A stretch of 64,000 bases of DNA from Pseudomonas hydrolytica. GTDB taxonomy: Bacteria; Pseudomonadota; Gammaproteobacteria; Pseudomonadales; Pseudomonadaceae. The position numbers and the translations under genes were made by a program. Position 1 is the first letter of the stretch, and each line of letters starts with the position of its first letter. Shown in pieces: positions 1 to 64,000 of this stretch. Where the stretch lies: NCBI RefSeq assembly GCF_021495345.1, contig NZ_CP099397.1, positions 4,843,001 to 4,907,000 on the forward strand, written 5' to 3'. Below the pieces are notes generated by a model that was given only the letters and a program-made list of their open reading frames with translations, was not told the origin of the DNA and made no database searches.

Positions 1-163
1 GCGAATCCCAGGTCTTGCGCCCCATGATGATCGGCTTGCCCAGCGTCAGGGCCTTGAAGTGCTTGAGATCCGCCGGCAGATGCCAGGGCAGTTGGTTGTC
101 GCGGCCGATCACGCGGTTGTCGGCGAGGGCGGCGATCAGGCAGAGGGGCAGTGTCGTTTTCAT
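1..163 (-). CDS. folA: dihydrofolate reductase, N-terminal part (runs off the left edge)
   Basis: Only the first 54 codons are present. The enzyme reduces dihydrofolate to tetrahydrofolate with NADPH. The visible N-terminus carries the DHFR signature [18 protein letters not shown] at residues 17-34, in which Trp27 and Asp32 correspond to E. coli Trp22 and the catalytic Asp27. It is followed by [10 protein letters not shown], the cofactor-binding strand. The gene is divergent from glpQ, with 156 bases between the two starts. It belongs to the same folate/thymidylate chemistry as thyA at 4.5-5.3 kb but is not in an operon with it here. Confidence 0.95.
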
Positions 164-319
164 GGCCGCGAGCATAGCAGAGCGCCCCGCGCACCCGCAG
201 CCCACCTTTGGCTTTGCCGAATGGCGCACAGAACCGTCTAGGCTTGGACCTCTGTAGCAGAATCGTCACCCTTGCCGGTGCAGGCTTGGGTTTCCATCCC
301 CGTGCAAGGAGGTACCACC

Positions 320-1471
320 ATGTTGACCAAACCGCTTCGCAGCTGGCTGCTCTGCGCCGGCCTGTTGCTACCGACCCTCGGCCTCGCCGCGCCAGCCAAG
401 CCCGACAGCGTGCAGGCCGCCATCGACTGGGCGCAGCAACAGCCCCTGGCGCACAAGGGCAAGCCCCATGGCGACGCCAAACCGCTGGTCATCGCCCACC
501 GCGGCGCCAGCGGTTACGTCCCCGAACACACCCTGGCGGCCTACGCCCTGGCCATCCTGCAGGGCGCGGATTACGTCGAGCCGGACCTGGTGATGACCCG
601 CGACGGCCAGCTGGTGGCCCGTCATGACAACGAGCTGGGGCTGACCACCGACGTGGCACAGCGTCCGGAGTTCGCCAACCGCAAGCGCACCCAGACGGTG
701 GACGGCGTCAGCCTGGAGGGCTGGTTCAGCGAGGACTTCAGCCTGGCCGAACTCAAGACCCTGCGCGCCATCGAACGCATCCCGCAGGTGCGCCCGGCCA
801 ATACCCGTTTCGACGGCCAGTTCGAGATCCCAACCCTGCAGGAGATCATCGACCTGGTGAAGAGCCTGCAACTCAGCCAGCAGCGGGTCATCGGCCTGTA
901 CCCGGAAACCAAGCACCCGACCCACTTCCAGCAGATCGGCCTGGCCATGGAGCAGCCACTGGTCAAGGTGCTTAAGCGCAACGGTTACAACAGCGCCAAG
1001 GCGCCGGTGTACATCCAGTCCTTCGAGGTGGAGAACCTCAAGACCCTCAGCCGTCTGACCCAGGTGCGCCTGGTGCAACTGCTGTGGACCGAGGGCCAGC
1101 CCTATGACCAGCAGGTGCTCGGCACCGGTCTGAGCTACGCGCAGATGATCACGCCCAAGGGCCTGAAGGCCATCGCCCGCTACGCCAGCGGCATCGGCCC
1201 GGAGAAAGGCATGGTCATCCCGCGCGACGCCGCCGGCAATCTGACCACGCCCACCAGCCTGGTGCGTGACGCCCATGCGGCCAAGCTCAAGGTCCACCCC
1301 TACACCTTCCGCGCCGAGAACGCCTTCCTGCCCACCAGCCTGCGCAACGGCAGCGAACCGGCCGAGCGCGGCGATATCGAGGCAGAGCTGCGCGCCTTCC
1401 TCGCCACCGGCATCGACGGTCTGTTCATCGACCAGCCGGACATCGCCGTGCGCCTGCGCCAGCAGCGCTGA
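320..1471 (+). CDS. glpQ: periplasmic glycerophosphodiester phosphodiesterase
   Basis: This 383-residue enzyme cleaves glycerophosphodiesters to glycerol-3-phosphate and an alcohol in the periplasm. The start at 320 is chosen because AAGGAGG lies at 306-312 and because it exposes a good signal peptide (residues 1 to about 23, ending LGLAAPA). The GDPD family motifs are clear: AHRGASGYVPEHTL at about 59-72, then EPDLVMTRDGQLVARHD, holding the catalytic His pair and acidic metal ligands. An in-frame ATG at 272 would spoil the signal peptide. The length matches the P. aeruginosa protein (383 aa, from memory). Confidence 0.93.
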   Translation: MLTKPLRSWLLCAGLLLPTLGLAAPAKPDSVQAAIDWAQQQPLAHKGKPHGDAKPLVIAHRGASGYVPEHTLAAYALAILQGADYVEPDLVMTRDGQLVARHDNELGLTTDVAQRPEFANRKRTQTVDGVSLEGWFSEDFSLAELKTLRAIERIPQVRPANTRFDGQFEIPTLQEIIDLVKSLQLSQQRVIGLYPETKHPTHFQQIGLAMEQPLVKVLKRNGYNSAKAPVYIQSFEVENLKTLSRLTQVRLVQLLWTEGQPYDQQVLGTGLSYAQMITPKGLKAIARYASGIGPEKGMVIPRDAAGNLTTPTSLVRDAHAAKLKVHPYTFRAENAFLPTSLRNGSEPAERGDIEAELRAFLATGIDGLFIDQPDIAVRLRQQR

Positions 1472-1531
1472 GTCGCGCCGTGACGGATCAGGGGTTATCC
1501 TCAACCCCTGATCCGCACGACGAGACGCCGC

Positions 1532-2923
1532 GTGACTGACGCCTCCTCCCCTACGCCCCTGCAACGCCTCTGGCTCAGCGAGACCATTCGCCTGCGCGAG
1601 GAACACGCCGGCCCGCTCGAAGACGCCGAGGCCAATCGCCTGGCCCGCGCCGAGGACGGCGACCTGGCCGAGCGCATCCAGCATCGCGCCCTGTTTCTGG
1701 CCCGCCGTGATGGTCAGTGGCAGGCGCTGCTGCACTGGCTGCAGGGCGCGCGCCTGGCCGGCCTGCTGCTCGCCCTGCTGGCCCTGCTCAGCGGCGCCGG
1801 CCTGGCCCTGGCGGCACTGGGCGACGGGCGTCAGCCGGTCAATGTGTTCTGGGCCCTGGGCAGCCTGCTCGGGCTAAACCTGCTGATGTTGCTTGGCTGG
1901 CTGCTCGGCCTGCTGCTGACACGCGACCACCCCGGCGCACTCGGTCGTCTGTGGCTATGGCTCAGCGAGAAGCTGGCGCGCGATGCCAGCGCCGCGCAAT
2001 TGGCCCCGGCCCTGCTGCTGATGCTGCAACGCCAGCGCCTGACTCGCTGGGGCCTGGGCCTGCTGGTCAACGGCCTGTGGACCCTGGCCATGCTCGCCGC
2101 GCTGACCACCCTGTTGCTGCTGCTCGCCACCCGCCGCTACGGCTTCGTCTGGGAGACCACCATCCTCGCCGGCGACACCTTCATCGCCCTGACCCAGAGC
2201 ATCGGCGCCCTGCCCGCGCTGCTCGGTTTCAGCCTGCCGGATATCGAGGTCATTCGCGCCAGCGGCGATGCCGCCATCGCCAGCGAAGCCGCCCGGCAGA
2301 GCTGGGCCGGCTGGCTGGTCGGCGTGGTGCTGGTCTACGGCCTGCTGCCACGCCTGCTGCTGGCGCTGCTGTGCCTGTGGCGCTGGCAGTCAGGCACGCG
2401 CAGGCTGCGCCTGGATCTCGACCTGCCGGGCTACAGCCTGCTGCGACAGCGCCTGCAACCGGACAGCGAACGCCTCGGCGTCTGCGACCTGGCGCCAGCC
2501 GCTCTGCACCAGCCGCAAGGCGGCGCCAATGCCCAACCTGGCAGTGGCGCCCTCCTGCTCGGCCTGGAGCTGGACGAGCGCCGTCCCTGGCCACCGCTGC
2601 CGCTACCGAAGGGCGTGGCCGATGCCGGGGTGATCGACAGCCGCGAGCAGCGCCGCCAGTTGCTCGAACAGCTGACCCGCTTCCCGCCCCAGCGCCTGGC
2701 CATCGCCTGCGACCCACGCCGCTCGCCGGATCGCGGCACGCTGGCGCTGCTCGGCGAACTGGCACGCTCGTCTTCTGCCACACGCATCTGGCTGCTGCCG
2801 CCTGCCCCCGGCGAATGCCTGGACAGCGCCCGCCTGGCGGACTGGCACCAGGCCCTCGGCACGCTGGGACTGCCCCATGGCGACACCGCGCCGCTGAACT
2901 GGCTGGAGAGCGGACATGACTGA
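1532..2923 (+). CDS. DUF2868 family membrane protein
   Basis: This 463-residue protein of unknown function starts with GTG. It has at least four strongly hydrophobic segments (roughly residues 70-95, 105-130, 175-200 and 255-285). The N-terminal arm is acidic and helical, and the C-terminal cytoplasmic region of about 170 residues ends in a possible Rossmann-like fold. I recognise it as DUF2868, which in pseudomonads sits directly before a DUF3482 GTPase, as here (next gene at 3020). This suggests a membrane receptor or scaffold for that GTPase; the pairing is known, the function is inference. Confidence 0.75.
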   Translation: MTDASSPTPLQRLWLSETIRLREEHAGPLEDAEANRLARAEDGDLAERIQHRALFLARRDGQWQALLHWLQGARLAGLLLALLALLSGAGLALAALGDGRQPVNVFWALGSLLGLNLLMLLGWLLGLLLTRDHPGALGRLWLWLSEKLARDASAAQLAPALLLMLQRQRLTRWGLGLLVNGLWTLAMLAALTTLLLLLATRRYGFVWETTILAGDTFIALTQSIGALPALLGFSLPDIEVIRASGDAAIASEAARQSWAGWLVGVVLVYGLLPRLLLALLCLWRWQSGTRRLRLDLDLPGYSLLRQRLQPDSERLGVCDLAPAALHQPQGGANAQPGSGALLLGLELDERRPWPPLPLPKGVADAGVIDSREQRRQLLEQLTRFPPQRLAIACDPRRSPDRGTLALLGELARSSSATRIWLLPPAPGECLDSARLADWHQALGTLGLPHGDTAPLNWLESGHD

Positions 2924-2930
2924 TCACCAC

Positions 2931-2997
2931 CTTCTCTCCCCCACCCCCTCTCGCGCGGGCGGGAGAGGGGAGCGCGTAGCCCGGATGCAATCCGGGG
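2931..2997. repeat. two intergenic palindromic repeats
   Basis: A C-rich/G-rich inverted element (CTCTCCCCC to GGGAGAGGGG, 2931-2970) is followed by GTAGCCCGGATGCAATCCGG (from 2976). The second type recurs at 15818 and the first at 11673 and 25844. Both lie between the DUF2868 and DUF3482 genes, so that pair is not tightly coupled. Confidence 0.8.
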
Positions 2998-3019
2998 AAA
3001 CCGTGCCAGGGTCTACACC

Positions 3020-4387
3020 ATGAACCAGCCGCTGAAACTCGCCCTGGTCGGCCATACCAACGTCGGCAAAACCTCGCTGCTGCGCACCCTGACCCGCGAT
3101 GTGGAATTCGGCGAAGTCTCGCCGCGCGCCAGCACCACGCGCCATGTCGAGGGTGCGCGGCTGTCGGTGGACGGCCAGGCGCTGCTGGAGCTGTACGACA
3201 CCCCCGGCCTGGAAGACGCCATCGCCCTGCTCGACTACCTGGAGCGCCTCGACCGTCCCGGCGAGCGGCTGGACGGCCCGGCGCGTCTGGCCCGTTTCCT
3301 CGAAGGCAGCGAGGCGCGCCAGCGCTATGAGCAGGAAGCCAAGGTGCTGCGCCAGTTGCTGGCCTCCGACGCCGGCCTGTACGTGATCGACGTGCGCGAG
3401 CCAGTGCTGGCCAAGTACCGCGACGAACTGGCGGTACTGACCATGTGCGGCCGCCCGCTGCTGCCGGTGCTCAACTTCGTCGCCAGCGCCAGCCACCGCG
3501 AAGGCGAGTGGCGCGAAGCCCTGGCGCGTCTCGGCCTGCACGCCCTGGTGGCGTTCGACAGCGTGGCACCGCCGGAGGATGGCGAACGGCGTCTCTACGA
3601 AAGCCTCGCCCTGCTGCTGGAGCGCTCGCGCCCGCAGTTGCAGCGCCTGATCGAGGATCACGAGGCGCAGCGCCGCACGCGGCGCCAGGCCGGTCAGCGC
3701 CTGATCGCCGAGCTGCTGATCGACTGCGCCGCCTGCCGCCGCAGCGTCGCCGCTCAGCCGTTGCTGGAGCAGGCCGCCGTGAACGAGCTGCGTGCAGCCA
3801 TTCGCCAGCGTGAACAGCGCTGCGTCGAAGCCCTGCTGCGCCTGTACGCCTTCCGCAGCAGCGATGCCAAGGCGGCCGACCTGCCGCTGCTCGATGGCCG
3901 CTGGGGCGACGATCTGTTCAACCCGGAAACCCTCAAGCAACTGGGCATCAAGGTCGGCGGCGGCATGGCCGCAGGTGCTGCCACCGGCGTAGGCGTCGAC
4001 CTGCTGGTCGGCGGCATCACCCTCGGCGCGGCTGCCGCATTGGGCGCGGTGATCGGTGGCAGCGCGCAGACCCTGCGCAATTACGGGGAAAGACTGAAAG
4101 GAAAACTGAAGGGCCAGCGCGAGCTGACCGTCGACGACGCCGTGCTGCGCCTGCTTGCCCTGCGTCAGCAGCAACTGCTGGCGGCACTGGATAAACGCGG
4201 CCACGCCGCCATGGACGCCATCGCCCTCGGCGCCCCGCAGGAAACCCTATGGCGCCAGGGCAAGCTGCCCGCCCCACTGAACGTGGCACGCGCCCATCCC
4301 GAATGGTCGTCGCTCAACCCCGGCGCACGCCTGGAAGAGGCTGACCGCCATGAACAGGTGCAGCGCCTGGCGTCAGAGTTGCCCTGA
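3020..4387 (+). CDS. DUF3482 family GTPase
   Basis: A 455-residue Era/TrmE-like GTPase. The P-loop GHTNVGKTSLL is at residues 11-21 and the G3 motif DTPG at about 60-63, followed by a long insertion. After the G domain comes a helical region, then a glycine/alanine-rich hydrophobic stretch (about 313-347) that looks able to enter or associate with a membrane, then an amphipathic tail. It follows the DUF2868 membrane protein, its usual neighbour. The role is unknown; membrane-linked stress or ion homeostasis is speculation. It is convergent with thyA. Confidence 0.8.
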   Translation: MNQPLKLALVGHTNVGKTSLLRTLTRDVEFGEVSPRASTTRHVEGARLSVDGQALLELYDTPGLEDAIALLDYLERLDRPGERLDGPARLARFLEGSEARQRYEQEAKVLRQLLASDAGLYVIDVREPVLAKYRDELAVLTMCGRPLLPVLNFVASASHREGEWREALARLGLHALVAFDSVAPPEDGERRLYESLALLLERSRPQLQRLIEDHEAQRRTRRQAGQRLIAELLIDCAACRRSVAAQPLLEQAAVNELRAAIRQREQRCVEALLRLYAFRSSDAKAADLPLLDGRWGDDLFNPETLKQLGIKVGGGMAAGAATGVGVDLLVGGITLGAAAALGAVIGGSAQTLRNYGERLKGKLKGQRELTVDDAVLRLLALRQQQLLAALDKRGHAAMDAIALGAPQETLWRQGKLPAPLNVARAHPEWSSLNPGARLEEADRHEQVQRLASELP

Positions 4388-4409
4388 CCCGGACGAGTCC
4401 GAGCCATCA

Positions 4410-4430
4410 GGTGCGCGCGGCGCACCCTAC
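4410..4430. repeat. GTAGGGTGCGC-type palindromic repeat
   Basis: GGTGCGCGCGGCGCACCCTAC, one copy of the repeat family scattered through the window. It sits between the convergent DUF3482 GTPase and thyA genes. Confidence 0.8.
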
Positions 4431-4490
4431 GAGCGCGGCCCCTTGGCCTGGGTGAACGGAAATGAGGGGCGAGCCGCCCCCGAGCAGGCC

Positions 4491-5285
4491 CTACACCGCC
4501 ACCGGCGCCTTGATATGTGGGTGCGCCTCGTAGCCGACCAGTTCGAAGTCCTCGAACCTGAAGGCCAGCAGGTCCTTTACCTCGGGGTTGAGCTTCATGG
4601 TCGGCAGCGGCAGCGGCTGGCGGGTCAGCTGCAGGTCGGCCTGCTCGATATGGTTGGCGTACAGGTGGCAGTCGCCGCCGGTCCAGATGAACTCGCCCGG
4701 CTGCAGATCGCACACCTGCGCCACCATCAGCGTCAGCAGCGCGTAGCTGGCGATATTGAAGGGCACGCCGAGGAAGATGTCCGCCGAGCGCTGATACAGC
4801 TGGCAGCTCAGCTTGCCGTCGGCCACATAGAACTGGAACAGCGCGTGGCACGGCGGCAGGGCCATCTGCTCGACCAGCGCCGGGTTCCAGGCCGAGACGA
4901 TCAGACGGCGCGAATCCGGGTTCTTCCTGATCATCTCGATCAGTTTGGCGATCTGGTCGATGGACTCGCCATTGGGCGCCGGCCAACTGCGCCACTGGTA
5001 GCCGTAGACCGGGCCGAGGTCGCCGTTCTCGTCGGCCCACTCGTCCCAGATGCTGACGCCGTTGTCCTTGAGGTACTTGATGTTGGTGTCGCCCTGCAGG
5101 AACCACAGCAGCTCGTGGATGATCGAGCGCAGGTGACACTTCTTGGTGGTGACGATGGGGAAGCCATCGGCCAGGTCGAAGCGCATCTGGTAGCCGAACA
5201 CGCTGTAGGTGCCGGTACCGGTGCGGTCTTCCTTGAAGGTGCCGTGCTTGCGCACATGGCGCATCAGGTCGAGGTACTGTTTCAT
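4491..5285 (-). CDS. thyA: thymidylate synthase
   Basis: This 264-residue enzyme, the same length as E. coli ThyA, methylates dUMP to dTMP using methylene-tetrahydrofolate. The nucleophile Cys146 lies in [10 protein letters not shown], phosphate-binding Arg21, Arg126 and Arg127 are present, and so are [12 protein letters not shown] and the C-terminal IKAPVAV. Its start codon overlaps the lgt stop by one base (TGATG at 5287-5283), so lgt and thyA are translationally coupled, an arrangement also found in E. coli and P. aeruginosa. Confidence 0.98.
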
Positions 5286-6085
5286 CAGGCGGCTCCTTGT
5301 ACGGGCTGGCGCTTGTAGGCGTAGGCGATCAGGCCGATGCCGCCGAGGATCATCGGCAGGCAGAGGATCTGCCCCATGGTCAGCCAGCCCCAGGCCAGGT
5401 AGCCCAGCTGGGCATCCGGCACGCGAACGAACTCGACGATGAAGCGGAACACGCCGTAGCAGGCGGCGAACATGCCGGACACGGCCATGGTCGGCCGCGG
5501 TTTGCGCGAATAGAACCAGAGGATGGTGAACAGCACCACGCCCTCCAGGGCGAACTGGTACAGCTGCGACGGATGGCGCGCCAGTTGCTCAGGGTCGGTG
5601 GGGAAGACCATCGCCCAGGGCACATCGGTGGCCTTGCCCCACAGCTCGGCGTTGATGAAGTTGCCGATGCGTCCGGCGCCCAGGCCGATGGGTACCAGCG
5701 GGGCGATAAAGTCCATCAGCTCGAAGAAGCTCTTGCCATTGCGCTTGCCGAACCACCAGGTCGCCAGCATCACCCCGATCAGCCCGCCGTGGAACGACAT
5801 GCCGCCTTCCCAGACCCGCAGGATCTTCGCCGGTTCGGCGATATAGGCGGCAAAGTCATAGAAGAACACGTAACCCAGGCGCCCGCCGAGAATCACGCCC
5901 ATGGCCACCCAGAACACCAGATCGGACAGCTTTTCCTTGCTCCAGCTGGCATCGAAGCGCGCCAGGCGGCGCGACGCCAGCCACCAGGCACCTCCAATAC
6001 CCACCAGGTACATCAGGCCGTACCAATGGATTTTCAGCGGGCCGAGGGCAATGGCCACCGGGTCGATCTGCGGATAAGGCAGCAT
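5285..6085 (-). CDS. lgt: phosphatidylglycerol--prolipoprotein diacylglyceryl transferase
   Basis: This 266-residue inner-membrane enzyme transfers diacylglycerol from phosphatidylglycerol to the lipobox cysteine of prolipoproteins, the first step of lipoprotein maturation. It has about seven membrane segments. The motif MSFHGGLIG holds His99 (E. coli His103), and [15 protein letters not shown] holds the Lgt signature with Arg139 and Asn142 (E. coli Arg143, Asn146). It is followed by thyA in a 1-base stop/start overlap and preceded by a TauE-type transporter gene ten bases upstream. Confidence 0.97.
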
Positions 6086-6095
6086 CAGAAACTCC

Positions 6096-6878
6096 TTAGA
6101 TCAGAAAACTCAGGCCCACGCTCAGCAGCAGCAGGGCGAACAGACGCTTGAGCAGACGCGGCGACAGGCGATGGGCCAGACGCGCGCCGAAACGGGCAAA
6201 GAACATGCTGGTCAGCGCAATCCCCAGCAATGCCGGGAGATAGATGAACCCGACGCTCCACTGCGGCAGATTCGGATTCCCCCAGCCGGTGAACATGAAA
6301 CTCAGCGCGCCGGCGATGGCGATCGGCAGACCACAGGCTGCCGACGTCGCCACCGCCTGCTGCATCGGTACGCTGCGCCAGACCAGAAAGGGCACGGTCA
6401 ACGAACCGCCGCCGATGCCGAAGATCGCCGAAGCCCAGCCGATTACCCCGCCAGCCACCGCCAGCGCGGGCTTGCCTGGGACATCGCGACTGGCCCTGGG
6501 TTTCAGGTCCAGCGCCAGCTGCACGGCGATGACGATGGCGAAGGTGCCGATGATCTTCTGCAGCAGCGGCCCCTGAATCAGCGCCGCGGTCAGTGCCCCC
6601 AGCGCCGCACCGAGCAGAATCCCCAGGCTCAGCCAGCGAAACAGCGGCCAGCGCACCGCGCCCTTGCGATGATGCTCGAGCAGCGAATTGATCGAGGTAA
6701 AGACGATGGTCGCCAGCGAGGTACCTACCGCCAGGTGGGTGAGGATCTCGCTCGGCATGCCCTGCGAGGTGAAGCTCAGCACCAGTACCGGCACGATGAT
6801 CAACCCGCCACCCACGCCGAACAGGCCAGCCAGCACACCGGCGGCCGCACCCAGCACCAGGTAGAGCAGCAGTTCCAT
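6096..6878 (-). CDS. TauE/SafE-family sulfite/sulfonate-type membrane exporter
   Basis: A polytopic inner-membrane protein of about 260 residues with two homologous halves, each opening with a glycine-rich motif ([14 protein letters not shown] near the start and [15 protein letters not shown] in the middle), which is the TauE/SafE (DUF81) signature. Start 6878 ([10 protein letters not shown]) is preferred to 6926 because a purine-rich GGGGGTG lies upstream and the longer form adds a non-membrane leader. The family moves sulfite or organosulfonates; the substrate here is unknown. It is co-directional with lgt-thyA, ten bases from lgt. Confidence 0.85.
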
Positions 6879-7078
6879 CGACACCCCCAAAAACAAAGCG
6901 GCATGGTAACGGAATTGCCTGGGCAACGGCAGGCTCCGGGCGTCGGGGACAGGTGATCGCGCCCCCTGCGGCTTGCGAAGCGATGGCGATACTGAGAATG
7001 AATGTGCATCTGATAGCTAGAACGCCAGGTTACCGCTCGTGCTAGCCTGCTAGGCGACACTCACACCAGGATCGCCCC

Positions 7079-7825
7079 ATGTGCCTGATCGTTCTTGCCT
7101 GGCGCCCCGGTCATCCGCAGCCGCTGCTGCTGGCCGCCAATCGTGACGAGTTCTATAGCCGCCCAACCTGGCCCCTGCGCGAATGGGAAGATGCCCCCGG
7201 TCTGTTCGCCGGACGCGACCTGCAGGCAGGCGGCACCTGGTTGGGGGTAACCGCGGACGGGCGCTTCGCCGCGCTGACCAATATCCGCGACCCCAGCCAG
7301 CCGCCCGGGCGGCGCTCGCGCGGCGAGCTGCCGATCGACTTCCTGCGCAGCGCGCTGGAGCCCCAGGCCTACCTGCAGCGAGTGGCGGACAAAGCCGCGG
7401 ATTACGCCGGCTTCAACCTGCTGCTCGGTGATAGGCGACAGCTCTGGTACTACAACAGCCAGGAAGACCAGCCGCACGCCCTGGCGGAAGGTCTCTACGG
7501 CCTGTCCAACGCCAGACTCGACAGCCCCTGGCCCAAGCTGCAGCGGGCCAAGGCCGCGCTGGAGAATTGCCTGGACGCACCGGACAGCGAGCGCCTGCTG
7601 GCATTGTTGGCCGATACCGAGCGGCCACCCGAGCATCTGCTGCCGGACACCGGCGTCGGCCCGGCGGTCGAGCGCCTGCTGTCGACGGTATTTATCGCCA
7701 GCGCCAACTACGGCACCCGCGCCAGCACGGCGCTGATCCTCAACGCCGACGCCAGCTGGGAGCTGGTCGAACACAGCTTCGGCCCGCAGGGCGTGCCGCT
7801 GGGCGAGGTCGCCATCCGCAGGTAA
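7079..7825 (+). CDS. NRDE family protein (TANGO2-like)
   Basis: A 248-residue protein starting MCLIVLAW, with the diagnostic NRDE at residues 21-24 and Cys2 exposed after Met removal, as in N-terminal-nucleophile-type proteins. The family includes human TANGO2, linked to heme and acyl metabolism, but the bacterial function is not settled. It is a single gene between the divergent TauE gene and the convergent ptsP, followed by two palindromic repeats that separate it from ptsP. Confidence 0.85.
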   Translation: MCLIVLAWRPGHPQPLLLAANRDEFYSRPTWPLREWEDAPGLFAGRDLQAGGTWLGVTADGRFAALTNIRDPSQPPGRRSRGELPIDFLRSALEPQAYLQRVADKAADYAGFNLLLGDRRQLWYYNSQEDQPHALAEGLYGLSNARLDSPWPKLQRAKAALENCLDAPDSERLLALLADTERPPEHLLPDTGVGPAVERLLSTVFIASANYGTRASTALILNADASWELVEHSFGPQGVPLGEVAIRR

Positions 7826-7832
7826 GCGGGGC

Positions 7833-7930
7833 GTAGGGTGGATAACGCTTCCATCCACCATTGGTGGACGAGGCGGCCGCGCGAGCCAATGTCAGCAGAG
7901 AGGCGGTTGGTGCGCACGGCGCACCCTACG
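7833..7930. repeat. two palindromic repeats between NRDE gene and ptsP
   Basis: The first (7833-7866) has GGGTGGAT and ATCCACC arms. The second (7909-7930) is GGTGCGCACGGCGCACCCTA plus CG. Both belong to the scattered GTAGGGTG family. Confidence 0.8.
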
Positions 7931-7962
7931 TCAGGGTCATCGCCGCGGCCCGCAGCCGCGGT

Positions 7963-10242
7963 TCAGGCCTGGATATTCGACGCTGGGTTGATCACCCGAC
8001 CCAGGCCCAGATTGCGCAGCGCCAGGTGCAGGGTGCTGTAGATCAGGTGCGGATTGTCCATGGTCATCACCTGACCGAGCAACTCCTTGGCCTTGCTCTG
8101 GGTGACCTGACGCAGCAGCCATTTCACCTTGGGCAGGTTGGTGGCGTTCATCGACAGCGAATCGAAGCCCATGGCCAGCAGCAGCACGGCCGCGGCCGGA
8201 TCGCCGGCCATCTCGCCGCAGATGCTCACCGGCTTGCCTTCGAGATGCGCGTCGTTGACCACCTTCTGCAGCGCCTGCAGCACCGCCGGGTGGAGGAAGT
8301 CGTAGAGGTCGGCGACCCGCGGGTTGTTGCGGTCGACCGCCAGCAGGTACTGGGTGAGGTCGTTGGAGCCGACCGAGAGGAAGTCCACCTGGCGCGCCAG
8401 CTCCCGGGTCTGGTACACCGCCGCCGGGATCTCGATCATCACGCCGATAGGCGGCAGCGGCACGTCGGTGCCTTCGTCACGCACCTCGCCCCAGGCGCGG
8501 TGAATCAGGTGCAGCGCCTCTTCCAGCTCCTGGGTGCCGGAAATCATCGGCAGCAGGATACGCAGGTTGTTCAGTCCCTCGCTGGCCTTGAGCATGGCGC
8601 GGGTCTGCACCAGGAAGATTTCCGGGTGGTCGAGGGTGACGCGAATGCCGCGCCAGCCGAGGAAGGGGTTCTCTTCCTTGATCGGGAAATAGGACAGCGC
8701 CTTGTCACCGCCGATATCCAGGGTGCGCATGGTCACCGGCAGCGGGTGAAAGGCCTGCAGCTGTTCGCGGTAAGTGGCGAGCTGCTCCTTCTCGCTGGGG
8801 AAGCGCTCGTTGATCATGAACGGCACTTCGGTGCGGTACAGGCCGACGCCCTCGGCACCGCGCTGCTGGGCACGGGCCACGTCGGCGAGCAGGCCGGTAT
8901 TGACCCACAGCGGCATGCGGTGGCCGTCGAGCGTCTCGCAGGGCAACGCGCGCAGGGCATCGAGCCCTTCGGTGAGCTGACGCTCCTCCTCGACCACGTC
9001 GGCGTACTGCTTGCTCAGCAGCTCGCTGGGGTTGGTGAAGACTTCGCCGTGGTAGCCGTCGACGATCAGCTTGATGCCGTCGATCTTCGAATACGGCAGA
9101 TCGACCACGCCCATGACCGTGGGGATGCCCATGGCGCGGGCGAAGATCGCCACGTGGGAGTTGCCCGAGCCGGTGACCGAGATCAGACCGGCCAGCTTGC
9201 CTTCGGGGACTTCGCCGAGCATCGCCGGCGACAGTTCCTCGCTGACCAGGATGGTGTTGTCCGGGTAGACCAGCGAGGTCTTGCGTTCTTCCTGCAGGTA
9301 GGCGAGCAGGCGTCGGCCGAGGTCGCGCACGTCGCTGGCGCGCTCGCGCAGGTAGGCATCGTCCATCAGCTCGAAGCGTTTGACGTGGTCGAGCACCACC
9401 TGACGCAGGGCGCCCTGCGCCCACTGGCCGCTCTTGATGACCTTGCGCACCTCGTTACCCAGGGCGGCATCGTCGAGCATCATCAGGTACACGTCGAACA
9501 GCGCGCGCTCTTCCTTGCGCAACTGCGTGGCGAGTTTCTCGGACAGCTCCTGCATGTCCTCGCGCACCCAGCCCAGGGCCTTGTCGAACAGCTCCAGCTC
9601 GGCGGCGATATCGTCGACGCTGCGGTCCGGCACCACGTTCAGATCAGCCGGGGGCAGCACCACCACCGCAGTACCCACCGCCGCCCCAGGCGCGCCCGGC
9701 ACGCCGACGAACTTGGCCTCCTGCACACCCTTGCCCTGGCGACCGAGGCCCCGAATCGAACCAGTCGCCTCGGCATGGGCGATAACGCCGGCGAGCTGCG
9801 CGCTCATGGTGACCAGGAAGGCTTCCTCGCCCTCGTCGAACTGGCGGCGCTCCTTCTGCTGCACCACCAGTACGCCCATCACGCGGCGATGGTGGATGAT
9901 CGGTGCGCCGAGGAAGGAGGCGTAGCGCTCCTCGCCGGTCTCGGCGAAGTAGCGATAGCGCGGGTGATCGGCGGCGTTTTCCAGGTTCAGCGGTTCCTCG
10001 CGGGTACCGACCAGGCCGACCAGGCCTTCGCTGGGGGCCATGCTGACCTTGCCGATGGAGCGCTTGTTGAGGCCTTCGGTGGCCATCAGCACGAAACGGT
10101 TGGTTTCCGCGTCGAGCAGGTAGACCGAGCACACCTGGCTGCCCATGGCCTCCTTGACCCGCTGCACGATGATCGACAGCGCCGCCTTGAGATCCTTGGC
10201 GGCGTTAACTTCCTGGACGATCTTGCGCAGCGTGTTGAGCAT
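7963..10242 (-). CDS. ptsP: phosphoenolpyruvate--protein phosphotransferase of the nitrogen PTS (EI-Ntr)
   Basis: A 759-residue protein. An N-terminal GAF domain (about 15-160) is followed by a full enzyme I module: an N-terminal phosphohistidine region with [15 protein letters not shown] (His363 the likely phosphoacceptor) and a PEP-binding barrel with [26 protein letters not shown] and [10 protein letters not shown]. It passes phosphate from PEP to NPr and EIIA-Ntr, which regulate carbon/nitrogen balance and potassium and polymer metabolism rather than sugar import. It lies 18 bases after rppH, the conserved gammaproteobacterial rppH-ptsP operon. Confidence 0.97.
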
Positions 10243-10260
10243 GCTCGATTGCGGTCCGTA

Positions 10261-10740
10261 TCAGTCGCGCACTATCAGGCGCGGGGCGAGTTCCTTGAGT
10301 GCGCGGCGGTACACCTCGCGCTTGAATGTGACCACCTGGCCCAGCGGGTACCAGTAGCTGACCCAGCGCCAGCCATCGAACTCGGGCTTGCCGGTCAGGT
10401 CCATGCGCACCCGGTCCTCGGCACCGGTCAGGCGCAGCAGAAACCACTTCTGCTTCTGCCCGATGCACAGCGGCTGGCTGTGGGTGCGCACCAGGCGCTG
10501 CGGCAGACGATAACGCAACCAGCCGCGGGTGCAGGCGAGGATCTTCACATCCTGCTCTTCCAGCCCCACTTCTTCGTTCAGTTCGCGGTACAGCGCCTCT
10601 TCCGGCGACTCACGATCGTTGATGCCGCCCTGGGGAAACTGCCAGGCATCCTGGTTGATGCGCCGGGCCCAGAGCACCTGCCCGACATCATTGGTCAGGA
10701 TGATGCCGACATTCGGGCGGAAACCATCAGAATCGATCAC
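10261..10740 (-). CDS. rppH: RNA pyrophosphohydrolase
   Basis: This 159-residue Nudix hydrolase removes pyrophosphate from the 5' end of mRNAs and so triggers RNase E decay. The Nudix box [20 protein letters not shown] begins at residue 38 and carries the catalytic glutamates. The start is GTG at 10740 ([13 protein letters not shown]); longer in-frame readings lack a family N-terminus. It is the first gene of the rppH-ptsP operon and is divergent from a HAD phosphatase that also begins with GTG, 144 bases away. Confidence 0.97.
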
Positions 10741-10884
10741 GGCAGGCAACCTCGTACACGCAAGTTCCGGCATTGTTCCACAAAGCCGAGTCCAGCAGCA
10801 ACGCGGGTTTGGAGGCAGTGGGAAAGCCCGGCCAAAGCCGCTATTCTGGCGCGCCCCGAACATTTGCAGAACAGGTACAGAACC

Positions 10885-11538
10885 GTGCGCTTGGCCCTTT
10901 TCGATCTCGACAACACCCTGCTGGCTGGCGACAGCGATCACAGCTGGGGCGAATTCGTCTGCCAGCGCGGCCTGGTCGACGCGGCCGAGTACCTGGCGCG
11001 CAACGACGCCTTTTATGCCGACTACTGTGCCGGCAAGCTGGACGTGGTGGCCTACCAGAACTTCAGCCAGGCCATTCTGGGTCGCAGTGAAATGGCGCAA
11101 CTGGCGCAGTGGCACCGCGAGTTCATGGCCGAGGTGATCGAGCCGATCATCCTGGCCAAGGGCGAGGCGCTGCTGGCCGAACACCGTGAGGCCGGTGACA
11201 AGCTGGTGATCATCACCGCCACCAACCGTTTCGTCACCGCTCCGATTGCCGAACGCCTGGGCGTGGAGACGCTGATCGCCACCGAGTGCGGCATGCAGGA
11301 CGGTCGCTATACCGGGCAGATCACCGGCACGCCGTGCTACCAGGGCGGCAAGGTGACGCGCCTGAACGAATGGCTGGCCGAGACGGGGTACAACCTGGAC
11401 GGCGCCTACTTCTATAGCGACTCGCGCAATGACCTGCCGCTGCTCGAGGCCGTGGCCAACCCGGTAGCGGTCGACCCGGATGAGGTACTGCGCGCCACCG
11501 CCCTCGAACGCGGCTGGCCGGTGATTTCGCTGCGCTGA
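10885..11538 (+). CDS. HAD-superfamily (subclass IB) phosphatase
   Basis: A 217-residue SerB-like HAD hydrolase. Motif I is [11 protein letters not shown] with nucleophile Asp7 and Asp9, motif II is IITATNR, the motif III lysine is in GGKVTRL, and motif IV is [12 protein letters not shown]. The start is GTG at 10885; the much longer upstream reading frame is antisense to ptsP. Homologues at this locus have been described as histidinol-phosphatase or phosphoserine-phosphatase-like; the substrate is not readable from the sequence. Confidence 0.88.
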
Positions 11539-11558
11539 GCGCACGCCGCACAAACGCC

Positions 11559-11717
11559 GCAGGGTGCGCCGCGCGCACCACTCAGGTTCCGGCCTTAGTA
11601 GCCGGGCGCACGGCCTGGGCGGCCCCGGGACACTCTACAGGGCTGGGCAGTCGAGATTCATCGAACCACACGCCCTCTCCCGCCCTTCGGGCACCCTCTC
11701 CCATAAATGGGAGAGGG
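11559..11717. repeat. palindromic repeats in a 205-base intergenic region
   Basis: The gap between the HAD gene and the DUF2269 gene holds GCAGGGTGCGCCGCGCGCAC (11559-11578, then C) and a CCCTCTCCC-rich block (11673-11717). The end of that block is a perfect hairpin (CCCTCTCCCAT and its complement around AA, 11694-11717). It may also act as a transcription barrier for the two convergent genes. Nothing coding is seen. Confidence 0.8.
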
Positions 11718-11743
11718 TCATCAGAAGCCGCTCTGCGGCTGCT

Positions 11744-12184
11744 TCATACCGGCTTGGCTCCCATCAACGCCATGATGGCGATCAAGAGCAGCAGAATCAG
11801 CCCCGCATAGATCAGGCACAGACGCTTGAGCGACGTCGGTGCCGGCGCATCGCCCAGCGCGCGCCAGGCCGCCAGGCGGGCGGCCAGAAGCAAACCGAGC
11901 AGCATCATCAGCGCATAGAGAATGCTGCCCAGCAGCAGCCAGGTCTGCCCCAGCGGCCAGCCGGCGGTATCCACCAGCCAGTAGCCGGTCACCGGCAGGC
12001 TCAGCGCCAGCACGGCGAACGCCGGGAAGCTGAACAGCAGGGTCACGCGCAGCTTGCGCGCCAGCACCGCCGCATCAGCCTTGCGCTGCGCCTTGAACAG
12101 CATGACGCCGTGGGCGATCAGGCCGAGCAGCAGCAGAACGCCCGGGGCGCCGTGGAGAATGCGAACCAGCAGGTAGTGTTCCAT
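11744..12184 (-). CDS. DUF2269-type small membrane protein
   Basis: This 146-residue protein has four hydrophobic segments (about 10-30, 48-68, 78-100 and 122-142) and a histidine in the first (LIAHGVMLF), as in DUF2269-type integral membrane proteins. Its function is unknown. It stands alone between repeat-filled gaps, downstream of ilvA on the same strand but separated from it by a 46-base inverted repeat. Confidence 0.65.
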   Translation of the reverse strand: MEHYLLVRILHGAPGVLLLLGLIAHGVMLFKAQRKADAAVLARKLRVTLLFSFPAFAVLALSLPVTGYWLVDTAGWPLGQTWLLLGSILYALMMLLGLLLAARLAAWRALGDAPAPTSLKRLCLIYAGLILLLLIAIMALMGAKPV

Positions 12185-12214
12185 CAGGGGCTTCCTTGGT
12201 TATCAGGCGATTAC

Positions 12215-12260
12215 GTAGGGTGGATAAACCGCCAGCGCTCTGGCGGGTCATCCACCCTAC
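12215..12260. repeat. 46-base near-perfect inverted repeat
   Basis: GTAGGGTGGAT and CGCCAG on the left are mirrored by CTGGCG and ATCCACCCTAC on the right, giving a long interrupted hairpin 17 bases past the ilvA stop. It probably doubles as a terminator or mRNA 3'-end stabiliser for ilvA. Confidence 0.85.
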
Positions 12261-12276
12261 CGGTCGAAAGCGGTGC

Positions 12277-13791
12277 TCAGCCGAGAAACAGGCGATAAGC
12301 CGGGTTGTCGCTCTCGTCCCAGTAGGGGTAACCGATGGCGTCCAGCGCCGCGGGTACCAGGTGGCGCTCGTCGGCGGGCACCTGCAGGCCGGCGACCACA
12401 CGGCCGTCGGCGGCGCCGTGGTTGCGGTAGTGGAACATGGAGATGTTCCAGCGCCCGCCGAGCTTCTGCAGGAAGTTGAACAGCGCGCCGGGGCGCTCGG
12501 GAAACTCGAAGCGCAGCACCATCTCGTCGCTGACCTGCGCCGCATGGCCGCCGACCATATGGCGGATATGCAGCTTGGCCAGCTCGTTGTCGGTCAGGTC
12601 CAGCACCGGGAAGCCCTGCGCGCGCAGGCCCTCGACCAGCGCCTGGCGTGGGTCGTTCTCCGGATGGGTCTGCACGCCGACGAAGATGTGCGCCTCGCGG
12701 TCGGTGTGGTAGCGGTAGTTGAACTCGGTGATCTGGCGTTTGCCCACCGCTTCGCAGAAGGCCTTGAAGCTGCCCGGCTGCTCGGGGATGGTCACGGCGA
12801 TGATTGCCTCGCGCTTCTCGCCCAGCTCGGCGCGCTCGGCAACGTGGCGCAGACGGTCGAAGTTGACGTTGGCGCCCGAATCGATGCCCACCAGCACTTC
12901 GCCATTGCCGCCCTGGCGCTCGACGTACTTCTTGATCCCGGCCACCGCCAGCGCGCCGGCCGGCTCGGTGATCGAGCGGGTGTCGTCGTAGATGTCCTTG
13001 ATCGCCGCGCAGATTTCATCAGTGCTGACGGTGATCACCTCGTCGACATGCTGCTTGCAGATATCGAAGGTGTGCTGGCCGATCTGCGCCACCGCCACGC
13101 CGTCGGCGAACAGCCCGACGCTCGGCAGCACCACGCGTTCACCCGCAGCCATGGCGGCCTGCAGGCAGTTGGAGTCGTCCGGCTCAACGCCGATCACCTT
13201 GATTTCCGGGCGCAGGTATTTGACGTAGGCGGCGATGCCGGCGATCAGGCCGCCACCGCCGACCGGCACGAAGATGGCGTCGATATGACCCTGGTGCTGG
13301 CGCAGCACCTCCATGGCCACGGTGCCCTGCCCGGCGATCACCAGCGGATCGTCGTAGGGGTGAATGTAGGTGTAGCCCTTCTCCTCCACCAGTTTCAGCG
13401 AATGCGCCAGCGCCTCGGGGAAGGCATCGCCGTGCAGCACCACCTTGCCGCCACGCGAACGCACGCCCTGCACCTTCAGCTCCGGCGTGGTGCGCGGCAT
13501 GACGATGGTCGCCTTCACCCCCAGGTGCTTGGCCGCCAGAGCCAGACCCTGGGCGTGGTTGCCGGCCGAGGCGGTGACCACGCCGCGCGCCAGTTCTTCG
13601 GCCGAGAGCTGCGCCAGCTTGTTGTAGGCGCCGCGAATCTTGAACGAGTACACCGGCTGCAGATCCTCGCGCTTGAGCAGAATCTGGCTGCCCAGCCGCT
13701 CACTGAGCTGGCGGGCGGGTTGCAGCGGGGTTTCCACCGCGACGTCGTAGACGCGCGAGGTGAGGATCTTCTTCACGTACTGTTCGAGCAT
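12277..13791 (-). CDS. ilvA: threonine ammonia-lyase, biosynthetic
   Basis: A 504-residue PLP enzyme that deaminates threonine to 2-oxobutyrate, the first step of isoleucine synthesis. The PLP lysine is Lys51 in VYSFKIRGAYNKL, SAGNHAQGLA and a glycine-rich phosphate loop (VGGGGLIAGIA) follow, and about 180 C-terminal residues form two ACT-like regulatory domains (TIPEQPGSFKAF and EFPERPGALFNF). The length and double regulatory domain mark the isoleucine-inhibited biosynthetic form rather than the catabolic TdcB form. It is divergent from the RTX-like gene and separated from it by 155 bases. Confidence 0.97.
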   Translation of the reverse strand: MLEQYVKKILTSRVYDVAVETPLQPARQLSERLGSQILLKREDLQPVYSFKIRGAYNKLAQLSAEELARGVVTASAGNHAQGLALAAKHLGVKATIVMPRTTPELKVQGVRSRGGKVVLHGDAFPEALAHSLKLVEEKGYTYIHPYDDPLVIAGQGTVAMEVLRQHQGHIDAIFVPVGGGGLIAGIAAYVKYLRPEIKVIGVEPDDSNCLQAAMAAGERVVLPSVGLFADGVAVAQIGQHTFDICKQHVDEVITVSTDEICAAIKDIYDDTRSITEPAGALAVAGIKKYVERQGGNGEVLVGIDSGANVNFDRLRHVAERAELGEKREAIIAVTIPEQPGSFKAFCEAVGKRQITEFNYRYHTDREAHIFVGVQTHPENDPRQALVEGLRAQGFPVLDLTDNELAKLHIRHMVGGHAAQVSDEMVLRFEFPERPGALFNFLQKLGGRWNISMFHYRNHGAADGRVVAGLQVPADERHLVPAALDAIGYPYWDESDNPAYRLFLG

Positions 13792-13946
13792 GGCGATTTC
13801 GCAGGCGTTAGGGCTTGGAGGGGAGCTGCCGAGTCTACCCCATGCGCGACCACCCGGGCACCCGACCAGCGGAGCGGAATCTCCGGCCGCTTCGCCAGTC
13901 TGCTTTCATGACCCGAGCAGTGCACCGTCAACCAGAGGATTTCCCC

Positions 13947-15059
13947 ATGCCCATTGGTATTTCCCGCCTGCTCGTGCAAGGCACCCCAGCCGACGACCTG
14001 CTGGTCGCCCACCCCGAACCGAGCCGCCTGGTCGGTGGCAATGGCAACGACGTGCTGATCGACGGCCCCGGCAGCGACTCGCTGCTCGGCGGCAGTGGCG
14101 TGAACCGCCTGTATGGCGGGCTCGGCGACGACTACTACACCTACGACATCAACGCAGACGGTCGGGACGTGATCCTCGACTTCGACCCCACGCCCGGCAA
14201 CATCGACACCCTGATCATCAACGAGAGCCTCGAAGAGTTCGGCCCGTTCGAGCGCTATCAGGACGACCTGCTGATCGGTCTGTACAGCACGCCGGCAGTG
14301 GTGACCATACGCAACTTCTTCCTCGACCCCGCGTTTCGCATCGAACGCTTTCGCTTCGGCGCCGTGCAGGTCACCGACAAGGATATTCTGCGCAGCTTCC
14401 ACATCGACCCGCTGGCCCCGCCCGGCCGCACCGCGGACGATCCGCCCAGCTACACCGGCGAGCGCATCCGCCTGACCGGCAAGGAATGGGCCGACAGGCT
14501 GGTGGCGGGTGACCAGCCGACCTACATGCTCGGCCGCGGCGGCAACGACATGATGATCGGCAGCCGGCACAGCGACGTGCTCAACGGCGGCACGGTCAAG
14601 CCGATGTTCTTCGGCGACAATCAGTGGAACCAGCTCTACGGCGGGCCCGGCAACGACTACTACCAGGTCGACTACAGCTGGGATTTCAGCAACCACCGCA
14701 TCTACGACTACGACACTACCCCCGGCAACATCGACACCCTGCAGATCCGCGGCCCGGTGACCGCCGACCAGGTGCGCCTGTATGGCGTGCAGGGCGGCTC
14801 GCTGTCCATCGAGCTGGACACCGAGCAACGCATCGTCATCGTCAACTACCTGCTGGACAAGGCCTTCGTGGTCGAAAGGATTCGCTTCGACGATGGCTCC
14901 GAACTGAACGAGGCCACCATTCGCCAGCGTCTCGGCCTGCCCGCCCCGACGCAGGCCAGCCTGCTCACGCCCGCGCCAGCCTGGGCCGGCGAGCCGCCGG
15001 CAGCGGCGCTGGATGGCGCCGGCCTGCTGCTGGCCGCAGCCGCGCTATGGGGCGGATGA
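13947..15059 (+). CDS. RTX-like calcium-binding repeat protein
   Basis: A 370-residue protein with GGxGxD-type nonapeptides near the N-terminus (GGNGNDVLI, DGPGSDSLL, GGSGVNRLY, GGLGDDYYT) and a second cluster at about 190-235 (GRGGNDMMI, GGPGNDYYQ). Each cluster is followed by the same block (DFDPTPGNIDTL versus DYDTTPGNIDTL), so the protein is an internal duplication. The start at 13947 follows AGAGGA; an earlier ATG at 13910 has no such site. No signal peptide is seen, as expected for type I secretion, but no ABC/MFP exporter genes are nearby and the C-terminus is Ala/Leu-rich, ending LWGG. The function is unknown. It sits between ilvA and rpiA, which are neighbours in PAO1. Confidence 0.75.
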   Translation: MPIGISRLLVQGTPADDLLVAHPEPSRLVGGNGNDVLIDGPGSDSLLGGSGVNRLYGGLGDDYYTYDINADGRDVILDFDPTPGNIDTLIINESLEEFGPFERYQDDLLIGLYSTPAVVTIRNFFLDPAFRIERFRFGAVQVTDKDILRSFHIDPLAPPGRTADDPPSYTGERIRLTGKEWADRLVAGDQPTYMLGRGGNDMMIGSRHSDVLNGGTVKPMFFGDNQWNQLYGGPGNDYYQVDYSWDFSNHRIYDYDTTPGNIDTLQIRGPVTADQVRLYGVQGGSLSIELDTEQRIVIVNYLLDKAFVVERIRFDDGSELNEATIRQRLGLPAPTQASLLTPAPAWAGEPPAAALDGAGLLLAAAALWGG

Positions 15060-15122
15060 CAGGCGCTGCGGGAAGCGGGGGTGGATGGCTATAATTGCGC
15101 TTTTCCCGTCCGGCAGAACTCC

Positions 15123-15794
15123 ATGACCCAGGATCAGCTCAAGCAGGCGGTGGCCCAGGCCGCCGTCGACCACATTCTCCCGCGCCTCGACAGCAAGAGC
15201 ATCGTCGGCGTCGGCACTGGCTCCACCGCCAACTTCTTCATCGACGCGCTGGCCAGGCACAAGATGGACTTCGACGGCGCCGTGGCCAGCTCCGAAGCCA
15301 CCGCCGCACGCCTCAAGGGCCACGGCATCCCGGTCTACGACCTCAACAGCGTCAGCGAGCTGGAGTTCTATGTCGATGGCGCCGATGAGAGCGACGAGCG
15401 CCTGCACCTGATCAAGGGCGGCGGCGCCGCGCTGACCCGCGAGAAGATCGTCGCCGCCGTGGCCAAGACCTTCATCTGCATCGCCGACGCCAGCAAGCTG
15501 GTGCCGGTGCTCGGCGCCTTCCCGCTGCCGGTGGAAGTGATCCCCATGGCCCGCAGCCACGTGGCGCGCGAGCTGGTGAAGCTGGGCGGCGACCCGGTGT
15601 ACCGCGAGGGCGTGCTGACCGACAACGGCAACGTCATCCTCGACGTGCACAACCTGTCGATCACCGACCCGGTGAAACTGGAGGCGGACATCAACGCCAT
15701 CGTCGGCGTGGTCACCAACGGCCTGTTCGCCGCCCGCCCGGCCGACCTGCTGCTGCTCGGCACCGCCGAAGGCGTGAAAACGCTCAAGCGCTGA
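15123..15794 (+). CDS. rpiA: ribose-5-phosphate isomerase A
   Basis: This 223-residue enzyme interconverts ribose-5-phosphate and ribulose-5-phosphate in the pentose phosphate pathway. The family motifs are [16 protein letters not shown] (about 31-46), [10 protein letters not shown] and [13 protein letters not shown] with the catalytic residues. The start at 15123 gives the standard RpiA N-terminus ([16 protein letters not shown]); the frame is open upstream to 15081 without a family match. The RTX-like gene lies 63 bases upstream on the same strand. Confidence 0.97.
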
Positions 15795-15817
15795 AACGCC
15801 AACGCTCGCGTCAATCG

Positions 15818-15913
15818 TAGCCCGGATGCAATCCGGGGATAGCCGCACCGCCATTCCCGGATTGCCTCCGGGCTACGTAGTTGAACCGCTTCGTAGGGTG
15901 CGCTGTGCGCACC
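15818..15913. repeat. cluster of three palindromic repeats
   Basis: GTAGCCCGGATGCAATCCGG (15818-15837) and an inverted partner CCCGGATTGCCTCCGGGCTA (15856-15875, then C) form one large inverted structure. A GTAGGGTGCGCTGTGCGCAC copy follows (15893-15912, then C). It lies between rpiA and the convergent DUF3703 gene. Confidence 0.85.
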
Positions 15914-15947
15914 AGAGATAGCGCAAGCTGTGCGGCCCCGCGACACC

Positions 15948-16283
15948 CTACTCCAGCAGGCGGCGCAGCTCCTCGCTGATCGGCATCGGCCGCAAGGCGC
16001 TGACCCGCGCCCGCCCGGTATTGCCGCTGGGCACCCAGACGCGTGAGAACAGCAGCGCCGCGACCATGCGCGGCATCTGCCCCAGCACCTCGCGCCTATC
16101 ACCCAACTGCCAGCCCGCGCGCAGCATCAGCCAATGCGAACGGGCATGCAGCAGAGGCCGCCGCTGGCTGAGGATATGCGCCCGCTCCAGCCAGACCAGC
16201 GCGTCGCTGGCGCGCCGAGCCTGCAACTCGAGCAGCGCCTGGGCAAATGCCTGGTCGATGGCTTCCTGCAGTTCCATTCGCAT
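15948..16283 (-). CDS. DUF3703 family protein of the cadmium/zinc cassette
   Basis: A 111-residue, Arg/Leu-rich helical protein with LQARRASDALVWLERAHILSQ and HARSHWLMLRAGWQLGDRRE, typical of DUF3703. The start at 16283 has GAAGGAG nine bases upstream; a longer reading frame lies inside cadA. It follows cadA by 11 bases on the same strand and should be co-transcribed with it under CadR control. DUF3703 genes commonly travel with heavy-metal resistance genes; the molecular role is unknown. Confidence 0.8.
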   Translation of the reverse strand: MRMELQEAIDQAFAQALLELQARRASDALVWLERAHILSQRRPLLHARSHWLMLRAGWQLGDRREVLGQMPRMVAALLFSRVWVPSGNTGRARVSALRPMPISEELRRLLE

Positions 16284-16294
16284 GATCGGCTCCT

Positions 16295-18499
16295 TCACTT
16301 GCGCAGCAGGCGCAGGCCGTTGAACACCACCAGCAGGCTGACGCCCATGTCGGCGAACACGGCCATCCACATGGTCGCCTCGCCGGCCAGGGTCAGGGCC
16401 AGGAAGATCGCCTTGATGCCCAGCGCCAGCACGATGTTCTGCACGAGAATGGCGTGGGTCTGGCGGGACAGGCGGACGAAGGCGGGAATCTTGCGCAGGT
16501 CGTCATCCATCAGTGCGACATCCGCCGTCTCGATGGCCGTGTCGGTGCCGGCAGCGCCCATGGCGAAGCCGATCTGCGCCTTGGCCAGCGCCGGTGCGTC
16601 GTTGATGCCATCGCCGACCATGCCGACCACCCGCCCCTGTGCCTGACGCGTCTCGACCCAGGCCAGCTTGTCCGCCGGCAGCAGGTCGCCGCGCGCCTCG
16701 TCGATGCCGACCTGTTCGGCGATGGCCGCCACGGTGTGGGCGTTGTCGCCGCTGAGCATGCAGGTGCGCACGCCCAGCGCGTGCAACTGCTGCACCGCCT
16801 CGCGGCTGCTCTGGCGTAGCGTGTCGGCCACGGCGAAGAGCATCAGCGCACGCTGCTCGTCGCACAGCAGCACCACGCTCTTGCCCTGCCGCTCCAACGC
16901 CTCCAGGCGCTGCTCCAGTGCCGGCGAGCACAGCCCGAGGTCCTCGACCAGGCGGTGATTGCCCAGGTGCAGCAGGCGCCCGTCGATACGGCCGCGGGTG
17001 CCACGCCCCGGCAACGCCTCGAACGCCTCCACGTTGGCCAGCGCCTGGCCCTCCAGGGCACGGGCCAGCGCCTGGGAAACCGGGTGATCGGAACGCGCCG
17101 CCAGGCTGGCAGCCCACAGCGCGAGCTGCTGCTCATCGCCGTTGCCCAGGCTCAGGCAGTCGGTCTGCACCGGTTTGCCATGGGTCAGGGTGCCGGTCTT
17201 GTCCAGCGCCAGCAGCGCCAGGTGTCGACCGCTTTCCAGGTACACACCGCCCTTGATCAGGATGCCCTTGCGCGCCGCCGCGGCCAGGCCGCTGACGATG
17301 GTCACCGGCGTGGAAATCACCAGCGCGCAGGGGCAGGCCACCACCAGCAACACCAGCGCGCGGTAGATCCAGTCGAGCCAGGCGCCGCCCGCCAGCAGCG
17401 GCGGCAGCACGGCGACCGCCAGGGCGAAGGCGAACACCGTGGGGGTATAGATGCGTGAGAAGCGGTCGACGAAGCGCTGGGTCGGTGCGCGCGAGCCCTG
17501 CGCCTCTTCCACCGCATGGATGATGCGCGCCAGCGTGGTGTCGCGCGCCGCCGCCGTCACCCGGTACTCCAGCGACCCCGCCTGGTTGATGGTGCCGGCG
17601 AACAGCGTATCGCCGACGCCCTTGTCCAGCGGCAGGCTCTCGCCGGTGATCGGCGCCTGGTTGACCGTCGAGGCACCGGCGATCACCTCGCCATCCAGGC
17701 CGATGCGCTCGCCCGGCCGCACCCGCAGCACATCGCCGACCGCCACCGCCTGCACGTCCACCTCCTGCCAGCTGCCATCGGCCTGGCGCCGCGTGGCGCG
17801 CGGCGGCGCCAGGTCCATCAGGCTGGCAATGGCGTTGCGCGCCCGCTGCAGCGAACGCGCCTCGATCAGCTCGGCCAGGGTGAACAGCACCATCACCATC
17901 GCCGCTTCCGGCCACTGGCCGATCAGCACCGCGCCGGTCACGGCGATGCTCATCAGCGCATTGATGTTGAGGTTGCGATTCTTCAGAGCGACCCAGCCTT
18001 TTCTGTAGGTGCTCGGCCCGCAGATGGCGATGGCCATCACGGCCAGCAGCGCCACCAGCCAGTCGGGACCGAGCGCCATGAAATGCACCAGCTCCGAGGC
18101 CGTGGCCAGCACGCCGGCCAGCGCCAGCGGCCACCAGGGCTTGTGCGCAGGCGGCGCGGCGGGCGCTGGCGCCCCAGCCTGCCCTTGCACCTGCGGGGTG
18201 AACCCCAGCGCACGGATCGCCGGCAGCACGCGCGTCAGCGCGCCTTCGTCATGGCCGACGGTAAGCACGCGCTGCAGCAGATTGAAATGCAGGGCGGCGA
18301 CACCCGGCACCTTGCCCAGGGCATCGCGGAGTAGGCGCTCCTCGGTCGGACAGTCCATCTGTTCGATGCGGATGCGCGTGGTGAACGTACCGCCCAGCGC
18401 TTCGTCAGACTGCAGCTGGGGAGCAGCGTGGTGCTCATGCCCGACAGGCTGCCCGCCCCCGGCAACGGGTTCGTGCGAATGGTCGCAGCAACGGCTCAT
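16295..18499 (-). CDS. cadA: Cd2+/Zn2+/Pb2+-exporting P1B-type ATPase
   Basis: A 734-residue heavy-metal P-type ATPase. The N-terminus is His/Cys-rich (CCDHSHE, GHEHHAAP). It is followed by a degenerate metal-binding domain with MDCPTEE at 48-54, where the usual CxxC is a single Cys plus Glu. Eight membrane helices carry the transport motif VACPCALVIS, the phosphorylation site is DKTGTLTHGKP, and the hinge is GMVGDGINDAPALA. It exports Cd, Zn and Pb from the cytoplasm. A strong AAGGAGG (18506-18512) precedes the start. It is divergent from cadR over a MerR-type operator/promoter. Confidence 0.93.
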   Translation of the reverse strand: MSRCCDHSHEPVAGGGQPVGHEHHAAPQLQSDEALGGTFTTRIRIEQMDCPTEERLLRDALGKVPGVAALHFNLLQRVLTVGHDEGALTRVLPAIRALGFTPQVQGQAGAPAPAAPPAHKPWWPLALAGVLATASELVHFMALGPDWLVALLAVMAIAICGPSTYRKGWVALKNRNLNINALMSIAVTGAVLIGQWPEAAMVMVLFTLAELIEARSLQRARNAIASLMDLAPPRATRRQADGSWQEVDVQAVAVGDVLRVRPGERIGLDGEVIAGASTVNQAPITGESLPLDKGVGDTLFAGTINQAGSLEYRVTAAARDTTLARIIHAVEEAQGSRAPTQRFVDRFSRIYTPTVFAFALAVAVLPPLLAGGAWLDWIYRALVLLVVACPCALVISTPVTIVSGLAAAARKGILIKGGVYLESGRHLALLALDKTGTLTHGKPVQTDCLSLGNGDEQQLALWAASLAARSDHPVSQALARALEGQALANVEAFEALPGRGTRGRIDGRLLHLGNHRLVEDLGLCSPALEQRLEALERQGKSVVLLCDEQRALMLFAVADTLRQSSREAVQQLHALGVRTCMLSGDNAHTVAAIAEQVGIDEARGDLLPADKLAWVETRQAQGRVVGMVGDGINDAPALAKAQIGFAMGAAGTDTAIETADVALMDDDLRKIPAFVRLSRQTHAILVQNIVLALGIKAIFLALTLAGEATMWMAVFADMGVSLLVVFNGLRLLRK

Positions 18500-18528
18500 G
18501 GGAATCCTCCTTCAGATCACTGTTGCCG

Positions 18529-18559
18529 AGTACACACCCTGTAGTCACTATAGGGTCAA
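18529..18559 (-). promoter_or_regulatory. cadA promoter with CadR operator (19-base spacer)
   Basis: Reading towards cadA, the -35 element is TTGACC (18559-18554) and the -10 element TGTACT (18534-18529), 19 bases apart, the over-long spacing that MerR-family activators correct. Filling the spacer is the dyad ACCCTGTAGTCACTATAGGGT (18536-18556, top strand), close to the known CadR/PbrR/ZntR operator pattern ACCCTNTAG-N-CTANAGGGT. CadR with metal should activate cadA-DUF3703 from here, and the same site lies just upstream of cadR for autoregulation. Confidence 0.9.
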
Positions 18560-18578
18560 GCACTGGGGAGGACATCGC

Positions 18579-19031
18579 ATGAAAATCGGTGAACTGGCGA
18601 AAAAGGCCGGCTGCCAGGTGGAGACCGTCCGTTACTACGAGCGCGAGGGCCTGCTACCGGCGCCCGCGCGCAGCGAGGGCAACTATCGCCTGTACGGCCC
18701 GGAGCATCTGGAACGGCTGGTGTTCATCCGCAACTGCCGCACCCTGGACATGACCCTGGAGGAGATTCAGCGCCTGCTGGCCCTGCGCGATCTGCCCAGG
18801 GAAAGCTGCGCCGACATCAACAGCCTGGTGGACGAGCACATCGAGCATGTGCAGGCGCGGATCAACAGCCTGCAGGCGCTGCGCGACCAGCTGCTGGAAC
18901 TGCGCGACCGCTGCAACGGCACGCAGGAGGCGCAGGCCTGCGCGATTCTGCGCCAGCTCAATGCCAGCGGCGGCGTGCAGCCGTTACCGGACGATGGCCA
19001 TACCCATGTCGGCAAGAGCCACTCGCACTAG
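18579..19031 (+). CDS. cadR: MerR-family Cd/Pb-responsive transcriptional regulator
   Basis: A 150-residue protein. The MerR winged helix-turn-helix (MKIGELAKKAGCQVETVRYYEREGLL) is followed by a dimerisation helix and a metal loop. Cys77, Cys112 and Cys121 sit where the cadmium ligands of this family lie, and the tail is His-rich (DDGHTHVGKSHSH), a CadR hallmark. The start at 18579 follows GGGGAGG. It activates the divergent cadA through the dyad at 18536-18556. The longer frame upstream is antisense to cadA. Confidence 0.93.
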   Translation: MKIGELAKKAGCQVETVRYYEREGLLPAPARSEGNYRLYGPEHLERLVFIRNCRTLDMTLEEIQRLLALRDLPRESCADINSLVDEHIEHVQARINSLQALRDQLLELRDRCNGTQEAQACAILRQLNASGGVQPLPDDGHTHVGKSHSH

Positions 19032-19040
19032 CAGGCGCGT

Positions 19041-19952
19041 CTACTGCGCCTTGCGAAACACATAGAACAGGTTCGGCTCGCTGATCAGGTAGAGGGTGCC
19101 TTCATCGTCCGTCGCCACGCCCTCGGCCTGCGGTACGCCGCGCTTGAGGCCATGCTGGCCGCGCAGCAGCGACAGGGTGCTGATCGGCTTGCCCTCGGCG
19201 TTCAGCTCGATCACCAGCCGCGACTCGTCGGACAGCGCCAGCAGATGGCCGGTGGCGGCATCGAAGTCCAGGCTCGACAGATCGCGCACGAACAGCCGCG
19301 CATCGCGCTTGGGGTCGGTGTTGACCTGCAGCGCAAGCGGACGGCTGTCATCGATATGGGGGAAACCCAGCACCTCGAAGATACGCACCGGGTCGCGCTC
19401 CTTGGCCACCAGCAGGCGCTGGTTGGCGGCGTCGTAGGCCAGTCCCTCGAAGCCCTTGTTGCCGTTGCGCCCGATACCCAGGGAGAGCTGCTGGAAGTCG
19501 GCCGCGTCGAGCACGCGGGTGGCGTCGTCGATGCGCACCTTGACCAGGCGCTGCTCGCGCTCATCGGCAATCACATAGGTGCCAGGCGCCACGTATTCGA
19601 TGGCCTCGGGGTCGCCGAAACCCTGCAGGTCGATGGTGCGCTTGAGATCGCCCTCCAGGCTCAGCTCGATGACCTTGGCCGGCTTGTTGGTGACGCTGAA
19701 CAGGGTGCGCCGGTCCGGATCGAAGGTCAGCGCCGAGACATCGCTGATGCCGCTGATCGGCTTGGCTTCGATCGCCACCCGATAGTCGCCCAGCCACAGC
19801 GAATGCTCGCGCCACTGCTCGCCATGCTGCCACTCCTGCACGGAAAACCAGACCCGCTCGAACAGCCGGTATTGCTGGCCGAGAACGGCACCGACCAGCA
19901 GCACGAAGCACAACAGATACAGCCAGGGGTTGATGGTAAGCAGGCGACGCAT
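19041..19952 (-). CDS. SdiA-regulated (YjiK-type) beta-propeller protein, CarP-like
   Basis: A 303-residue protein with an N-terminal membrane anchor (WLYLLCFVLLVGAVLG, about 9-24) and a periplasmic six-bladed propeller of the SdiA-regulated/phytase-like family (ISDVSALTFDPDRRTLF, GFGDPEAIEYV, NKGFEGLAYD, QAEGVATDDEG). It is paralogous to the gene at 20467, and the two flank an OB-fold gene. In P. aeruginosa the propeller CarP (PA0327) and OB-fold CarO (PA0320) act in calcium homeostasis; linking these genes to that system is inference from family and grouping. Its stop lies nine bases from the convergent cadR. Confidence 0.82.
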   Translation of the reverse strand: MRRLLTINPWLYLLCFVLLVGAVLGQQYRLFERVWFSVQEWQHGEQWREHSLWLGDYRVAIEAKPISGISDVSALTFDPDRRTLFSVTNKPAKVIELSLEGDLKRTIDLQGFGDPEAIEYVAPGTYVIADEREQRLVKVRIDDATRVLDAADFQQLSLGIGRNGNKGFEGLAYDAANQRLLVAKERDPVRIFEVLGFPHIDDSRPLALQVNTDPKRDARLFVRDLSSLDFDAATGHLLALSDESRLVIELNAEGKPISTLSLLRGQHGLKRGVPQAEGVATDDEGTLYLISEPNLFYVFRKAQ

Positions 19953-19974
19953 GGCAAAGATTCTCTAACTGACA

Positions 19975-20007
19975 CGGAAAAGCCCGCCACGCTCGAGGCG
20001 CGGCGGG
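19975..20007 (-). terminator. rho-independent terminator of the carO-like gene
   Basis: On the minus strand GCCCGCC-GCGC, a CTCGAG-containing loop and GCGTGGCGGGC are followed by TTTT, 17 bases past the stop at 20024. This makes the OB-fold gene monocistronic and separates it from the propeller gene downstream. Confidence 0.8.
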
Positions 20008-20023
20008 CATACGGACACTTCGA

Positions 20024-20371
20024 TCAGTTGATCAGTTCGACCCGATCGACGTCGATCTCGCGACTGTTGAAGTCCTTGTCGACCTCACCGGTCAGGCGCA
20101 CCTTGGCGTTCTCGGAAACGCTCTGGCCCGGCCAGTCTTCGTCGTCGATCTCGACCTGGATGGTGCCGGTGCCATCCTTGAATTCATACAGTTCATCCTG
20201 CAGGCGCTTGACGATCTGCCCTTCCAGCACAACATGAGTATCGTCGGCGGCCTCCAGTGCGGCGGCCACGGTGGTGACCTGCGGCGTGGCACCCGGGCCG
20301 GTATAGCCGGTGGCGAAGGCAGCGGTGCTGAGCAGTGGCAGAACCATCAGAGCGAAAGCGGTACGTTTCAT
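20024..20371 (-). CDS. carO: YgiW/YdeI-family stress-tolerance OB-fold protein, CarO-like
   Basis: A 115-residue periplasmic protein: signal peptide about 1-20 (ending AAFATG), then a bacterial OB-fold with VVLEGQIVKRLQDELYEFKDGTGTI and the acidic EIDDEDWPG. It matches YgiW, and in pseudomonads the calcium-regulated CarO (PA0320), needed for calcium homeostasis and oxidative or cationic stress tolerance. A perfect TTAAG-N6-TTAAG box lies 73 bases upstream, a terminator follows, and CarP-like propellers flank it on both sides. The symbol is given by family, context and box, not by a search. Confidence 0.8.
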   Translation of the reverse strand: MKRTAFALMVLPLLSTAAFATGYTGPGATPQVTTVAAALEAADDTHVVLEGQIVKRLQDELYEFKDGTGTIQVEIDDEDWPGQSVSENAKVRLTGEVDKDFNSREIDVDRVELIN

Positions 20372-20443
20372 GGCGTTGACCTCGTTGTTCGTAAATGACG
20401 GGGTCAGATTAGGGCGGCAAGCTGAAGCCAGACTGAATCGCCG

Positions 20444-20459
20444 CTTAAGCCAAGCTTAA
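20444..20459 (-). promoter_or_regulatory. BqsR/CarR-type box TTAAG-N6-TTAAG
   Basis: On the minus strand TTAAGCTTGGCTTAAG is a perfect direct repeat with six-base spacing, the published BqsR (CarR) recognition pattern in P. aeruginosa. It also fits the looser PmrA pattern. It lies between the second propeller gene and the OB-fold gene and points at the latter, with a possible -10 (TAATCT, 20411-20406) downstream. I found no other perfect copy in this window. Confidence 0.75.
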
Positions 20460-20466
20460 TTGCCCA

Positions 20467-21420
20467 TCAACCGGCGTCTGCCGGCTCCTTGCTGAATACG
20501 TAGAACAGGTTGGGCTCGGCCACGATATAGATGTTGCCTTCCTCGTCCATGGTGACGCCCTCGGCCTGCTTGATGCTCTTGGCGAGGCCGTTGCGGCCGG
20601 CGCTGAGGCTGAGAAAGCTGACCGGCTGGCCGGCACGGTCGATCTCCAGCAGCATGCGCGACTCGTCGGACAGCACCAGCGCGTGACCGGTACGCGCATC
20701 GATGCTCAGCGAAGAGATATCGCGCATGCCCAGGTCGCCGTAACTGAACGGCTGCATCACCCCGGCAGCGCCGTCCTCGCCGGGGAACGGCAGGCTGAAC
20801 AGCCCCATCGGGCCTCGTTCCTTGCCCAGCATCAGGCTGCGGCTGCGTGCATCCCAGGCGATGGCTTCGAAGCCCTTGTTGCCGGCATCGGCAAAGCCAA
20901 GGTCGAAGCCGGGAAAATCCGCGGCATCCAGGCTCAGGTCATGATCGCGCAGGGTGATGGTGGTGAGTTGCCGGCGGCGCTCGTCGATGATGGCCAGGCG
21001 TCCGTCGCCGAGCACCTCGACGCCTTCGGGGTCGGCGAAACCGATCAGCTCGATGCGCCGCAGTATCTCTCCCTGACGCGACAGCTCCACCAGCAGCGGG
21101 TTCTTGCCGGTGACGGCGAACAGGGTGCCGGTGACGGGGTTGTAGGTCAGGCCGGAGGTTTCATCCTTCTCCAGACCCGGCAGAGCCCTGGCCTGAATCA
21201 CCGCACGGTAGCCGGGCAGCCAAACGCTGGCCAGGCGATTGACCAGAGGGGTATTGCCCTCCTGCCACCAGAGCAGGGCGCGGTCGTCCAGATGCTGGGT
21301 CTGCACCACGACGCCCAGCGCCAGCACGGCGATGCCGGACAACCAGTAGCGGGGGCGTAACAGGCGGAAACGGGGAAGGGACATCGGCGACGACTCGGCT
21401 GCTTGATGGCAATCCGACAT
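20467..21420 (-). CDS. second SdiA-regulated beta-propeller protein, CarP-like
   Basis: A 317-residue protein (305 if started at 21384) with an N-terminal anchor (YWLSGIAVLALGVVV) and the same periplasmic propeller as the gene at 19041: DETSGLTYNPVTGTLF, GFADPEGVEVLGDGR, NKGFEAIAWD, QAEGVTMDEEGNIYIV and a shared ending PNLFYVF. The 21384 start gives a cleaner Arg-rich cytoplasmic leader, but neither start has a strong ribosome site. It lies upstream of the OB-fold gene on the same strand; the BqsR-type box follows its stop by seven bases. Confidence 0.82.
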   Translation of the reverse strand: MSDCHQAAESSPMSLPRFRLLRPRYWLSGIAVLALGVVVQTQHLDDRALLWWQEGNTPLVNRLASVWLPGYRAVIQARALPGLEKDETSGLTYNPVTGTLFAVTGKNPLLVELSRQGEILRRIELIGFADPEGVEVLGDGRLAIIDERRRQLTTITLRDHDLSLDAADFPGFDLGFADAGNKGFEAIAWDARSRSLMLGKERGPMGLFSLPFPGEDGAAGVMQPFSYGDLGMRDISSLSIDARTGHALVLSDESRMLLEIDRAGQPVSFLSLSAGRNGLAKSIKQAEGVTMDEEGNIYIVAEPNLFYVFSKEPADAG

Positions 21421-21437
21421 CCGTTGTCGAAAAGAGT

Positions 21438-21460
21438 TCCGCCGCCCGTCGGGCGGCGGT
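21438..21460 (-). terminator. hairpin after the FAH-family gene
   Basis: A perfect nine-base stem (CCGCCGCCC/GGGCGGCGG) with a three-base loop is followed on the minus strand by AACTCTTTTC. It lies just past the stop at 21467 and likely ends that transcript. Confidence 0.7.
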
Positions 21461-21466
21461 CAGGGG

Positions 21467-22132
21467 TTATAGCACTCGGCTGGTGAAACTACTGTGACCG
21501 ACCAACTCCAGCACCAGCTCGTCGCCGCGGTTCAGCGCGCCGACGCCCACCGGCGTGCCAGTGAGGATCACGTCGCCCGGCTGCAGGGCGAAGTGCCCGG
21601 CCATGTGCTGGATCATCGCGACGATGGGGTTGAGCATGTCGCGGCTGTTGCCGTCCTGGCGGGTTTCGCCATTGATGCTCAGGCGGATGCCGATATCGGC
21701 CAGGTCCTCGATGGCATCGCCGGGCACGAAGCGCGCCAGCACGCAGGCGCCGTCGAAGCTCTTGGCGATTTCCCAGGGGTAGCCCTTTTCCTTGAGCTTG
21801 GCCTGCACGTCGCGCAGGGTCAGGTCCAGGGCCGGGGCGAAGCCACTGATGGCGTCACGCACTTCCTCGGCATCCGGCCTCGATGACAGCGGCTTGCCGA
21901 TCAGCACGGCGATTTCCGCCTCGTAATGCACCGAGCCGCGATCCTCGGGGATGCTGAAACCGCCGTCCAGCGGCACCACACAGGAGCCCGGCTTGATGAA
22001 CAGCAAGGGTTCGCTGGGCACCGGGTTGTTCAGCTCGGCGGCATGCTCGGCATAGTTGCGGCCGATGCAAACGACCTTGCCAAGGGGAAAGTGGACGGTG
22101 GTTCCGTCGACGTACTGGTGCTGATAGCTCAT
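21467..22132 (-). CDS. fumarylacetoacetate hydrolase (FAH) family protein
   Basis: A 221-residue FAH-fold enzyme with the metal-binding pattern HYEAEIAVLIG plus FIKPGSCVVPLDG and TGTPVGVGAL. Start 22132 (MSYQHQYVDG) has AGGAG ten bases upstream and is preferred to the longer 22165 form. Small FAH proteins act as acylpyruvate hydrolases or oxaloacetate decarboxylases, hydrolysing or decarboxylating 2-oxo acids. It follows the D-2-hydroxyglutarate dehydrogenase gene on the same strand by 112 bases, so a role in 2-oxoacid clean-up is plausible but inferred. Confidence 0.85.
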   Translation of the reverse strand: MSYQHQYVDGTTVHFPLGKVVCIGRNYAEHAAELNNPVPSEPLLFIKPGSCVVPLDGGFSIPEDRGSVHYEAEIAVLIGKPLSSRPDAEEVRDAISGFAPALDLTLRDVQAKLKEKGYPWEIAKSFDGACVLARFVPGDAIEDLADIGIRLSINGETRQDGNSRDMLNPIVAMIQHMAGHFALQPGDVILTGTPVGVGALNRGDELVLELVGHSSFTSRVL

Positions 22133-22244
22133 CACCGACTCCTGTGTTGTTCGTATTATGGTCATCCCGGCTTGTGGCCGGTCAGGTACCTTAACCGACG
22201 CGAGGTCGGATACGAAAACGCCCGCTGTCAGCGGGCGTCTACGG

Positions 22245-23636
22245 TTATGCGAAGATCTTGCCGGGGTTCATGATGCCGTTGGGGTCGAACACCGCCTTGA
22301 CCGCCTTCATGCAGGCGATCTCCGCCTCGCTGCGGCTGTAGTGCAGGTAGTCGCGCTTGGTCATGCCCACGCCGTGCTCGGCGCTGATCGAGCCGTTGTA
22401 CTTCTGCACGGTCTCGAACACCCATTTGTTGACCACCGCGCACTTGGCGAAGAACTCGTCCTTGCTCAGGTTCTCGGGCTTCAAGATGTTCAGGTGCAGG
22501 TTGCCGTCGCCGATATGGCCGAACCACACCACCTCGAAGTCCGGGTAGTTGGCCTCGACGATGGCGTCGATGTCCTTGAGGAAGGCCGGCACCTGGCTGA
22601 CAGTGACCGAGATGTCGTTCTTGTACGGCGTCCAGTGGCTGATGGTCTCGGAGATGTACTCGCGCAGCTTCCACAGATTCTGCAGCTGCTGCTCGCTCTG
22701 GCTCATCACGCCGTCGACCACCCAACCCTGCTCGACGCAGTGCTCGAAGGTTTCCAGCGCCTGGTTGGCCACCTCCTCGGTGGTCGCTTCGAATTCCAGC
22801 AGGGCGTAGAACGGGCACTCGCTCTCGAAGGGGGCCGGCACGTCGCCACGGCCGAGCACCTTGGCCAGGGCCTTGTCGGAGAAGAACTCGAAGGCGGTCA
22901 GGTCGAGCTTGCCCTGGAAGGCATGCAGCACCGGCATGATCGAGTCGAAATCGGGCGTGCCGAGGACCATCGCGGTGAGGTTCTTCGGCGCGCGATCCAG
23001 ACGCATGGTGGCTTCCACGACAAACCCGAGCGTACCTTCGGCGCCGATAAACAGCTGACGCAGGTCGTAGCCGGTGGCGTTCTTGATCAGGTCGCGGTTC
23101 AGCTCCAGCAGCTCGCCGGTGCCGGTGACCACCTTCAGGCCGGCCACCCAGTTGCGGGTCATGCCGTAGCGAATCACTTTGATCCCGCCGGCATTGGTGC
23201 CGATATTGCCGCCAATCTGGCTGGAACCCGAAGAGGCGAAGTCCACCGGGTAGTACAGGCCCTTGTCCTCGGCGAACAGATGCAGCTGCTTGGTCACCAC
23301 GCCCGGCTGGCACACCGCGGTGCGGTCGTACTCGTTGAACGAGAGAATCTGGTTCATGTAGTCGAACGCCACCACCACCTCACCGTTGGCCGCCACTGCG
23401 GCAGCCGACAAGCCGGTGCGGCCGCCGGACGGCACCAGGGCGATGCGATGCGTGTTGGCCCAGCGCACGATGGCCTGCACCTGCTCGATGCTCTTGGGGA
23501 AGACGATGGCCGAAGGCGCCGGGGCGAAATGCTTGGTCCAGTCCTTGCCGTAGGCCTCCAGTGAATCGGCATCGGTCAGCACCTTGCCGGGTTCAACCAG
23601 GGTCTTCAGCTCTTCGATCTGGGCAGGGGTGGTCAT
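22245..23636 (-). CDS. FAD-linked D-2-hydroxyglutarate dehydrogenase
   Basis: A 463-residue flavoprotein of the FAD_binding_4/FAD-oxidase_C type. PSGGRTGLSAAAVA and GSSQIGGNIGTNAGG bind FAD; GHIGDGNLHLNI and AEHGVGMTKRDYL in the C-terminal half hold metal and active-site residues. It oxidises D-2-hydroxyglutarate to 2-oxoglutarate. In P. stutzeri and P. aeruginosa the equivalent gene beside serA removes the D-2-hydroxyglutarate that SerA makes and so pulls serine synthesis forward. It is divergent from serA with 181 bases between the starts. The substrate call rests on context and family. Confidence 0.85.
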   Translation of the reverse strand: MTTPAQIEELKTLVEPGKVLTDADSLEAYGKDWTKHFAPAPSAIVFPKSIEQVQAIVRWANTHRIALVPSGGRTGLSAAAVAANGEVVVAFDYMNQILSFNEYDRTAVCQPGVVTKQLHLFAEDKGLYYPVDFASSGSSQIGGNIGTNAGGIKVIRYGMTRNWVAGLKVVTGTGELLELNRDLIKNATGYDLRQLFIGAEGTLGFVVEATMRLDRAPKNLTAMVLGTPDFDSIMPVLHAFQGKLDLTAFEFFSDKALAKVLGRGDVPAPFESECPFYALLEFEATTEEVANQALETFEHCVEQGWVVDGVMSQSEQQLQNLWKLREYISETISHWTPYKNDISVTVSQVPAFLKDIDAIVEANYPDFEVVWFGHIGDGNLHLNILKPENLSKDEFFAKCAVVNKWVFETVQKYNGSISAEHGVGMTKRDYLHYSRSEAEIACMKAVKAVFDPNGIMNPGKIFA

Positions 23637-23817
23637 CTACAGAACTCTCAAAGGATTCATGGTCGCCCTGAGAACCATTCAGGTCGCAACCGAGCATTGA
23701 AAAAGGCGAACATGCTAGCATACGCACCCCGTGAATCGAGCCATGCGGTGATCTACGGGCGCTGGCTGAATTTCTCAGCCCTTCCCTGCCAACATCCCTG
23801 GGACAACAGGTACTCCG

Positions 23818-25047
23818 ATGAGCAAGACCTCTCTCGACAAGAGCAAGATCAAGTTCCTTCTTCTCGAAGGCGTCCACCAGAATGCCGTGGACACTCTGAA
23901 GGCCGCCGGCTACAGCAACATCGAGTACCTCAAGGGCGCGCTGTCGGGTGAAGAGCTGAAAGAAAAGATCGCCGATGCCCACTTCATCGGTATTCGCTCG
24001 CGCACCCAGCTGACCGCCGAAGTCTTCGACTGCGCGAAGAAGCTGGTCGCCGTCGGCTGCTTCTGCATCGGTACCAACCAGGTCGACCTGGACGCCGCCC
24101 GCGAGCGCGGCATCGCCGTCTTCAACGCGCCCTACTCCAACACCCGTTCGGTGGCCGAACTGGTGCTGGCCGAGGCCATCCTGCTGCTGCGCGGTATTCC
24201 GGAGAAGAACGCCTCCTGCCATCGCGGCGGCTGGATCAAGTCGGCGGCCAACTCCTTCGAGATCCGCGGCAAGAAGCTGGGCATCATCGGTTACGGCTCC
24301 ATCGGCACCCAGCTCTCGGTACTGGCCGAGGCCCTGGGCATGCAGGTGTACTTCTACGACACCGTGACCAAGCTGCCGCTGGGCAACGCGCAGCAGATCG
24401 GCGATCTGTACGAACTGCTGGGCCTGTGCGACATCGTCTCGCTGCACGTGCCGGAGCTGCCGTCCACCCAGTGGATGATCGGCGAGAAGGAAATCCGCGC
24501 CATGAAGAAGGGCGGCATCCTGATCAACGCCGCGCGCGGTACCGTGGTCGAGCTGGATCACCTGGCCAACGCGATCAAGGACGAGCACCTGATCGGCGCC
24601 GCCATCGACGTGTTCCCGGTCGAGCCCAAGTCCAACGACGAGGAGTTCGAAAGTCCTCTGCGCGGCCTGGATCGCGTGATCCTCACCCCGCACATCGGTG
24701 GTTCCACCGCCGAAGCGCAGGCCAACATCGGCCTGGAAGTGGCCGAGAAGCTGGTCAAGTACAGCGACAACGGCACCTCGGTGTCCTCGGTCAACTTCCC
24801 CGAAGTGGCCCTGCCGGCGCATCCGGGCAAGCACCGTCTGCTGCACATCCATGCCAACGTTCCCGGCGTGATGAGCGAGATCAACAAGGTGTTCGCCGAC
24901 AACGGCATCAACATCTCCGGCCAGTTCCTGCAGACCAACGACAAGGTCGGCTACGTGGTGATCGACGTCGACGCCGAGTATTCGGACCTGGCGCTGGAGA
25001 AGCTGCAGCGCGTCAATGGCACCATCCGCAGCCGCGTCCTGTTCTAA
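23818..25047 (+). CDS. serA: D-3-phosphoglycerate dehydrogenase
   Basis: This 409-residue enzyme is the first step of serine synthesis (3-phosphoglycerate to 3-phosphohydroxypyruvate); it also reduces 2-oxoglutarate to D-2-hydroxyglutarate. The NAD-binding motif is LGIIGYGSIGTQLS, the catalytic region GGILINAARGTVV and ILTPHIGGSTAEAQ, and a C-terminal ACT domain (HANVPGVMSEINKVFADNGI) gives serine feedback inhibition. The size equals the E. coli type (410). It is divergent from the D-2-hydroxyglutarate dehydrogenase gene and followed by a strong terminator. Confidence 0.97.
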   Translation: MSKTSLDKSKIKFLLLEGVHQNAVDTLKAAGYSNIEYLKGALSGEELKEKIADAHFIGIRSRTQLTAEVFDCAKKLVAVGCFCIGTNQVDLDAARERGIAVFNAPYSNTRSVAELVLAEAILLLRGIPEKNASCHRGGWIKSAANSFEIRGKKLGIIGYGSIGTQLSVLAEALGMQVYFYDTVTKLPLGNAQQIGDLYELLGLCDIVSLHVPELPSTQWMIGEKEIRAMKKGGILINAARGTVVELDHLANAIKDEHLIGAAIDVFPVEPKSNDEEFESPLRGLDRVILTPHIGGSTAEAQANIGLEVAEKLVKYSDNGTSVSSVNFPEVALPAHPGKHRLLHIHANVPGVMSEINKVFADNGINISGQFLQTNDKVGYVVIDVDAEYSDLALEKLQRVNGTIRSRVLF

Positions 25048-25064
25048 GCACGCCGCCGCACACG

Positions 25065-25095
25065 AAAAGGGAAGGCTTCGGCCTCCCCTTTTTTT
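25065..25095 (+). terminator. rho-independent terminator of serA
   Basis: AAAAGGGAAGGC, a TTCG tetraloop, GCCTCCCCTTTTTT: a strong stem ending in a T run 17 bases past the serA stop. Confidence 0.93.
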
Positions 25096-25098
25096 CAT

Positions 25099-25114
25099 GT
25101 GCGCCGCGCGCACC
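25099..25114. repeat. short GTGCGC palindromic repeat
   Basis: GTGCGCCGCGCGCACC, a truncated copy of the scattered GTAGGGTGCGC family between serA and the convergent DUF523 gene. Confidence 0.7.
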
Positions 25115-25162
25115 TTCGACAGATGGCGATAGTTTCGTGCCACGGATCGCCTCCGTGCCACA

Positions 25163-25654
25163 TCACGCCTGCTCCAGCCGCGCCAACTCGGCGGCGGCCT
25201 CGTCCAGCTGCCCCTCGTTGAACACCTTGACCCCGGCTCGCTTGAGCAGCGCAGCGGTGACGCCCTCACCCGCCACGCGCACGCCGCTGAAGCTGCCATC
25301 GTAGTTTTCCAGATTGCCGCACGACGGGCTGCGCGCCTTGAGCAGGGCCAGGCGGATGCCATGCTGGCGCACCAGCGCCAGCGCCTGCTCGGCGCCGTCG
25401 ACGAACGCAGCCGTAACGTCCTCGCCCTCGATCGTCAGCACCGGCAACAGGCCGTCCAGCACCGCGCCGCCCTGACCGCCGCGAATCTCCGCTGGCAGAC
25501 GCGGCGTAGGCAGGCCGCCGGCTACCTCCGGACACAGCGCCACCACCCGCCCCTCGTCCAGCCACCGTTGCAGCTGATCGAAGGGGCCGTGAGCGCCGCC
25601 GTCATAGCGCACCCGATGCCCGAGCAGGCAGCGGCTGACCAGTATCTTGTGCAT
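25163..25654 (-). CDS. DUF523 family protein
   Basis: A 163-residue protein with the DUF523 signature: ILVSRCLLGHRVRYDGG at the N-terminus, ALCPEVAGGLPTPR at about 40-53 and LLKARSPSCGN near 104-114. Conserved Cys9, the Cys of ALCPEV and the Cys of SPSCG suggest a metal or cluster site. The family is widespread; the function is not established, though some members are fused to DUF1722. It is a single gene, convergent with serA. Confidence 0.85.
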   Translation of the reverse strand: MHKILVSRCLLGHRVRYDGGAHGPFDQLQRWLDEGRVVALCPEVAGGLPTPRLPAEIRGGQGGAVLDGLLPVLTIEGEDVTAAFVDGAEQALALVRQHGIRLALLKARSPSCGNLENYDGSFSGVRVAGEGVTAALLKRAGVKVFNEGQLDEAAAELARLEQA

Positions 25655-25843
25655 CGTTTCTCTCCCTTGCCGGCATCAGAGTAACCGTCGGTAACAGCGC
25701 CGTCAGCCCTCGTGCCGGCCACCGGCAAAGCGGCCTGGAGCCGCGCTGATGCGAGCGCCGCGGCCTATCCTTCGGCGGGAAGCGGACCTGGCCCATGGCG
25801 CACCGGGCATGGCCACACCAGACTTGCGCGGCCAACGCTCATG

Positions 25844-25886
25844 CCCTCCCTCATCCGGCGCCTCGCGCCCTCTCCCGACGGGAGAA
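25844..25886. repeat. CCCTCTCCC-type intergenic repeat
   Basis: C-rich block with CCCTCCC and CCCTCTCCC arms and a short TCCCGACGGGA hairpin, related to those at 2931 and 11673. The surrounding 289-base gap (25655-25943) holds no credible gene apart from the leader of the next one. Confidence 0.65.
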
Positions 25887-25943
25887 GCTGATAAGGAAGG
25901 CGTCGCTGCGCGACTTTCATGCCAACCAGGGAGGTTCCCGTTC

Positions 25944-26480
25944 ATGCCCAAGCCATTTCGTACGCCATTTCTGCCGCTGCTGTGTGCTGCGGCGCTGCTC
26001 GCCCCCTCGGCCCAGGCCGCCTTGCAGGCGCTGGAGGATGAAAGCCTGAGCCAGATCAGCGGCCAGGCCGGCATCACCATTCGTCTCGATCTGATGGCGC
26101 GCATCGACGAGATGCGCTGGCAGGACGACGGCGGCAGCCTGTCGCTACGCAACGTGAAGATCGATAACGGCTGCCTCAAACCCACCGATTGCGACGGTTA
26201 CGCTCTCGGCCCGGCCCAGCTGGGCGCCAGCGTGCCGATTCTGGGTCTGGAGGTGCCGACCCTGGAAGTGGACGTGGTCAAGGGCAGCAACGGCCAGAGC
26301 CAGTTGCAGCTGAAACTGCCCAATCTGACCGCGATCAACCAGCAACTCGGCCCGCTGGGCAAACTGGTGATCCGTGCGCGCGTGGCCAGCGATCTGTACA
26401 TCGGCGATACCAGCATCGGCAACGTCGCCCTGCGCGATATCCGCGACATCAACGGCACCATCAAGGTCTGGGGCCACTGA
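25944..26480 (+). CDS. secreted DUF6160-like protein
   Basis: This 178-residue protein has a clear signal peptide (MPKPFRTPFLPLLCAAALLA, cleaved after AQA near 27). The mature start ALQALEDESLSQISGQAGITI is typical of a group of pseudomonad outer-surface proteins with the SGQAGIT motif (DUF6160-like). The rest alternates polar and hydrophobic residues, suggesting beta structure. The start at 25944 follows AGGGAGG. The function is unknown; an envelope or pilus-associated role is only a guess. Confidence 0.65.
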   Translation: MPKPFRTPFLPLLCAAALLAPSAQAALQALEDESLSQISGQAGITIRLDLMARIDEMRWQDDGGSLSLRNVKIDNGCLKPTDCDGYALGPAQLGASVPILGLEVPTLEVDVVKGSNGQSQLQLKLPNLTAINQQLGPLGKLVIRARVASDLYIGDTSIGNVALRDIRDINGTIKVWGH

Positions 26481-26515
26481 AGGCTTCGGCGGGCCACCGC
26501 GCAGGCCCGCCGCAC

Positions 26516-27139
26516 TCAGAGCGGCCCGCTGCCGCGGCGCCTGAACCAGCCGGTCAGCGACAGCCGTTCGCGCGTGGCCGGCAGCACCTCGTGCGGCATG
26601 TCGCCGGACATGAACAGCGCCAGGGTGCCGGCCTCGGGCAGCACGTCATGCTCACGGCCATCGGCCAGATACAACCGCAACGCACCGCCCTGCTCGGGCA
26701 GCCAGTTGTCGTTCAGATAGAACACCGCCGAGACCGTACGCCGGTCGTCATCGCGGAAGCGATCGACATGGCGCTGGTAGAAGGCACCCGGCGCGTAGCA
26801 GGCGAAGTGGCCCTCGAAGTCCTCCAGGCCGAGGAACAGCGCACGGTTGAGCGCCTGACGCAACTCGTCCAGCAGCGCCAGATAGCGGTCGCATGCCGCG
26901 CTCTGCCCGGGCTCCAGCCACTGGATATGATCGCCGCGAATGCCTTCCTGAACCTGCAAGGCGCCGCCGCGGCCGACGCCGGCTGCGCTGAGCTCGCCAC
27001 TGCGTGCACGCTTATGGCACTCCGCGGCCAGTTCGCGGGTCAGAATTTCTGGGGCGAATAGCGCCCGCTGCGACCAGCCCTGGCTGGCGAGGTCGTCGAT
27101 AAGGCTGGAAAAGCTGTCTTGCAGGCTGAGTTCGTTCAT
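26516..27139 (-). CDS. 2-oxoglutarate/Fe(II)-dependent oxygenase (prolyl 4-hydroxylase-like)
   Basis: A 207-residue protein with the double-stranded beta-helix iron site: His and Asp in FYQRHVDRFRDD (HxD), a distal His in SGDMPHEVLPATRERLSLTGWF, and an Arg in the same segment that would bind 2-oxoglutarate. YLNDNW precedes the final strands. The start is placed at ATG 27139, after which the protein matches the family; the frame is open further up without support. The substrate is unknown; an EGL-9/PHD-type protein hydroxylase is possible. Confidence 0.85.
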   Translation of the reverse strand: MNELSLQDSFSSLIDDLASQGWSQRALFAPEILTRELAAECHKRARSGELSAAGVGRGGALQVQEGIRGDHIQWLEPGQSAACDRYLALLDELRQALNRALFLGLEDFEGHFACYAPGAFYQRHVDRFRDDDRRTVSAVFYLNDNWLPEQGGALRLYLADGREHDVLPEAGTLALFMSGDMPHEVLPATRERLSLTGWFRRRGSGPL

Positions 27140-27263
27140 GGCGGCGATTGTATCAGCGCCCGTGCCGTCGCTCGACACGGCTCGACAAGCCTTGACCCGC
27201 CACCGAAAATAGCCGGCCGCAGCGCCCTGCGGGCGGCCAGGATAGTTTGCCAAGGAGTTCCCG

Positions 27264-28031
27264 ATGCGCGTTTTGTTTGCCCTGTTGCTGATTGGCCTGG
27301 GTCTGCCGGCCCTGGCGGACGATCACCTGCGCCTATACCAGGCCGCCGGCTGGCCGCAACAGCGCGAGCACTTCAATCAGGCGCTCGATGCCGCCCAGCA
27401 ACGCTACCGCAGCACCCTGCCGCCGGCGGTGTATCAGGCCCTGGTGGACAACAGCAATCGCCGCTTCGCCGCTGCCGCCATCGACCAGCGCGCGCAGCAC
27501 AGCCTGCGCATGGAGCTGACCGACCCGCAGCCGGCGCTGGCCTTCTTCCAGTCCGAGCTAGGCCGCAAGGTCGTCGCCGCCGAGCAGCTGGCCACCCGCA
27601 GCGATCAGCTGGCCAAGTATGCCAACGGCCTGCCGCGCACCGATGCCGATGCCACCCGCCGCCTGCTGATTCGTCATCTGGCCCAGGCCCTGCCGGCCAA
27701 GGAAGCCGGCGCCGAAGTCAGCCTGGCGCTGGCCGGCGTGGCGGCCGACAGCCTCAGCCAGATGATCCCCGGCCTGCTCGGCGGCGGCCAGGCGCAGAGC
27801 CTGCTCAATGGCCAGCGTGCCCGCCTGATGGCGCAGATCGAGCAGGATCTGGACAACACCCTGCTGCACGTCTACCGCGACCTGAGCGACCCGGAACTGG
27901 AGCAGTTCGTCGAGTTTGCCCAGTCCGAAGACGGCAAGGCCTATTACCAGGCCGCCCTGCAGGCCCTGCGCGCCGGCCTGGCCGTAGGCGTCAGCACCGC
28001 CGACCTGGAGCCGGCGCCGCAGGGAATTTGA
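27264..28031 (+). CDS. secreted DUF2059-like protein
   Basis: A 255-residue periplasmic protein: signal peptide about 1-18 (VLFALLLIGLGLPALA) and an all-helical mature part. Two repeated elements of the DUF2059 kind are visible: ALAFFQSELGRKVVAAE (about 92-108) and QFVEFAQSEDGKAYYQAALQAL (about 213-234), i.e. a residue-rich helix ending Ser-x-x-Gly-x-K. Its function is unknown. The preceding GGAGTTCC offers a moderate ribosome site. It is divergent from the oxygenase gene. Confidence 0.7.
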   Translation: MRVLFALLLIGLGLPALADDHLRLYQAAGWPQQREHFNQALDAAQQRYRSTLPPAVYQALVDNSNRRFAAAAIDQRAQHSLRMELTDPQPALAFFQSELGRKVVAAEQLATRSDQLAKYANGLPRTDADATRRLLIRHLAQALPAKEAGAEVSLALAGVAADSLSQMIPGLLGGGQAQSLLNGQRARLMAQIEQDLDNTLLHVYRDLSDPELEQFVEFAQSEDGKAYYQAALQALRAGLAVGVSTADLEPAPQGI

Positions 28032-28080
28032 ACGACTCGGATGTCCTAGGCCGCCCAGCGCAGCCTGGAGCAAAGGCTTC

Positions 28081-29022
28081 CTACGCCAGTCGCTCGCGCA
28101 GAAAGTCGAAGTAGCGCTGGCGCAGCGCCTCGTTCTCGTTGGCCAGATGATGCCGGGCCTCCGTCAGCCGCAGAATCTCCGGCTGGCGGAACTTGTCCTG
28201 CAGCACCTCGAGGTTGTAACGCCAGTCCACCGTCATGTCCGCCTCTCCCTGAATGATCAGCGGGCTGTGCTCGCTGCGCGCCGCCGCCTCGATGCGCGGC
28301 ACCCACTGGGCCAGCGCGCCGACCCAGGCGGTGGGCAGGCTGCGCGGCTGTAGCGGGTCGAGGTTGTGGACGAAATCGATGAAGGTGGCGTCGCTGGAGT
28401 TCTCGCTGAAACGCCGGGGAATCTCGCGCACGAAGGGACTGAGCAGGCGGTAGCTGAGCTTCGACCAGGCCCAGGCACGCGGCCGCACCAGTGGCGCCAG
28501 AAGGATGCTCTGGCCCAGCTCGGGACGCTGGGCGCCGGTCAGCAGGTAGTCCAGCAGAATCGCCCCACCGGTGCTCTGCCCGCAGAGGTGCCAGGGTTGC
28601 GGCAACCCCAGCTCGGCAGCCTGTTCGAACAAGCCGGCCAGCACCTGCTGGTACTCGGCGAAGTCGCCGATGCTGGCGCGCGCGCCGCTGGAAAGCCCAT
28701 GGCCCGGCAGATCGCAGGCGAGCACGGCGAAGTTCATGGCCAGCGCCCAGTCGACCACGTGGCGGTACAGCCCCATATGGTCGTAGTAGCCGTGCAGCAG
28801 CAGCAGAGTGCCGCACGGTTCGGCCGGCGCCCAGAGCTGTACGGCAATCTGATAGCCGGCGGCGTTGAAGCTGCCGAGGCGGTTGTCCAGCCCGACATGG
28901 CGCGCGCTCAGATCGAGCCCGTAGAAACTGCGATAGGCCTGCAGCGCCGGCAAATCGAGGCGCGCTGCGGCCAAGGGTCGCAGCAGAGGGCGCAGTTGCT
29001 CGGGCTGAAAGGGCTCTGACAT
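28081..29022 (-). CDS. alpha/beta hydrolase, lysophospholipase-like
   Basis: A 313-residue serine hydrolase. An oxyanion loop (LLLLHGYYDHMGLY), a cap, the nucleophile elbow GQSTGG with Ser150, an acid in GEADMTVDW (Asp262 or Asp266) and a His pair at 291-292 complete the triad. It resembles the monoglyceride lipase/lysophospholipase (Hydrolase_4) group. Start 29022 (MSEPFQ) has GGAAAG upstream; 29034 and longer forms are open but unsupported. The substrate is unknown. It is convergent with the secreted protein gene at 27264. Confidence 0.82.
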   Translation of the reverse strand: MSEPFQPEQLRPLLRPLAAARLDLPALQAYRSFYGLDLSARHVGLDNRLGSFNAAGYQIAVQLWAPAEPCGTLLLLHGYYDHMGLYRHVVDWALAMNFAVLACDLPGHGLSSGARASIGDFAEYQQVLAGLFEQAAELGLPQPWHLCGQSTGGAILLDYLLTGAQRPELGQSILLAPLVRPRAWAWSKLSYRLLSPFVREIPRRFSENSSDATFIDFVHNLDPLQPRSLPTAWVGALAQWVPRIEAAARSEHSPLIIQGEADMTVDWRYNLEVLQDKFRQPEILRLTEARHHLANENEALRQRYFDFLRERLA

Positions 29023-29137
29023 GGGGCTTTCCATAGGGCAAAGGGCAGATTGTGACGGTATGGCAGCGATGGCTGCGATATTCAGCTGCCAGGCGCATCG
29101 TGGCAAGCTACACGCCCTTTTCCGCCCGGCGCCTGCC

Positions 29138-29719
29138 ATGCTCCGTCTTTCGCGCAAGAATCTGCTCATCGCGCTGCTCGCCCTGGCCTGGCTGGTCGGC
29201 ATGCTGCTGGCCTATCGCTGGTTCGAGACGCGCTATATGCGCACCTTTGACGAGCGTGCGGCGGTGTTCTCCGGCGCCGAGCTGCGCCTGCCGGAGGCAA
29301 TCGCGGGCCCCGGCGCCATACGCCTGGTGCATTTCTGGGACCCGGCCTGCCCGTGCAATGTCGGCAATCAGCAGCACCTGGCCGAGCTGGTGCAGCGCTA
29401 TGCGCCGCAGGGCGTTACCTTTCACGTCGTGCAGAAGCCTGGCGGCAAGGGCAGGCTGCCGCCCGAACTGGCGGCGCTGCAGCCGATCGAGTCGATGCCC
29501 GGCAGTGCCGACCTGCCCGCCAGCCCCGCCGTCGCGATCTGGGACCGGCAAGGCCGGCTGGCCTACTTCGGCCCCTACAGCGAAGGGCTGGTGTGCAATT
29601 CGAGCAACAGCTTCATCGAGCCGATACTCGAAGCGCTGGCCGAAGGCCGCACGGTCGATGCCAGCAATACCCTGGCGGTCGGTTGCTTCTGCGAATGGGC
29701 CCAGCCGAGCGACGGCTGA
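29138..29719 (+). CDS. membrane-anchored thioredoxin-fold protein (DUF6436-like)
   Basis: A 193-residue protein with one N-terminal membrane segment (LLIALLALAWLVGMLLAY, about 9-26) and a periplasmic thioredoxin-like domain: RLVHFWDPACPCNVGNQQHL carries a CxC where thioredoxins have CxxC, then FHVVQKPGG and LPASPAVAIWD with the expected cis-Pro. Another CxC lies near the end (CFCEW). The CxC suggests thiol chemistry or metal binding rather than classic disulfide oxidation. The start at 29138 is chosen for the membrane anchor. Confidence 0.75.
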   Translation: MLRLSRKNLLIALLALAWLVGMLLAYRWFETRYMRTFDERAAVFSGAELRLPEAIAGPGAIRLVHFWDPACPCNVGNQQHLAELVQRYAPQGVTFHVVQKPGGKGRLPPELAALQPIESMPGSADLPASPAVAIWDRQGRLAYFGPYSEGLVCNSSNSFIEPILEALAEGRTVDASNTLAVGCFCEWAQPSDG

Positions 29720-29804
29720 ACCGCGAGCCGCGATTGCAGTGGGATAGCGCCGCAACCCGGGCAGCGGATCTGTCAGCGGATACGGCGCCCGCGCGGCATG
29801 CCCT

Positions 29805-30833
29805 TCACGCTCCATGCGAACCGTGACGCGGCGCCAGACCTCGCGGCGTGCCGCCCTGCCAGCGGCGAAAGGCGCGGTAGAACGGCGACAGCTCGGCGAA
29901 TCCACAGGCGCGCGCCACCTCACGCACCCCCAGCCCCTGATCCAGCAGACGCAGCGCGCGCAAGCGACGCACTTCGTCGTGCAGGGCGCGAAAACTGCTG
30001 CCCTGCTCGCTCAGCGCCTTCTGCAGGGCGCCGCGTCTACTGCCCAACGCCGATGCACAGTGCTCCAGGGTGCAGGGCGCAGAGCCGAGATTCAGCTCCA
30101 GCCAGTAGCGCACCCGAGCCAGCAACTGGTTCTCCACCAGCTCGGCCAACTGCTTCTCGGCCTCTGCACTGAGCACCTCGAACAGCCTGGGGCTGGCGCT
30201 GCGCGACGGCCGAGCGAGCATCGCGCGCGGCAGGATCAGCGCATCGTGCGGCTGGGCGAAACGCGGCTCGACACCCAGCAGGCGCCGGTGCTCGGCAAGC
30301 CGGCGCGGCGCGTGGTGGCGAAAATCGACGCCCAGCAGGGGCAGCTCGCCAGCGGCTGCGGCGAGAATCTTCGCCAGCAGCACGGCCAGGCATTCCATCT
30401 GCTGGCGCAGCGAGCCAACCCCGCGGTAGTTGAGGTCGATGATCAGCCGCGCCTGCTCGCCCTGCTCCTCCAGACGGGCGGCGAAACCACCGGACAGTAT
30501 GTGCTGGAAGCGCACGAAGGCCTGCAGACCCTGGCGCAGATCCCGCGCCGCCAGCAGCAGGTAACCGACCACGTCCATCGGACGCGGCTGCATCACCTCC
30601 CCCAGGTGCAGACCGATGTCGACGTCGCCGCTGATGCCTTCCAGCGCCTGCCAGAAGCGCGGGGCGCTGTCGTGGTCCTCTCGCGCCTCCAGCAGCGGCG
30701 CGGCCAGCGCCGCGCCGGCATAGGCGCGCCGATAGGTGTCGGTGGGGTCCAGTCCCAGGGCGGTCAGCGCCTCGTAGAGCAGGCGACGCAGGGTGGAGGA
30801 ATGGGTCAGGGCAACGAATTCGCTATCGGCCAT
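29805..30833 (-). CDS. AraC-family transcriptional regulator (OruR/ArgR-like type)
   Basis: A 342-residue regulator. The first 200 residues match the Arabinose_bd (PF12625) sensor type (ISGDVDIGLHLGEVMQP, GYLLLAARDLRQGLQAF). The C-terminal 100 form two helix-turn-helix motifs (CTLEHCASALGSRRGALQKAL and GVREVARACGFAELSPFYRAF). It is divergent from the acylase gene with 113 bases between, so it is the prime candidate to regulate it, as with the corresponding P. aeruginosa gene pair. The effector is unknown; a fatty-acid or lactone product would be logical but is inference. Confidence 0.85.
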   Translation of the reverse strand: MADSEFVALTHSSTLRRLLYEALTALGLDPTDTYRRAYAGAALAAPLLEAREDHDSAPRFWQALEGISGDVDIGLHLGEVMQPRPMDVVGYLLLAARDLRQGLQAFVRFQHILSGGFAARLEEQGEQARLIIDLNYRGVGSLRQQMECLAVLLAKILAAAAGELPLLGVDFRHHAPRRLAEHRRLLGVEPRFAQPHDALILPRAMLARPSRSASPRLFEVLSAEAEKQLAELVENQLLARVRYWLELNLGSAPCTLEHCASALGSRRGALQKALSEQGSSFRALHDEVRRLRALRLLDQGLGVREVARACGFAELSPFYRAFRRWQGGTPRGLAPRHGSHGA

Positions 30834-30946
30834 GGCGGTTCTCGGCGGCTATTGACCATAGACTTTCAGCCGCGCGGCATTTGGTCAATGTCGTGCGCCG
30901 GCCGCCTGCGCACAATGCAGCGCGACGATAACAACAAGGATTGGCA

Positions 30947-33325
30947 ATGAAACGCACCCTGACTGCCGTTGCCCTGCTGGTCGCCGTCACTGGCGGCGGC
31001 CTGGGCTGGTATCTGCACGGCAAACAGCCACTGCGCGACGGCGAGCTTCGCCTCGACCAGCTGCAGGCGCCGGTCACCGTGCGCTACGACGAGCGTGGTG
31101 TACCGCACATCCGCGCCGAGCACGAAGCCGACCTGTACCGCGCCCTGGGCTATGTGCACGCCCAGGACCGCCTGTTCCAGATGGAAATCCTCCGGCGCCT
31201 GGCCCGAGGCGAGCTGGCCGAGGTGCTCGGCGAGAAGCTGGTGGCCACCGACCGCCTGTTCCGCACCCTGGGCATCCGCGCCCATGCCGACGAGTACGCC
31301 ACCCGCCTTGACCGCGACAGCCCGGCCGGCCGTGCCCTGCTGGCCTACCTCGACGGCATCAACCAGTACCAGACCAGCCGCCCCCTGCCGCTGGAGTTCG
31401 ACCTGCTGGGCATCGAGCCGCGCCCCTTCAGCGTCGCCGACACCCTCAGCGTGGCCGGCTACATGGCCTACAGTTTCGCCGCCGCCTTCCGTACCGAGCC
31501 GCTGCTGACCCACGTGCGCGACCAGCTCGGCGCCGATTACCTCGAGGTGTTCGACCTCGACTGGCATCCGCAGGGCGTGGTCGGCCCCGCGCTCGCCGAT
31601 GGCGACTGGCAGGACCTGGCCGCCATCGCCCGCCTCAGCCACGCGGCGCTGCAGGGCAGCGGACTGCCGCAGTTCGAAGGCAGCAACGCCTGGGCTGTCG
31701 CCGGCAACCGCACCGCCAGCGGCAAGCCGTTGCTGGCCGGCGACCCGCACATCCGCTTCGCCGTACCGGCGGTGTGGTACGAGGCACATCTGCAGGCGCC
31801 CGGCTTCGAGCTGTACGGCTACCACCAGGCGCTCAACCCGGTCGCCTCGCTGGGGCACAACCGCGACTTCGCCTGGAGCCTGACCATGTTCCAGAACGAT
31901 GACGTCGACCTGATCGCCGAGCGGGTCAACCCGAACAACCCCGCCCAGGTCTGGTATCAGGGCCGCTGGGTGGACCTGCAAAGCCGCAGCGAAACCATCG
32001 AGGTCAAGGACGGCGAGCCGGTGCAGCTGACTCTGCGCCGCTCGCCGCACGGCCCGCTGATAAACGATGCCCTGGGCGAGAACGCCGGCAGCACGCCGAT
32101 CGCCCTGTGGTGGGCCTTTCTGGAAACCGACAACCCGATTCTCGACGCCTTCTACCAGCTGAACCGCGCCGACAGCCTGGACAAGGCCCGCGCCGCCGCG
32201 CAGAAGATCGAAGCGCCCGGGCTCAACGTGGTCTGGGCCAACGCCAGCGGCGACATCGGCTGGTGGGCGGCGGCCCGGCTGCCGCTGCGCCCCGCCGGAG
32301 TCAATCCGAACTTCATCCTCGACGGCGCCAGCGGCGAAGCGGAGAAACCCGGCTGGCATCCGTTCAGCGCCAACCCGCAGGAAGAGAACCCGGCGCGCGG
32401 CTACATCCTCTCGGCCAACTACCAGCCGGTACCCGCCAGCGGCATCGAGATTCCCGGCTACTACAACCTGCCCGACCGCGGCCAGCGCCTGAACCAGCGC
32501 CTCGGCGACGCCGCGGTGAAATGGGACCTGGAAAACAGCCAGGCGCTGCAGCTCGACCCCGGCACCGGCTATGGCCCGCGCCTGCTGGCACCGCTGCTGG
32601 ACGAGTTGCGCGACGCCGCCGCAGACGATCAGGAGCGCGCGCTGGTGCAGCTGCTGGCCGAGTGGAATGGCGATCACCCGCTCGATTCAGTGGCCGCCAC
32701 CCTGTTCAATCAGCTGACCTACCAACTGGCCCGCGAGGCGATGGCCGACGAGCTGGGCGAGGCCCTGTTCGACAGCCTGCTGCTGACCCGCGTGCTGGAC
32801 ACCGCCCTGCCGCGCCTGACCGCGGCTGCCGACTCGCCCTGGTGGAATCGCCAGGGCAGCGGGCAGCGCGAGACACGTGCGCAGATCGTCGCCGCGGCCT
32901 GGCGCGCCAGCCTCGCCCACCTGCGCGGCCAGCTCGGCGACGACAGCCGCGCATGGACCTGGGGCCGTGCCCACACCCTGACGCACGAACATCCGCTGGG
33001 TCAGCAGCAGCCGCTGAACCGGCTGTTCAATGTCGGTCCGTTCGCCGCGCCCGGCGGCCATGAAACGCCGAACAACCTGTCGCACAAGGTCGGCCCCGCG
33101 CCCTGGCCGGTGGTATACGGCCCCTCGACTCGGCGCCTGGTGGATCTGGCCGACGCCGACAAGGCGCTGGGCGGCATTCCGGTAGGGCAGAGCGGCGTGC
33201 CGTTCGATGCCCATTACCAGGATCAGGCAGCGGCACACGTGGCCGGCCAGTACCAGCCGCAACACCTCAGCGAAGCGGACGTGGCCGCGCACGCCCGGGC
33301 GACGCTGAAGCTGCTGCCGCGCTGA
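30947..33325 (+). CDS. penicillin/acyl-homoserine-lactone acylase (HacB-like)
   Basis: A 792-residue Ntn-hydrolase precursor. A signal anchor (about 1-22) leads to the alpha chain; the autocleavage site is in FEGSNAWAVAG, with Ser246 as the new N-terminal nucleophile of the beta chain. YVHAQDRLFQMEILRR, a family signature, is at about 69-84, and LGHNRDFAWSLT and the WGRAHTLTHEHPLG region complete the site. It likely removes acyl chains from N-acyl homoserine lactones (quorum quenching) in the periplasm, as P. aeruginosa HacB (PA0305) does. AAGGA lies six bases before the start. It is divergent from an AraC regulator. Confidence 0.85.
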   Translation: MKRTLTAVALLVAVTGGGLGWYLHGKQPLRDGELRLDQLQAPVTVRYDERGVPHIRAEHEADLYRALGYVHAQDRLFQMEILRRLARGELAEVLGEKLVATDRLFRTLGIRAHADEYATRLDRDSPAGRALLAYLDGINQYQTSRPLPLEFDLLGIEPRPFSVADTLSVAGYMAYSFAAAFRTEPLLTHVRDQLGADYLEVFDLDWHPQGVVGPALADGDWQDLAAIARLSHAALQGSGLPQFEGSNAWAVAGNRTASGKPLLAGDPHIRFAVPAVWYEAHLQAPGFELYGYHQALNPVASLGHNRDFAWSLTMFQNDDVDLIAERVNPNNPAQVWYQGRWVDLQSRSETIEVKDGEPVQLTLRRSPHGPLINDALGENAGSTPIALWWAFLETDNPILDAFYQLNRADSLDKARAAAQKIEAPGLNVVWANASGDIGWWAAARLPLRPAGVNPNFILDGASGEAEKPGWHPFSANPQEENPARGYILSANYQPVPASGIEIPGYYNLPDRGQRLNQRLGDAAVKWDLENSQALQLDPGTGYGPRLLAPLLDELRDAAADDQERALVQLLAEWNGDHPLDSVAATLFNQLTYQLAREAMADELGEALFDSLLLTRVLDTALPRLTAAADSPWWNRQGSGQRETRAQIVAAAWRASLAHLRGQLGDDSRAWTWGRAHTLTHEHPLGQQQPLNRLFNVGPFAAPGGHETPNNLSHKVGPAPWPVVYGPSTRRLVDLADADKALGGIPVGQSGVPFDAHYQDQAAAHVAGQYQPQHLSEADVAAHARATLKLLPR

Positions 33326-33351
33326 CTGGGGCAGCGATCCGGAACACAGCG

Positions 33352-33391
33352 TGGTGCGCCATCGGTGCATCGCGCTGCAAGCTGGTGCACC
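33352..33391. promoter_or_regulatory. possible NtrC enhancer half-sites
   Basis: TGCGCCATCGGTGCA (33355-33369) and CTGCAAGCTGGTGCACC (33375-33391) contain GGTGCA/TGCACC half-sites, although the spacing is shorter than the usual TGCACC-N5-GGTGCA dyad. They lie 85-125 bases upstream of the sigma-54 promoter, a suitable enhancer distance. Confidence 0.4.
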
Positions 33392-33473
33392 GTGGCGCCG
33401 CAAATGGCGCCATGACCCTCGCCTGGGGCCCTACAGCCCGCGATAAACAGGCTTTCCAGACCCGGTAATAAAA

Positions 33474-33490
33474 TTGGCACACGCCCTGCA
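33474..33490 (+). promoter_or_regulatory. sigma-54 (-24/-12) promoter
   Basis: TTGGCACACGCCCTGCA has the invariant GG (33476-33477) and GC (33488-33489) exactly ten bases apart, with the TTGGCAC and TGCA context of RpoN promoters. It points to the right. The predicted start of transcription is near 33500, just before the first 47-base repeat module. Confidence 0.8.
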
Positions 33491-33499
33491 TAGGCTAAG

Positions 33500-33663
33500 G
33501 CAAACCCAGTTTTGGGGACCTTGGTACAGGCAGGCCGGGGAATCCCCTTCTTTATGCGACGCCACCGCGCGTCATGTGCAACGCGCCGCCGCTCGCCAAC
33601 GAGCACGGCGCCACCCGTTTCGGGGACCTTGGTACAGGCAGGCCGGGGAATCCCCCTCTTTAT
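33500..33663 (+). ncRNA. nrsZ: NrsZ-like nitrogen-regulated small RNA (two modules)
   Basis: Between hacB and the hypothetical gene at 33660 there is no credible protein gene. Instead a 47-base module occurs twice (33509-33555 and 33617-33663) with two differences. Each contains GGGGACCTTGGTACAGGCAG and ends in a GGGGAATCCCC hairpin followed by TCTTTAT, resembling a processing or termination site. A sigma-54 promoter sits ten bases upstream. In P. aeruginosa the NtrC/RpoN-dependent sRNA NrsZ lies between ntrC and PA5126, is cut into similar modules of about 60 bases and controls rhamnolipid genes. Here the PA5126-like gene and trmL follow. The 3' end is approximate and overlaps the convergent gene's stop. 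Confidence 0.72.
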
Positions 33664-34103
33664 TCGGGACGCAGTGCCAGTCGGGCACGCCAGCGTCCAT
33701 CCTCCTGCGCACCGTGCCATTGCCCCGCCAGCGGGCGCGGTGACACCAGCACCAGCAGCAGATCCCGTCCATCACGCTGCACGCGCCAGTTGACCAGCCC
33801 CAGCGCCAGGTTCAACTGGCCCTCACGCTCGCGCCCGTAGGCATTCTCGTAGCGATACACCAGGGCGCCGCCGACAGGCTCGGCATGTGCCTGCGGCTCG
33901 CGGTTGAAATGCAGCTGCAGCCCCTCGGCCCAGGGCTCGACATCCTCGATGCGCAGTGGCGGCGGGTCGAACAGCCGGCCGAGCATCATGCCGACGAGAA
34001 AGGCGATAAGCATCACCGAGCCCACGAAGCGCCAGCGAAGTCGCGGCCGAGGATCCTCGACCGGCGTAGAATGGCGGTCATCCCTGTGTTCGGAGCCCTG
34101 CAT
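33660..34103 (-). CDS. hypothetical single-pass membrane protein (PA5126-like)
   Basis: A protein of about 147 residues with an Arg-rich cytoplasmic leader, one membrane segment (FVGSVMLIAFLVGMMLG) and a small periplasmic domain rich in charged beta-like strands (GALVYRYENAYGREREGQLNLALG). I do not recognise a family. The ATG at 34103 shares a CATG palindrome with the trmL ATG at 34102, so the two divergent genes start on the same four bases; an in-frame ATG at 34115 lies inside trmL. Its last codons run into the second module of the sRNA on the other strand. Confidence 0.65.
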   Translation of the reverse strand: MQGSEHRDDRHSTPVEDPRPRLRWRFVGSVMLIAFLVGMMLGRLFDPPPLRIEDVEPWAEGLQLHFNREPQAHAEPVGGALVYRYENAYGREREGQLNLALGLVNWRVQRDGRDLLLVLVSPRPLAGQWHGAQEDGRWRARLALRPE

Positions 34104-34566
34104 GTTCCACGTCATCCTCTTTCAACCGGAAATTCCACCCAATACCGGCAACATTATCAGGCTGTGCGCCAACAGCGGCTGCCAACTGCACCTGATCGAG
34201 CCACTGGGTTTCGAACTGGACGACAAGCGCCTGCGCCGCGCCGGCCTGGACTATCACGAGTACGCCACGCTCAAGCGCCACGCCGATCTGCAGAGCTGCC
34301 TGGACAGCCTCGGTCAGCCGCGCCTGTTCGCCTTCACCACCAAGGGCTCGCAACCCTTCCACGAGATCGCCTACCAGCCGGGCGATGCCTTTCTGTTCGG
34401 CCCGGAGAGCCGCGGCCTGCCGGAGGAAGTACGCAACGCCCTGCCACCCGAGCAGCGCGTGCGCCTGCCGATGCGCGCTGGTTGCCGCAGCCTGAATCTG
34501 TCCAACACCGTGGCCGTGACCGTTTACGAGGCCTGGCGACAGAACGGCTTTGCCGAAGCCGAGTAA
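34102..34566 (+). CDS. trmL: tRNA (cytidine(34)-2'-O)-methyltransferase
   Basis: A 154-residue SPOUT methyltransferase that 2'-O-methylates the wobble base of tRNA-Leu species. The trefoil-knot motifs are PEIPPNTGNIIRLCANSG at 9-26, LFGPESRGLPEEV near 97-109 and LPMRAGCRSLNLSNTVAV at about 125-142. The length is standard. Its start overlaps that of the divergent hypothetical gene. It is convergent with secB, from which it is separated by a bidirectional hairpin. Confidence 0.96.
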   Translation: MFHVILFQPEIPPNTGNIIRLCANSGCQLHLIEPLGFELDDKRLRRAGLDYHEYATLKRHADLQSCLDSLGQPRLFAFTTKGSQPFHEIAYQPGDAFLFGPESRGLPEEVRNALPPEQRVRLPMRAGCRSLNLSNTVAVTVYEAWRQNGFAEAE

Positions 34567-34584
34567 GGCACGCTCCCCGTCACC

Positions 34585-34605
34585 GGTGCGCGCAGCGCAC
34601 CCTGC
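34585..34605. repeat. GTAGGGTGCGC-type palindromic repeat
   Basis: GGTGCGCGCAGCGCACCCTGC between trmL and the secB terminator. Confidence 0.75.
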
Positions 34606-34611
34606 AAAAAG

Positions 34612-34652
34612 CAAAACGCCGCGAACCTGTTGCCAGGAACGCGGCGTTTGCA
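34612..34652 (-). terminator. terminator of the rhodanese-grxC-secB transcript
   Basis: On the minus strand AAACGCCGCG pairs with CGCGGCGTTTT around a loop of about 16 bases and is followed by GCTTTTTGC. It lies 14 bases past the secB stop and may also work for trmL on the other strand. Confidence 0.8.
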
Positions 34653-34665
34653 AGCGGAGCGTCGC

Positions 34666-35151
34666 TTAGTGCGCGGCGGCTTCGCCAGCCTGCTGCATGC
34701 GCTGCAGCTCCTGAGCGTACAGGGCGTCGAAGTTCACCGGCGACAGCATCAACGCCGGGAAGGAGCCGCGGGTCACCAGGCTGTCCAGCGCCTCACGGGC
34801 GTAGGGGAACAGGATGTTCGGGCAGAAGGCACCGAGGGTGTGGCTCATGGAGGCAGCGTCCAGGCCCTTGATCAGGAAGATGCCGGCCTGCTGCACTTCG
34901 GCGATGAAGGCCACTTCTTCGCCGTTCTTCACGGTCACCGACAGGGTCAGCACCACTTCGTGGAAGTCGCCTTCCAGGGTCTTCTGACGGGTGTTGAGGT
35001 CCAGACCGACGCTCGGGGTCCACTCCTGACGGAAGATTTCCGGGCTCTTCGGCGCCTCGAAGGACAGGTCCTTGACGTAGATGCGCTGCAGGGAGAATTG
35101 CGGGTTCTGCGACTCGGCAGCGGCGGCGCCGCTGTTGGCTTGCTCGGTCAT
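34666..35151 (-). CDS. secB: protein-export chaperone SecB
   Basis: This 161-residue cytosolic tetrameric chaperone holds preproteins unfolded and delivers them to Sec[45 protein letters not shown] and the [14 protein letters not shown] segment are family signatures. The start at 35151 (MTEQANSGA) follows AAGG. It is last of a three-gene unit (rhodanese, grxC, secB), the conserved gammaproteobacterial order, with gaps of 1 and 28 bases. Confidence 0.97.
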
Positions 35152-35179
35152 GGCGTTTGCCTTCCTTAACGTTGCGGTT

Positions 35180-35440
35180 TCATGCGGGGCTCTGCAGCAG
35201 GGCGTCGAGCTTGCCGGCGCGCTCCAGGGCGTAAAGATCGTCGCAACCGCCCACATGGGTGCTGCCGATCCAGATTTGCGGTACCGAGGTGCGTCCGGCC
35301 TTGCGGGTCATCTCCGCGCGCACGGCCGGCTGGCCGTCGACGCGAATCTCCTGATAGTCAACGCCCTTGCTGGCCAGCAGCTGCTTGGCGCGGATGCAGT
35401 AGGGGCACCAGTCGCTGGAATAGATGACCACGTCGGCCAT
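35180..35440 (-). CDS. grxC: glutaredoxin 3
   Basis: This 86-residue dithiol glutaredoxin has the active site CPYC at Cys12-Cys15 and the GSH-binding TSVPQIWIG (cis-Pro) and HVGGCDDL motifs. It reduces glutathione-mixed disulfides and ribonucleotide reductase. The next gene upstream, the rhodanese-like protein, ends one base before it, so the two should be co-transcribed with secB. Confidence 0.97.
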
Positions 35441-35441
35441 G

Positions 35442-35855
35442 TCACTTCACCAGCGGCAGGTTGTCGCCACGCCAGGTGGCGATGCCACCGGACAGCTTGG
35501 CGGCGGTGTAGCCGGCCTTCTTCAGCTCGCGGGCGATGCTGCCGGCATGCTGCCCCATGGCGTCGACGACGACGATGGTCTTGGCCTTGTGCTTTTCCAG
35601 CTCGGCGATGCGCGCTGCCACCTTGTCATAGGGAATGTGCAGGGAATCGACGATGTGCCCGGCGGAGAACTCCTTCTGCGCACGGATATCCAACACCACG
35701 CCCTGCTCGCTGTTGACCAGCGCGGTCAGCTCGCGGCTGGACAGGCTCTGACCGCCCTTCCGCATTTCGGTGACGATCAGCGCCACCAGCAGCACGACGA
35801 ACAATCCGCTCAGTACATAGTGGTTAATGATGAATTCAATCAGGTTGGCGAACAT
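35442..35855 (-). CDS. membrane-anchored rhodanese-like protein (YibN type) lacking the catalytic Cys
   Basis: A 137-residue protein: one N-terminal membrane helix (about 9-31, YVLSGLFVVLLVALIVTEM), then a rhodanese fold with VVLDIRAQKEFSAGHI and LSGGIATWRGDNLP. Where active rhodaneses have the CxxGxR loop this one reads VVVDAMGQHAGS, with no cysteine, so sulfur transfer by the normal mechanism is unlikely. The same position beside grxC-secB is held by YibN in enterobacteria, which binds the Sec machinery; that context fits a scaffold role. Confidence 0.88.
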   Translation of the reverse strand: MFANLIEFIINHYVLSGLFVVLLVALIVTEMRKGGQSLSSRELTALVNSEQGVVLDIRAQKEFSAGHIVDSLHIPYDKVAARIAELEKHKAKTIVVVDAMGQHAGSIARELKKAGYTAAKLSGGIATWRGDNLPLVK

Positions 35856-36002
35856 CTATATGACCCAGGACGGTAAAATGCCGGCCAGTATACACAGGCC
35901 CACAGGTCGGCCAAACCCCGTCCGGCAGTGACGCGCCGGGCGCTTGACCCTAAAATGCCGGGCTGTTTCATTGCCCCCTCAGACGCAGAGCGAGCCAGCT
36001 TA

Positions 36003-37535
36003 ATGAGTGCCACGCCAAAACCCTTGGTTCTGATCATCCTCGACGGCTTCGGTCACAGCGACAAACCCGAATACAACGCCATCCACGCCGCCAGCACGCC
36101 GGTCTACGACCGCCTGCGTGCCACCTACCCGCATGGCCTGATCTCCGGCAGCGGCATGGACGTGGGCCTGCCGGACGGGCAGATGGGCAACTCCGAAGTC
36201 GGTCACATGAACCTCGGCGCCGGTCGCGTGGTGTACCAGGACTTCACCCGCGTGACCAAGGCGATCCGCGACGGCGAGTTCTTCGATAACGCGGCGATCA
36301 ACCAGGCCGTGGACAAGGCCGTGACCGCCGGCAAGGCCGTGCACATCCTCGGCCTGCTGTCCGACGGCGGCGTCCATAGCCATCAGGATCACATCGTCGC
36401 CATGGCCGAGCTGGCCGCCAGACGCGGTGCCGAGAAGATCTACCTGCACGCCTTCCTCGACGGCCGCGACACCCCGCCGAAAAGCGCGCAGCCGTCCATC
36501 GAGCTGCTCGACGCCGCCTTCGCCCGACTCGGCAAGGGCCGCATCGCCAGCCTCACCGGCCGTTATTTCGCCATGGACCGCGACAACCGCTGGGACCGCG
36601 TCGAGCAGGCCTACCACCTGATCGTCGACGGCGCCGGCCAGTTCAACGCCGCCAGCGCCGTGGAAGGCCTGCAGGCTGCCTACGAGCGCGGCGAGAGCGA
36701 CGAGTTCGTCAAGGCCACCACCATCGGCGCGCCGGTGCAGGTGGAAGACGGCGACGCCGTGGTGTTCATGAATTTCCGCGCCGACCGCGCCCGCGAGCTG
36801 ACCCGCGCCTTCGTCGAGCCCGGCTTCCGGGAGTTCGAGCGCAAGCGCGCGCCGCAGGTCGGCTTCGTCATGCTCACCCAGTACGCGGCGAGCATCCCGG
36901 CGCCCGCCGCCTTCGCCCCGGAAGCGCTGACCAACGTGCTCGGCGAATACCTGGCGAAGAACGGCAAGACCCAGCTGCGCATCGCCGAGACCGAGAAATA
37001 CGCCCACGTCACCTTCTTCTTCTCCGGCGGCCGCGAAGAGCCGTTCGAGGGTGAAGAGCGCATCCTCATCCCCTCGCCGGACGTCGCCACCTACGATCTG
37101 AAGCCGGAAATGAGCGCGCCGGAAGTCACCGACAGGATCGTCGATGCCATCGAGAACCAGCGTTACGACGTGATCATCGTCAACTACGCCAACGGCGACA
37201 TGGTCGGCCATACCGGCGTGTTCGAGGCGGCGGTCAAGGCCGTGGAAACCCTCGATACCTGCGTCGGCCGCATCACCGAGGCGCTGCAGAAGGTGGGCGG
37301 CGAGGCGCTGATCACCGCCGACCACGGCAACGTCGAGCAGATGGAAGACGAATGCACCGGCCAGGCGCACACCGCACACACCTGTGAGCCGGTGCCGTTC
37401 ATCTATGTCGGCGAGCGCCCGGCGCGCATCCGCGAAGGCGGCGTGCTGGCCGACGTGGCGCCCACCCTGCTGACCCTGATGGGCCTGCCGCAGCCCGCGG
37501 AAATGACCGGCAAGACCATCGTCGAGCTCGAATAA
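36003..37535 (+). CDS. gpmI: 2,3-bisphosphoglycerate-independent phosphoglycerate mutase
   Basis: A 510-residue two-manganese enzyme of glycolysis and gluconeogenesis interconverting 3- and 2-phosphoglycerate. The metal site starts at Asp14 (LIILDGFG); the phosphoserine is Ser64 in [16 protein letters not shown], and [21 protein letters not shown] and HTCEPVPF follow. The start at 36003 (MSATPKPLV) gives the family length; the frame is open upstream to 35928 without homology. It is followed by a strong terminator and then envC. Confidence 0.97.
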
Positions 37536-37550
37536 TCGGCAGAAAACAGG

Positions 37551-37588
37551 AAACGCCCCGCGCCGTGAGGCCCGGGGCGTTTTTTTTG
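37551..37588 (+). terminator. rho-independent terminator of gpmI
   Basis: AAACGCCCCG, a loop containing CCGTGAGG, then CCGGGGCGTTTTTTTT, 15 bases past the gpmI stop. Confidence 0.93.
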
Positions 37589-37642
37589 CCCGGCGGCGCG
37601 GGCATACTAGGCCTCAATTCGCCCTCCGGTGTCGCCTCGCCC

Positions 37643-38884
37643 ATGCTTCGCATCCTTGCCCTGCTCCTGCTCAGCAGCCTGATCGCTCCGGCCCTCGCCG
37701 ATCAGCGCGCCGATACCCAGCGCCAGCTGGAAGCGGCGCGCCAGGATGTGGCCGAACTGAAGAAGATGCTGGAGAAACTGCAGCAGGAGAAATCCGGCGT
37801 GCAGCAGCAGCTGAAGAAGACCGAAACCGAGATGGGCACGCTGGAAGGTCAGGTCAAGGAATTGCAGCGCGAGCTCAAGAGCAGCGAGCAGGAAATCCAG
37901 CGCCTGGACCAGGAGAAAAAAAAACTCCAGAGCGCGCGCACTGAACAGCAACGTCTGATCGCCATCCAGGCCCGCGCCGCCTATCAGAGCGGGCGCCAGG
38001 AGTACGTCAAGCTGCTGCTCAACCAGCAGAACCCGGAAAAGTTCTCGCGCACCCTCACCTATTACGACTACCTCAGCCAGGCGCGTCTCGAACAGCTCTC
38101 CGCGTTCAACGAAACCCTGCGCCAACTGGCCAATGTCGAGCAGGAAATCGTCACCCACCAGACCCAGCTGCAGGTGCAGAAGGCCAGTCTCGACGAACGC
38201 CACGCCAAGCTCGCCGAGGCGCGCAAGGAGCGCCAGCAGGCTCTGGCCAAGCTCAACAGCGAGTTCAGCAACCGGGATCAGCGCCTGAAAGCACGCCAGC
38301 AGGAACAGGCCGAGCTTGGTCGCGTACTGAAGACCATCGAGGAAACCCTGGCCCGCCAGGCTCGCGAAGCCGAAGAGGCGCGCAAGCGCGCGCTGGCGGC
38401 CCAGCAGGCCGAGCAGGCGCGCCCGGGCAGCCAGCAGCCCAGCGGTCCGCTGGTCAGCTCAGGCACCGTCTACGGCGGGCCCTTCGCCAGTGCCCGCGGC
38501 AAGCTGCCGTGGCCGGTCGATGGCCGATTGGTAGCACGCTACGGAACCCCGCGCGGCGGCGACGCTCGTACTAAATGGGATGGCGTCCTGATCGGCGCCC
38601 CCGCCGGCAGCCAGGTGCGCGCCGTGCATGGTGGGCGCGTGGTCTTCGCCGACTGGTTGCGTGGCGCCGGTCTGTTGGTCATTCTCGATCATGGCAACGG
38701 TTACCTGAGCCTGTATGGCCACAACCAGAGCCTGCTGAAGAATGCGGGCGACCTGGTCAAGGCAGGGGAACCCATTGCCACCGTCGGCAGTAGCGGCGGT
38801 CAGGACAGCTCGGCGCTGTACTTCGCCATTCGCCAGAACGGTCGCCCGAGTGATCCGGCACAGTGGTGCCGCGCGCAGGGATAA
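37643..38884 (+). CDS. envC: murein hydrolase activator EnvC
   Basis: A 413-residue periplasmic protein: signal peptide 1-19 (ending PALAD), long coiled coils (about 20-130 and 165-270, heptads of Gln/Glu/Leu/Lys), a flexible linker and a C-terminal LytM/M23 domain. The M23 zinc site is degenerate: the first His position is Lys (RTKWDGVLIGAP) and the usual HxEIR reads YFAIRQ. This is the hallmark of EnvC, which does not cut peptidoglycan but activates amidases AmiA/AmiB at the septum with FtsEX. It lies 107 bases after gpmI and 46 before ctpA. Confidence 0.92.
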   Translation: MLRILALLLLSSLIAPALADQRADTQRQLEAARQDVAELKKMLEKLQQEKSGVQQQLKKTETEMGTLEGQVKELQRELKSSEQEIQRLDQEKKKLQSARTEQQRLIAIQARAAYQSGRQEYVKLLLNQQNPEKFSRTLTYYDYLSQARLEQLSAFNETLRQLANVEQEIVTHQTQLQVQKASLDERHAKLAEARKERQQALAKLNSEFSNRDQRLKARQQEQAELGRVLKTIEETLARQAREAEEARKRALAAQQAEQARPGSQQPSGPLVSSGTVYGGPFASARGKLPWPVDGRLVARYGTPRGGDARTKWDGVLIGAPAGSQVRAVHGGRVVFADWLRGAGLLVILDHGNGYLSLYGHNQSLLKNAGDLVKAGEPIATVGSSGGQDSSALYFAIRQNGRPSDPAQWCRAQG

Positions 38885-38930
38885 TCAGGCTGCAGCCTGG
38901 TGGCGCTTCATTTACCTAGGAGTTGTCTTC

Positions 38931-40247
38931 ATGTCTTATCGCTTCCGCCCCACCTGCCTGGCCCTGGCCCTCGGGCTGCTGCTCGGCGTTCCAGCCCTGC
39001 ACGCGGCCGAGCCTGCCCCCGCGCCGGCAGCGGCGGCGAGCGGCAAGGCACCGCTGCCGCTGGATGATCTGCGCACCTTCGCCGAGGTGATGGACCGCAT
39101 CAAGGCCGCCTATGTCGAGCCGGTCAGCGACAAGACCCTGCTGGAGAATGCCATCAAGGGCATGCTCAGCAACCTCGACCCGCATTCGGCCTACCTGGAG
39201 CCGGAGGCCTTCCTCGAGCTGCAGGAGAGCACCAGCGGCGAGTTCGGCGGGCTGGGCATCGAGGTCGGCATGGAGGATGGCTTCGTCAAGGTGGTCTCGC
39301 CGATCGATGACACCCCGGCGTCCAAGGCCGGCATCCAGCCCGGCGACCTGATCGTCAAGATCGACGGCCAGCCGACCAAGGGCCTGTCGATGATGGAGGC
39401 CGTGGACAAGATGCGCGGCAAGGCCGGCAGCAAGATCGAGCTGACCCTGGTACGCGACGGCGGCCGCCCGTTCGACCTGACCCTGACCCGCGCGGTGATC
39501 AAGGTACGCAGCGTCAAGAGCCAGATGCTCGAGGACGGCTACGGCTACCTGCGCATCTCGCAGTTCCAGGTCAACACCGGCGAGGAAGTCGGCAAGGCGC
39601 TGACCAAGCTGCGCCAGGAGAACGGCAACAAGAAGCTGCGCGGCCTGGTGATGGATCTGCGCAACAACCCCGGCGGCGTGCTGCAGGCGGCGGTGGAAGT
39701 CACCGATCACTTCCTCAAGAGCGGCCTGATCGTCTACACCGAGGGCCGCCTGGCCAACTCCGAGCTGCGCTTCAATGCCGACCCGGCCGACGCCAGCGAG
39801 GGCGTGCCGCTGGTGGTGCTGATCAATGGCGGCAGCGCCTCGGCTTCGGAAATCGTCGCCGGCGCCCTGCAGGACCACAAGCGCGCGGTGCTGATGGGCA
39901 CCGACAGTTTCGGCAAGGGCTCGGTGCAGACCGTGCTGCCGCTGAACAACGACCGCGCCCTGAAGCTGACCACTGCGCTGTACTTCACCCCCAACGGCCG
40001 CTCGATCCAGGCCCAGGGCATCGTCCCCGACATCGAAGTGGCGCGCGCCAAGGTGACTCGCGAACAGGATATCGAGGGCGTCAAGGAAGCCGATCTGCAA
40101 CGTCACCTGGGCAACGGCAACGGCGGCGCCGATCGCCCGAGCAAGGCCGCGCAGGCCGCTCGCGCCGAACGCCCGCAGGACGACGACTACCAGCTGAGCC
40201 AGGCGCTCAACCTGCTCAAGGGCCTGAGCGTCACCCGCGGCAACTGA
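38931..40247 (+). CDS. ctpA: carboxyl-terminal processing protease CtpA (S41)
   Basis: A 438-residue periplasmic serine protease. The signal peptide is about 1-26; a PDZ domain (about 100-185, GEFGGLGIEVGMEDGFVKVV) is followed by the S41 core with Ser302 in NGGSASASEIVAGAL and the general base Lys329 in DSFGKGSVQT. P. aeruginosa CtpA, whose catalytic serine has the same number, degrades peptidoglycan cross-link hydrolases with LbcA. TAGGAG at 38917-38922 fixes the start. Position next to envC gives a cell-wall remodelling pair. Confidence 0.94.
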   Translation: MSYRFRPTCLALALGLLLGVPALHAAEPAPAPAAAASGKAPLPLDDLRTFAEVMDRIKAAYVEPVSDKTLLENAIKGMLSNLDPHSAYLEPEAFLELQESTSGEFGGLGIEVGMEDGFVKVVSPIDDTPASKAGIQPGDLIVKIDGQPTKGLSMMEAVDKMRGKAGSKIELTLVRDGGRPFDLTLTRAVIKVRSVKSQMLEDGYGYLRISQFQVNTGEEVGKALTKLRQENGNKKLRGLVMDLRNNPGGVLQAAVEVTDHFLKSGLIVYTEGRLANSELRFNADPADASEGVPLVVLINGGSASASEIVAGALQDHKRAVLMGTDSFGKGSVQTVLPLNNDRALKLTTALYFTPNGRSIQAQGIVPDIEVARAKVTREQDIEGVKEADLQRHLGNGNGGADRPSKAAQAARAERPQDDDYQLSQALNLLKGLSVTRGN

Positions 40248-40264
40248 GGCCGTATGGCGCAACG

Positions 40265-40295
40265 AAAAAGCCCGGGCAACTGTCCGGGCTTTTTC
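40265..40295 (+). terminator. rho-independent terminator of envC-ctpA
   Basis: AAAAAGCCCGG, an eight-base loop, CCGGGCTTTTT, 18 bases past the ctpA stop. Confidence 0.93.
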
Positions 40296-40320
40296 TTGGC
40301 TTAGGGCGCTCGCAAACCCC

Positions 40321-40393
40321 GTAGGGTGCGCCATGCGCACCGGCTATGAGGCTGCTCCGGCCTAGGGTGCGCAGGCCCCTGGGCCGTGCGCAC
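40321..40393. repeat. two GTAGGGTGCGC-type palindromic repeats
   Basis: GTAGGGTGCGCCATGCGCAC (40321-40340, then C) and a variant with a longer centre, TAGGGTGCGC to GTGCGCACC (40364-40393), lie between convergent ctpA and the binding-protein gene. Confidence 0.8.
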
Positions 40394-40402
40394 CGACCAG
40401 AA

Positions 40403-41158
40403 TTACAGGTAATTCTCGGTGATATCGTCGATATAGCCTTCGGCACGCATCTCGTTCAGCGCCTTCTGCAGACGCTCGACGACCTCGTCCGGAGTGTCCT
40501 TGTTCAGCGCCAGATACAGCTCGGCATCGTTGAAGCGCAGTACGGTATTGAGGCCGCTGACCTCTTCCTGCTTGGCCAGGTAACGGCCGACCGGGTCGGT
40601 GGTGGCCCACAGGTCGATCTGCCCGCGCACCAGCTTCTTCACGTTCTCCTGATCACGCAGGGCATTGATCGGCTGCAGGCCCTGGCTTTCCAGATGCTGG
40701 CTGACCGCATCGTTCTTGTAGGCGCCGATGCGGTACTGGGCGGCGTCCTGCAGGCTCGACACCTTGATGTCGTTGCCCGGCGCCGCAAGCAGCACCCAAC
40801 CGGTCTTGGCCAGCGGGCCGACCCACTTGAACAGCGGCTGACGCTCGGGCGTGTAGGTGGTGGAGAACAGGCCGTAGTTGGGCTTGTCCAGGGTCAGGCG
40901 GTACAGGCGATCCCAGGGAAAGCGCAGGGTCAGGGTGTAGTCGATGCCGGCACGCTTGAACATCTCGCGCACGATGTCGGCGCTGATGCCGTCGATGCCG
41001 TCGTCGCGGGCGAAGTTCTTGTCGTCCACCGCCATGTTGAAGGGCGGGAAATTCTCGGTCAGCAGCACCACCTTGTAATCCGCCGGCAGCTGCGCGTGGG
41101 CGAAGCCGGTGGCGAGAAACAGGGCGACAAACAGGCTTTTCTTCAGAGTATTCAGCAT
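40403..41158 (-). CDS. periplasmic amino-acid-type substrate-binding protein (first of three paralogues)
   Basis: A 251-residue SBP_bac_3-family protein: signal peptide about 1-22 (LFVALFLATGFAHA), then TENFPPFNMAVDDKNFARDD, the usual ligand-loop region, and the hinge segment around LRDQENVKKLVRGQIDLWA. It shares most of its motifs with the genes at 41295 and 42135. None has a permease or ATPase gene next to it, so these may be orphan binding or sensing proteins. The ligand is unknown; polar amino acids are typical of the family. Confidence 0.88.
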   Translation of the reverse strand: MLNTLKKSLFVALFLATGFAHAQLPADYKVVLLTENFPPFNMAVDDKNFARDDGIDGISADIVREMFKRAGIDYTLTLRFPWDRLYRLTLDKPNYGLFSTTYTPERQPLFKWVGPLAKTGWVLLAAPGNDIKVSSLQDAAQYRIGAYKNDAVSQHLESQGLQPINALRDQENVKKLVRGQIDLWATTDPVGRYLAKQEEVSGLNTVLRFNDAELYLALNKDTPDEVVERLQKALNEMRAEGYIDDITENYL

Positions 41159-41294
41159 AAGACGTTCCGCTCGCGTGATTTGTGGTTATGGCTAGCGACA
41201 TCCGTGCATGGCCCCCGAGGCCGGGTCGCCGGGCTCGCAGACTCTGCCATTCCTTGGCAAGCGGCCGGCTCATGGCCGGCCGCATATTCGGTGC

Positions 41295-42050
41295 TTACAA
41301 GTAGCTGTTGAGAATATCGTCGACGAAGCCTTCGCTGCGCATCTGGTCGAGGGCTGCCTGCAGTCTGGCGACAATCTCGTCGGGCACGTCCCTGTTCAGC
41401 GCCAGGTACAGCTCGGCGCTGTCGAAACGCAGCACCGTGCGCAGGCCGGAAATGCCCTCCTGCTTGGCCAGGTAGCGACCCGCGGGATCACCGGTGGCCC
41501 AGAGGTCGATCTGGCCGGCCACCAGCTTCCTGGCGTTTTCCTGGTCACGCAACGAGGCGCTGTGCTCGACGCCCTTCTCGGTCAGGTATTCGGAGATGGC
41601 ATCGCCCTTGTAGGCGCCGATGCGGTATTGCTTGGCCTCGTCCAGGCTGGCGAGGTTGATGGGATTGTCGCCCTTGGCCAGCAGCACCCAGTCATCCGGC
41701 CCGATCGGGCCGACCCACTTGAACAGCTGCTCACGCTCCGGCAGACGAGCCGTAACGAAGACTCCGTAGCCCGGTTTCTCCAGCGCCAGCTTGTAGATGC
41801 GATCCCAGGGAAAACGCAGCGTCAGGTTGTACTTGACCCCGGCACGCTTGAACATCTCCTTGACGATGTCCACGGCGATGCCGTCGATGCTGTCTTCCTG
41901 GGCGAAGTTCTTGCCATTGATCGCCATGTTGTACGGCGGGAAGTTCTCGGTCAGCAGGACCACGCTGTAGTTCGGATCCACTTCGGCGCGCGCAGCACCG
42001 GTCAGCACCACAAGGGTGCCGCCTAGCGCGAGTAGCAGGCGTTTGAACAT
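41295..42050 (-). CDS. periplasmic amino-acid-type substrate-binding protein (second of three paralogues)
   Basis: 251 residues, collinear with its neighbours: signal peptide about 1-22 (LALGGTLVVLTGAARA), TENFPPYNMAINGKNFAQED, GIAVDIVKEMFKRAGV, NLTLRFPWDRIYKLALEKP, SLRDQENARKLVAGQIDLWA and the ending YLALNRDVPDEIVARLQAALD. It is closest to the gene at 40403 and separated from it by 136 bases without an obvious terminator. The family is SBP_bac_3; the ligand is unknown. Confidence 0.88.
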   Translation of the reverse strand: MFKRLLLALGGTLVVLTGAARAEVDPNYSVVLLTENFPPYNMAINGKNFAQEDSIDGIAVDIVKEMFKRAGVKYNLTLRFPWDRIYKLALEKPGYGVFVTARLPEREQLFKWVGPIGPDDWVLLAKGDNPINLASLDEAKQYRIGAYKGDAISEYLTEKGVEHSASLRDQENARKLVAGQIDLWATGDPAGRYLAKQEGISGLRTVLRFDSAELYLALNRDVPDEIVARLQAALDQMRSEGFVDDILNSYL

Positions 42051-42134
42051 GGCATTTTCTCTTTCTAGGTGTAGCAGACGCCATCAGCATAACCGCCGAG
42101 CCCTCCCCGGCCCAGCGATTACTGGCAGTGTGCC

Positions 42135-42869
42135 TCAGTAACGCGCTTCGATGTTCTTCAGCGCACCCTCGGCACGCAATGCATCCAGCGCAGCCTGCAA
42201 CTTCTGCACCACCTCATCGGGCGTTTGCAGGTTGAGGGCCAGATAGAGTTCGGCCGTATGCAGGTGCTGCACGACCCTGAGGTTCTCCATGCCTTCCTGA
42301 CGCGCCACGAAACGACCAGCCTGATTGGAGGTTACCCACAGGTCGATCTGCCCACGCTCCAGCTTGCGGACGTTCTCGGTGTCACGCAGCGCGGTCTGCA
42401 CCTCCAGGCCTCTGTCCAGGAGGAACTGGGTCTTGGCGTCGCCCTTGTAGCCACCGATCCGGTAACGGCGCGCGTCCTCGATGCTGGCCAGCTGGATCGG
42501 GCTGTCGCCCTTGGCGAACAGCACCCATTCGTTCCTGGCGATGGGCCCGACCCATTTGAACAGGCCCTCGCGCTCCGCCGTGCGTGCGGTGGAGAACAGG
42601 CCGTAACCGACATCGTCCAGCGTCTGCTGATACACGCGCTGCCAGGGGAAACGCAGGATCTGCTGACACTCCATCTCGGCGCGCTCGCACACCGCACGCA
42701 AGATGTCGGAGCTGATGCCGGTCACACCATCGTCGCGGGCGTAGTTGGTGCCGGATATCGACATGTTGAAGGGGGGCAGATTCTCCGTGAGCAGCACCAG
42801 CGGCTCGGCGCGCGCCAGGCTGAGGCCACACGACAGGGCCAGGACGGTCAAGAATCGAATGAGGAACAT
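42135..42869 (-). CDS. periplasmic amino-acid-type substrate-binding protein (third of three paralogues)
   Basis: 244 residues with signal peptide about 1-21 (FLTVLALSCGLSLARA), TENLPPFNMSISGTNYARDD, ALRDTENVRKLERGQIDLWV and LYLALNLQTPDEVVQKLQAAL. It is more divergent than the other two: it has a cysteine pair (VCERAEMECQQ) in the segment where they have MFKRAG, and a shorter tail. It is the most upstream of the three and lies 212 bases after hisF on the same strand. Confidence 0.87.
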   Translation of the reverse strand: MFLIRFLTVLALSCGLSLARAEPLVLLTENLPPFNMSISGTNYARDDGVTGISSDILRAVCERAEMECQQILRFPWQRVYQQTLDDVGYGLFSTARTAEREGLFKWVGPIARNEWVLFAKGDSPIQLASIEDARRYRIGGYKGDAKTQFLLDRGLEVQTALRDTENVRKLERGQIDLWVTSNQAGRFVARQEGMENLRVVQHLHTAELYLALNLQTPDEVVQKLQAALDALRAEGALKNIEARY

Positions 42870-43081
42870 GGGGACTCCGTGTCGGAAAGATCGGCAGGCA
42901 ATAGCCGTCTGCGAAATGCAGGGCTATAAGTTTTGGGAATGATGGGCAATGTTAGCCGGATCGCTGGCACTTTGCCGTCGACTCGCCCGCAGCTTTTGTT
43001 ACTGAGGATGGCGAGCAGGCCGGCTCGGCGCTCGCTCGAGCGCCGCTGCGGACCACGGCCGCGGTCCGAACAGGCAGCCCT

Positions 43082-43852
<771 letters not shown>

Positions 43853-43865
43853 GTCGACTTCTCTC

Positions 43866-43921
43866 GTAGGGTGCGCCGCGCGCACCGATAAACCGTCAGC
43901 GGTGCGCGCCGCGCACCCTAC
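43866..43921. repeat. inverted pair of GTAGGGTGCGC repeats between hisA and hisF
   Basis: GTAGGGTGCGCCGCGCGCAC (43866-43885, then C) and GGTGCGCGCCGCGCACCCTA (43901-43920, then C) face each other across 14 bases. On the hisA-hisF mRNA they could fold into one long hairpin, a possible RNA-stability or attenuation element inside the operon. Confidence 0.85.
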
Positions 43922-43924
43922 CCA

Positions 43925-44662
43925 TTAACCCTTGAAGCTGTCGCAGAAGGCCTGGGCCTCGGCCACATCCAGGGTGCCTTCGTAGATGGCGCGGCCGGTG
44001 ATGGCGCCGATGATGCCCGGCGAACGCGCCAGCAGCAGCTTCTCGATATCGCCGAGGTTGTGGATGCCGCCGGAGGCGATCACCGGAATCTTGCTGGCGG
44101 CAGCCAGCGCAGCGGTTGCTTCGACGTTGCAGCCCTGCATCATGCCGTCTTTGGCGATGTCGGTATAAACGATGGCAGACACCCCATCGGCTTCGAAGCG
44201 CTTGGCCAGATCGGTGGCCTGCACGCTTGAGACTTCCGCCCAGCCGTCGGTGGCGACGAAACCGTCCTTGGCGTCCAGGCCGACGATGACCTTGCCGGGG
44301 AAGGCCTTGCACGCCTCGGTGACGAACTCCGGCTCTTTCACCGCCTTGGTGCCGATGATCACGTAGCTGACACCGGCGCGCACGTAGTGCTCGATGGTCT
44401 CCAGGGTACGGATGCCGCCGCCTATCTGGATCGGCAGGTTCGGGTAGCGCTTGGCGATGGCGGTGACCACTTCACCGTTGACCGGCTGACCTTCGAAGGC
44501 GCCGTTCAGGTCGACCAGATGCAGACGACGGCAGCCACCCTCGACCCACTTGGCGGCCATGCTCACCGGGTCATCGGAAAATACCGTGGAGTCTTCCATG
44601 CGGCCCTGACGCAGACGCACGCAGGCGCCGTCCTTCAGATCGATAGCGGGGATAATCAGCAT
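43925..44662 (-). CDS. hisA: phosphoribosylformimino-5-aminoimidazole carboxamide ribotide isomerase
   Basis: This 245-residue TIM-barrel isomerase is the fourth step of histidine synthesis. Catalytic Asp8 is in [10 protein letters not shown] and the second acid in [10 protein letters not shown]; phosphate-binding GGGIRT and ASGGIHN are present. It lies 37 bases after the DUF2164 gene and is followed by hisF after a repeat-filled gap. Confidence 0.98.
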
Positions 44663-44699
44663 CGGTTGAACCTGCTCAAGTTTGAATTCGGTAAGACGC

Positions 44700-44954
44700 T
44701 CAGCTCTTCTCGAGCGCCCAGAGGTCGCTCTCGATGCTTTCGAACCTGTCCTTCAGGTGCGCCTGCACGTCGAGAATCGCCTTGTTGTAGTAGTGCGGCG
44801 CCAGCTCGCGGGTGATCTGGTCGAGGATTTCCTGCACTTCGAAGGTGCCCAGTTGCAGCTCGAAACGCTCATCGAGAAAGCGCTTCAGCATCAACAGCGC
44901 GGCCTGCTCCTGGGCAGGCTCGAGCGCGAGACCGGGAACCTTGCTGCGGGCCAT
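44700..44954 (-). CDS. DUF2164 family protein inside the his cluster
   Basis: An 84-residue acidic, helical protein ([40 protein letters not shown]), a DUF2164 family match. Its ATG overlaps the hisH stop by one base (TAATG at 44956-44952), so it is translationally coupled to hisH. The longer upstream frame lies inside hisH. The function is unknown; its place between hisH and hisA is conserved in pseudomonads as I recall, but a histidine role is unproven. Confidence 0.85.
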
Positions 44955-45592
44955 TACCAGCGGCCATCCCAGGCGGCGAAGTTCTGCAGAAGCTGCAGGC
45001 CGTGGGTGTGGCTCTTCTCCGGGTGGAACTGCACGGCGAAGCGCGAGCCCTCGGCCAATGCCGCGGCGAAGTCCTTGCCGTAGTGGCCGCGACCGACCAC
45101 CTGCTGCGGCTTGCCGGCCTCGATGTAATAGCTGTGCACGAAGTAGAAGCGCGCATTGTCCGGGATGTCGTGCCACAGCGGGTGCTTGACCGCCTGACTG
45201 ACCTCGTTCCAGCCCATGTGCGGCACCTTGAGGCGCTCGCCGTCCTCGTTCAGGTCCTTGCCGAAGAAGCGTACCTGGCCGGGGAACAGGCCGATGCAGT
45301 CGACGCCGTCGTTCTCCTCGCTGCGCTCGAGCAGCGCCTGCATGCCGACGCAGATGCCGAGGAACGGACGGTCGGCGCTGACTTCACGCACCAGCTCGTC
45401 GAAGCCCAGACGCCTGATCTCGGCCATGCAGTCGCGGATCGCGCCGACGCCGGGGAACACCACGCGGTCGGCCTCGCGGATCACCTTGGCGTCGGACGTC
45501 ACCAGCACGCGGCCGGCGCCGACGTGTTCCAGCGCCTTGGCCACCGAGTGCAGGTTGCCCATGCCATAGTCGATTACGGCTACCGTCTGCAT
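44954..45592 (-). CDS. hisH: imidazole glycerol phosphate synthase, glutaminase subunit
   Basis: This 212-residue class I glutamine amidotransferase feeds ammonia to HisF. The nucleophile Cys is in [13 protein letters not shown] (about 82), and the His-x-Glu of the triad is in VQFHPEKSH near 190. The N-terminus [14 protein letters not shown] is standard. It begins immediately after the hisB stop (no gap) and overlaps the DUF2164 gene by one base. Confidence 0.98.
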
Positions 45593-46186
45593 TTACAGAC
45601 AGCCCTTGGTCGACGGCATCTGCCCGGCCATGCGCGGGTCCAGTTCCACCGCCATGCGCAGCGCACGGCCGAAGGCCTTGAACACGGTCTCGATCTGGTG
45701 GTGGGTGTTGTGCCCGCGCAGGTTGTCGATGTGCAGCGACACCAGCGCGTGGTTGACGAAGCCCTGGAAGAATTCCTGGAACAGGTCGACGTCGAAGTTG
45801 CCGACCACGGCGCGGGTGAACGGCACATGCATCTGCAGGCCGGGGCGACCGGAGAAGTCGATCACCACGCGCGACAGCGCTTCGTCCAGCGGTACGTAGG
45901 AATGGCCATAGCGGGTCATGCCCTTCTTGTCGCCGACGGCCTTGGCGAAGGCCTGGCCGAGAGTGATGCCGACGTCCTCGACGGTGTGGTGGTCGTCGAT
46001 ATGCAGATCGCCCTTGCACTCGATATCGAGGTCGATCAGGCCATGACGGGCGATCTGGTCGAGCATATGCTCGAGAAACGGCACGCCAATATCGAATTTG
46101 GCCTTGCCGGTGCCATCCAGGTTGATCGAGACCTTGACCTGGGTCTCCAAGGTGTTGCGCTCGACGAATGCCGTACGTTCGGCCAT
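45593..46186 (-). CDS. hisB: imidazoleglycerol-phosphate dehydratase (monofunctional)
   Basis: A 197-residue manganese enzyme, the sixth step of histidine synthesis. The two characteristic motifs are [31 protein letters not shown] (about 23-49) with [18 protein letters not shown], and [22 protein letters not shown] near 165-186. There is no HisN-like phosphatase domain, unlike the E. coli bifunctional protein. It is the first gene of the hisB-hisH-DUF2164-hisA-hisF set and divergent from the FAD oxidoreductase gene. Confidence 0.98.
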
Positions 46187-46357
46187 CACCAGCTCCACGA
46201 ATTGCCAACGGAAAAAGGCCAGCATTATAGGCGCGCCGGGGCCGCAACGGCTACCGGCGATGGTCGGATGAAGCGCGCAGACCGACATACCCTTTCCCGA
46301 GAGCGCAACGTGGCTCTTGCTATGCTCCCGCCAACCAGCAAACACACCGATAGAGCC

Positions 46358-47449
46358 ATGCACGAAGTCGATACCCTGATCATTGGCGCCGGCGTCCTCG
46401 GCCTGGCCTGCGCCGCCCGCCTGGGCAAACCCGATACGCTGATTCTGGAGGCGGAAGGGTTGATCGGCAGTCACACCTCCAGCCGCAACTCCGAAGTCAT
46501 TCACGCCGGCCTCTATTACCCGCCCGGCTCGCTCAAGGCCGAGCTGTGCCTGGAGGGCCGCGAACGCCTGTACGCCTGGTGCAACCAGCACGGCGTGGCG
46601 CATCGGCGGATCGGCAAGCTACTGGTGGCGGTGCAGGAGAGCGAAATCGGCAAGCTCGAGGCGCTGGCCGGCAACGCCGAGGCCTGCGGCGTAACGGATC
46701 TGCAGCAGATCGACCAGCCACGCCTGCATGAGCTCGAACCGGCCCTGCGCGGCGTACGCGCCCTGCTCTCGCCGAGCACCGGCATCATCGACAGCCATGC
46801 CCATCTGCAGTCGCTGCTGGCGGTGGCGGAGAGCCGCGGCGCACAACTGGTGCTGCACAGCCGCGTCGAACGCCTGCAGCGCGACGGCGACACTTGGATC
46901 GCCAGCGGCCACAGTGCGGGCGAGGCCTTCTCCCTGCGCGCACAACGGGTGGTCAATGCCGGCGGCCCCTTCGCCCAGGGACTGGCCAGCACCATCGAAG
47001 GCCTGCCGCTGCCGCCGCTACATCTGTGCCAGGGTCGCTACTTCAGCTACAGCGGGCGTTCGCCGTTCTCCCGACTGATCTATCCGATGCCGGAGGCCAA
47101 TACGGCCGGCCTGGGCATCCATGCCACGCTCGATCTGGCCGGGCAACTGCGCTTCGGCCCGGACGTGCGCTGGCTGGAAACCCTCGACTACCAGGTCGAC
47201 GATAAGCTGCGCGCGCCCTTCGCCGCCGCCATCGCCCGCTACTTCCCGGCACTCGATGCGACCCGCCTGCAACCCGGCTATGCCGGCGTGCGCGCCAAGC
47301 TCAGCGGGCCCGGGGAACCGGCTGCCGACTTCCTGATCCAAACCCCTGCCGATCACCGCCTGCCCGGCCTGGTCAACCTGTTCGGCATCGAATCGCCAGG
47401 ACTCACCGCCAGTCTGGCCATCGCCGAGCGGGTCGCCAGGGCTCTGTAA
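46358..47449 (+). CDS. FAD-dependent oxidoreductase, L-2-hydroxyglutarate oxidase-like
   Basis: A 363-residue DAO-fold flavoprotein. The dinucleotide motif [16 protein letters not shown] is at 7-22. [20 protein letters not shown] is the LhgO/L2HGDH family signature, followed by [19 protein letters not shown] and a C-terminal [16 protein letters not shown]-2-hydroxyglutarate is the likely substrate class, but other 2-hydroxyacids are possible. Start 46358 gives a normal N-terminus; the frame is open far upstream but there overlaps hisB and hisH antisense. Confidence 0.85.
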
Positions 47450-47530
47450 GGCTATACTCGGCGCCCATCAGAGACGGTCGCGCCCCCCTCGGCCGCCCGC
47501 AATTTTCGTTATCGAAACAAGGACTCGTCC

Positions 47531-49756
47531 ATGAAAGCGCTCGGCAAGATCCTGGGCCTCTTCCTTCTCGGCTTGCTGCTGATCGTAGTGGCGCTGCTGT
47601 TCGCTCTGACTCATCTGTTCGACCCCAACGACTACAAGGACGAGATCCGCCAGATCGCCCGCGACAAGGCCAACCTCGAGCTGCAGCTCAGGGGCGATAT
47701 CGGCTGGAGCCTGTTCCCCTGGCTGGGCCTGGAACTGACCGACGCCACCCTGGCCAGTGCCGACACCCCGGACAAGCCCTTCGCCGACCTGCGCATGATC
47801 GGCCTGTCGGTGCGCGTGATGCCGCTGCTGCGCAAGGAAGTGCAGATGAGCGACATCCGCGTCGACGGCCTCAACCTCAACCTGCAGCGCGACGACAAGG
47901 GCCGCGGCAACTGGGAAGGCGTCGGCCGCCCGGCCCAGGCCAGCGCCACGCAACCCGCGCCCAGCGAACCCGCACCGAGTGACGATGCGCCGCCGAGCCA
48001 GCCGAGCGAAAAGCCGGCCGGCCAGCCGGTCAAGCTGGATATCGACAGCCTGACCCTGAGCAACTCGCGCATCGACTACAGCGACGCGCAGAAGGGCCAG
48101 CAATTCACCCTGGAGAACATCGAGCTGAAAACCGGCGCCATCCGCGAAGGCGCCAGCATTCCGGTCAAGTTCAGCGCCTTCTTCGGCACCAACCAACCGG
48201 TGCTGCGCGCGCGCAGCGAGGTCGAAGGCCAGTTGCGCTTCGACCGCGTGCTCAAGCGCTACCAGTTCGAAGACCTCAAGCTGGCCGGCGAAGCCTCCGG
48301 TGAGCCGCTCAAGGGCAAGACCCTGAACTTCTCTGCCCAGGGCCAGCTGCTGGTCGACCTGGCCGCGAATATCGCCGAATGGAACGGCCTCAAGCTTTCC
48401 GCCAACCAGCTGCGCGCGCTCGGCGAGATCAAGGCGCGCGAACTGGACAAGGACGCCAAGCTTTCCGGCGGCCTGTCCATCGCCCCGCTCAACCTGCGCG
48501 AATTCCTCGAAGGCGTCGGCGTCGAACTGCCGCCCATGCAGGCCGCCAACAGCCTCAGCCAGTTCGAACTGGCCAGCCGCCTGAACGGCTCGAGCAAGGG
48601 CATGATGCTCGAGGAGCTCAACCTCAAGCTCGACGGCAGCACCTTCACCGGCAAGCTGGGCGTGACCGACTTCGCCAGGCAGGCGCTGCGCGCCGACCTC
48701 AAGGGCGACAAGCTCGACCTGAACCGCTATCTGCCGCCGAAAGCCCAGGACAGTGCCGGAGCCGCACGCAAGGCCGAGGTCAAGGAAAGCATCGCCGGCG
48801 CCGGCAAGGACGGCACCACCCCGCTGCCCAATGCCCCGACCCAGCAGGCCTGGAGCAGCGAGAAAGTGCTGCCGGTGGATCAGCTGCGCAAGCTCGATCT
48901 GCAACTGGCACTGAACCTGGGCCAGCTCAGCTATGAAAAGCACCAGTTCAGCGACATCAACCTCAAGGCCAACGGCCGCGGCGGCCTGATCACGGTGGAA
49001 GAGCTGCGCGGCAAGCTGCAGGGCGGCAGCTTCGTCAGCGGCGGGCGCATCGATGTGCGTCAGGCCGAGCCGATGCTGAGCCTGGAACAGCGCTTCAGCC
49101 GCATGCCGCTGGAGCCGCTGCTGAAGAAGGACGACCAACCCTCGCCGATCAAGGGCCAGCTCGACCTGGATGCCAAGTTCAACACCCGCGGCAACAGCCA
49201 GAAAGCCTGGGTCGAGGCGCTCAACGGCAACGCCAGCTTCGTCCTCAACGACGGCGTGCTGGTCGACGCCAACCTCGAGCAGCAGCTGTGCCGCGGCATC
49301 GCCACCCTCAATCGCAAGGCGCTGAGCAACCCGCCGAGCGGCAAGGACACCCCCTTCCGCGAGCTCAAGGGCAGCCTCAGCGTGCGCGACGGCGTTGCCC
49401 ACAACCCGGACCTCAAGGCCCAGGTGCCGGGCCTGGCGGTCAGCGGCAATGGCGATCTCGACCTGCGCGTGCTCGGTCTCGACTACAAGGTCGGCATCAC
49501 CCTGCAGGGCGACCAGCGCGAGATGCCGGACCCGGCCTGCCAGGTCAACGAGCGCTACGTCGGCATCGAATGGCCGCTGCGCTGCCGCGGTCCGCTGGAG
49601 CTGGGCGCCAAGGCCTGCCGCCTGGATCAGGACGGTCTCGGCAAGATCGCCGCACGCCTGGCCGGCAACAAGCTGACCGAGAAGCTGGAAGAGAAGCTCG
49701 GCGACAAGGTCAGCCCGGATCTGAAAGACGCACTCAAGGGCCTGTTCAATCGATGA
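47531..49756 (+). CDS. AsmA family protein
   Basis: A 741-residue envelope protein with an N-terminal membrane anchor ([22 protein letters not shown], about 9-30), followed by the AsmA signature [22 protein letters not shown] and a long repeated beta structure ending in the AsmA_2-like C-terminal domain. A Ser/Pro/Ala-rich linker lies at about 135-160. AsmA-like proteins form bridge-like grooves thought to carry phospholipid to the outer membrane. Its stop overlaps the mutY start (ATGA), so asmA-mutY-yggX form one unit. Confidence 0.9.
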
Positions 49757-50820
49757 GTCCGGAGCAGTTCAACAGCGCCGTGCTGGCCTGGTACGACCAG
49801 CACGGGCGCAAGGATCTGCCCTGGCAGCAGAACATCACCCCGTATCGTGTCTGGGTTTCGGAAATCATGCTGCAGCAGACCCAGGTCAGCACCGTGCTCG
49901 GCTACTTCGACCGTTTTATGGCTGCATTGCCGACCGTGAAGGACCTGGCCGAAGCGCCCGAGGATGAAGTGCTGCACCTGTGGACCGGCCTGGGCTACTA
50001 CACCCGCGCGCGCAACCTGCAGAAGACCGCGCAAATCATCATGCGCGAGCACGGCGGCGAGTTCCCCCGCAGCGTCGAGGCGCTGGCCGAGCTGCCCGGC
50101 ATCGGCCGCTCCACCGCCGGCGCCATCGCCAGCCTGAGCATGGGCGTACGTGCGCCGATCCTCGACGGCAACGTCAAGCGCGTGCTGGCACGCTACGTGG
50201 CGCAAGAGGGCTATCCCGGCGAACCGAAGGTGGCCAAGCAGCTGTGGGACATCGCCGAGCGCCTCACGCCGCACGAACGGGTCGGCCACTACACCCAGGC
50301 GATGATGGACCTCGGCGCCACCCTCTGCACCCGCAGCAAACCCACCTGCCTGCTGTGCCCGGTGCGCAGCGGCTGCCAGGCGCACCTGCTCGGCCTGGAA
50401 ATCCGCTACCCGGTGTCCAAGCCGCGCAAGACGCTGCCGCAGAAGCGCACCCTGATGCCGCTGCTGGTCAACGCCGCCGGCGACATCCTGCTCTATCGCC
50501 GCCCCTCCACCGGGCTGTGGGGTGGGCTGTGGAGCCTGCCGGAACTGGACGACCTCGAGCAGCTCGCCGACCTCGGTCAGCAGCAACAGCTCGAGCTTGG
50601 CGAGCGCCAAGAGCTGGAAGGCCTGACCCACACCTTCAGCCACTTCCAGCTGGCCATCGAACCCTGGCTGGTGCGGGTGACCGAGCAGCCGAGCCGCGTG
50701 GCCGCGGGCGACTGGCTCTGGTATAACCTCGCCACCCCGCCGCGCCTGGGCCTCGCCGCCCCGGTGAAGAAGCTGCTCAAACGCGCGGCGCAAGCCATTA
50801 CCGCTGGAGAACCGACATGA
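49753..50820 (+). CDS. mutY: A/G-specific adenine DNA glycosylase
   Basis: This 355-residue enzyme removes adenine mispaired with 8-oxoguanine. Catalytic Glu37 ([12 protein letters not shown]) and Asp138 (ILDGNVKRV) occupy the E. coli positions, the helix-hairpin-helix is [12 protein letters not shown], and the iron-sulfur cysteines are Cys192, 199, 202 and 208. A C-terminal Nudix-like domain recognises 8-oxoG. It overlaps asmA by four bases at its start and yggX by four at its end. Confidence 0.98.
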
Positions 50821-51089
50821 CCCGCACCGTGCTGTGCCGCAAATACAAACAGGAACTGCCCGGCCTGGATCGCGCGCCCTACCCCGGCCCGAAAGGCGAG
50901 GACATCTTCGCCAACGTTTCCAGGCAGGCCTGGGACGAGTGGCAGAAGCACCAGACCATGCTGATCAACGAGCGTCGCCTGAACATGATGAACGCCGAGG
51001 ACCGCAAGTTCCTGCAGACCGAGATGGACAAGTTCCTCTCCGGCGAGGAATACGCCCAGGCCGAAGGCTACGTGCCGCCGAGCGAGTAA
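50817..51089 (+). CDS. yggX: Fe(II)-trafficking / oxidative damage protection protein
   Basis: A 90-residue YggX-family protein with Cys7 in [14 protein letters not shown], the [15 protein letters not shown] and [15 protein letters not shown] motifs and a basic helical end. It protects iron-sulfur clusters under oxidative stress. Its ATG overlaps the mutY stop (ATGA), the classic mutY-yggX operon of gammaproteobacteria. Confidence 0.97.
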
Positions 51090-51092
51090 GAG

Positions 51093-51172
51093 GTAGGGTG
51101 CACGGCTTCAAGTAGGGTGCGCCATGCGCACCAGCCGTCGGCTCTCGATAGCAGTGCGCACGGCGCACCCTC
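51093..51172. repeat. cluster of GTAGGGTGCGC-type repeats before tRNA-Phe
   Basis: A half copy GTAGGGTGCACG (51093), a full copy GTAGGGTGCGCCATGCGCAC (51112-51131, then C) and an inverted copy GTGCGCACGGCGCACCC (51154-51170) lie together between yggX and the tRNA promoter. Confidence 0.85.
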
Positions 51173-51224
51173 CCCCTCACGAACCTAAGCGCCCGAAATA
51201 ATTAAATATTTTTCAAACCCGCGC

Positions 51225-51253
51225 TTGACACTGATCCCTCAAATCCGTCTAAT
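51225..51253 (+). promoter_or_regulatory. sigma-70 promoter of tRNA-Phe
   Basis: TTGACA (51225-51230) and TCTAAT (51248-51253) are 17 bases apart, 12 bases before the tRNA. An AT-rich tract (ATTAAATATTTTTCAAA) just upstream looks like an UP element. Confidence 0.85.
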
Positions 51254-51265
51254 AGCGCCCCGTTG

Positions 51266-51341
51266 GCCCAGGTAGCTCAGTTGGTAGAGCAGGGGATTGA
51301 AAATCCCCGTGTCGGCGGTTCGATTCCGTCCCTGGGCACCA
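51266..51341 (+). tRNA. tRNA-Phe(GAA)
   Basis: 76 bases with encoded CCA. The acceptor GCCCAGG pairs with CCTGGGC, the D arm is GTAGCTCAGTTGGTAGAGC-like, the anticodon stem/loop GGGGATTGAAAATCCCC has GAA at 51299-51301, and the T loop is GGTTCGATTCC. It is a single transcription unit with its own promoter and terminator. Confidence 0.98.
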
Positions 51342-51354
51342 TGAATAGCAAACG

Positions 51355-51385
51355 AAGAGCCTCAGCCATGCGCTGGGGCTTTTTG
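51355..51385 (+). terminator. terminator of tRNA-Phe
   Basis: AGCCTCAGC, CATGC loop, GCTGGGGCT followed by TTTT, 17 bases past the CCA end. Confidence 0.9.
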
Positions 51386-51588
51386 CTTTCCGCCTCCGGC
51401 AATTTGTCCGTGCCATTATTTCGCCTGCGCGACAAGCAACTGCAGCCAGGCGACACCCGCGACCCAGAGACCCTCTATCGCCCGGCAAACGGCTTGGCGG
51501 TCACGGAAACGCTATGCTAGCTTGGCCGCCAGCCAGGACGGCCCGCAGCACGCCGGAGCGCTTTCGAAGAAGAAGAGGATCACACCCC

Positions 51589-52362
51589 ATGGCCGAGGCG
51601 ACGCCCGCGCTGGAAATCCGCAACCTGCACAAACGCTACGGCGACCTCGAAGTGCTCAAGGGCATTTCCCTGACGGCCAAAGACGGCGACGTCATCTCCA
51701 TTCTCGGCTCTTCCGGCTCCGGCAAGTCCACCTTCCTGCGCTGCATCAACCTGCTGGAAAACCCGCATCAGGGGCAGATCTTCGTCGCCGGCGAGGAGCT
51801 CAAGCTCAGGGCCGCGAAGAACGGCGACCTGGTCGCCGCCGACAACAAGCAGATCAACCGCCTGCGCAGCGAAATCGGCTTCGTCTTCCAGAATTTCAAT
51901 CTGTGGCCGCACATGAGCGTGCTCGACAACATCATCGAGGCGCCGCGCCGCGTGCTCGGCCAGAGCAAGGCCGAAGCCATCGAGGTGGCCGAAGCGCTGC
52001 TGGCCAAGGTCGGCATCGCCGACAAGCGTCACGTCTACCCCAACCAGCTGTCCGGCGGCCAGCAGCAGCGTGCGGCCATCGCCCGTACCCTGGCCATGCA
52101 GCCGAAGGTGATCCTGTTCGACGAGCCCACCTCGGCGCTGGACCCGGAGATGGTACAAGAAGTGCTTAACGTGATCCGCGCGCTTGCCGATGAAGGTCGC
52201 ACCATGCTGCTGGTCACCCATGAAATGAGTTTTGCCCGCCAGGTGTCCAGCGAGGTGGTGTTCCTCCACCAGGGCCTGGTCGAGGAACAGGGGCCACCCG
52301 CCCAGGTGTTTGACAACCCGCAATCGGCACGCTGTAAACAATTCATGTCCAGCAATCGCTAA
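51589..52362 (+). CDS. polar amino acid ABC transporter, ATP-binding protein
   Basis: A 257-residue HisP/GlnQ-like ATPase: Walker A GSSGSGKST, Q-loop FVFQNFNLWPHMSV, signature LSGGQQQRAAIARTLA, Walker B VILFDEPTSALDPE and switch His in LVTHEMSFA. It drives the two permeases encoded downstream. The start at 51589 follows AAGAAGAGGA. First of a four-gene operon (ATPase, binding protein, two permeases) equivalent to PAO1 PA5152-PA5155. The histidine-type insert (AAKNGDLVAADNKQINR) suggests basic amino acids or histidine; the substrate is unproven. Confidence 0.93.
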   Translation: MAEATPALEIRNLHKRYGDLEVLKGISLTAKDGDVISILGSSGSGKSTFLRCINLLENPHQGQIFVAGEELKLRAAKNGDLVAADNKQINRLRSEIGFVFQNFNLWPHMSVLDNIIEAPRRVLGQSKAEAIEVAEALLAKVGIADKRHVYPNQLSGGQQQRAAIARTLAMQPKVILFDEPTSALDPEMVQEVLNVIRALADEGRTMLLVTHEMSFARQVSSEVVFLHQGLVEEQGPPAQVFDNPQSARCKQFMSSNR

Positions 52363-52377
52363 CACGGAGCAACATGC

Positions 52378-53130
52378 ATGCAGAACTATAAGAAGATCCT
52401 GCTGGCCGCGGCCGCTACCCTGGCTTTCGGCACCAGCGCTGTCGCCGCCGACAAACTCAAACTCGGCACCGAAGGCGCCTACCCGCCCTTCAACCTGATC
52501 GACGCCAGCGGCAAGGTCACCGGCTTCGACGTGGAAATCGGCCAGGCGCTGTGCGCCAAGATGCAGGCCGAATGCGAAGTGGTCACCTCCGACTGGGACG
52601 GCATCATCCCCGCCCTCAACGCCAAGAAGTTCGACTTCCTGATCGCCTCCATGTCGATCACCGAAGAGCGTCAGGCCGCGGTCGATTTCACCGAGCCCTA
52701 CTACACCAACAAGCTGCAGTTCATCGCGCCGAAGTCGGCCGAATTCAAGACCGATGAAGCCAGCCTCAAGGGCAAGGTGATCGGTGCGCAGCGCGCCACC
52801 ATCGCCGGCACCTGGCTGGAAGACAACCTGGGCAAGGTGGTCGACATCAAGCTGTACGACACCCAGGAAAACGCCTACCTCGATCTGGCCTCCGGCCGTC
52901 TCGACGGCGTGCTGGCCGACACCTTTGTCAACTGGGAATGGCTCAAGAGCGACGCCGGCAAGAACTTCGAGTTCAAGGGCGACCCGGTATTCGACAACGA
53001 CAAGATCGGCATCGCCGTACGCAAGGGCGACCCGCTGCGCGAGAAGCTGAACACCGCTCTGCAGGCCATCATCGAAGACGGCACCTACAAGCAGATCAAC
53101 GACAAGTACTTCCCGTTCAGCATCTACTGA
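52378..53130 (+). CDS. polar amino acid ABC transporter, periplasmic binding protein
   Basis: A 250-residue SBP_bac_3 protein. Signal peptide about 1-22 (LLAAAATLAFGTSAVA), then LGTEGAYPPFNLIDASGKVTGFD, the strong family signature, VTSDWDGIIPALNAKKFD and the SITEERQAAVDFTEPYY hinge. This is the HisJ/ArgT/LAO type that binds basic amino acids or histidine. It lies 15 bases after the ATPase gene and feeds the two permeases. Confidence 0.92.
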   Translation: MQNYKKILLAAAATLAFGTSAVAADKLKLGTEGAYPPFNLIDASGKVTGFDVEIGQALCAKMQAECEVVTSDWDGIIPALNAKKFDFLIASMSITEERQAAVDFTEPYYTNKLQFIAPKSAEFKTDEASLKGKVIGAQRATIAGTWLEDNLGKVVDIKLYDTQENAYLDLASGRLDGVLADTFVNWEWLKSDAGKNFEFKGDPVFDNDKIGIAVRKGDPLREKLNTALQAIIEDGTYKQINDKYFPFSIY

Positions 53131-53184
53131 TGACCTGAAGGCATTGCGCCGCCCACTCGGCGGCGCAGTCGCCCGAGCCCTCCG

Positions 53185-53880
53185 ATGATCTTCGAACTCC
53201 ACGGATTCGGCCCCGCCCTGGCGGCCGGCACCCTGATGACCATCAAACTGGCGCTTTCCGCGCTGGCGGTGGGTCTGGTGCTCGGTCTGCTCGGCGCGCT
53301 GGCCAAGACTTCGCCGTACAAGCCGCTGCAGTGGCTCGGCGGCAGCTATTCCACCATCGTGCGCGGCGTGCCCGAACTGCTCTGGGTGCTGCTGATCTAT
53401 TTCGGCACGGTCGGCCTGATGCGCAGCCTGGCCGACCTGCTCGGCGTCGCCAGCCTCGAGCTCTCCGCCTTCGCCGCGGGCACCATCGCCCTCGGCCTGT
53501 GCTTCGGCGCCTACGCCACCGAGGTGTTTCGCGGCGCCATCCTGGCCATCCCCAAGGGCCATCGCGAAGCCGGCATGGCCCTGGGCATGTCCAAGGGCCG
53601 CATCCTCTGGAAGCTGATCCTGCCGCAGATGTGGCGCATCGCCCTGCCCGGCCTGGGCAACCTGTTCATGATCCTGATGAAGGACACCGCGCTGGTCTCG
53701 GTGATCGGTCTGGAAGAGATCATGCGCCGCTCGCAAATCGCGGTGACCGCGAGCAAGGAGCCCTTCACCTTCTATATGGTTGCAGCCTTCATCTATCTGG
53801 GCCTGACCATCCTCGCCATGATCGGCCTGCATTTTCTCGAGAAGCGCGCCAGCCGCGGCTTCGTCCGGAGCGCGTCATGA
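53185..53880 (+). CDS. polar amino acid ABC transporter, permease (HisQ-like)
   Basis: A 231-residue inner-membrane permease with about five helices. VRGVPELLWVLLIYFG is the N-terminal HisQ-type motif, and EVFRGAILAIPKGHREAGMALGM is the EAA loop that docks to the ATPase. It overlaps the second permease start by four bases (ATGA at 53877). The 54-base gap before it is the largest inside the operon. Confidence 0.92.
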   Translation: MIFELHGFGPALAAGTLMTIKLALSALAVGLVLGLLGALAKTSPYKPLQWLGGSYSTIVRGVPELLWVLLIYFGTVGLMRSLADLLGVASLELSAFAAGTIALGLCFGAYATEVFRGAILAIPKGHREAGMALGMSKGRILWKLILPQMWRIALPGLGNLFMILMKDTALVSVIGLEEIMRRSQIAVTASKEPFTFYMVAAFIYLGLTILAMIGLHFLEKRASRGFVRSAS

Positions 53881-54647
53881 GAAAGAACGCCGCCATCATC
53901 GCCTGGCTCGCAGCGGGCCTGCTCATCGCACTGGCGCTCTGGACGAGCCTCTCGAGCCTGAACTGGGCGGTGATCATCAAATGGCTGCCGCGCCTGTCCC
54001 AGGGCGCGCTGCTGACCCTGGAGCTGGTGACCATCGCCGTCGTTGCCGGCCTGATCCTCGCCCTGCCCATGGGCATCGCCCGCGCCTCCCGGCACTGGTA
54101 CGTGCGCGCCCTGCCGTATGGCTACATCTTCTTCTTCCGCGGTACGCCGCTGCTGGTGCAGCTGTTTCTGGTCTACTACGGCCTGGCGCAGTTCGATGCC
54201 GTGCGCCAGGGGCCGCTGTGGCCCTATCTGCGCGACCCGTACTGGTGCGCGATCATCACCATGACCCTGCATACCGCCGCCTACATCGCCGAGATCCTGC
54301 GCGGCGCCATCCAGGCCGTGCCGCCCGGCGAGGTGGAAGCGGCGCGTGCCCTAGGCATGTCGCGCGCGCAGGCGATGCTCTACATCATCCTGCCGCGCGC
54401 CGCGCGCATCGGTCTGCCGGCCTACAGCAACGAAGTGATCCTGATGCTCAAGGCCAGCGCCCTGGCCAGCACCGTGACGCTGCTGGAGCTGACCGGCATG
54501 GCACGTACCATCATCGCGCGCACCTACCTGCCGGTGGAAATCTTCTTCGCCGCCGGCCTGTTCTACCTGGCCATCGCCTTCGTTCTGGTGCGTGCCTTCC
54601 GCCTGCTGGAACGCTGGCTGCGCGTCGACGCCTGCCAGGGCCGTTGA
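53877..54647 (+). CDS. polar amino acid ABC transporter, permease (HisM-like)
   Basis: A 256-residue permease partner: FFFRGTPLLVQLFLVYYG and the EAA loop EILRGAIQAVPPGEVEAARALGM are diagnostic. It forms the heterodimeric channel with the HisQ-like protein. It starts inside the previous gene's stop and is the last gene of the operon; the methyltransferase begins 51 bases later. Confidence 0.92.
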   Translation: MRKNAAIIAWLAAGLLIALALWTSLSSLNWAVIIKWLPRLSQGALLTLELVTIAVVAGLILALPMGIARASRHWYVRALPYGYIFFFRGTPLLVQLFLVYYGLAQFDAVRQGPLWPYLRDPYWCAIITMTLHTAAYIAEILRGAIQAVPPGEVEAARALGMSRAQAMLYIILPRAARIGLPAYSNEVILMLKASALASTVTLLELTGMARTIIARTYLPVEIFFAAGLFYLAIAFVLVRAFRLLERWLRVDACQGR

Positions 54648-54698
54648 TGCAAGCGGGCCGCCAGAATTGGCGGCCCGGCTCAAACCGGAAGCAGACAG

Positions 54699-55937
54699 AT
54701 GTCCGAGCCGATACTCACCAGCAACGACCTGCTCGCGCGCTTTCAGCTTCTGGATGCGTTTCTGCTTGAACACCAGACGCTGTGGCGTCCACGACCCTTC
54801 CATCACCTGCAATTGCCCTGGGAAAGCGAGCTGCCGGCGCTTGCCCGCTGGTTGCGTGGCCGCACGCTGGAGCAGGCCGAGGCCAGCCATGGCAGTCCCT
54901 GGGAACTGGACGCCCCCGCGCCCTTTCGCCAACTGGCCGAACAGGCACGGGCACTCGGTACCGTTGGCGAGCTGCCGATAACCGCGCTCGACGAGCGTCC
55001 GAGCGCCTTCGCCGTCGATGTGCCAGGACGCAAGCTGGAGCAGATTCAGGCCTTCGCCAATCACCTGCAATTCACCCAGGCACCTCGCCACTGGCTCGAC
55101 TGGTGCTCGGGCAAGGGCCATCTGGGACGCTGGCTGAGCCACGGCGGTCAGCAACTGACCTGCCTGGAATACGACCCGGCCCTGGTCGAATCGGGCCAAG
55201 CGATGAGCGCACGACTGCGACTGAACGCAGCGCACCTGCAGCAGGACGTGCTCGCGCCGGACTGCAGCGAACGCCTGCTCGCGGAGCACACGCCGGTAGC
55301 CCTGCACGCCTGTGGCGAGCTGCACGTGCGGCTGCTGCAGCTTGCCAGCCGCAAGGGCTGCGAGCAGCTGGCGGTCGCACCCTGTTGCTACAACCGTATC
55401 GCCGGCATGCATTACCAGCCGCTGTCGGACGCCGCCAAGGCATCACGCCTGATACTGTCACGCGATGATCTGGGCCTGCCACTGAGCGAAACCGTCACCG
55501 CCGGCGCCCGAGTGCGCCGCCAACGCGACCAGTCGATGGCCTGGCGCCTGGCCTTCGATCTGCTGCAGCGCCGCCTGCGCGGCATCGATCAGTACCTGCC
55601 AACGCCCTCGCTGAGCAGCGACTGGTTCAGCAAGCCCTTTGCCGCGTTCTGCCGAGACCTGGCGGCACTGCGCGAAGTGCCGCCGCCCGGCGATCAGGAC
55701 TGGGCGGCGCTGGAGGCAAGCGGTTGGCAACGGCTGGCTGCAGTGCGCAACCTCGAACTGCTGCGCAACCTGTTCCGTCGCCCCCTGGAGATCTGGCTGC
55801 TGCTCGACCGTGCGCTGTATCTGCACGAACGAGGCTATGAGATCCGGCTGGGAACCTTCTGCGATTACCGGCTCAGCCCGCGCAACCTGTTGCTGCTCGC
55901 AGAGCGCGACGAGGTTGCCCACAGAAGCTGTGGATAA
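54699..55937 (+). CDS. SAM-dependent methyltransferase (GSTCD/METTL25-like)
   Basis: A 412-residue protein. The SAM-binding motif I is HWLDWCSGKGHLGRWLS (about 131-147), with the acidic end of strand 2 in LTCLEYDPALVES, then QDVLAP and a CGELHVRLL segment followed by a Cys-rich APCCYN. This CxxG/PCCY pattern is that of the methyltransferase_32-like group. An N-terminal helical domain of about 120 residues precedes the catalytic part. The substrate is unknown; RNA or small molecules are possible. Confidence 0.8.
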   Translation: MSEPILTSNDLLARFQLLDAFLLEHQTLWRPRPFHHLQLPWESELPALARWLRGRTLEQAEASHGSPWELDAPAPFRQLAEQARALGTVGELPITALDERPSAFAVDVPGRKLEQIQAFANHLQFTQAPRHWLDWCSGKGHLGRWLSHGGQQLTCLEYDPALVESGQAMSARLRLNAAHLQQDVLAPDCSERLLAEHTPVALHACGELHVRLLQLASRKGCEQLAVAPCCYNRIAGMHYQPLSDAAKASRLILSRDDLGLPLSETVTAGARVRRQRDQSMAWRLAFDLLQRRLRGIDQYLPTPSLSSDWFSKPFAAFCRDLAALREVPPPGDQDWAALEASGWQRLAAVRNLELLRNLFRRPLEIWLLLDRALYLHERGYEIRLGTFCDYRLSPRNLLLLAERDEVAHRSCG

Positions 55938-56165
55938 CTCTGTTGATGTTTTTTGGGCAAGTGCCTCAGACGCCCTGCCCGATTACCTCGCCGACAACTG
56001 ATTATTTTTCAACCAACCGCCTAAGGCCTTGAAAAACAACAAGTTGCGCCTTCTTGTGAGGAGTAGCCCCAAAACAGGGCGGGGCTATCCGGCTCGCCTT
56101 CTCTTTGTGCATAAGCCCACGACTGCTGATAGCCAAGCCTGGGAGAAACGTCTGACACGGCCCGC

Positions 56166-56193
56166 TTTACTCAGGCCGATGAATGGATATAAT
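56166..56193 (+). promoter_or_regulatory. promoter of tRNA-Thr
   Basis: A consensus -10 TATAAT (56188-56193) with a weak -35 TTTACT (56166-56171), 16 bases apart, 14 bases before the tRNA. The rest of the 270-base gap from 55938 shows no gene. Confidence 0.75.
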
Positions 56194-56207
56194 GGCGGCC
56201 CTTCCGT

Positions 56208-56283
<76 letters not shown>

Positions 56284-56288
56284 TCTTT

Positions 56289-56316
56289 CAAAGCCCCGCT
56301 CACGCGGGGCTTTTTC
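56289..56316 (+). terminator. terminator of tRNA-Thr
   Basis: AAAGCCCCGC, TCAC loop, GCGGGGCTTTTT just past the CCA end. Confidence 0.92.
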
Positions 56317-56325
56317 TTTTCTGCG

Positions 56326-56622
56326 TCACCGCCCCGTACGGGTGTAGTAGGCATCGCGGTCATAGACCTGGGTCACCTCGCAGGTCACCCCCGAACGGAA
56401 CACCAACTTGTTCTCCAAGCCATAGGGTTCAAAAACCAGCAGCGCGCTGTCCGCGTAGGCGATCTCGTCGCAATAGCGGGTATGGATATGCATGCTTTCT
56501 TCAATGGTTTGGTAATGGTTTCTCTCGACGCTTTTTATGTTGACGGGAATTCGTTCCACCGCGCCGACACCCGCAGCCGAACTAGCAACAATGGCTGTCA
56601 GGGCAGAGATAAACATTCGCAC
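56326..56622 (-). CDS. small secreted hypothetical protein
   Basis: About 98 residues with a signal peptide (MRMFISALTAIVASSAAGVG) and a mature part containing two cysteines (TRYCDEIAY and GVTCEVTQV) that could form one disulfide, plus many Tyr/Asp residues. I choose the GTG start at 56622 because GGAGG lies six bases upstream; the in-frame ATG at 56616 would be 12 bases away, and the 56667 form hides the signal peptide. No family is recognised. It is convergent with tRNA-Thr. Confidence 0.6.
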   Translation of the reverse strand: MRMFISALTAIVASSAAGVGAVERIPVNIKSVERNHYQTIEESMHIHTRYCDEIAYADSALLVFEPYGLENKLVFRSGVTCEVTQVYDRDAYYTRTGR

Positions 56623-56871
56623 TTGCCACCTCCGTGGATCAGCGGCACTTTCAAGAAACGCAGACATTATCCCAGACCTCTGGCATTAACCATCCCCTTG
56701 CATTGAACCACCCATAAAGGCATGCTGCCATCATCGCCAGCTGACCAGCCTCCCCATGGACAGTTCGTCATCCCGCGATGAAATGATCCGGCTGAAGATT
56801 CATGCTGCTTATATCACCCCGCCAGCATGCCGGCGCCAATATTACAGCGAACCCACGAGAAACAGCCGGCA

Positions 56872-57966
56872 ATGGGAAAACTGCATTCACTTCAAGCTCT
56901 GCGCGGAATAGCCGTACTAGCGGTTCTGCTCTTTCATATGATTGCGGTGGAAGGCAAATACAGCGCTGGAGCCACACTGCTCGCGTACGAGGCGCTCTGG
57001 CTACAACTTGGAGTCGATCTGTTTTTTGTCATCAGCGGCTTCGTCATGGTTCTGGTAACCCGCAACCGCTTTCAGCAGCCGAGAGAACTTGGCCGCTTTC
57101 TCTTTCATCGCATTGCGCGCATTTACCCTAACTACTGGATCTATTTTCTACTTACTCTTTCCGTATTACTGTTGCAACCACACCTGGTCAATTCATCACA
57201 TGGCAGCTCAAATATCTGGCTGTCGTTTTTCCTTGTTCCCAATGAACAAGTTCAACTGGTCATGGTCGCCTGGTCGCTGATATTCGAACTCTGGTTCTAC
57301 CTCGTATTCAGCGCCCTTCTCTTGTGCCGTGAAAAATGGCTACCCACCCTGCTGGCGAGCTGGGCGCTGGGGCTGATCATATTCAACGTATCGGCCGATC
57401 TCGAAGCCTTCTCTCCCTTGATGAAAATAGTGCTGCACCCCTACGCCCTTGAGTTCATTCTGGGTAGCGCGGCAGGGCTGATTTTTTTCAGCCGCCATGC
57501 CCACCGTATACCTCTGCCCCCCCTGTGCCTGCTTGCCGTACTGGCGATGATCGCGCTGCCCTGGTTCTTCAGCGCACAAGTATCCGGCCCCGAGGGCGTA
57601 CTGCGCATGCTGCTGTGCGGCGGCAGCTTCGCTTTGCTACTGCTTGCTCTGGCGCTCTTGGAGCAGCGCCAACACTGGACGCCCCCGGCCACGCTCAGCG
57701 CAATAGGTGACATGTCTTACACCGTCTATCTTTCACACATACTGGTGCTGGGCGTAATCGGAAAGATCTGGCAGTGGTATGGGCCTGACCCGAGCACTCT
57801 GCTGGATAACGTCCTGTTCGTTTCGCTCATGTTCGGCGCCGCACTCAGCTATGGCTGGCTGGCTTATAAAACATTGGAAAAACCCTTGGTTAACTTGCTG
57901 AATCAGTATGGAAATCGCTGGTTCAGGCAGAGGGCTCCAACGCTTCTGGACTCCGCCCCGCGCTAA
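56872..57966 (+). CDS. membrane acyltransferase (acyltransferase_3 family)
   Basis: A 364-residue polytopic protein: LQALRGIAVLAVLLFHMIAV holds the family catalytic region (RGxA and His), followed by GVDLFFVISGFVM, RIARIYPNYWIYF, VAWSLIFELWFYLVF and about ten membrane helices. Such enzymes (OafA/YrhL type) add acetyl or other acyl groups to sugars of O-antigens and exopolysaccharides. The gene is visibly AT-richer than the core and uses codons rare elsewhere here, suggesting transfer. It lies 12 bases before a second acyltransferase and likely decorates the polymer made by the opposite-strand cluster. Confidence 0.87.
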   Translation: MGKLHSLQALRGIAVLAVLLFHMIAVEGKYSAGATLLAYEALWLQLGVDLFFVISGFVMVLVTRNRFQQPRELGRFLFHRIARIYPNYWIYFLLTLSVLLLQPHLVNSSHGSSNIWLSFFLVPNEQVQLVMVAWSLIFELWFYLVFSALLLCREKWLPTLLASWALGLIIFNVSADLEAFSPLMKIVLHPYALEFILGSAAGLIFFSRHAHRIPLPPLCLLAVLAMIALPWFFSAQVSGPEGVLRMLLCGGSFALLLLALALLEQRQHWTPPATLSAIGDMSYTVYLSHILVLGVIGKIWQWYGPDPSTLLDNVLFVSLMFGAALSYGWLAYKTLEKPLVNLLNQYGNRWFRQRAPTLLDSAPR

Positions 57967-57978
57967 GGAAAGTCGAGT

Positions 57979-58959
57979 ATGGCCAAGGTTATCAATGGCG
58001 GGCTGGACGCCCTGAAAGTTGCACTTTCCTGCATGGTACTGGCGGTACATTGCGGCTTTCTCGGTGGCAACGGCACACTACTGGGCTACCAGTTGAACAG
58101 TGGCATCTTCAGAATTACCGTGCCGGTCTTTTTTCTTATAAGCGGCTATTACCTGTACCACAGCCTGCAGCGCGATCCGCACAGCATCAAGTTGTGGCTG
58201 CGCCGAGCCGTCACTCTCTATGTTTTCTGGATGATTCTTTACGCCCCATTCTATGTAACGCCGGCAACATTCGAGGGTTTAAGAGGCGCCATAGCGCTCA
58301 TCAAACATTGGGTAATCGGCTTTTTCCATTTGTGGTACGTCATCGCCATGATTGGCGGTGGCGTCATGATCTACCTTCTTCGCCACCAGAGTAACCGCAC
58401 GCTTCTATGCCTCACCCTCCTGCTCTACTGCACCGGAGCGGTCCTTCAATACATGCGCGCTTATTATGAAATTCCCGTTCCTTTACTTCAGCACATCAAC
58501 AACAACGATTATGTAGGGCGAAACTTCCTATTTGTCGCCTTTCCCTTGATGACTCTCGGATTTTTGATTGCCCGCAACCGGCTTCAGGAAAAGATAACCA
58601 CTGGCCAAACCCTGACACTCTTTCTGTTTGGTTGCGCGCTGGTACTGGCAGAGGCAACACTGCACTATCAGTTGCAACAGGACTCGCTACGCAAGCTGAA
58701 CTTCGATTGCATGTTGTCGATTCTCATCGCAGCGCCAGCACTGTTTCTGCTGCCTTTGCGCCACGTGATCGAAGGACACAGCTTGATCCCCGCCAAGCTG
58801 TCTGCGGCGATCTACTACCTACATCCGCTGCTGCTGATTCTGCTGATTGGCATCGGATTCGAGGAGAGCACGTCGACCGCCTGGATGGTATTGGCGCTTA
58901 CGCTACCTGCCTCGGCGCTGCTGATATTGACCAGCCGCCGATTGCGCTTCGTTCTCTGA
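57979..58959 (+). CDS. membrane acyltransferase_3 family protein (WecH-like)
   Basis: A 326-residue protein with about ten membrane helices. MVLAVHCGFLGG supplies the catalytic His, RITVPVFFLISGYYLYHSL is the second family motif, FHLWYVIAMIGGGVMIYLL follows, and IYYLHPLLLILL is near the end. It is a different branch from its neighbour, closer to the O-acetyltransferase WecH/YiaH type, and likewise AT-richer than the core. It is co-transcribed with the gene at 56872 (12-base gap) and convergent, by two bases, with the flippase gene. Confidence 0.82.
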   Translation: MAKVINGGLDALKVALSCMVLAVHCGFLGGNGTLLGYQLNSGIFRITVPVFFLISGYYLYHSLQRDPHSIKLWLRRAVTLYVFWMILYAPFYVTPATFEGLRGAIALIKHWVIGFFHLWYVIAMIGGGVMIYLLRHQSNRTLLCLTLLLYCTGAVLQYMRAYYEIPVPLLQHINNNDYVGRNFLFVAFPLMTLGFLIARNRLQEKITTGQTLTLFLFGCALVLAEATLHYQLQQDSLRKLNFDCMLSILIAAPALFLLPLRHVIEGHSLIPAKLSAAIYYLHPLLLILLIGIGFEESTSTAWMVLALTLPASALLILTSRRLRFVL

Positions 58960-58961
58960 GA

Positions 58962-60368
58962 CTATTCCCGCCAGGGCTTCAACTTCGCCGCCAGAAGCAG
59001 CATCAGAATCAGCGCCGCGGCTGCGCTGCTGAACAGCTGCGCCAGATGCCCGCTGCCCAGTGGCAGCAGGTAGGCAGCCAGGGCCATTGCGAGCAGCGCG
59101 ACGCTTGCCTGACTACGCCAGGCAAGGATGCTCCACAGTCCCTGCCGCCGTAGCAGCAGCAAACCTGTCAGCGTCACGCCAGCACAGGCAGCCAGGGAAA
59201 TGCCCGGCAGACCCAGATAGAAAGGAAGGACACCGAGCAGACAGGCGTTGAGCAGGCTTCCGCTGAGCTCACAGCGCAGCGGCAGTACGGTGTCGCCACC
59301 TGCGTAGGCGTAGCGCGCAAACAAGGCATTCCAGGCGCTGAACAACAGCGGAACGGCGAACCACGCAACCAGTTCGACCAAGGCGGAATCGTGAGCCTGC
59401 GACGGCATCAGCAAGGCCACCAGCACAGCAGCCCCGCCGATCAGCCCGACGACGGCAGGCAAGCTGAGCAAGGTGGTGCAGGCCAGACCACGACGCAGCA
59501 AAGCCAATCGCTCTTCGCCCTGGCGTCCGCTCATCAGGCCGAGCATGACCTGGTTGAGGCTCATCAGAGCGACCAGCGGCAGATTGATCAGCTTGCGCGC
59601 CAGATTCAGCCAGGTAACGGCGCCTTCGCCAAGCAGCGACGCGACCATCCGCTCCAGCAAGGCCAGGCCATGGCTGGCCAGATTGCTGCCGAACAGCGGC
59701 GCCATGCGCGCCAGCAGCTCACGTCCTGCGCCGGAGCCCCGCCCCAGCTTCCACGGGCGCCAACCCAGGCTCCAGGTTGACCGCAACAGCAGCAGCGGCA
59801 TGCACAGGCTGCCAACCAGGCAGGCCATCGCCAACCCAGCTGCGCTGCTGTCAGCCCCCCATGCCAGCAGATACAGCACCGGCGGAAGGTTGAAGGTCAG
59901 CGAGCCAAGGCCGGCCAGGACGAAGCGCGACTGCGCCTGCAGCGGCACACAAAGCAGGGCGTGCAGAAGGATTCCCGGGGCGCTCCAGGCAAGCAGCATC
60001 AGACTCTCGCGTGCCGTTGCCGCAGCCTCGCCTGACAGCCCCGGTCCGACCACCGCCACCCAGAGCGGCGCACCGACACTCATCAACAACGCCAGCACCA
60101 AGCCCACCAGCACTGTCCTGGGTAACAGGCTGCAGAGCCAGGCTTCGCGCTGCTCGGCATCACGCTGTTGAAACAATGGCAAAGCCGCTGCGCTGAGCAG
60201 ACCGGCCGCGAAGGCCATGCGCAGAGCCTCGGGCAGAAACAGAGCGACGATGAACGCGTCACTGCGCGAGCCGACACCCCATGCCGCCACCAGCAACCAC
60301 TCACGGGCAAAGCCTGCCACCAGGCCGAGCAGGGTGGCCAGGGTCAACCAGAGCGTCGAGCCGAGCAC
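58962..60368 (-). CDS. MurJ/MviN-like polysaccharide flippase (PslK-like)
   Basis: A 468-residue protein of the MOP superfamily with 12 or more membrane segments. FAREWLLVAAWGVGSRSDAFIVALFLPEALRMAFAAGLLSAA matches the MurJ N-terminus. It is a GTG start, six bases after the hexapeptide acyltransferase stop. Because it lies inside a polysaccharide operon it probably flips that cluster's lipid-linked repeat unit rather than lipid II. Its length and place after a Wzy-like gene match PslK (about 469 aa, from memory). Confidence 0.85.
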   Translation of the reverse strand: MLGSTLWLTLATLLGLVAGFAREWLLVAAWGVGSRSDAFIVALFLPEALRMAFAAGLLSAAALPLFQQRDAEQREAWLCSLLPRTVLVGLVLALLMSVGAPLWVAVVGPGLSGEAAATARESLMLLAWSAPGILLHALLCVPLQAQSRFVLAGLGSLTFNLPPVLYLLAWGADSSAAGLAMACLVGSLCMPLLLLRSTWSLGWRPWKLGRGSGAGRELLARMAPLFGSNLASHGLALLERMVASLLGEGAVTWLNLARKLINLPLVALMSLNQVMLGLMSGRQGEERLALLRRGLACTTLLSLPAVVGLIGGAAVLVALLMPSQAHDSALVELVAWFAVPLLFSAWNALFARYAYAGGDTVLPLRCELSGSLLNACLLGVLPFYLGLPGISLAACAGVTLTGLLLLRRQGLWSILAWRSQASVALLAMALAAYLLPLGSGHLAQLFSSAAAALILMLLLAAKLKPWRE

Positions 60369-60374
60369 GAAGCG

Positions 60375-61196
60375 TCAGTGCAGCAGGGTGAAGAGGCCCT
60401 TGCCCCCCACCTTGTAATTGAGATTGCGACAACGCTCGCCCATGGGTTTGGCGGGGCTTCCGCCCACGATCTTGTAGGGCTCGACCCGCTTGGCGACCAC
60501 CGCCTGGCCGGTAACCACCGCCCCTTCGCCAATGTCCGCGCCGAAGGAAAGCAGTGCCCGACTGCAGATCCAGGCATAGTTGCCGATCTTCACCGGCCCA
60601 CCGACGGCCCAGAACTCGGGGGCCTCCAGATCGTGCCCGCCGGCAATCAGCAGAACGTAGGATGCGATGGTCACATGATCGCCAATGGTCAGGCCGCCCC
60701 GTGCATCCAGCAGACAGTGCCAACCCACCACGCTGTCTTCACCTATGACCAGGCTGTCCATCCCCAGCACTTCCGTATTGCGCCAGACACTCGAGCCCTT
60801 GCCGATCTTCGCGCCACCCAGACGCAGCCAGAACAAACGCAGAGTGTGGCTGGGAATCTTGCAGATGAAGATGTTGTAGATCTGCTCCCAGGTACGCAGC
60901 ATGCGATCACGCAACGTTGGCCAGTTGAGCCCGTAGAGCGGCACCAGCGCACCCTGCAGTTCTTTGCCCAGCATGGCGTAGAAACGCCTTGCCAGAGGAT
61001 GCTCGATACGCGACTCGATGTTCACGTAGGAAATCGAGCAAAGCATGTCATCCTTGATCTGGCGCTCGAAGCAGACGTCGTTCTGCAGCATCCAGTCGTA
61101 GGCGCTTTCCAGCTCCTCGACGCTACAACCCAGGCGCTGGGCATACGCGGGCAGGGCCTGGCGCAGATTGTTCGAGTGGTACATGCGATGTTTCAT
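60375..61196 (-). CDS. left-handed beta-helix (hexapeptide) acyltransferase
   Basis: 273 residues. An N-terminal helical part of about 120 residues is followed by hexapeptide repeats (LGGAKIGKGSSVW, VIGEDSVVGWHCLLDARGG, IGDHVTIASYVLLIAGGHD, IGNYAWICSRALLSFGADIG) and VVAKRVEPYKIVGGSPAKPM, the WcaF/WcaB-type ending. His in AGGHD is the likely base. It acetylates a sugar of the repeat unit, using acetyl-CoA in the cytoplasm. The start at 61196 has GGAGG five bases upstream and overlaps the Wzy-like stop (ATGA). It has no counterpart in the PAO1 psl operon. Confidence 0.85.
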   Translation of the reverse strand: MKHRMYHSNNLRQALPAYAQRLGCSVEELESAYDWMLQNDVCFERQIKDDMLCSISYVNIESRIEHPLARRFYAMLGKELQGALVPLYGLNWPTLRDRMLRTWEQIYNIFICKIPSHTLRLFWLRLGGAKIGKGSSVWRNTEVLGMDSLVIGEDSVVGWHCLLDARGGLTIGDHVTIASYVLLIAGGHDLEAPEFWAVGGPVKIGNYAWICSRALLSFGADIGEGAVVTGQAVVAKRVEPYKIVGGSPAKPMGERCRNLNYKVGGKGLFTLLH

Positions 61197-62635
61197 CGCC
61201 GCCTCCATTGCTTATCCGGGGAATCCTGATTCGGCCCTGCCTCATCCACGTCAGCCCCCCGCGCCTCGGCCCCGTACAAGCGCCGGGCTTCATGCAGATT
61301 GAGCCCCATGAACAACCAGAACAGTGCGACCAGCACCATGGTGAAACTGAAATAGTGGTCGAACAAACCGCTCAACAGCGCCGCCAGCAGGCCGCCCAGC
61401 GTACCCAGCCAAATGGCGTTGTCGGCGGTCAGCGGGATGACTCTGGAGCGCGGCCGGACGACCCGCCACCAGCTCCAGGTCACCGCGATGAATAGCAGCA
61501 TGCCGGGCAGGCCGATCTTGTAGATGTAGTTGAGCCAGAGATTGGAGATGCCCCATAGACCGCTGCCCGGGACCGGGGGATCGACCTTGAACCCCACACC
61601 GAAGGGGTAAGCCGCCATGGCAGCAGGGAAGTTGGCGTATTCGTCGAATCGCACCGAGGTGCTCTCGTTGCTGGTCAGGAACATGGTCAGCAGACGCTCC
61701 TGCAACGGCGGGTACGCCAAGGTCAGCAACACGCCCAGGAAGCTGCCGATCAACAGCAGACGACCGGCATAGGGCACGCGCCGCCCCGCCATCCAGACCA
61801 GTATCAGCACCAGACTCAGCAAGGCGCCTCGCGATCCGGTGAGCAGCAACCCCATGCTGCCGAGCAGGGTGACGGCCAAGCCGAGCGCTCGCGGCCAGCC
61901 ACGACGAGCCAGGCCGTAACAGAGCGCCAGCGGAAGCAGGAGAGCCAGCGCCCCGCCCGTGGCGTTGGGATGCATCCAGGGCGAGCCCATTCTCGGTGCG
62001 AGGGCCATCAGGCTGTCACCGAGAACCTCCAGCGAACCGTAACCAAGGGCCGCCAGGATGGGCGTCATGCTGGTCGCCGAGCGCTCACGCAGGAAGGTCG
62101 GGATCGACAGCAAGAGCATGAACAGGGTGCCCAGCAAGAGCGCTATGACCACCTGCTCTCGAGCCTTCCGTTCGGCCAACAGCCGCCCCACCAGAAACAG
62201 CGCGGACAGGTTGAACAGCCAGCGTATCCAGTTGATCGGCCCATTGCCTTCGGCGTCCACCATGACCTGCCCGATGACCAACGGAAACAGGCTATACACG
62301 GCCAGGGCCACGGCCAGTCGCTCTGGAAGCCCGGGGGACTCGGGGGCACGCGGCAGGCCACCCAGCAGGGTCTGGAACCAGATGCCGACCCAGACCAGCA
62401 TCAGCAGTGCCTCGGACACCGTGGTGCGAATGCCTAGGCTGACCGTCGAATATGGCAAAAAGGTGCCCACCACCGCGAACAGCAGCAAGCCCAGTAGCGG
62501 CCGCCGCAGAATGGTCAGCCCCAGCGCGGCGCCGGCCAGCAGCACCAGCAGTTTGCTGGCCGGCAGTACCCAGAGCAGCGCACCGAAAAGGCCGCCACAG
62601 AGCAATGCCAGAGGGACGCCAAGCGGCATGCTCAT
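61193..62635 (-). CDS. O-antigen ligase/polymerase family protein (Wzy-like, PslJ-like)
   Basis: A 480-residue inner-membrane protein with about 12 hydrophobic segments and a large periplasmic loop with APRMGSPWMHPNATGGALAL and the conserved LLTGSRGALLSL, the Wzy_C (O-antigen ligase) hallmark with Arg in GSRG. It probably joins repeat units into polymer outside the inner membrane. It overlaps the preceding glycosyltransferase and the following acyltransferase by four bases each, so the operon is tight. Its length resembles PslJ (about 478 aa, from memory). Confidence 0.85.
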   Translation of the reverse strand: MSMPLGVPLALLCGGLFGALLWVLPASKLLVLLAGAALGLTILRRPLLGLLLFAVVGTFLPYSTVSLGIRTTVSEALLMLVWVGIWFQTLLGGLPRAPESPGLPERLAVALAVYSLFPLVIGQVMVDAEGNGPINWIRWLFNLSALFLVGRLLAERKAREQVVIALLLGTLFMLLLSIPTFLRERSATSMTPILAALGYGSLEVLGDSLMALAPRMGSPWMHPNATGGALALLLPLALCYGLARRGWPRALGLAVTLLGSMGLLLTGSRGALLSLVLILVWMAGRRVPYAGRLLLIGSFLGVLLTLAYPPLQERLLTMFLTSNESTSVRFDEYANFPAAMAAYPFGVGFKVDPPVPGSGLWGISNLWLNYIYKIGLPGMLLFIAVTWSWWRVVRPRSRVIPLTADNAIWLGTLGGLLAALLSGLFDHYFSFTMVLVALFWLFMGLNLHEARRLYGAEARGADVDEAGPNQDSPDKQWRRR

Positions 62636-63735
62636 GACCTCAGCTCCTCCAACAGCCGCGCCACGTTTGCCCGATAGGGTGCTTCAGCAAAACGTGCAGC
62701 CCACTCCTTCGATGCGATCCCGGCACCCTTTGCCTCCTGCGCCAGGGTTTCCATCAGACGACTCAGGGCCGCACCATCGCGCGGATCAAAACGCGGCGCC
62801 TCGGGGGGGGCGACTTCGTCCAGCGCCGACCCGCGCGCAACGGCCACCGGTGTGCCCTGGCCAAGCGCCTCCACCACGGGCAGACCAAAGCCCTCGGCAT
62901 ATGCCGGCTGCCAGAGGCGTTCGGCACGCTGGTACAGAGCCCGCAGCTGCGCATCACTCAAGCCGTGCACGACATGCAGCCCGGCCACTTGTCGCTGCTC
63001 CTGGGGGAGCTCCTCGCGCGCGCCTACCAGCACCAGCTCGGGCACGGCCGCGCATTGCCGGCGGGCCGCCTGCCAGGCCTCGATGAACCAGGGAATGTTC
63101 TTGCGCGGCTCTCGAATGCCTACCGCCAACCAGTACCGCGGCGGCAGACCGAGAGCGTCGATGGACTCCACCGAGTCCGCCAGATCGGAAACCAGGTTCG
63201 GCAGAACGCGGACCTTGTCGCGCACAGCGGGGAAATAGCGCGCCACCTCGTCGGCAGTGAACTGCGAAGGCGTCCAGATGCGGTCCGCGACCCGTACGGA
63301 ATAGCCGATCGACAGGCGATCGCTCACGCCATAGACCATGGCCCTGAGCGATGTGGCATGACGGTTACGATGGGTCAGCTGAAACAGGTCGTGCAGTTGC
63401 AACACATAGCGCACACCAGGCGGTCGCGGCGGCAACGGCAAGCCCATGTTGAAGTTGCTCACATGCACGTCGATGCGCTGCTCGCGCAGCGCGCGCGGCA
63501 GGAACCCCGCCTCGAAGCGCAGGCGCAAGGGCAACCGGTGCACCCCTTGCAAAGGGCTCGGCCAATCGGGGCAGCGGGCCCGCTGGCGCAGCGGATGCTC
63601 GGCCGGAGCGGTGGAGAACAACTGCAGTTCCACGCCGGGCAGCGCCGCGATGGCGCCCTCGAGCGCCAATGTCTGACGACCTATGCCGCTATGGGGAAAG
63701 CTGATCGCCGGGCGGTAATCCAGTGCTACACGCAT
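62632..63735 (-). CDS. glycosyltransferase family 4 (PslI-like)
   Basis: A 367-residue GT-B glycosyltransferase. The N-terminal domain has RVALDYRPAISFPHSGIGRQ, the donor half has WLAVGIREPRKNIPWFIEAW and VLVGAREEL, and the EX7E motif is EGFGLPVVEALGQGTPVAVA. It adds a sugar (mannose is typical in psl-like loci) to the lipid-linked repeat in the cytoplasm. It starts ten bases inside the preceding glycosyltransferase gene. The exact length, 367, equals PslI as I recall. Confidence 0.87.
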   Translation of the reverse strand: MRVALDYRPAISFPHSGIGRQTLALEGAIAALPGVELQLFSTAPAEHPLRQRARCPDWPSPLQGVHRLPLRLRFEAGFLPRALREQRIDVHVSNFNMGLPLPPRPPGVRYVLQLHDLFQLTHRNRHATSLRAMVYGVSDRLSIGYSVRVADRIWTPSQFTADEVARYFPAVRDKVRVLPNLVSDLADSVESIDALGLPPRYWLAVGIREPRKNIPWFIEAWQAARRQCAAVPELVLVGAREELPQEQRQVAGLHVVHGLSDAQLRALYQRAERLWQPAYAEGFGLPVVEALGQGTPVAVARGSALDEVAPPEAPRFDPRDGAALSRLMETLAQEAKGAGIASKEWAARFAEAPYRANVARLLEELRS

Positions 63736-64000
63736 GCCGCTATGCCGTCCTTTTCCTGCTTGATGGTGGTGTAGACCTGTTCCAGCTGGCGGGCCGCCTT
63801 GGACCAGTCGTGCTCGGCGACGACATAGCCGCGTCCGGCCTCGCCGACGGCCTGCGCCTCGCTCGGTGCGTGCAATAGTGAGACCAGCGCGGCGCTCAGG
63901 CGATGCGGATCCTCGCCCCTGCGGTAATGCACGCCGTCGCTTACCGCCAGGCCGGACACCCCCTGCGCCGTGGTCACCACGGGCAAAGCCGCGGCCATCG
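63726..64000 (-). CDS. glycosyltransferase family 4, C-terminal fragment (runs off the right edge)
   Basis: Only the last 91 codons are in the window. AAALPVVTTAQGVSGLAV, GVHYRRGEDPHRLSAALVSLL and EHDWSKAARQLEQVYTTI are the end of a GT4 donor domain (the part after the EX7E glutamates). It overlaps the next glycosyltransferase by ten bases. By position it would be the PslH counterpart. Confidence 0.83.
   Translation of the reverse strand, partial: MAAALPVVTTAQGVSGLAVSDGVHYRRGEDPHRLSAALVSLLHAPSEAQAVGEAGRGYVVAEHDWSKAARQLEQVYTTIKQEKDGIAACV

Follow-up and report, generated by a model that had tools for sequence, protein, structure and literature searches.

A predicted two-module NrsZ locus with a sigma-54 promoter sequence, separated from ntrC, in Pseudomonas hydrolytica

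In Pseudomonas hydrolytica, two nearly identical modules lie behind a sigma-54 promoter-like sequence in the gap between a penicillin acylase family gene and a convergent gene, raising the question of whether they form NrsZ, a small RNA (sRNA) known from P. aeruginosa, and what their repetition and shared loop are for. We analyzed the window, i.e. the 64,000-nucleotide stretch holding this locus (contig NZ_CP099397.1, positions 4,843,001–4,907,000), whose numbering is used for the coordinates below. An initial annotation, made from the sequence alone, had proposed NrsZ as the probable identity and called for a covariance-model search; the Rfam NrsZ model (RF02695) matches window 33503–33730 (+) with 92.4 bits, above the curated gathering score of 76.9 (E 1.5e-21), and this is its single match in the whole genome. 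A chance origin is excluded by this E value and by the occurrence of the same arrangement in relatives. The resemblance to NrsZ modules of other Pseudomonas on which the proposal had been staked is likewise present, a one-module covariance model finding matches in 197 of 199 sampled genus genomes. Assignment of the locus to NrsZ, as an orthologue of a known Pseudomonas sRNA family, is supported by these comparisons; the P. aeruginosa member is entered as PA5125.1 in a published table (PMC6321483). Membership of the P11 (RF00625; 31.4 bits, cut-off 70) or rpfG RNA (RF03023; 21.9 bits, cut-off 75.9) families was rejected, both scores being far under their cut-offs. These weak matches run from the promoter stretch on (window 33463–33612), and both models open with sigma-54 promoter-like sequence, a hint that P11 and rpfG RNAs are perhaps sigma-54 transcribed too.

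Module 1 (33509–33555, +) and module 2 (33617–33663, +), delimited by sequence, fold and the module covariance model, are each 47 bases long, are offset by 108 bases and differ at two positions (33513/33621 and 33548/33656). Their hairpins (33514–33547 and 33622–33655) carry the loop ACAGGCAG at 33526–33533 and 33634–33641, and each is followed by TCTTTAT, the second copy of which (33657–33663) shares bases with the convergent gene's stop codon. Reviews name ACAGGCAG as the NrsZ motif (PMC9308961, PMC8395346). The linker between the modules (33556–33616, +) varies in sequence and length among aligned relatives. The repeats are as initially described, including their number of two and not three: the one-module model detects just these two across the 5.29-Mb genome, with E values of 9.2e-20 and 1.4e-19, and the third hairpin of the Rfam model aligns poorly here beyond about 33664. 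Nor is a protein gene indicated, since the module spacings in close relatives (106, 108 or 109) differ by non-multiples of three.

The fold of each module is a two-part stem whose 8-base loop is closed by a U·G pair. As isolated 38-nt hairpins the modules reach −18.4 and −18.3 kcal/mol (z −1.97 and −1.41), and the whole 168-nt stretch folds preferentially as a long module-1/module-2 duplex. Since 61-nt hairpins with flanks are no more stable than shuffles (z −0.46 and 0.19), the support for the hairpin structure is comparative, not energetic. An alignment fitted to the structure was built from the best 150 of 171 matches, of which 117 are distinct. In it, 91.7% of stem cells pair, and four pairs are changed on both sides, compared with a shuffled mean of 1.6; none of 500 shuffles scored as high, and slid versions gave 0 or 1. 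Against the stem, 69 of 500 shuffles yielded at least as many pair types, and a version slid by +3 had a higher covariation score (0.230 versus 0.199) and more double-changed cells (37 versus 16), although this version pairs in only 54.6% of cells. Pairs at columns 12–39, 13–38, and 14–35 are unpaired in 39, 26, and 45 of the 117 modules, respectively, and the position of the outer stem seems to differ by one base between sequence variants. The transcript would span about 33501 to about 33664 and may be cut at its single-stranded CUUUA tails to give units of about 45 nt; for P. aeruginosa NrsZ, 40-nt and 140-nt species are described in reviews (PMC9308961, PMC8395346).

The proposed GG-N10-GC promoter is present as TGGCACACGCCCTGCA at 33475–33490 (+; GG at 33476–33477, N10, GC at 33488–33489), from which a transcription start near 33501 is predicted. 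Among the matches listed with at least 300 bases upstream, all 133 loci have TGGCA[CT]-N6-TGC[AT] ahead of their first module, a count that includes the window's own copy and from which loci with shorter upstream sequence and chance matches were dropped; in 125 of the 133 the first hairpin starts 37–40 or 53 bases past the first base of the motif. Farther upstream, a block of ~54 bases (33346–33399, +), aligned in seven loci of the window's group, is conserved amid variable sequence and contains GGTGC half-sites, making it a candidate NtrC enhancer. Scored against what we take to be the NtrC-site consensus, the best 17-mers lie at 33373–33389 (9 of 12 consensus positions) and 33386–33402 (10 of 12); the best score is above the average of 7.8 obtained on shuffling this locus, but it is weak and not convincing. 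Because the NtrC-like words are of this quality, we infer NtrC control of the window NrsZ from its P. aeruginosa homologue, for which reviews describe NtrC/RpoN control under nitrogen limitation (PMC9308961, PMC8395346). By analogy, NtrC would bind the candidate block and RpoN would transcribe NrsZ under nitrogen shortage.

On the upstream side, a penicillin amidase (acylase) family gene (30944–33325, +; PF01804, 727.8 bits) occupies the position that ntrC holds in most relatives. The convergent gene downstream (33660–34115, −), whose stop codon lies inside the end of module 2, has no Pfam or NCBIfam match; we take it to be PA5126-like, and it is followed by trmL (34102–34566, +; TIGR00185, 197.4 bits versus a cut-off of 190.6). 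Both downstream neighbours had been anticipated, as had the lack of ntrC before NrsZ: ntrC (795 bits; G000:C1:4776845–4778215) lies ~98 kb upstream on the same strand, and behind it is a gene reading like a TM2-domain protein, with no NrsZ there. Of the ntrC–PA5126 flanking seen in P. aeruginosa, which we did not treat as defining, the PA5126-like side is present and the ntrC side absent. The locus shares with P. aeruginosa NrsZ the Rfam model, the sigma-54 promoter sequence, the ACAGGCAG hairpin modules, and the PA5126-like gene and trmL downstream, but differs in having two modules, where P. aeruginosa NrsZ has three, and in adjoining the acylase gene instead of ntrC.

The contig scan comprised at least 120 stretches, from which four chance matches (L044, L057, L120, and L137) were dropped; the remaining 116 stretches represent 115 contigs, L091 and L150 being neighbours. 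Among the matches listed, in 88 named loci with at least 1500 bases upstream, ntrC is directly upstream in 65, an acylase gene in 5 and neither in 18; the lost ntrC link is thus not peculiar to the window strain, as 23 of 88 lack ntrC at this position. At least six named loci have the acylase-upstream arrangement of the window, i.e. those of P. yangonensis (L063), P. mendocina (L103), Pseudomonas sp. 8O (L113), P. oleovorans (L116), P. composti (L139), and P. alcaliphila (L143). The P. mendocina-group loci share with the window the upstream acylase gene, the conserved block and the promoter, and their modules are spaced by 106–109 bases in the five two-module loci; L063 differs in having a third module, produced by duplication of a stretch of about 109 bases. 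NrsZ with ntrC upstream and a PA5126-like gene downstream was also seen in contigs labelled Pantoea sp. Cy-639 (L142) and Paucimonas sp. (L123), where ntrC is about 92% identical to that of the window genome; these are perhaps misnamed Pseudomonas.

Downstream, among the matches listed with at least 700 bases on that side (102 loci), a convergent PA5126-like gene ends within 110 bases of the last module in 86, lies farther away in 2 and is absent in 14; in L086 and L093, ~3.5 and 2.7 kb separate NrsZ from the otherwise adjacent gene. Such proximity would suit hairpins that serve only as terminators in tandem, or to space out the convergent genes, and have no regulatory RNA role. A terminator needs no loop sequence, however, and yet the loop is conserved; the sigma-54 promoter sequence accompanies the modules in all 133 listed loci with at least 300 bases upstream, a simple scan of the window found no terminator-like site (TCTTTAT being a weak U-tract), and the P. 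aeruginosa homologue is described in reviews as a regulatory sRNA (PMC9308961, PMC8395346). We consider a terminator or spacer role by itself very improbable.

The initial annotation had implied that a two-module form without ntrC is rare, which is not supported: module number ranges from 1 to 8 and ntrC linkage varies across the genus, and the form in the window is, on sequence comparison, one of many natural forms. Across the 199 genus genomes, counted with stricter filters so that the numbers may be low, there are 0 modules in 2 genomes, 1 in 60, 2 in 39, 3 in 67, 4 in 19, 5 in 7, 6 in 1, 7 in 3, and 8 in 1. The two module-free genomes, G037 (~80 contigs) and G157 (~270 contigs), may reflect loss or an assembly gap. 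At the family level, 116 of 148 genomes carry the module, which is represented in 15 of 19 genera. Module spacing is mostly ~60–110 bases; linkers can be almost absent, since modules are ~43 bases apart in the arrays of P. seleniipraecipitans (L148:4263–4441) and P. straminea (L053:5051–5230), where each unit holds little beyond its hairpin and CUUU tail. By title and abstract we found no paper on module-number variation in NrsZ, which the founding paper (Wenner 2014) may report.

In the loci listed up to L155, a pattern tolerating three mismatches found 387 modules, and all 387 have ACAGGCAG. The same loop is present in 362 of 362 modules found by a stem pattern that left the loop free, and in 44 of 44 modules found loop-free in loci L186–L214, which were brought in by the covariance model; many loci were picked with a pattern containing the loop, which biases these counts toward invariance. 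In 166 of 166 distinct modules from two alignments, restricted to best matches, the loop and its closing U·G pair are unchanged, and the neighbouring G-C pair is A-U in nine. No half-decayed modules were found in 85 loci searched at E up to 1: of 190 matches, 187 score at least 56 bits, and the rest are two L107 fragments beside N runs and one chance hit. Together, the invariant loop and invariant closing U·G would also fit a protein-binding hairpin. In another reading, the loop would be an RsmA/CsrA-type binding site: GUACAGG is similar to the beginning of the SELEX consensus, UACAGG lies around the hairpin loop, and rhamnolipid and swarming outputs overlap the Rsm pathway. RsmA decoys of the CsrB/RsmY/RsmZ type carry GGA in their hairpin loops, whereas the ACAGGCAG loops of the window do not, and this core is missing from the loop in every one of the 387 modules; we give an RsmA/CsrA-type site hardly any credence.

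We consider it very probable that the locus is NrsZ with a sigma-54 promoter sequence and two modules, predicted to be transcribed through RpoN/NtrC in nitrogen shortage and likely to yield loop-pairing regulatory RNAs; the family match, promoter, two modules, invariant loop and lost ntrC linkage are seen directly in the sequence. Each module would act as a short regulatory RNA that pairs with mRNAs through its ACAGGCAG loop, which could bind UGCCUGU near ribosome binding sites. The target reported for P. aeruginosa NrsZ is rhlA, via its 5′UTR (PMC9308961, PMC8395346). At E 1e-95 or better, rhlA is present in 36 of 398 family genomes; unlike in P. aeruginosa, it was not found in the window genome at this threshold, although a more distant homologue, the genome's phaG, exists. 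A gene of genome G317 that we take to be RhlA-like has TTGCCTGT 33 bases before its ATG, ahead of GGGAGG, and this element forms seven Watson-Crick pairs and one G·U pair with the loop, in agreement with the placing of the rhlA interaction in the 5′UTR by reviews (PMC9308961, PMC8395346). Among the upstream regions of 30 of the 38 rhlA matches, [CT]TGCCTGT occurs within 120 bases only in that of G317; near-misses are two regions with TTGCCTGG at −31 and two with TTGCCTGC at −55, each with one mismatch, at the last base.

No conserved NrsZ target was found in ten genomes scanned for the seed before GGA and ATG, counting only seeds followed by both within about 40 bases. The ten-genome scan gave 95 rows, 87 of which were read (the other eight being ttcA-like coding hits and two repeats); a second gave 58 rows and a scan of the window genome 71, with 30 rows in each covered at the DNA level. 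Those recurrent seed-bearing genes that were followed up either owe their sharing to coding sequence or lack conservation. One lead was striking, given that RhlA and PhaG are homologues: in G003 (L278), two copies of CTGCCTGT lie before the start of a presumably PhaG-like gene. Within 200 bases upstream, CTGCCTGT occurs in only 2 of 70 phaG-like regions (some of rhlA type), another 42 carry CTACCTGT, which mismatches the invariant C of the loop, and the remaining 26 carry neither sequence. CTGCCTGT is present in one (L418) of 15 further regions (14 phaG-like), and the window genome's own phaG (L365) has no CTGCCTGT within one mismatch. We therefore rejected phaG as a conserved target. The conserved block before phaG looks like a promoter; a strongly conserved dyad, CAGGCGTATGCCTACCTGTCA, lies ~60–90 bases before the ATG in many phaG upstream regions (L345, L349, and L350), is different in the P. 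mendocina group, and is promoter- or operator-like. The pilM–pilN junction was also set aside: TTGCCTGT precedes what we take to be pilN in 3 of 10 genomes, but the seed is present in only 5 of 30 loci, across which the codons of this region vary synonymously. Two further genes shared between genomes, by our reading one for a BON-domain-like lipoprotein and one for a malonate decarboxylase-like subunit, have common upstream letters that appear to belong to the end of the coding sequence before them.

The lack of a conserved mRNA target in these scans would be expected if NrsZ were a multivalent decoy, its repeated loop sequestering an RNA-binding protein or a second RNA, with the dose set by module number. 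The range of one to eight modules with the loop and closing U·G unchanged fits such a role, and the arrangement resembles CsrB/RsmY-type decoys. However, 60 of 199 genomes have a single module, the RhlA-like gene of G317 does have a sequence complementary to the loop close to its ribosome binding site, and a review gives the first 60 nt as a functional unit in P. aeruginosa (PMC9308961); we consider a decoy unlikely and prefer loop pairing with mRNAs.

Although the window gene is an ordinary orthologue in an already known family, its relatives reframe that family, in which the loop is unchanged in all modules of the loci listed up to L155 and the reported target is found in fewer than a tenth of family genomes. 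Because the loop is invariant while most family genomes are without rhlA at E 1e-95, the general job of NrsZ is not settled by rhlA, and the question exposed, of moderate interest, is what the loop is kept for where the reported target is mostly absent. The promoter is retained even where rearrangement removed ntrC, and the natural series of one to eight modules lends itself directly to testing the purpose of the repeats. We tentatively suggest, as one possibility, that NrsZ is not at root a rhlA regulator with repeats but an array of one invariant hairpin, present throughout the family and variable in copy number; control of rhlA would then be a late addition of the P. aeruginosa lineage, and module number would tune the strength of the nitrogen response. 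Elsewhere in the window, three consecutive open frames of 244–251 codons (40403–42869, −), starting VVLLTENFPPF, VVLLTENFPPY, and LVLLTENLPPF, may be a tandemly repeated periplasmic binding protein gene.
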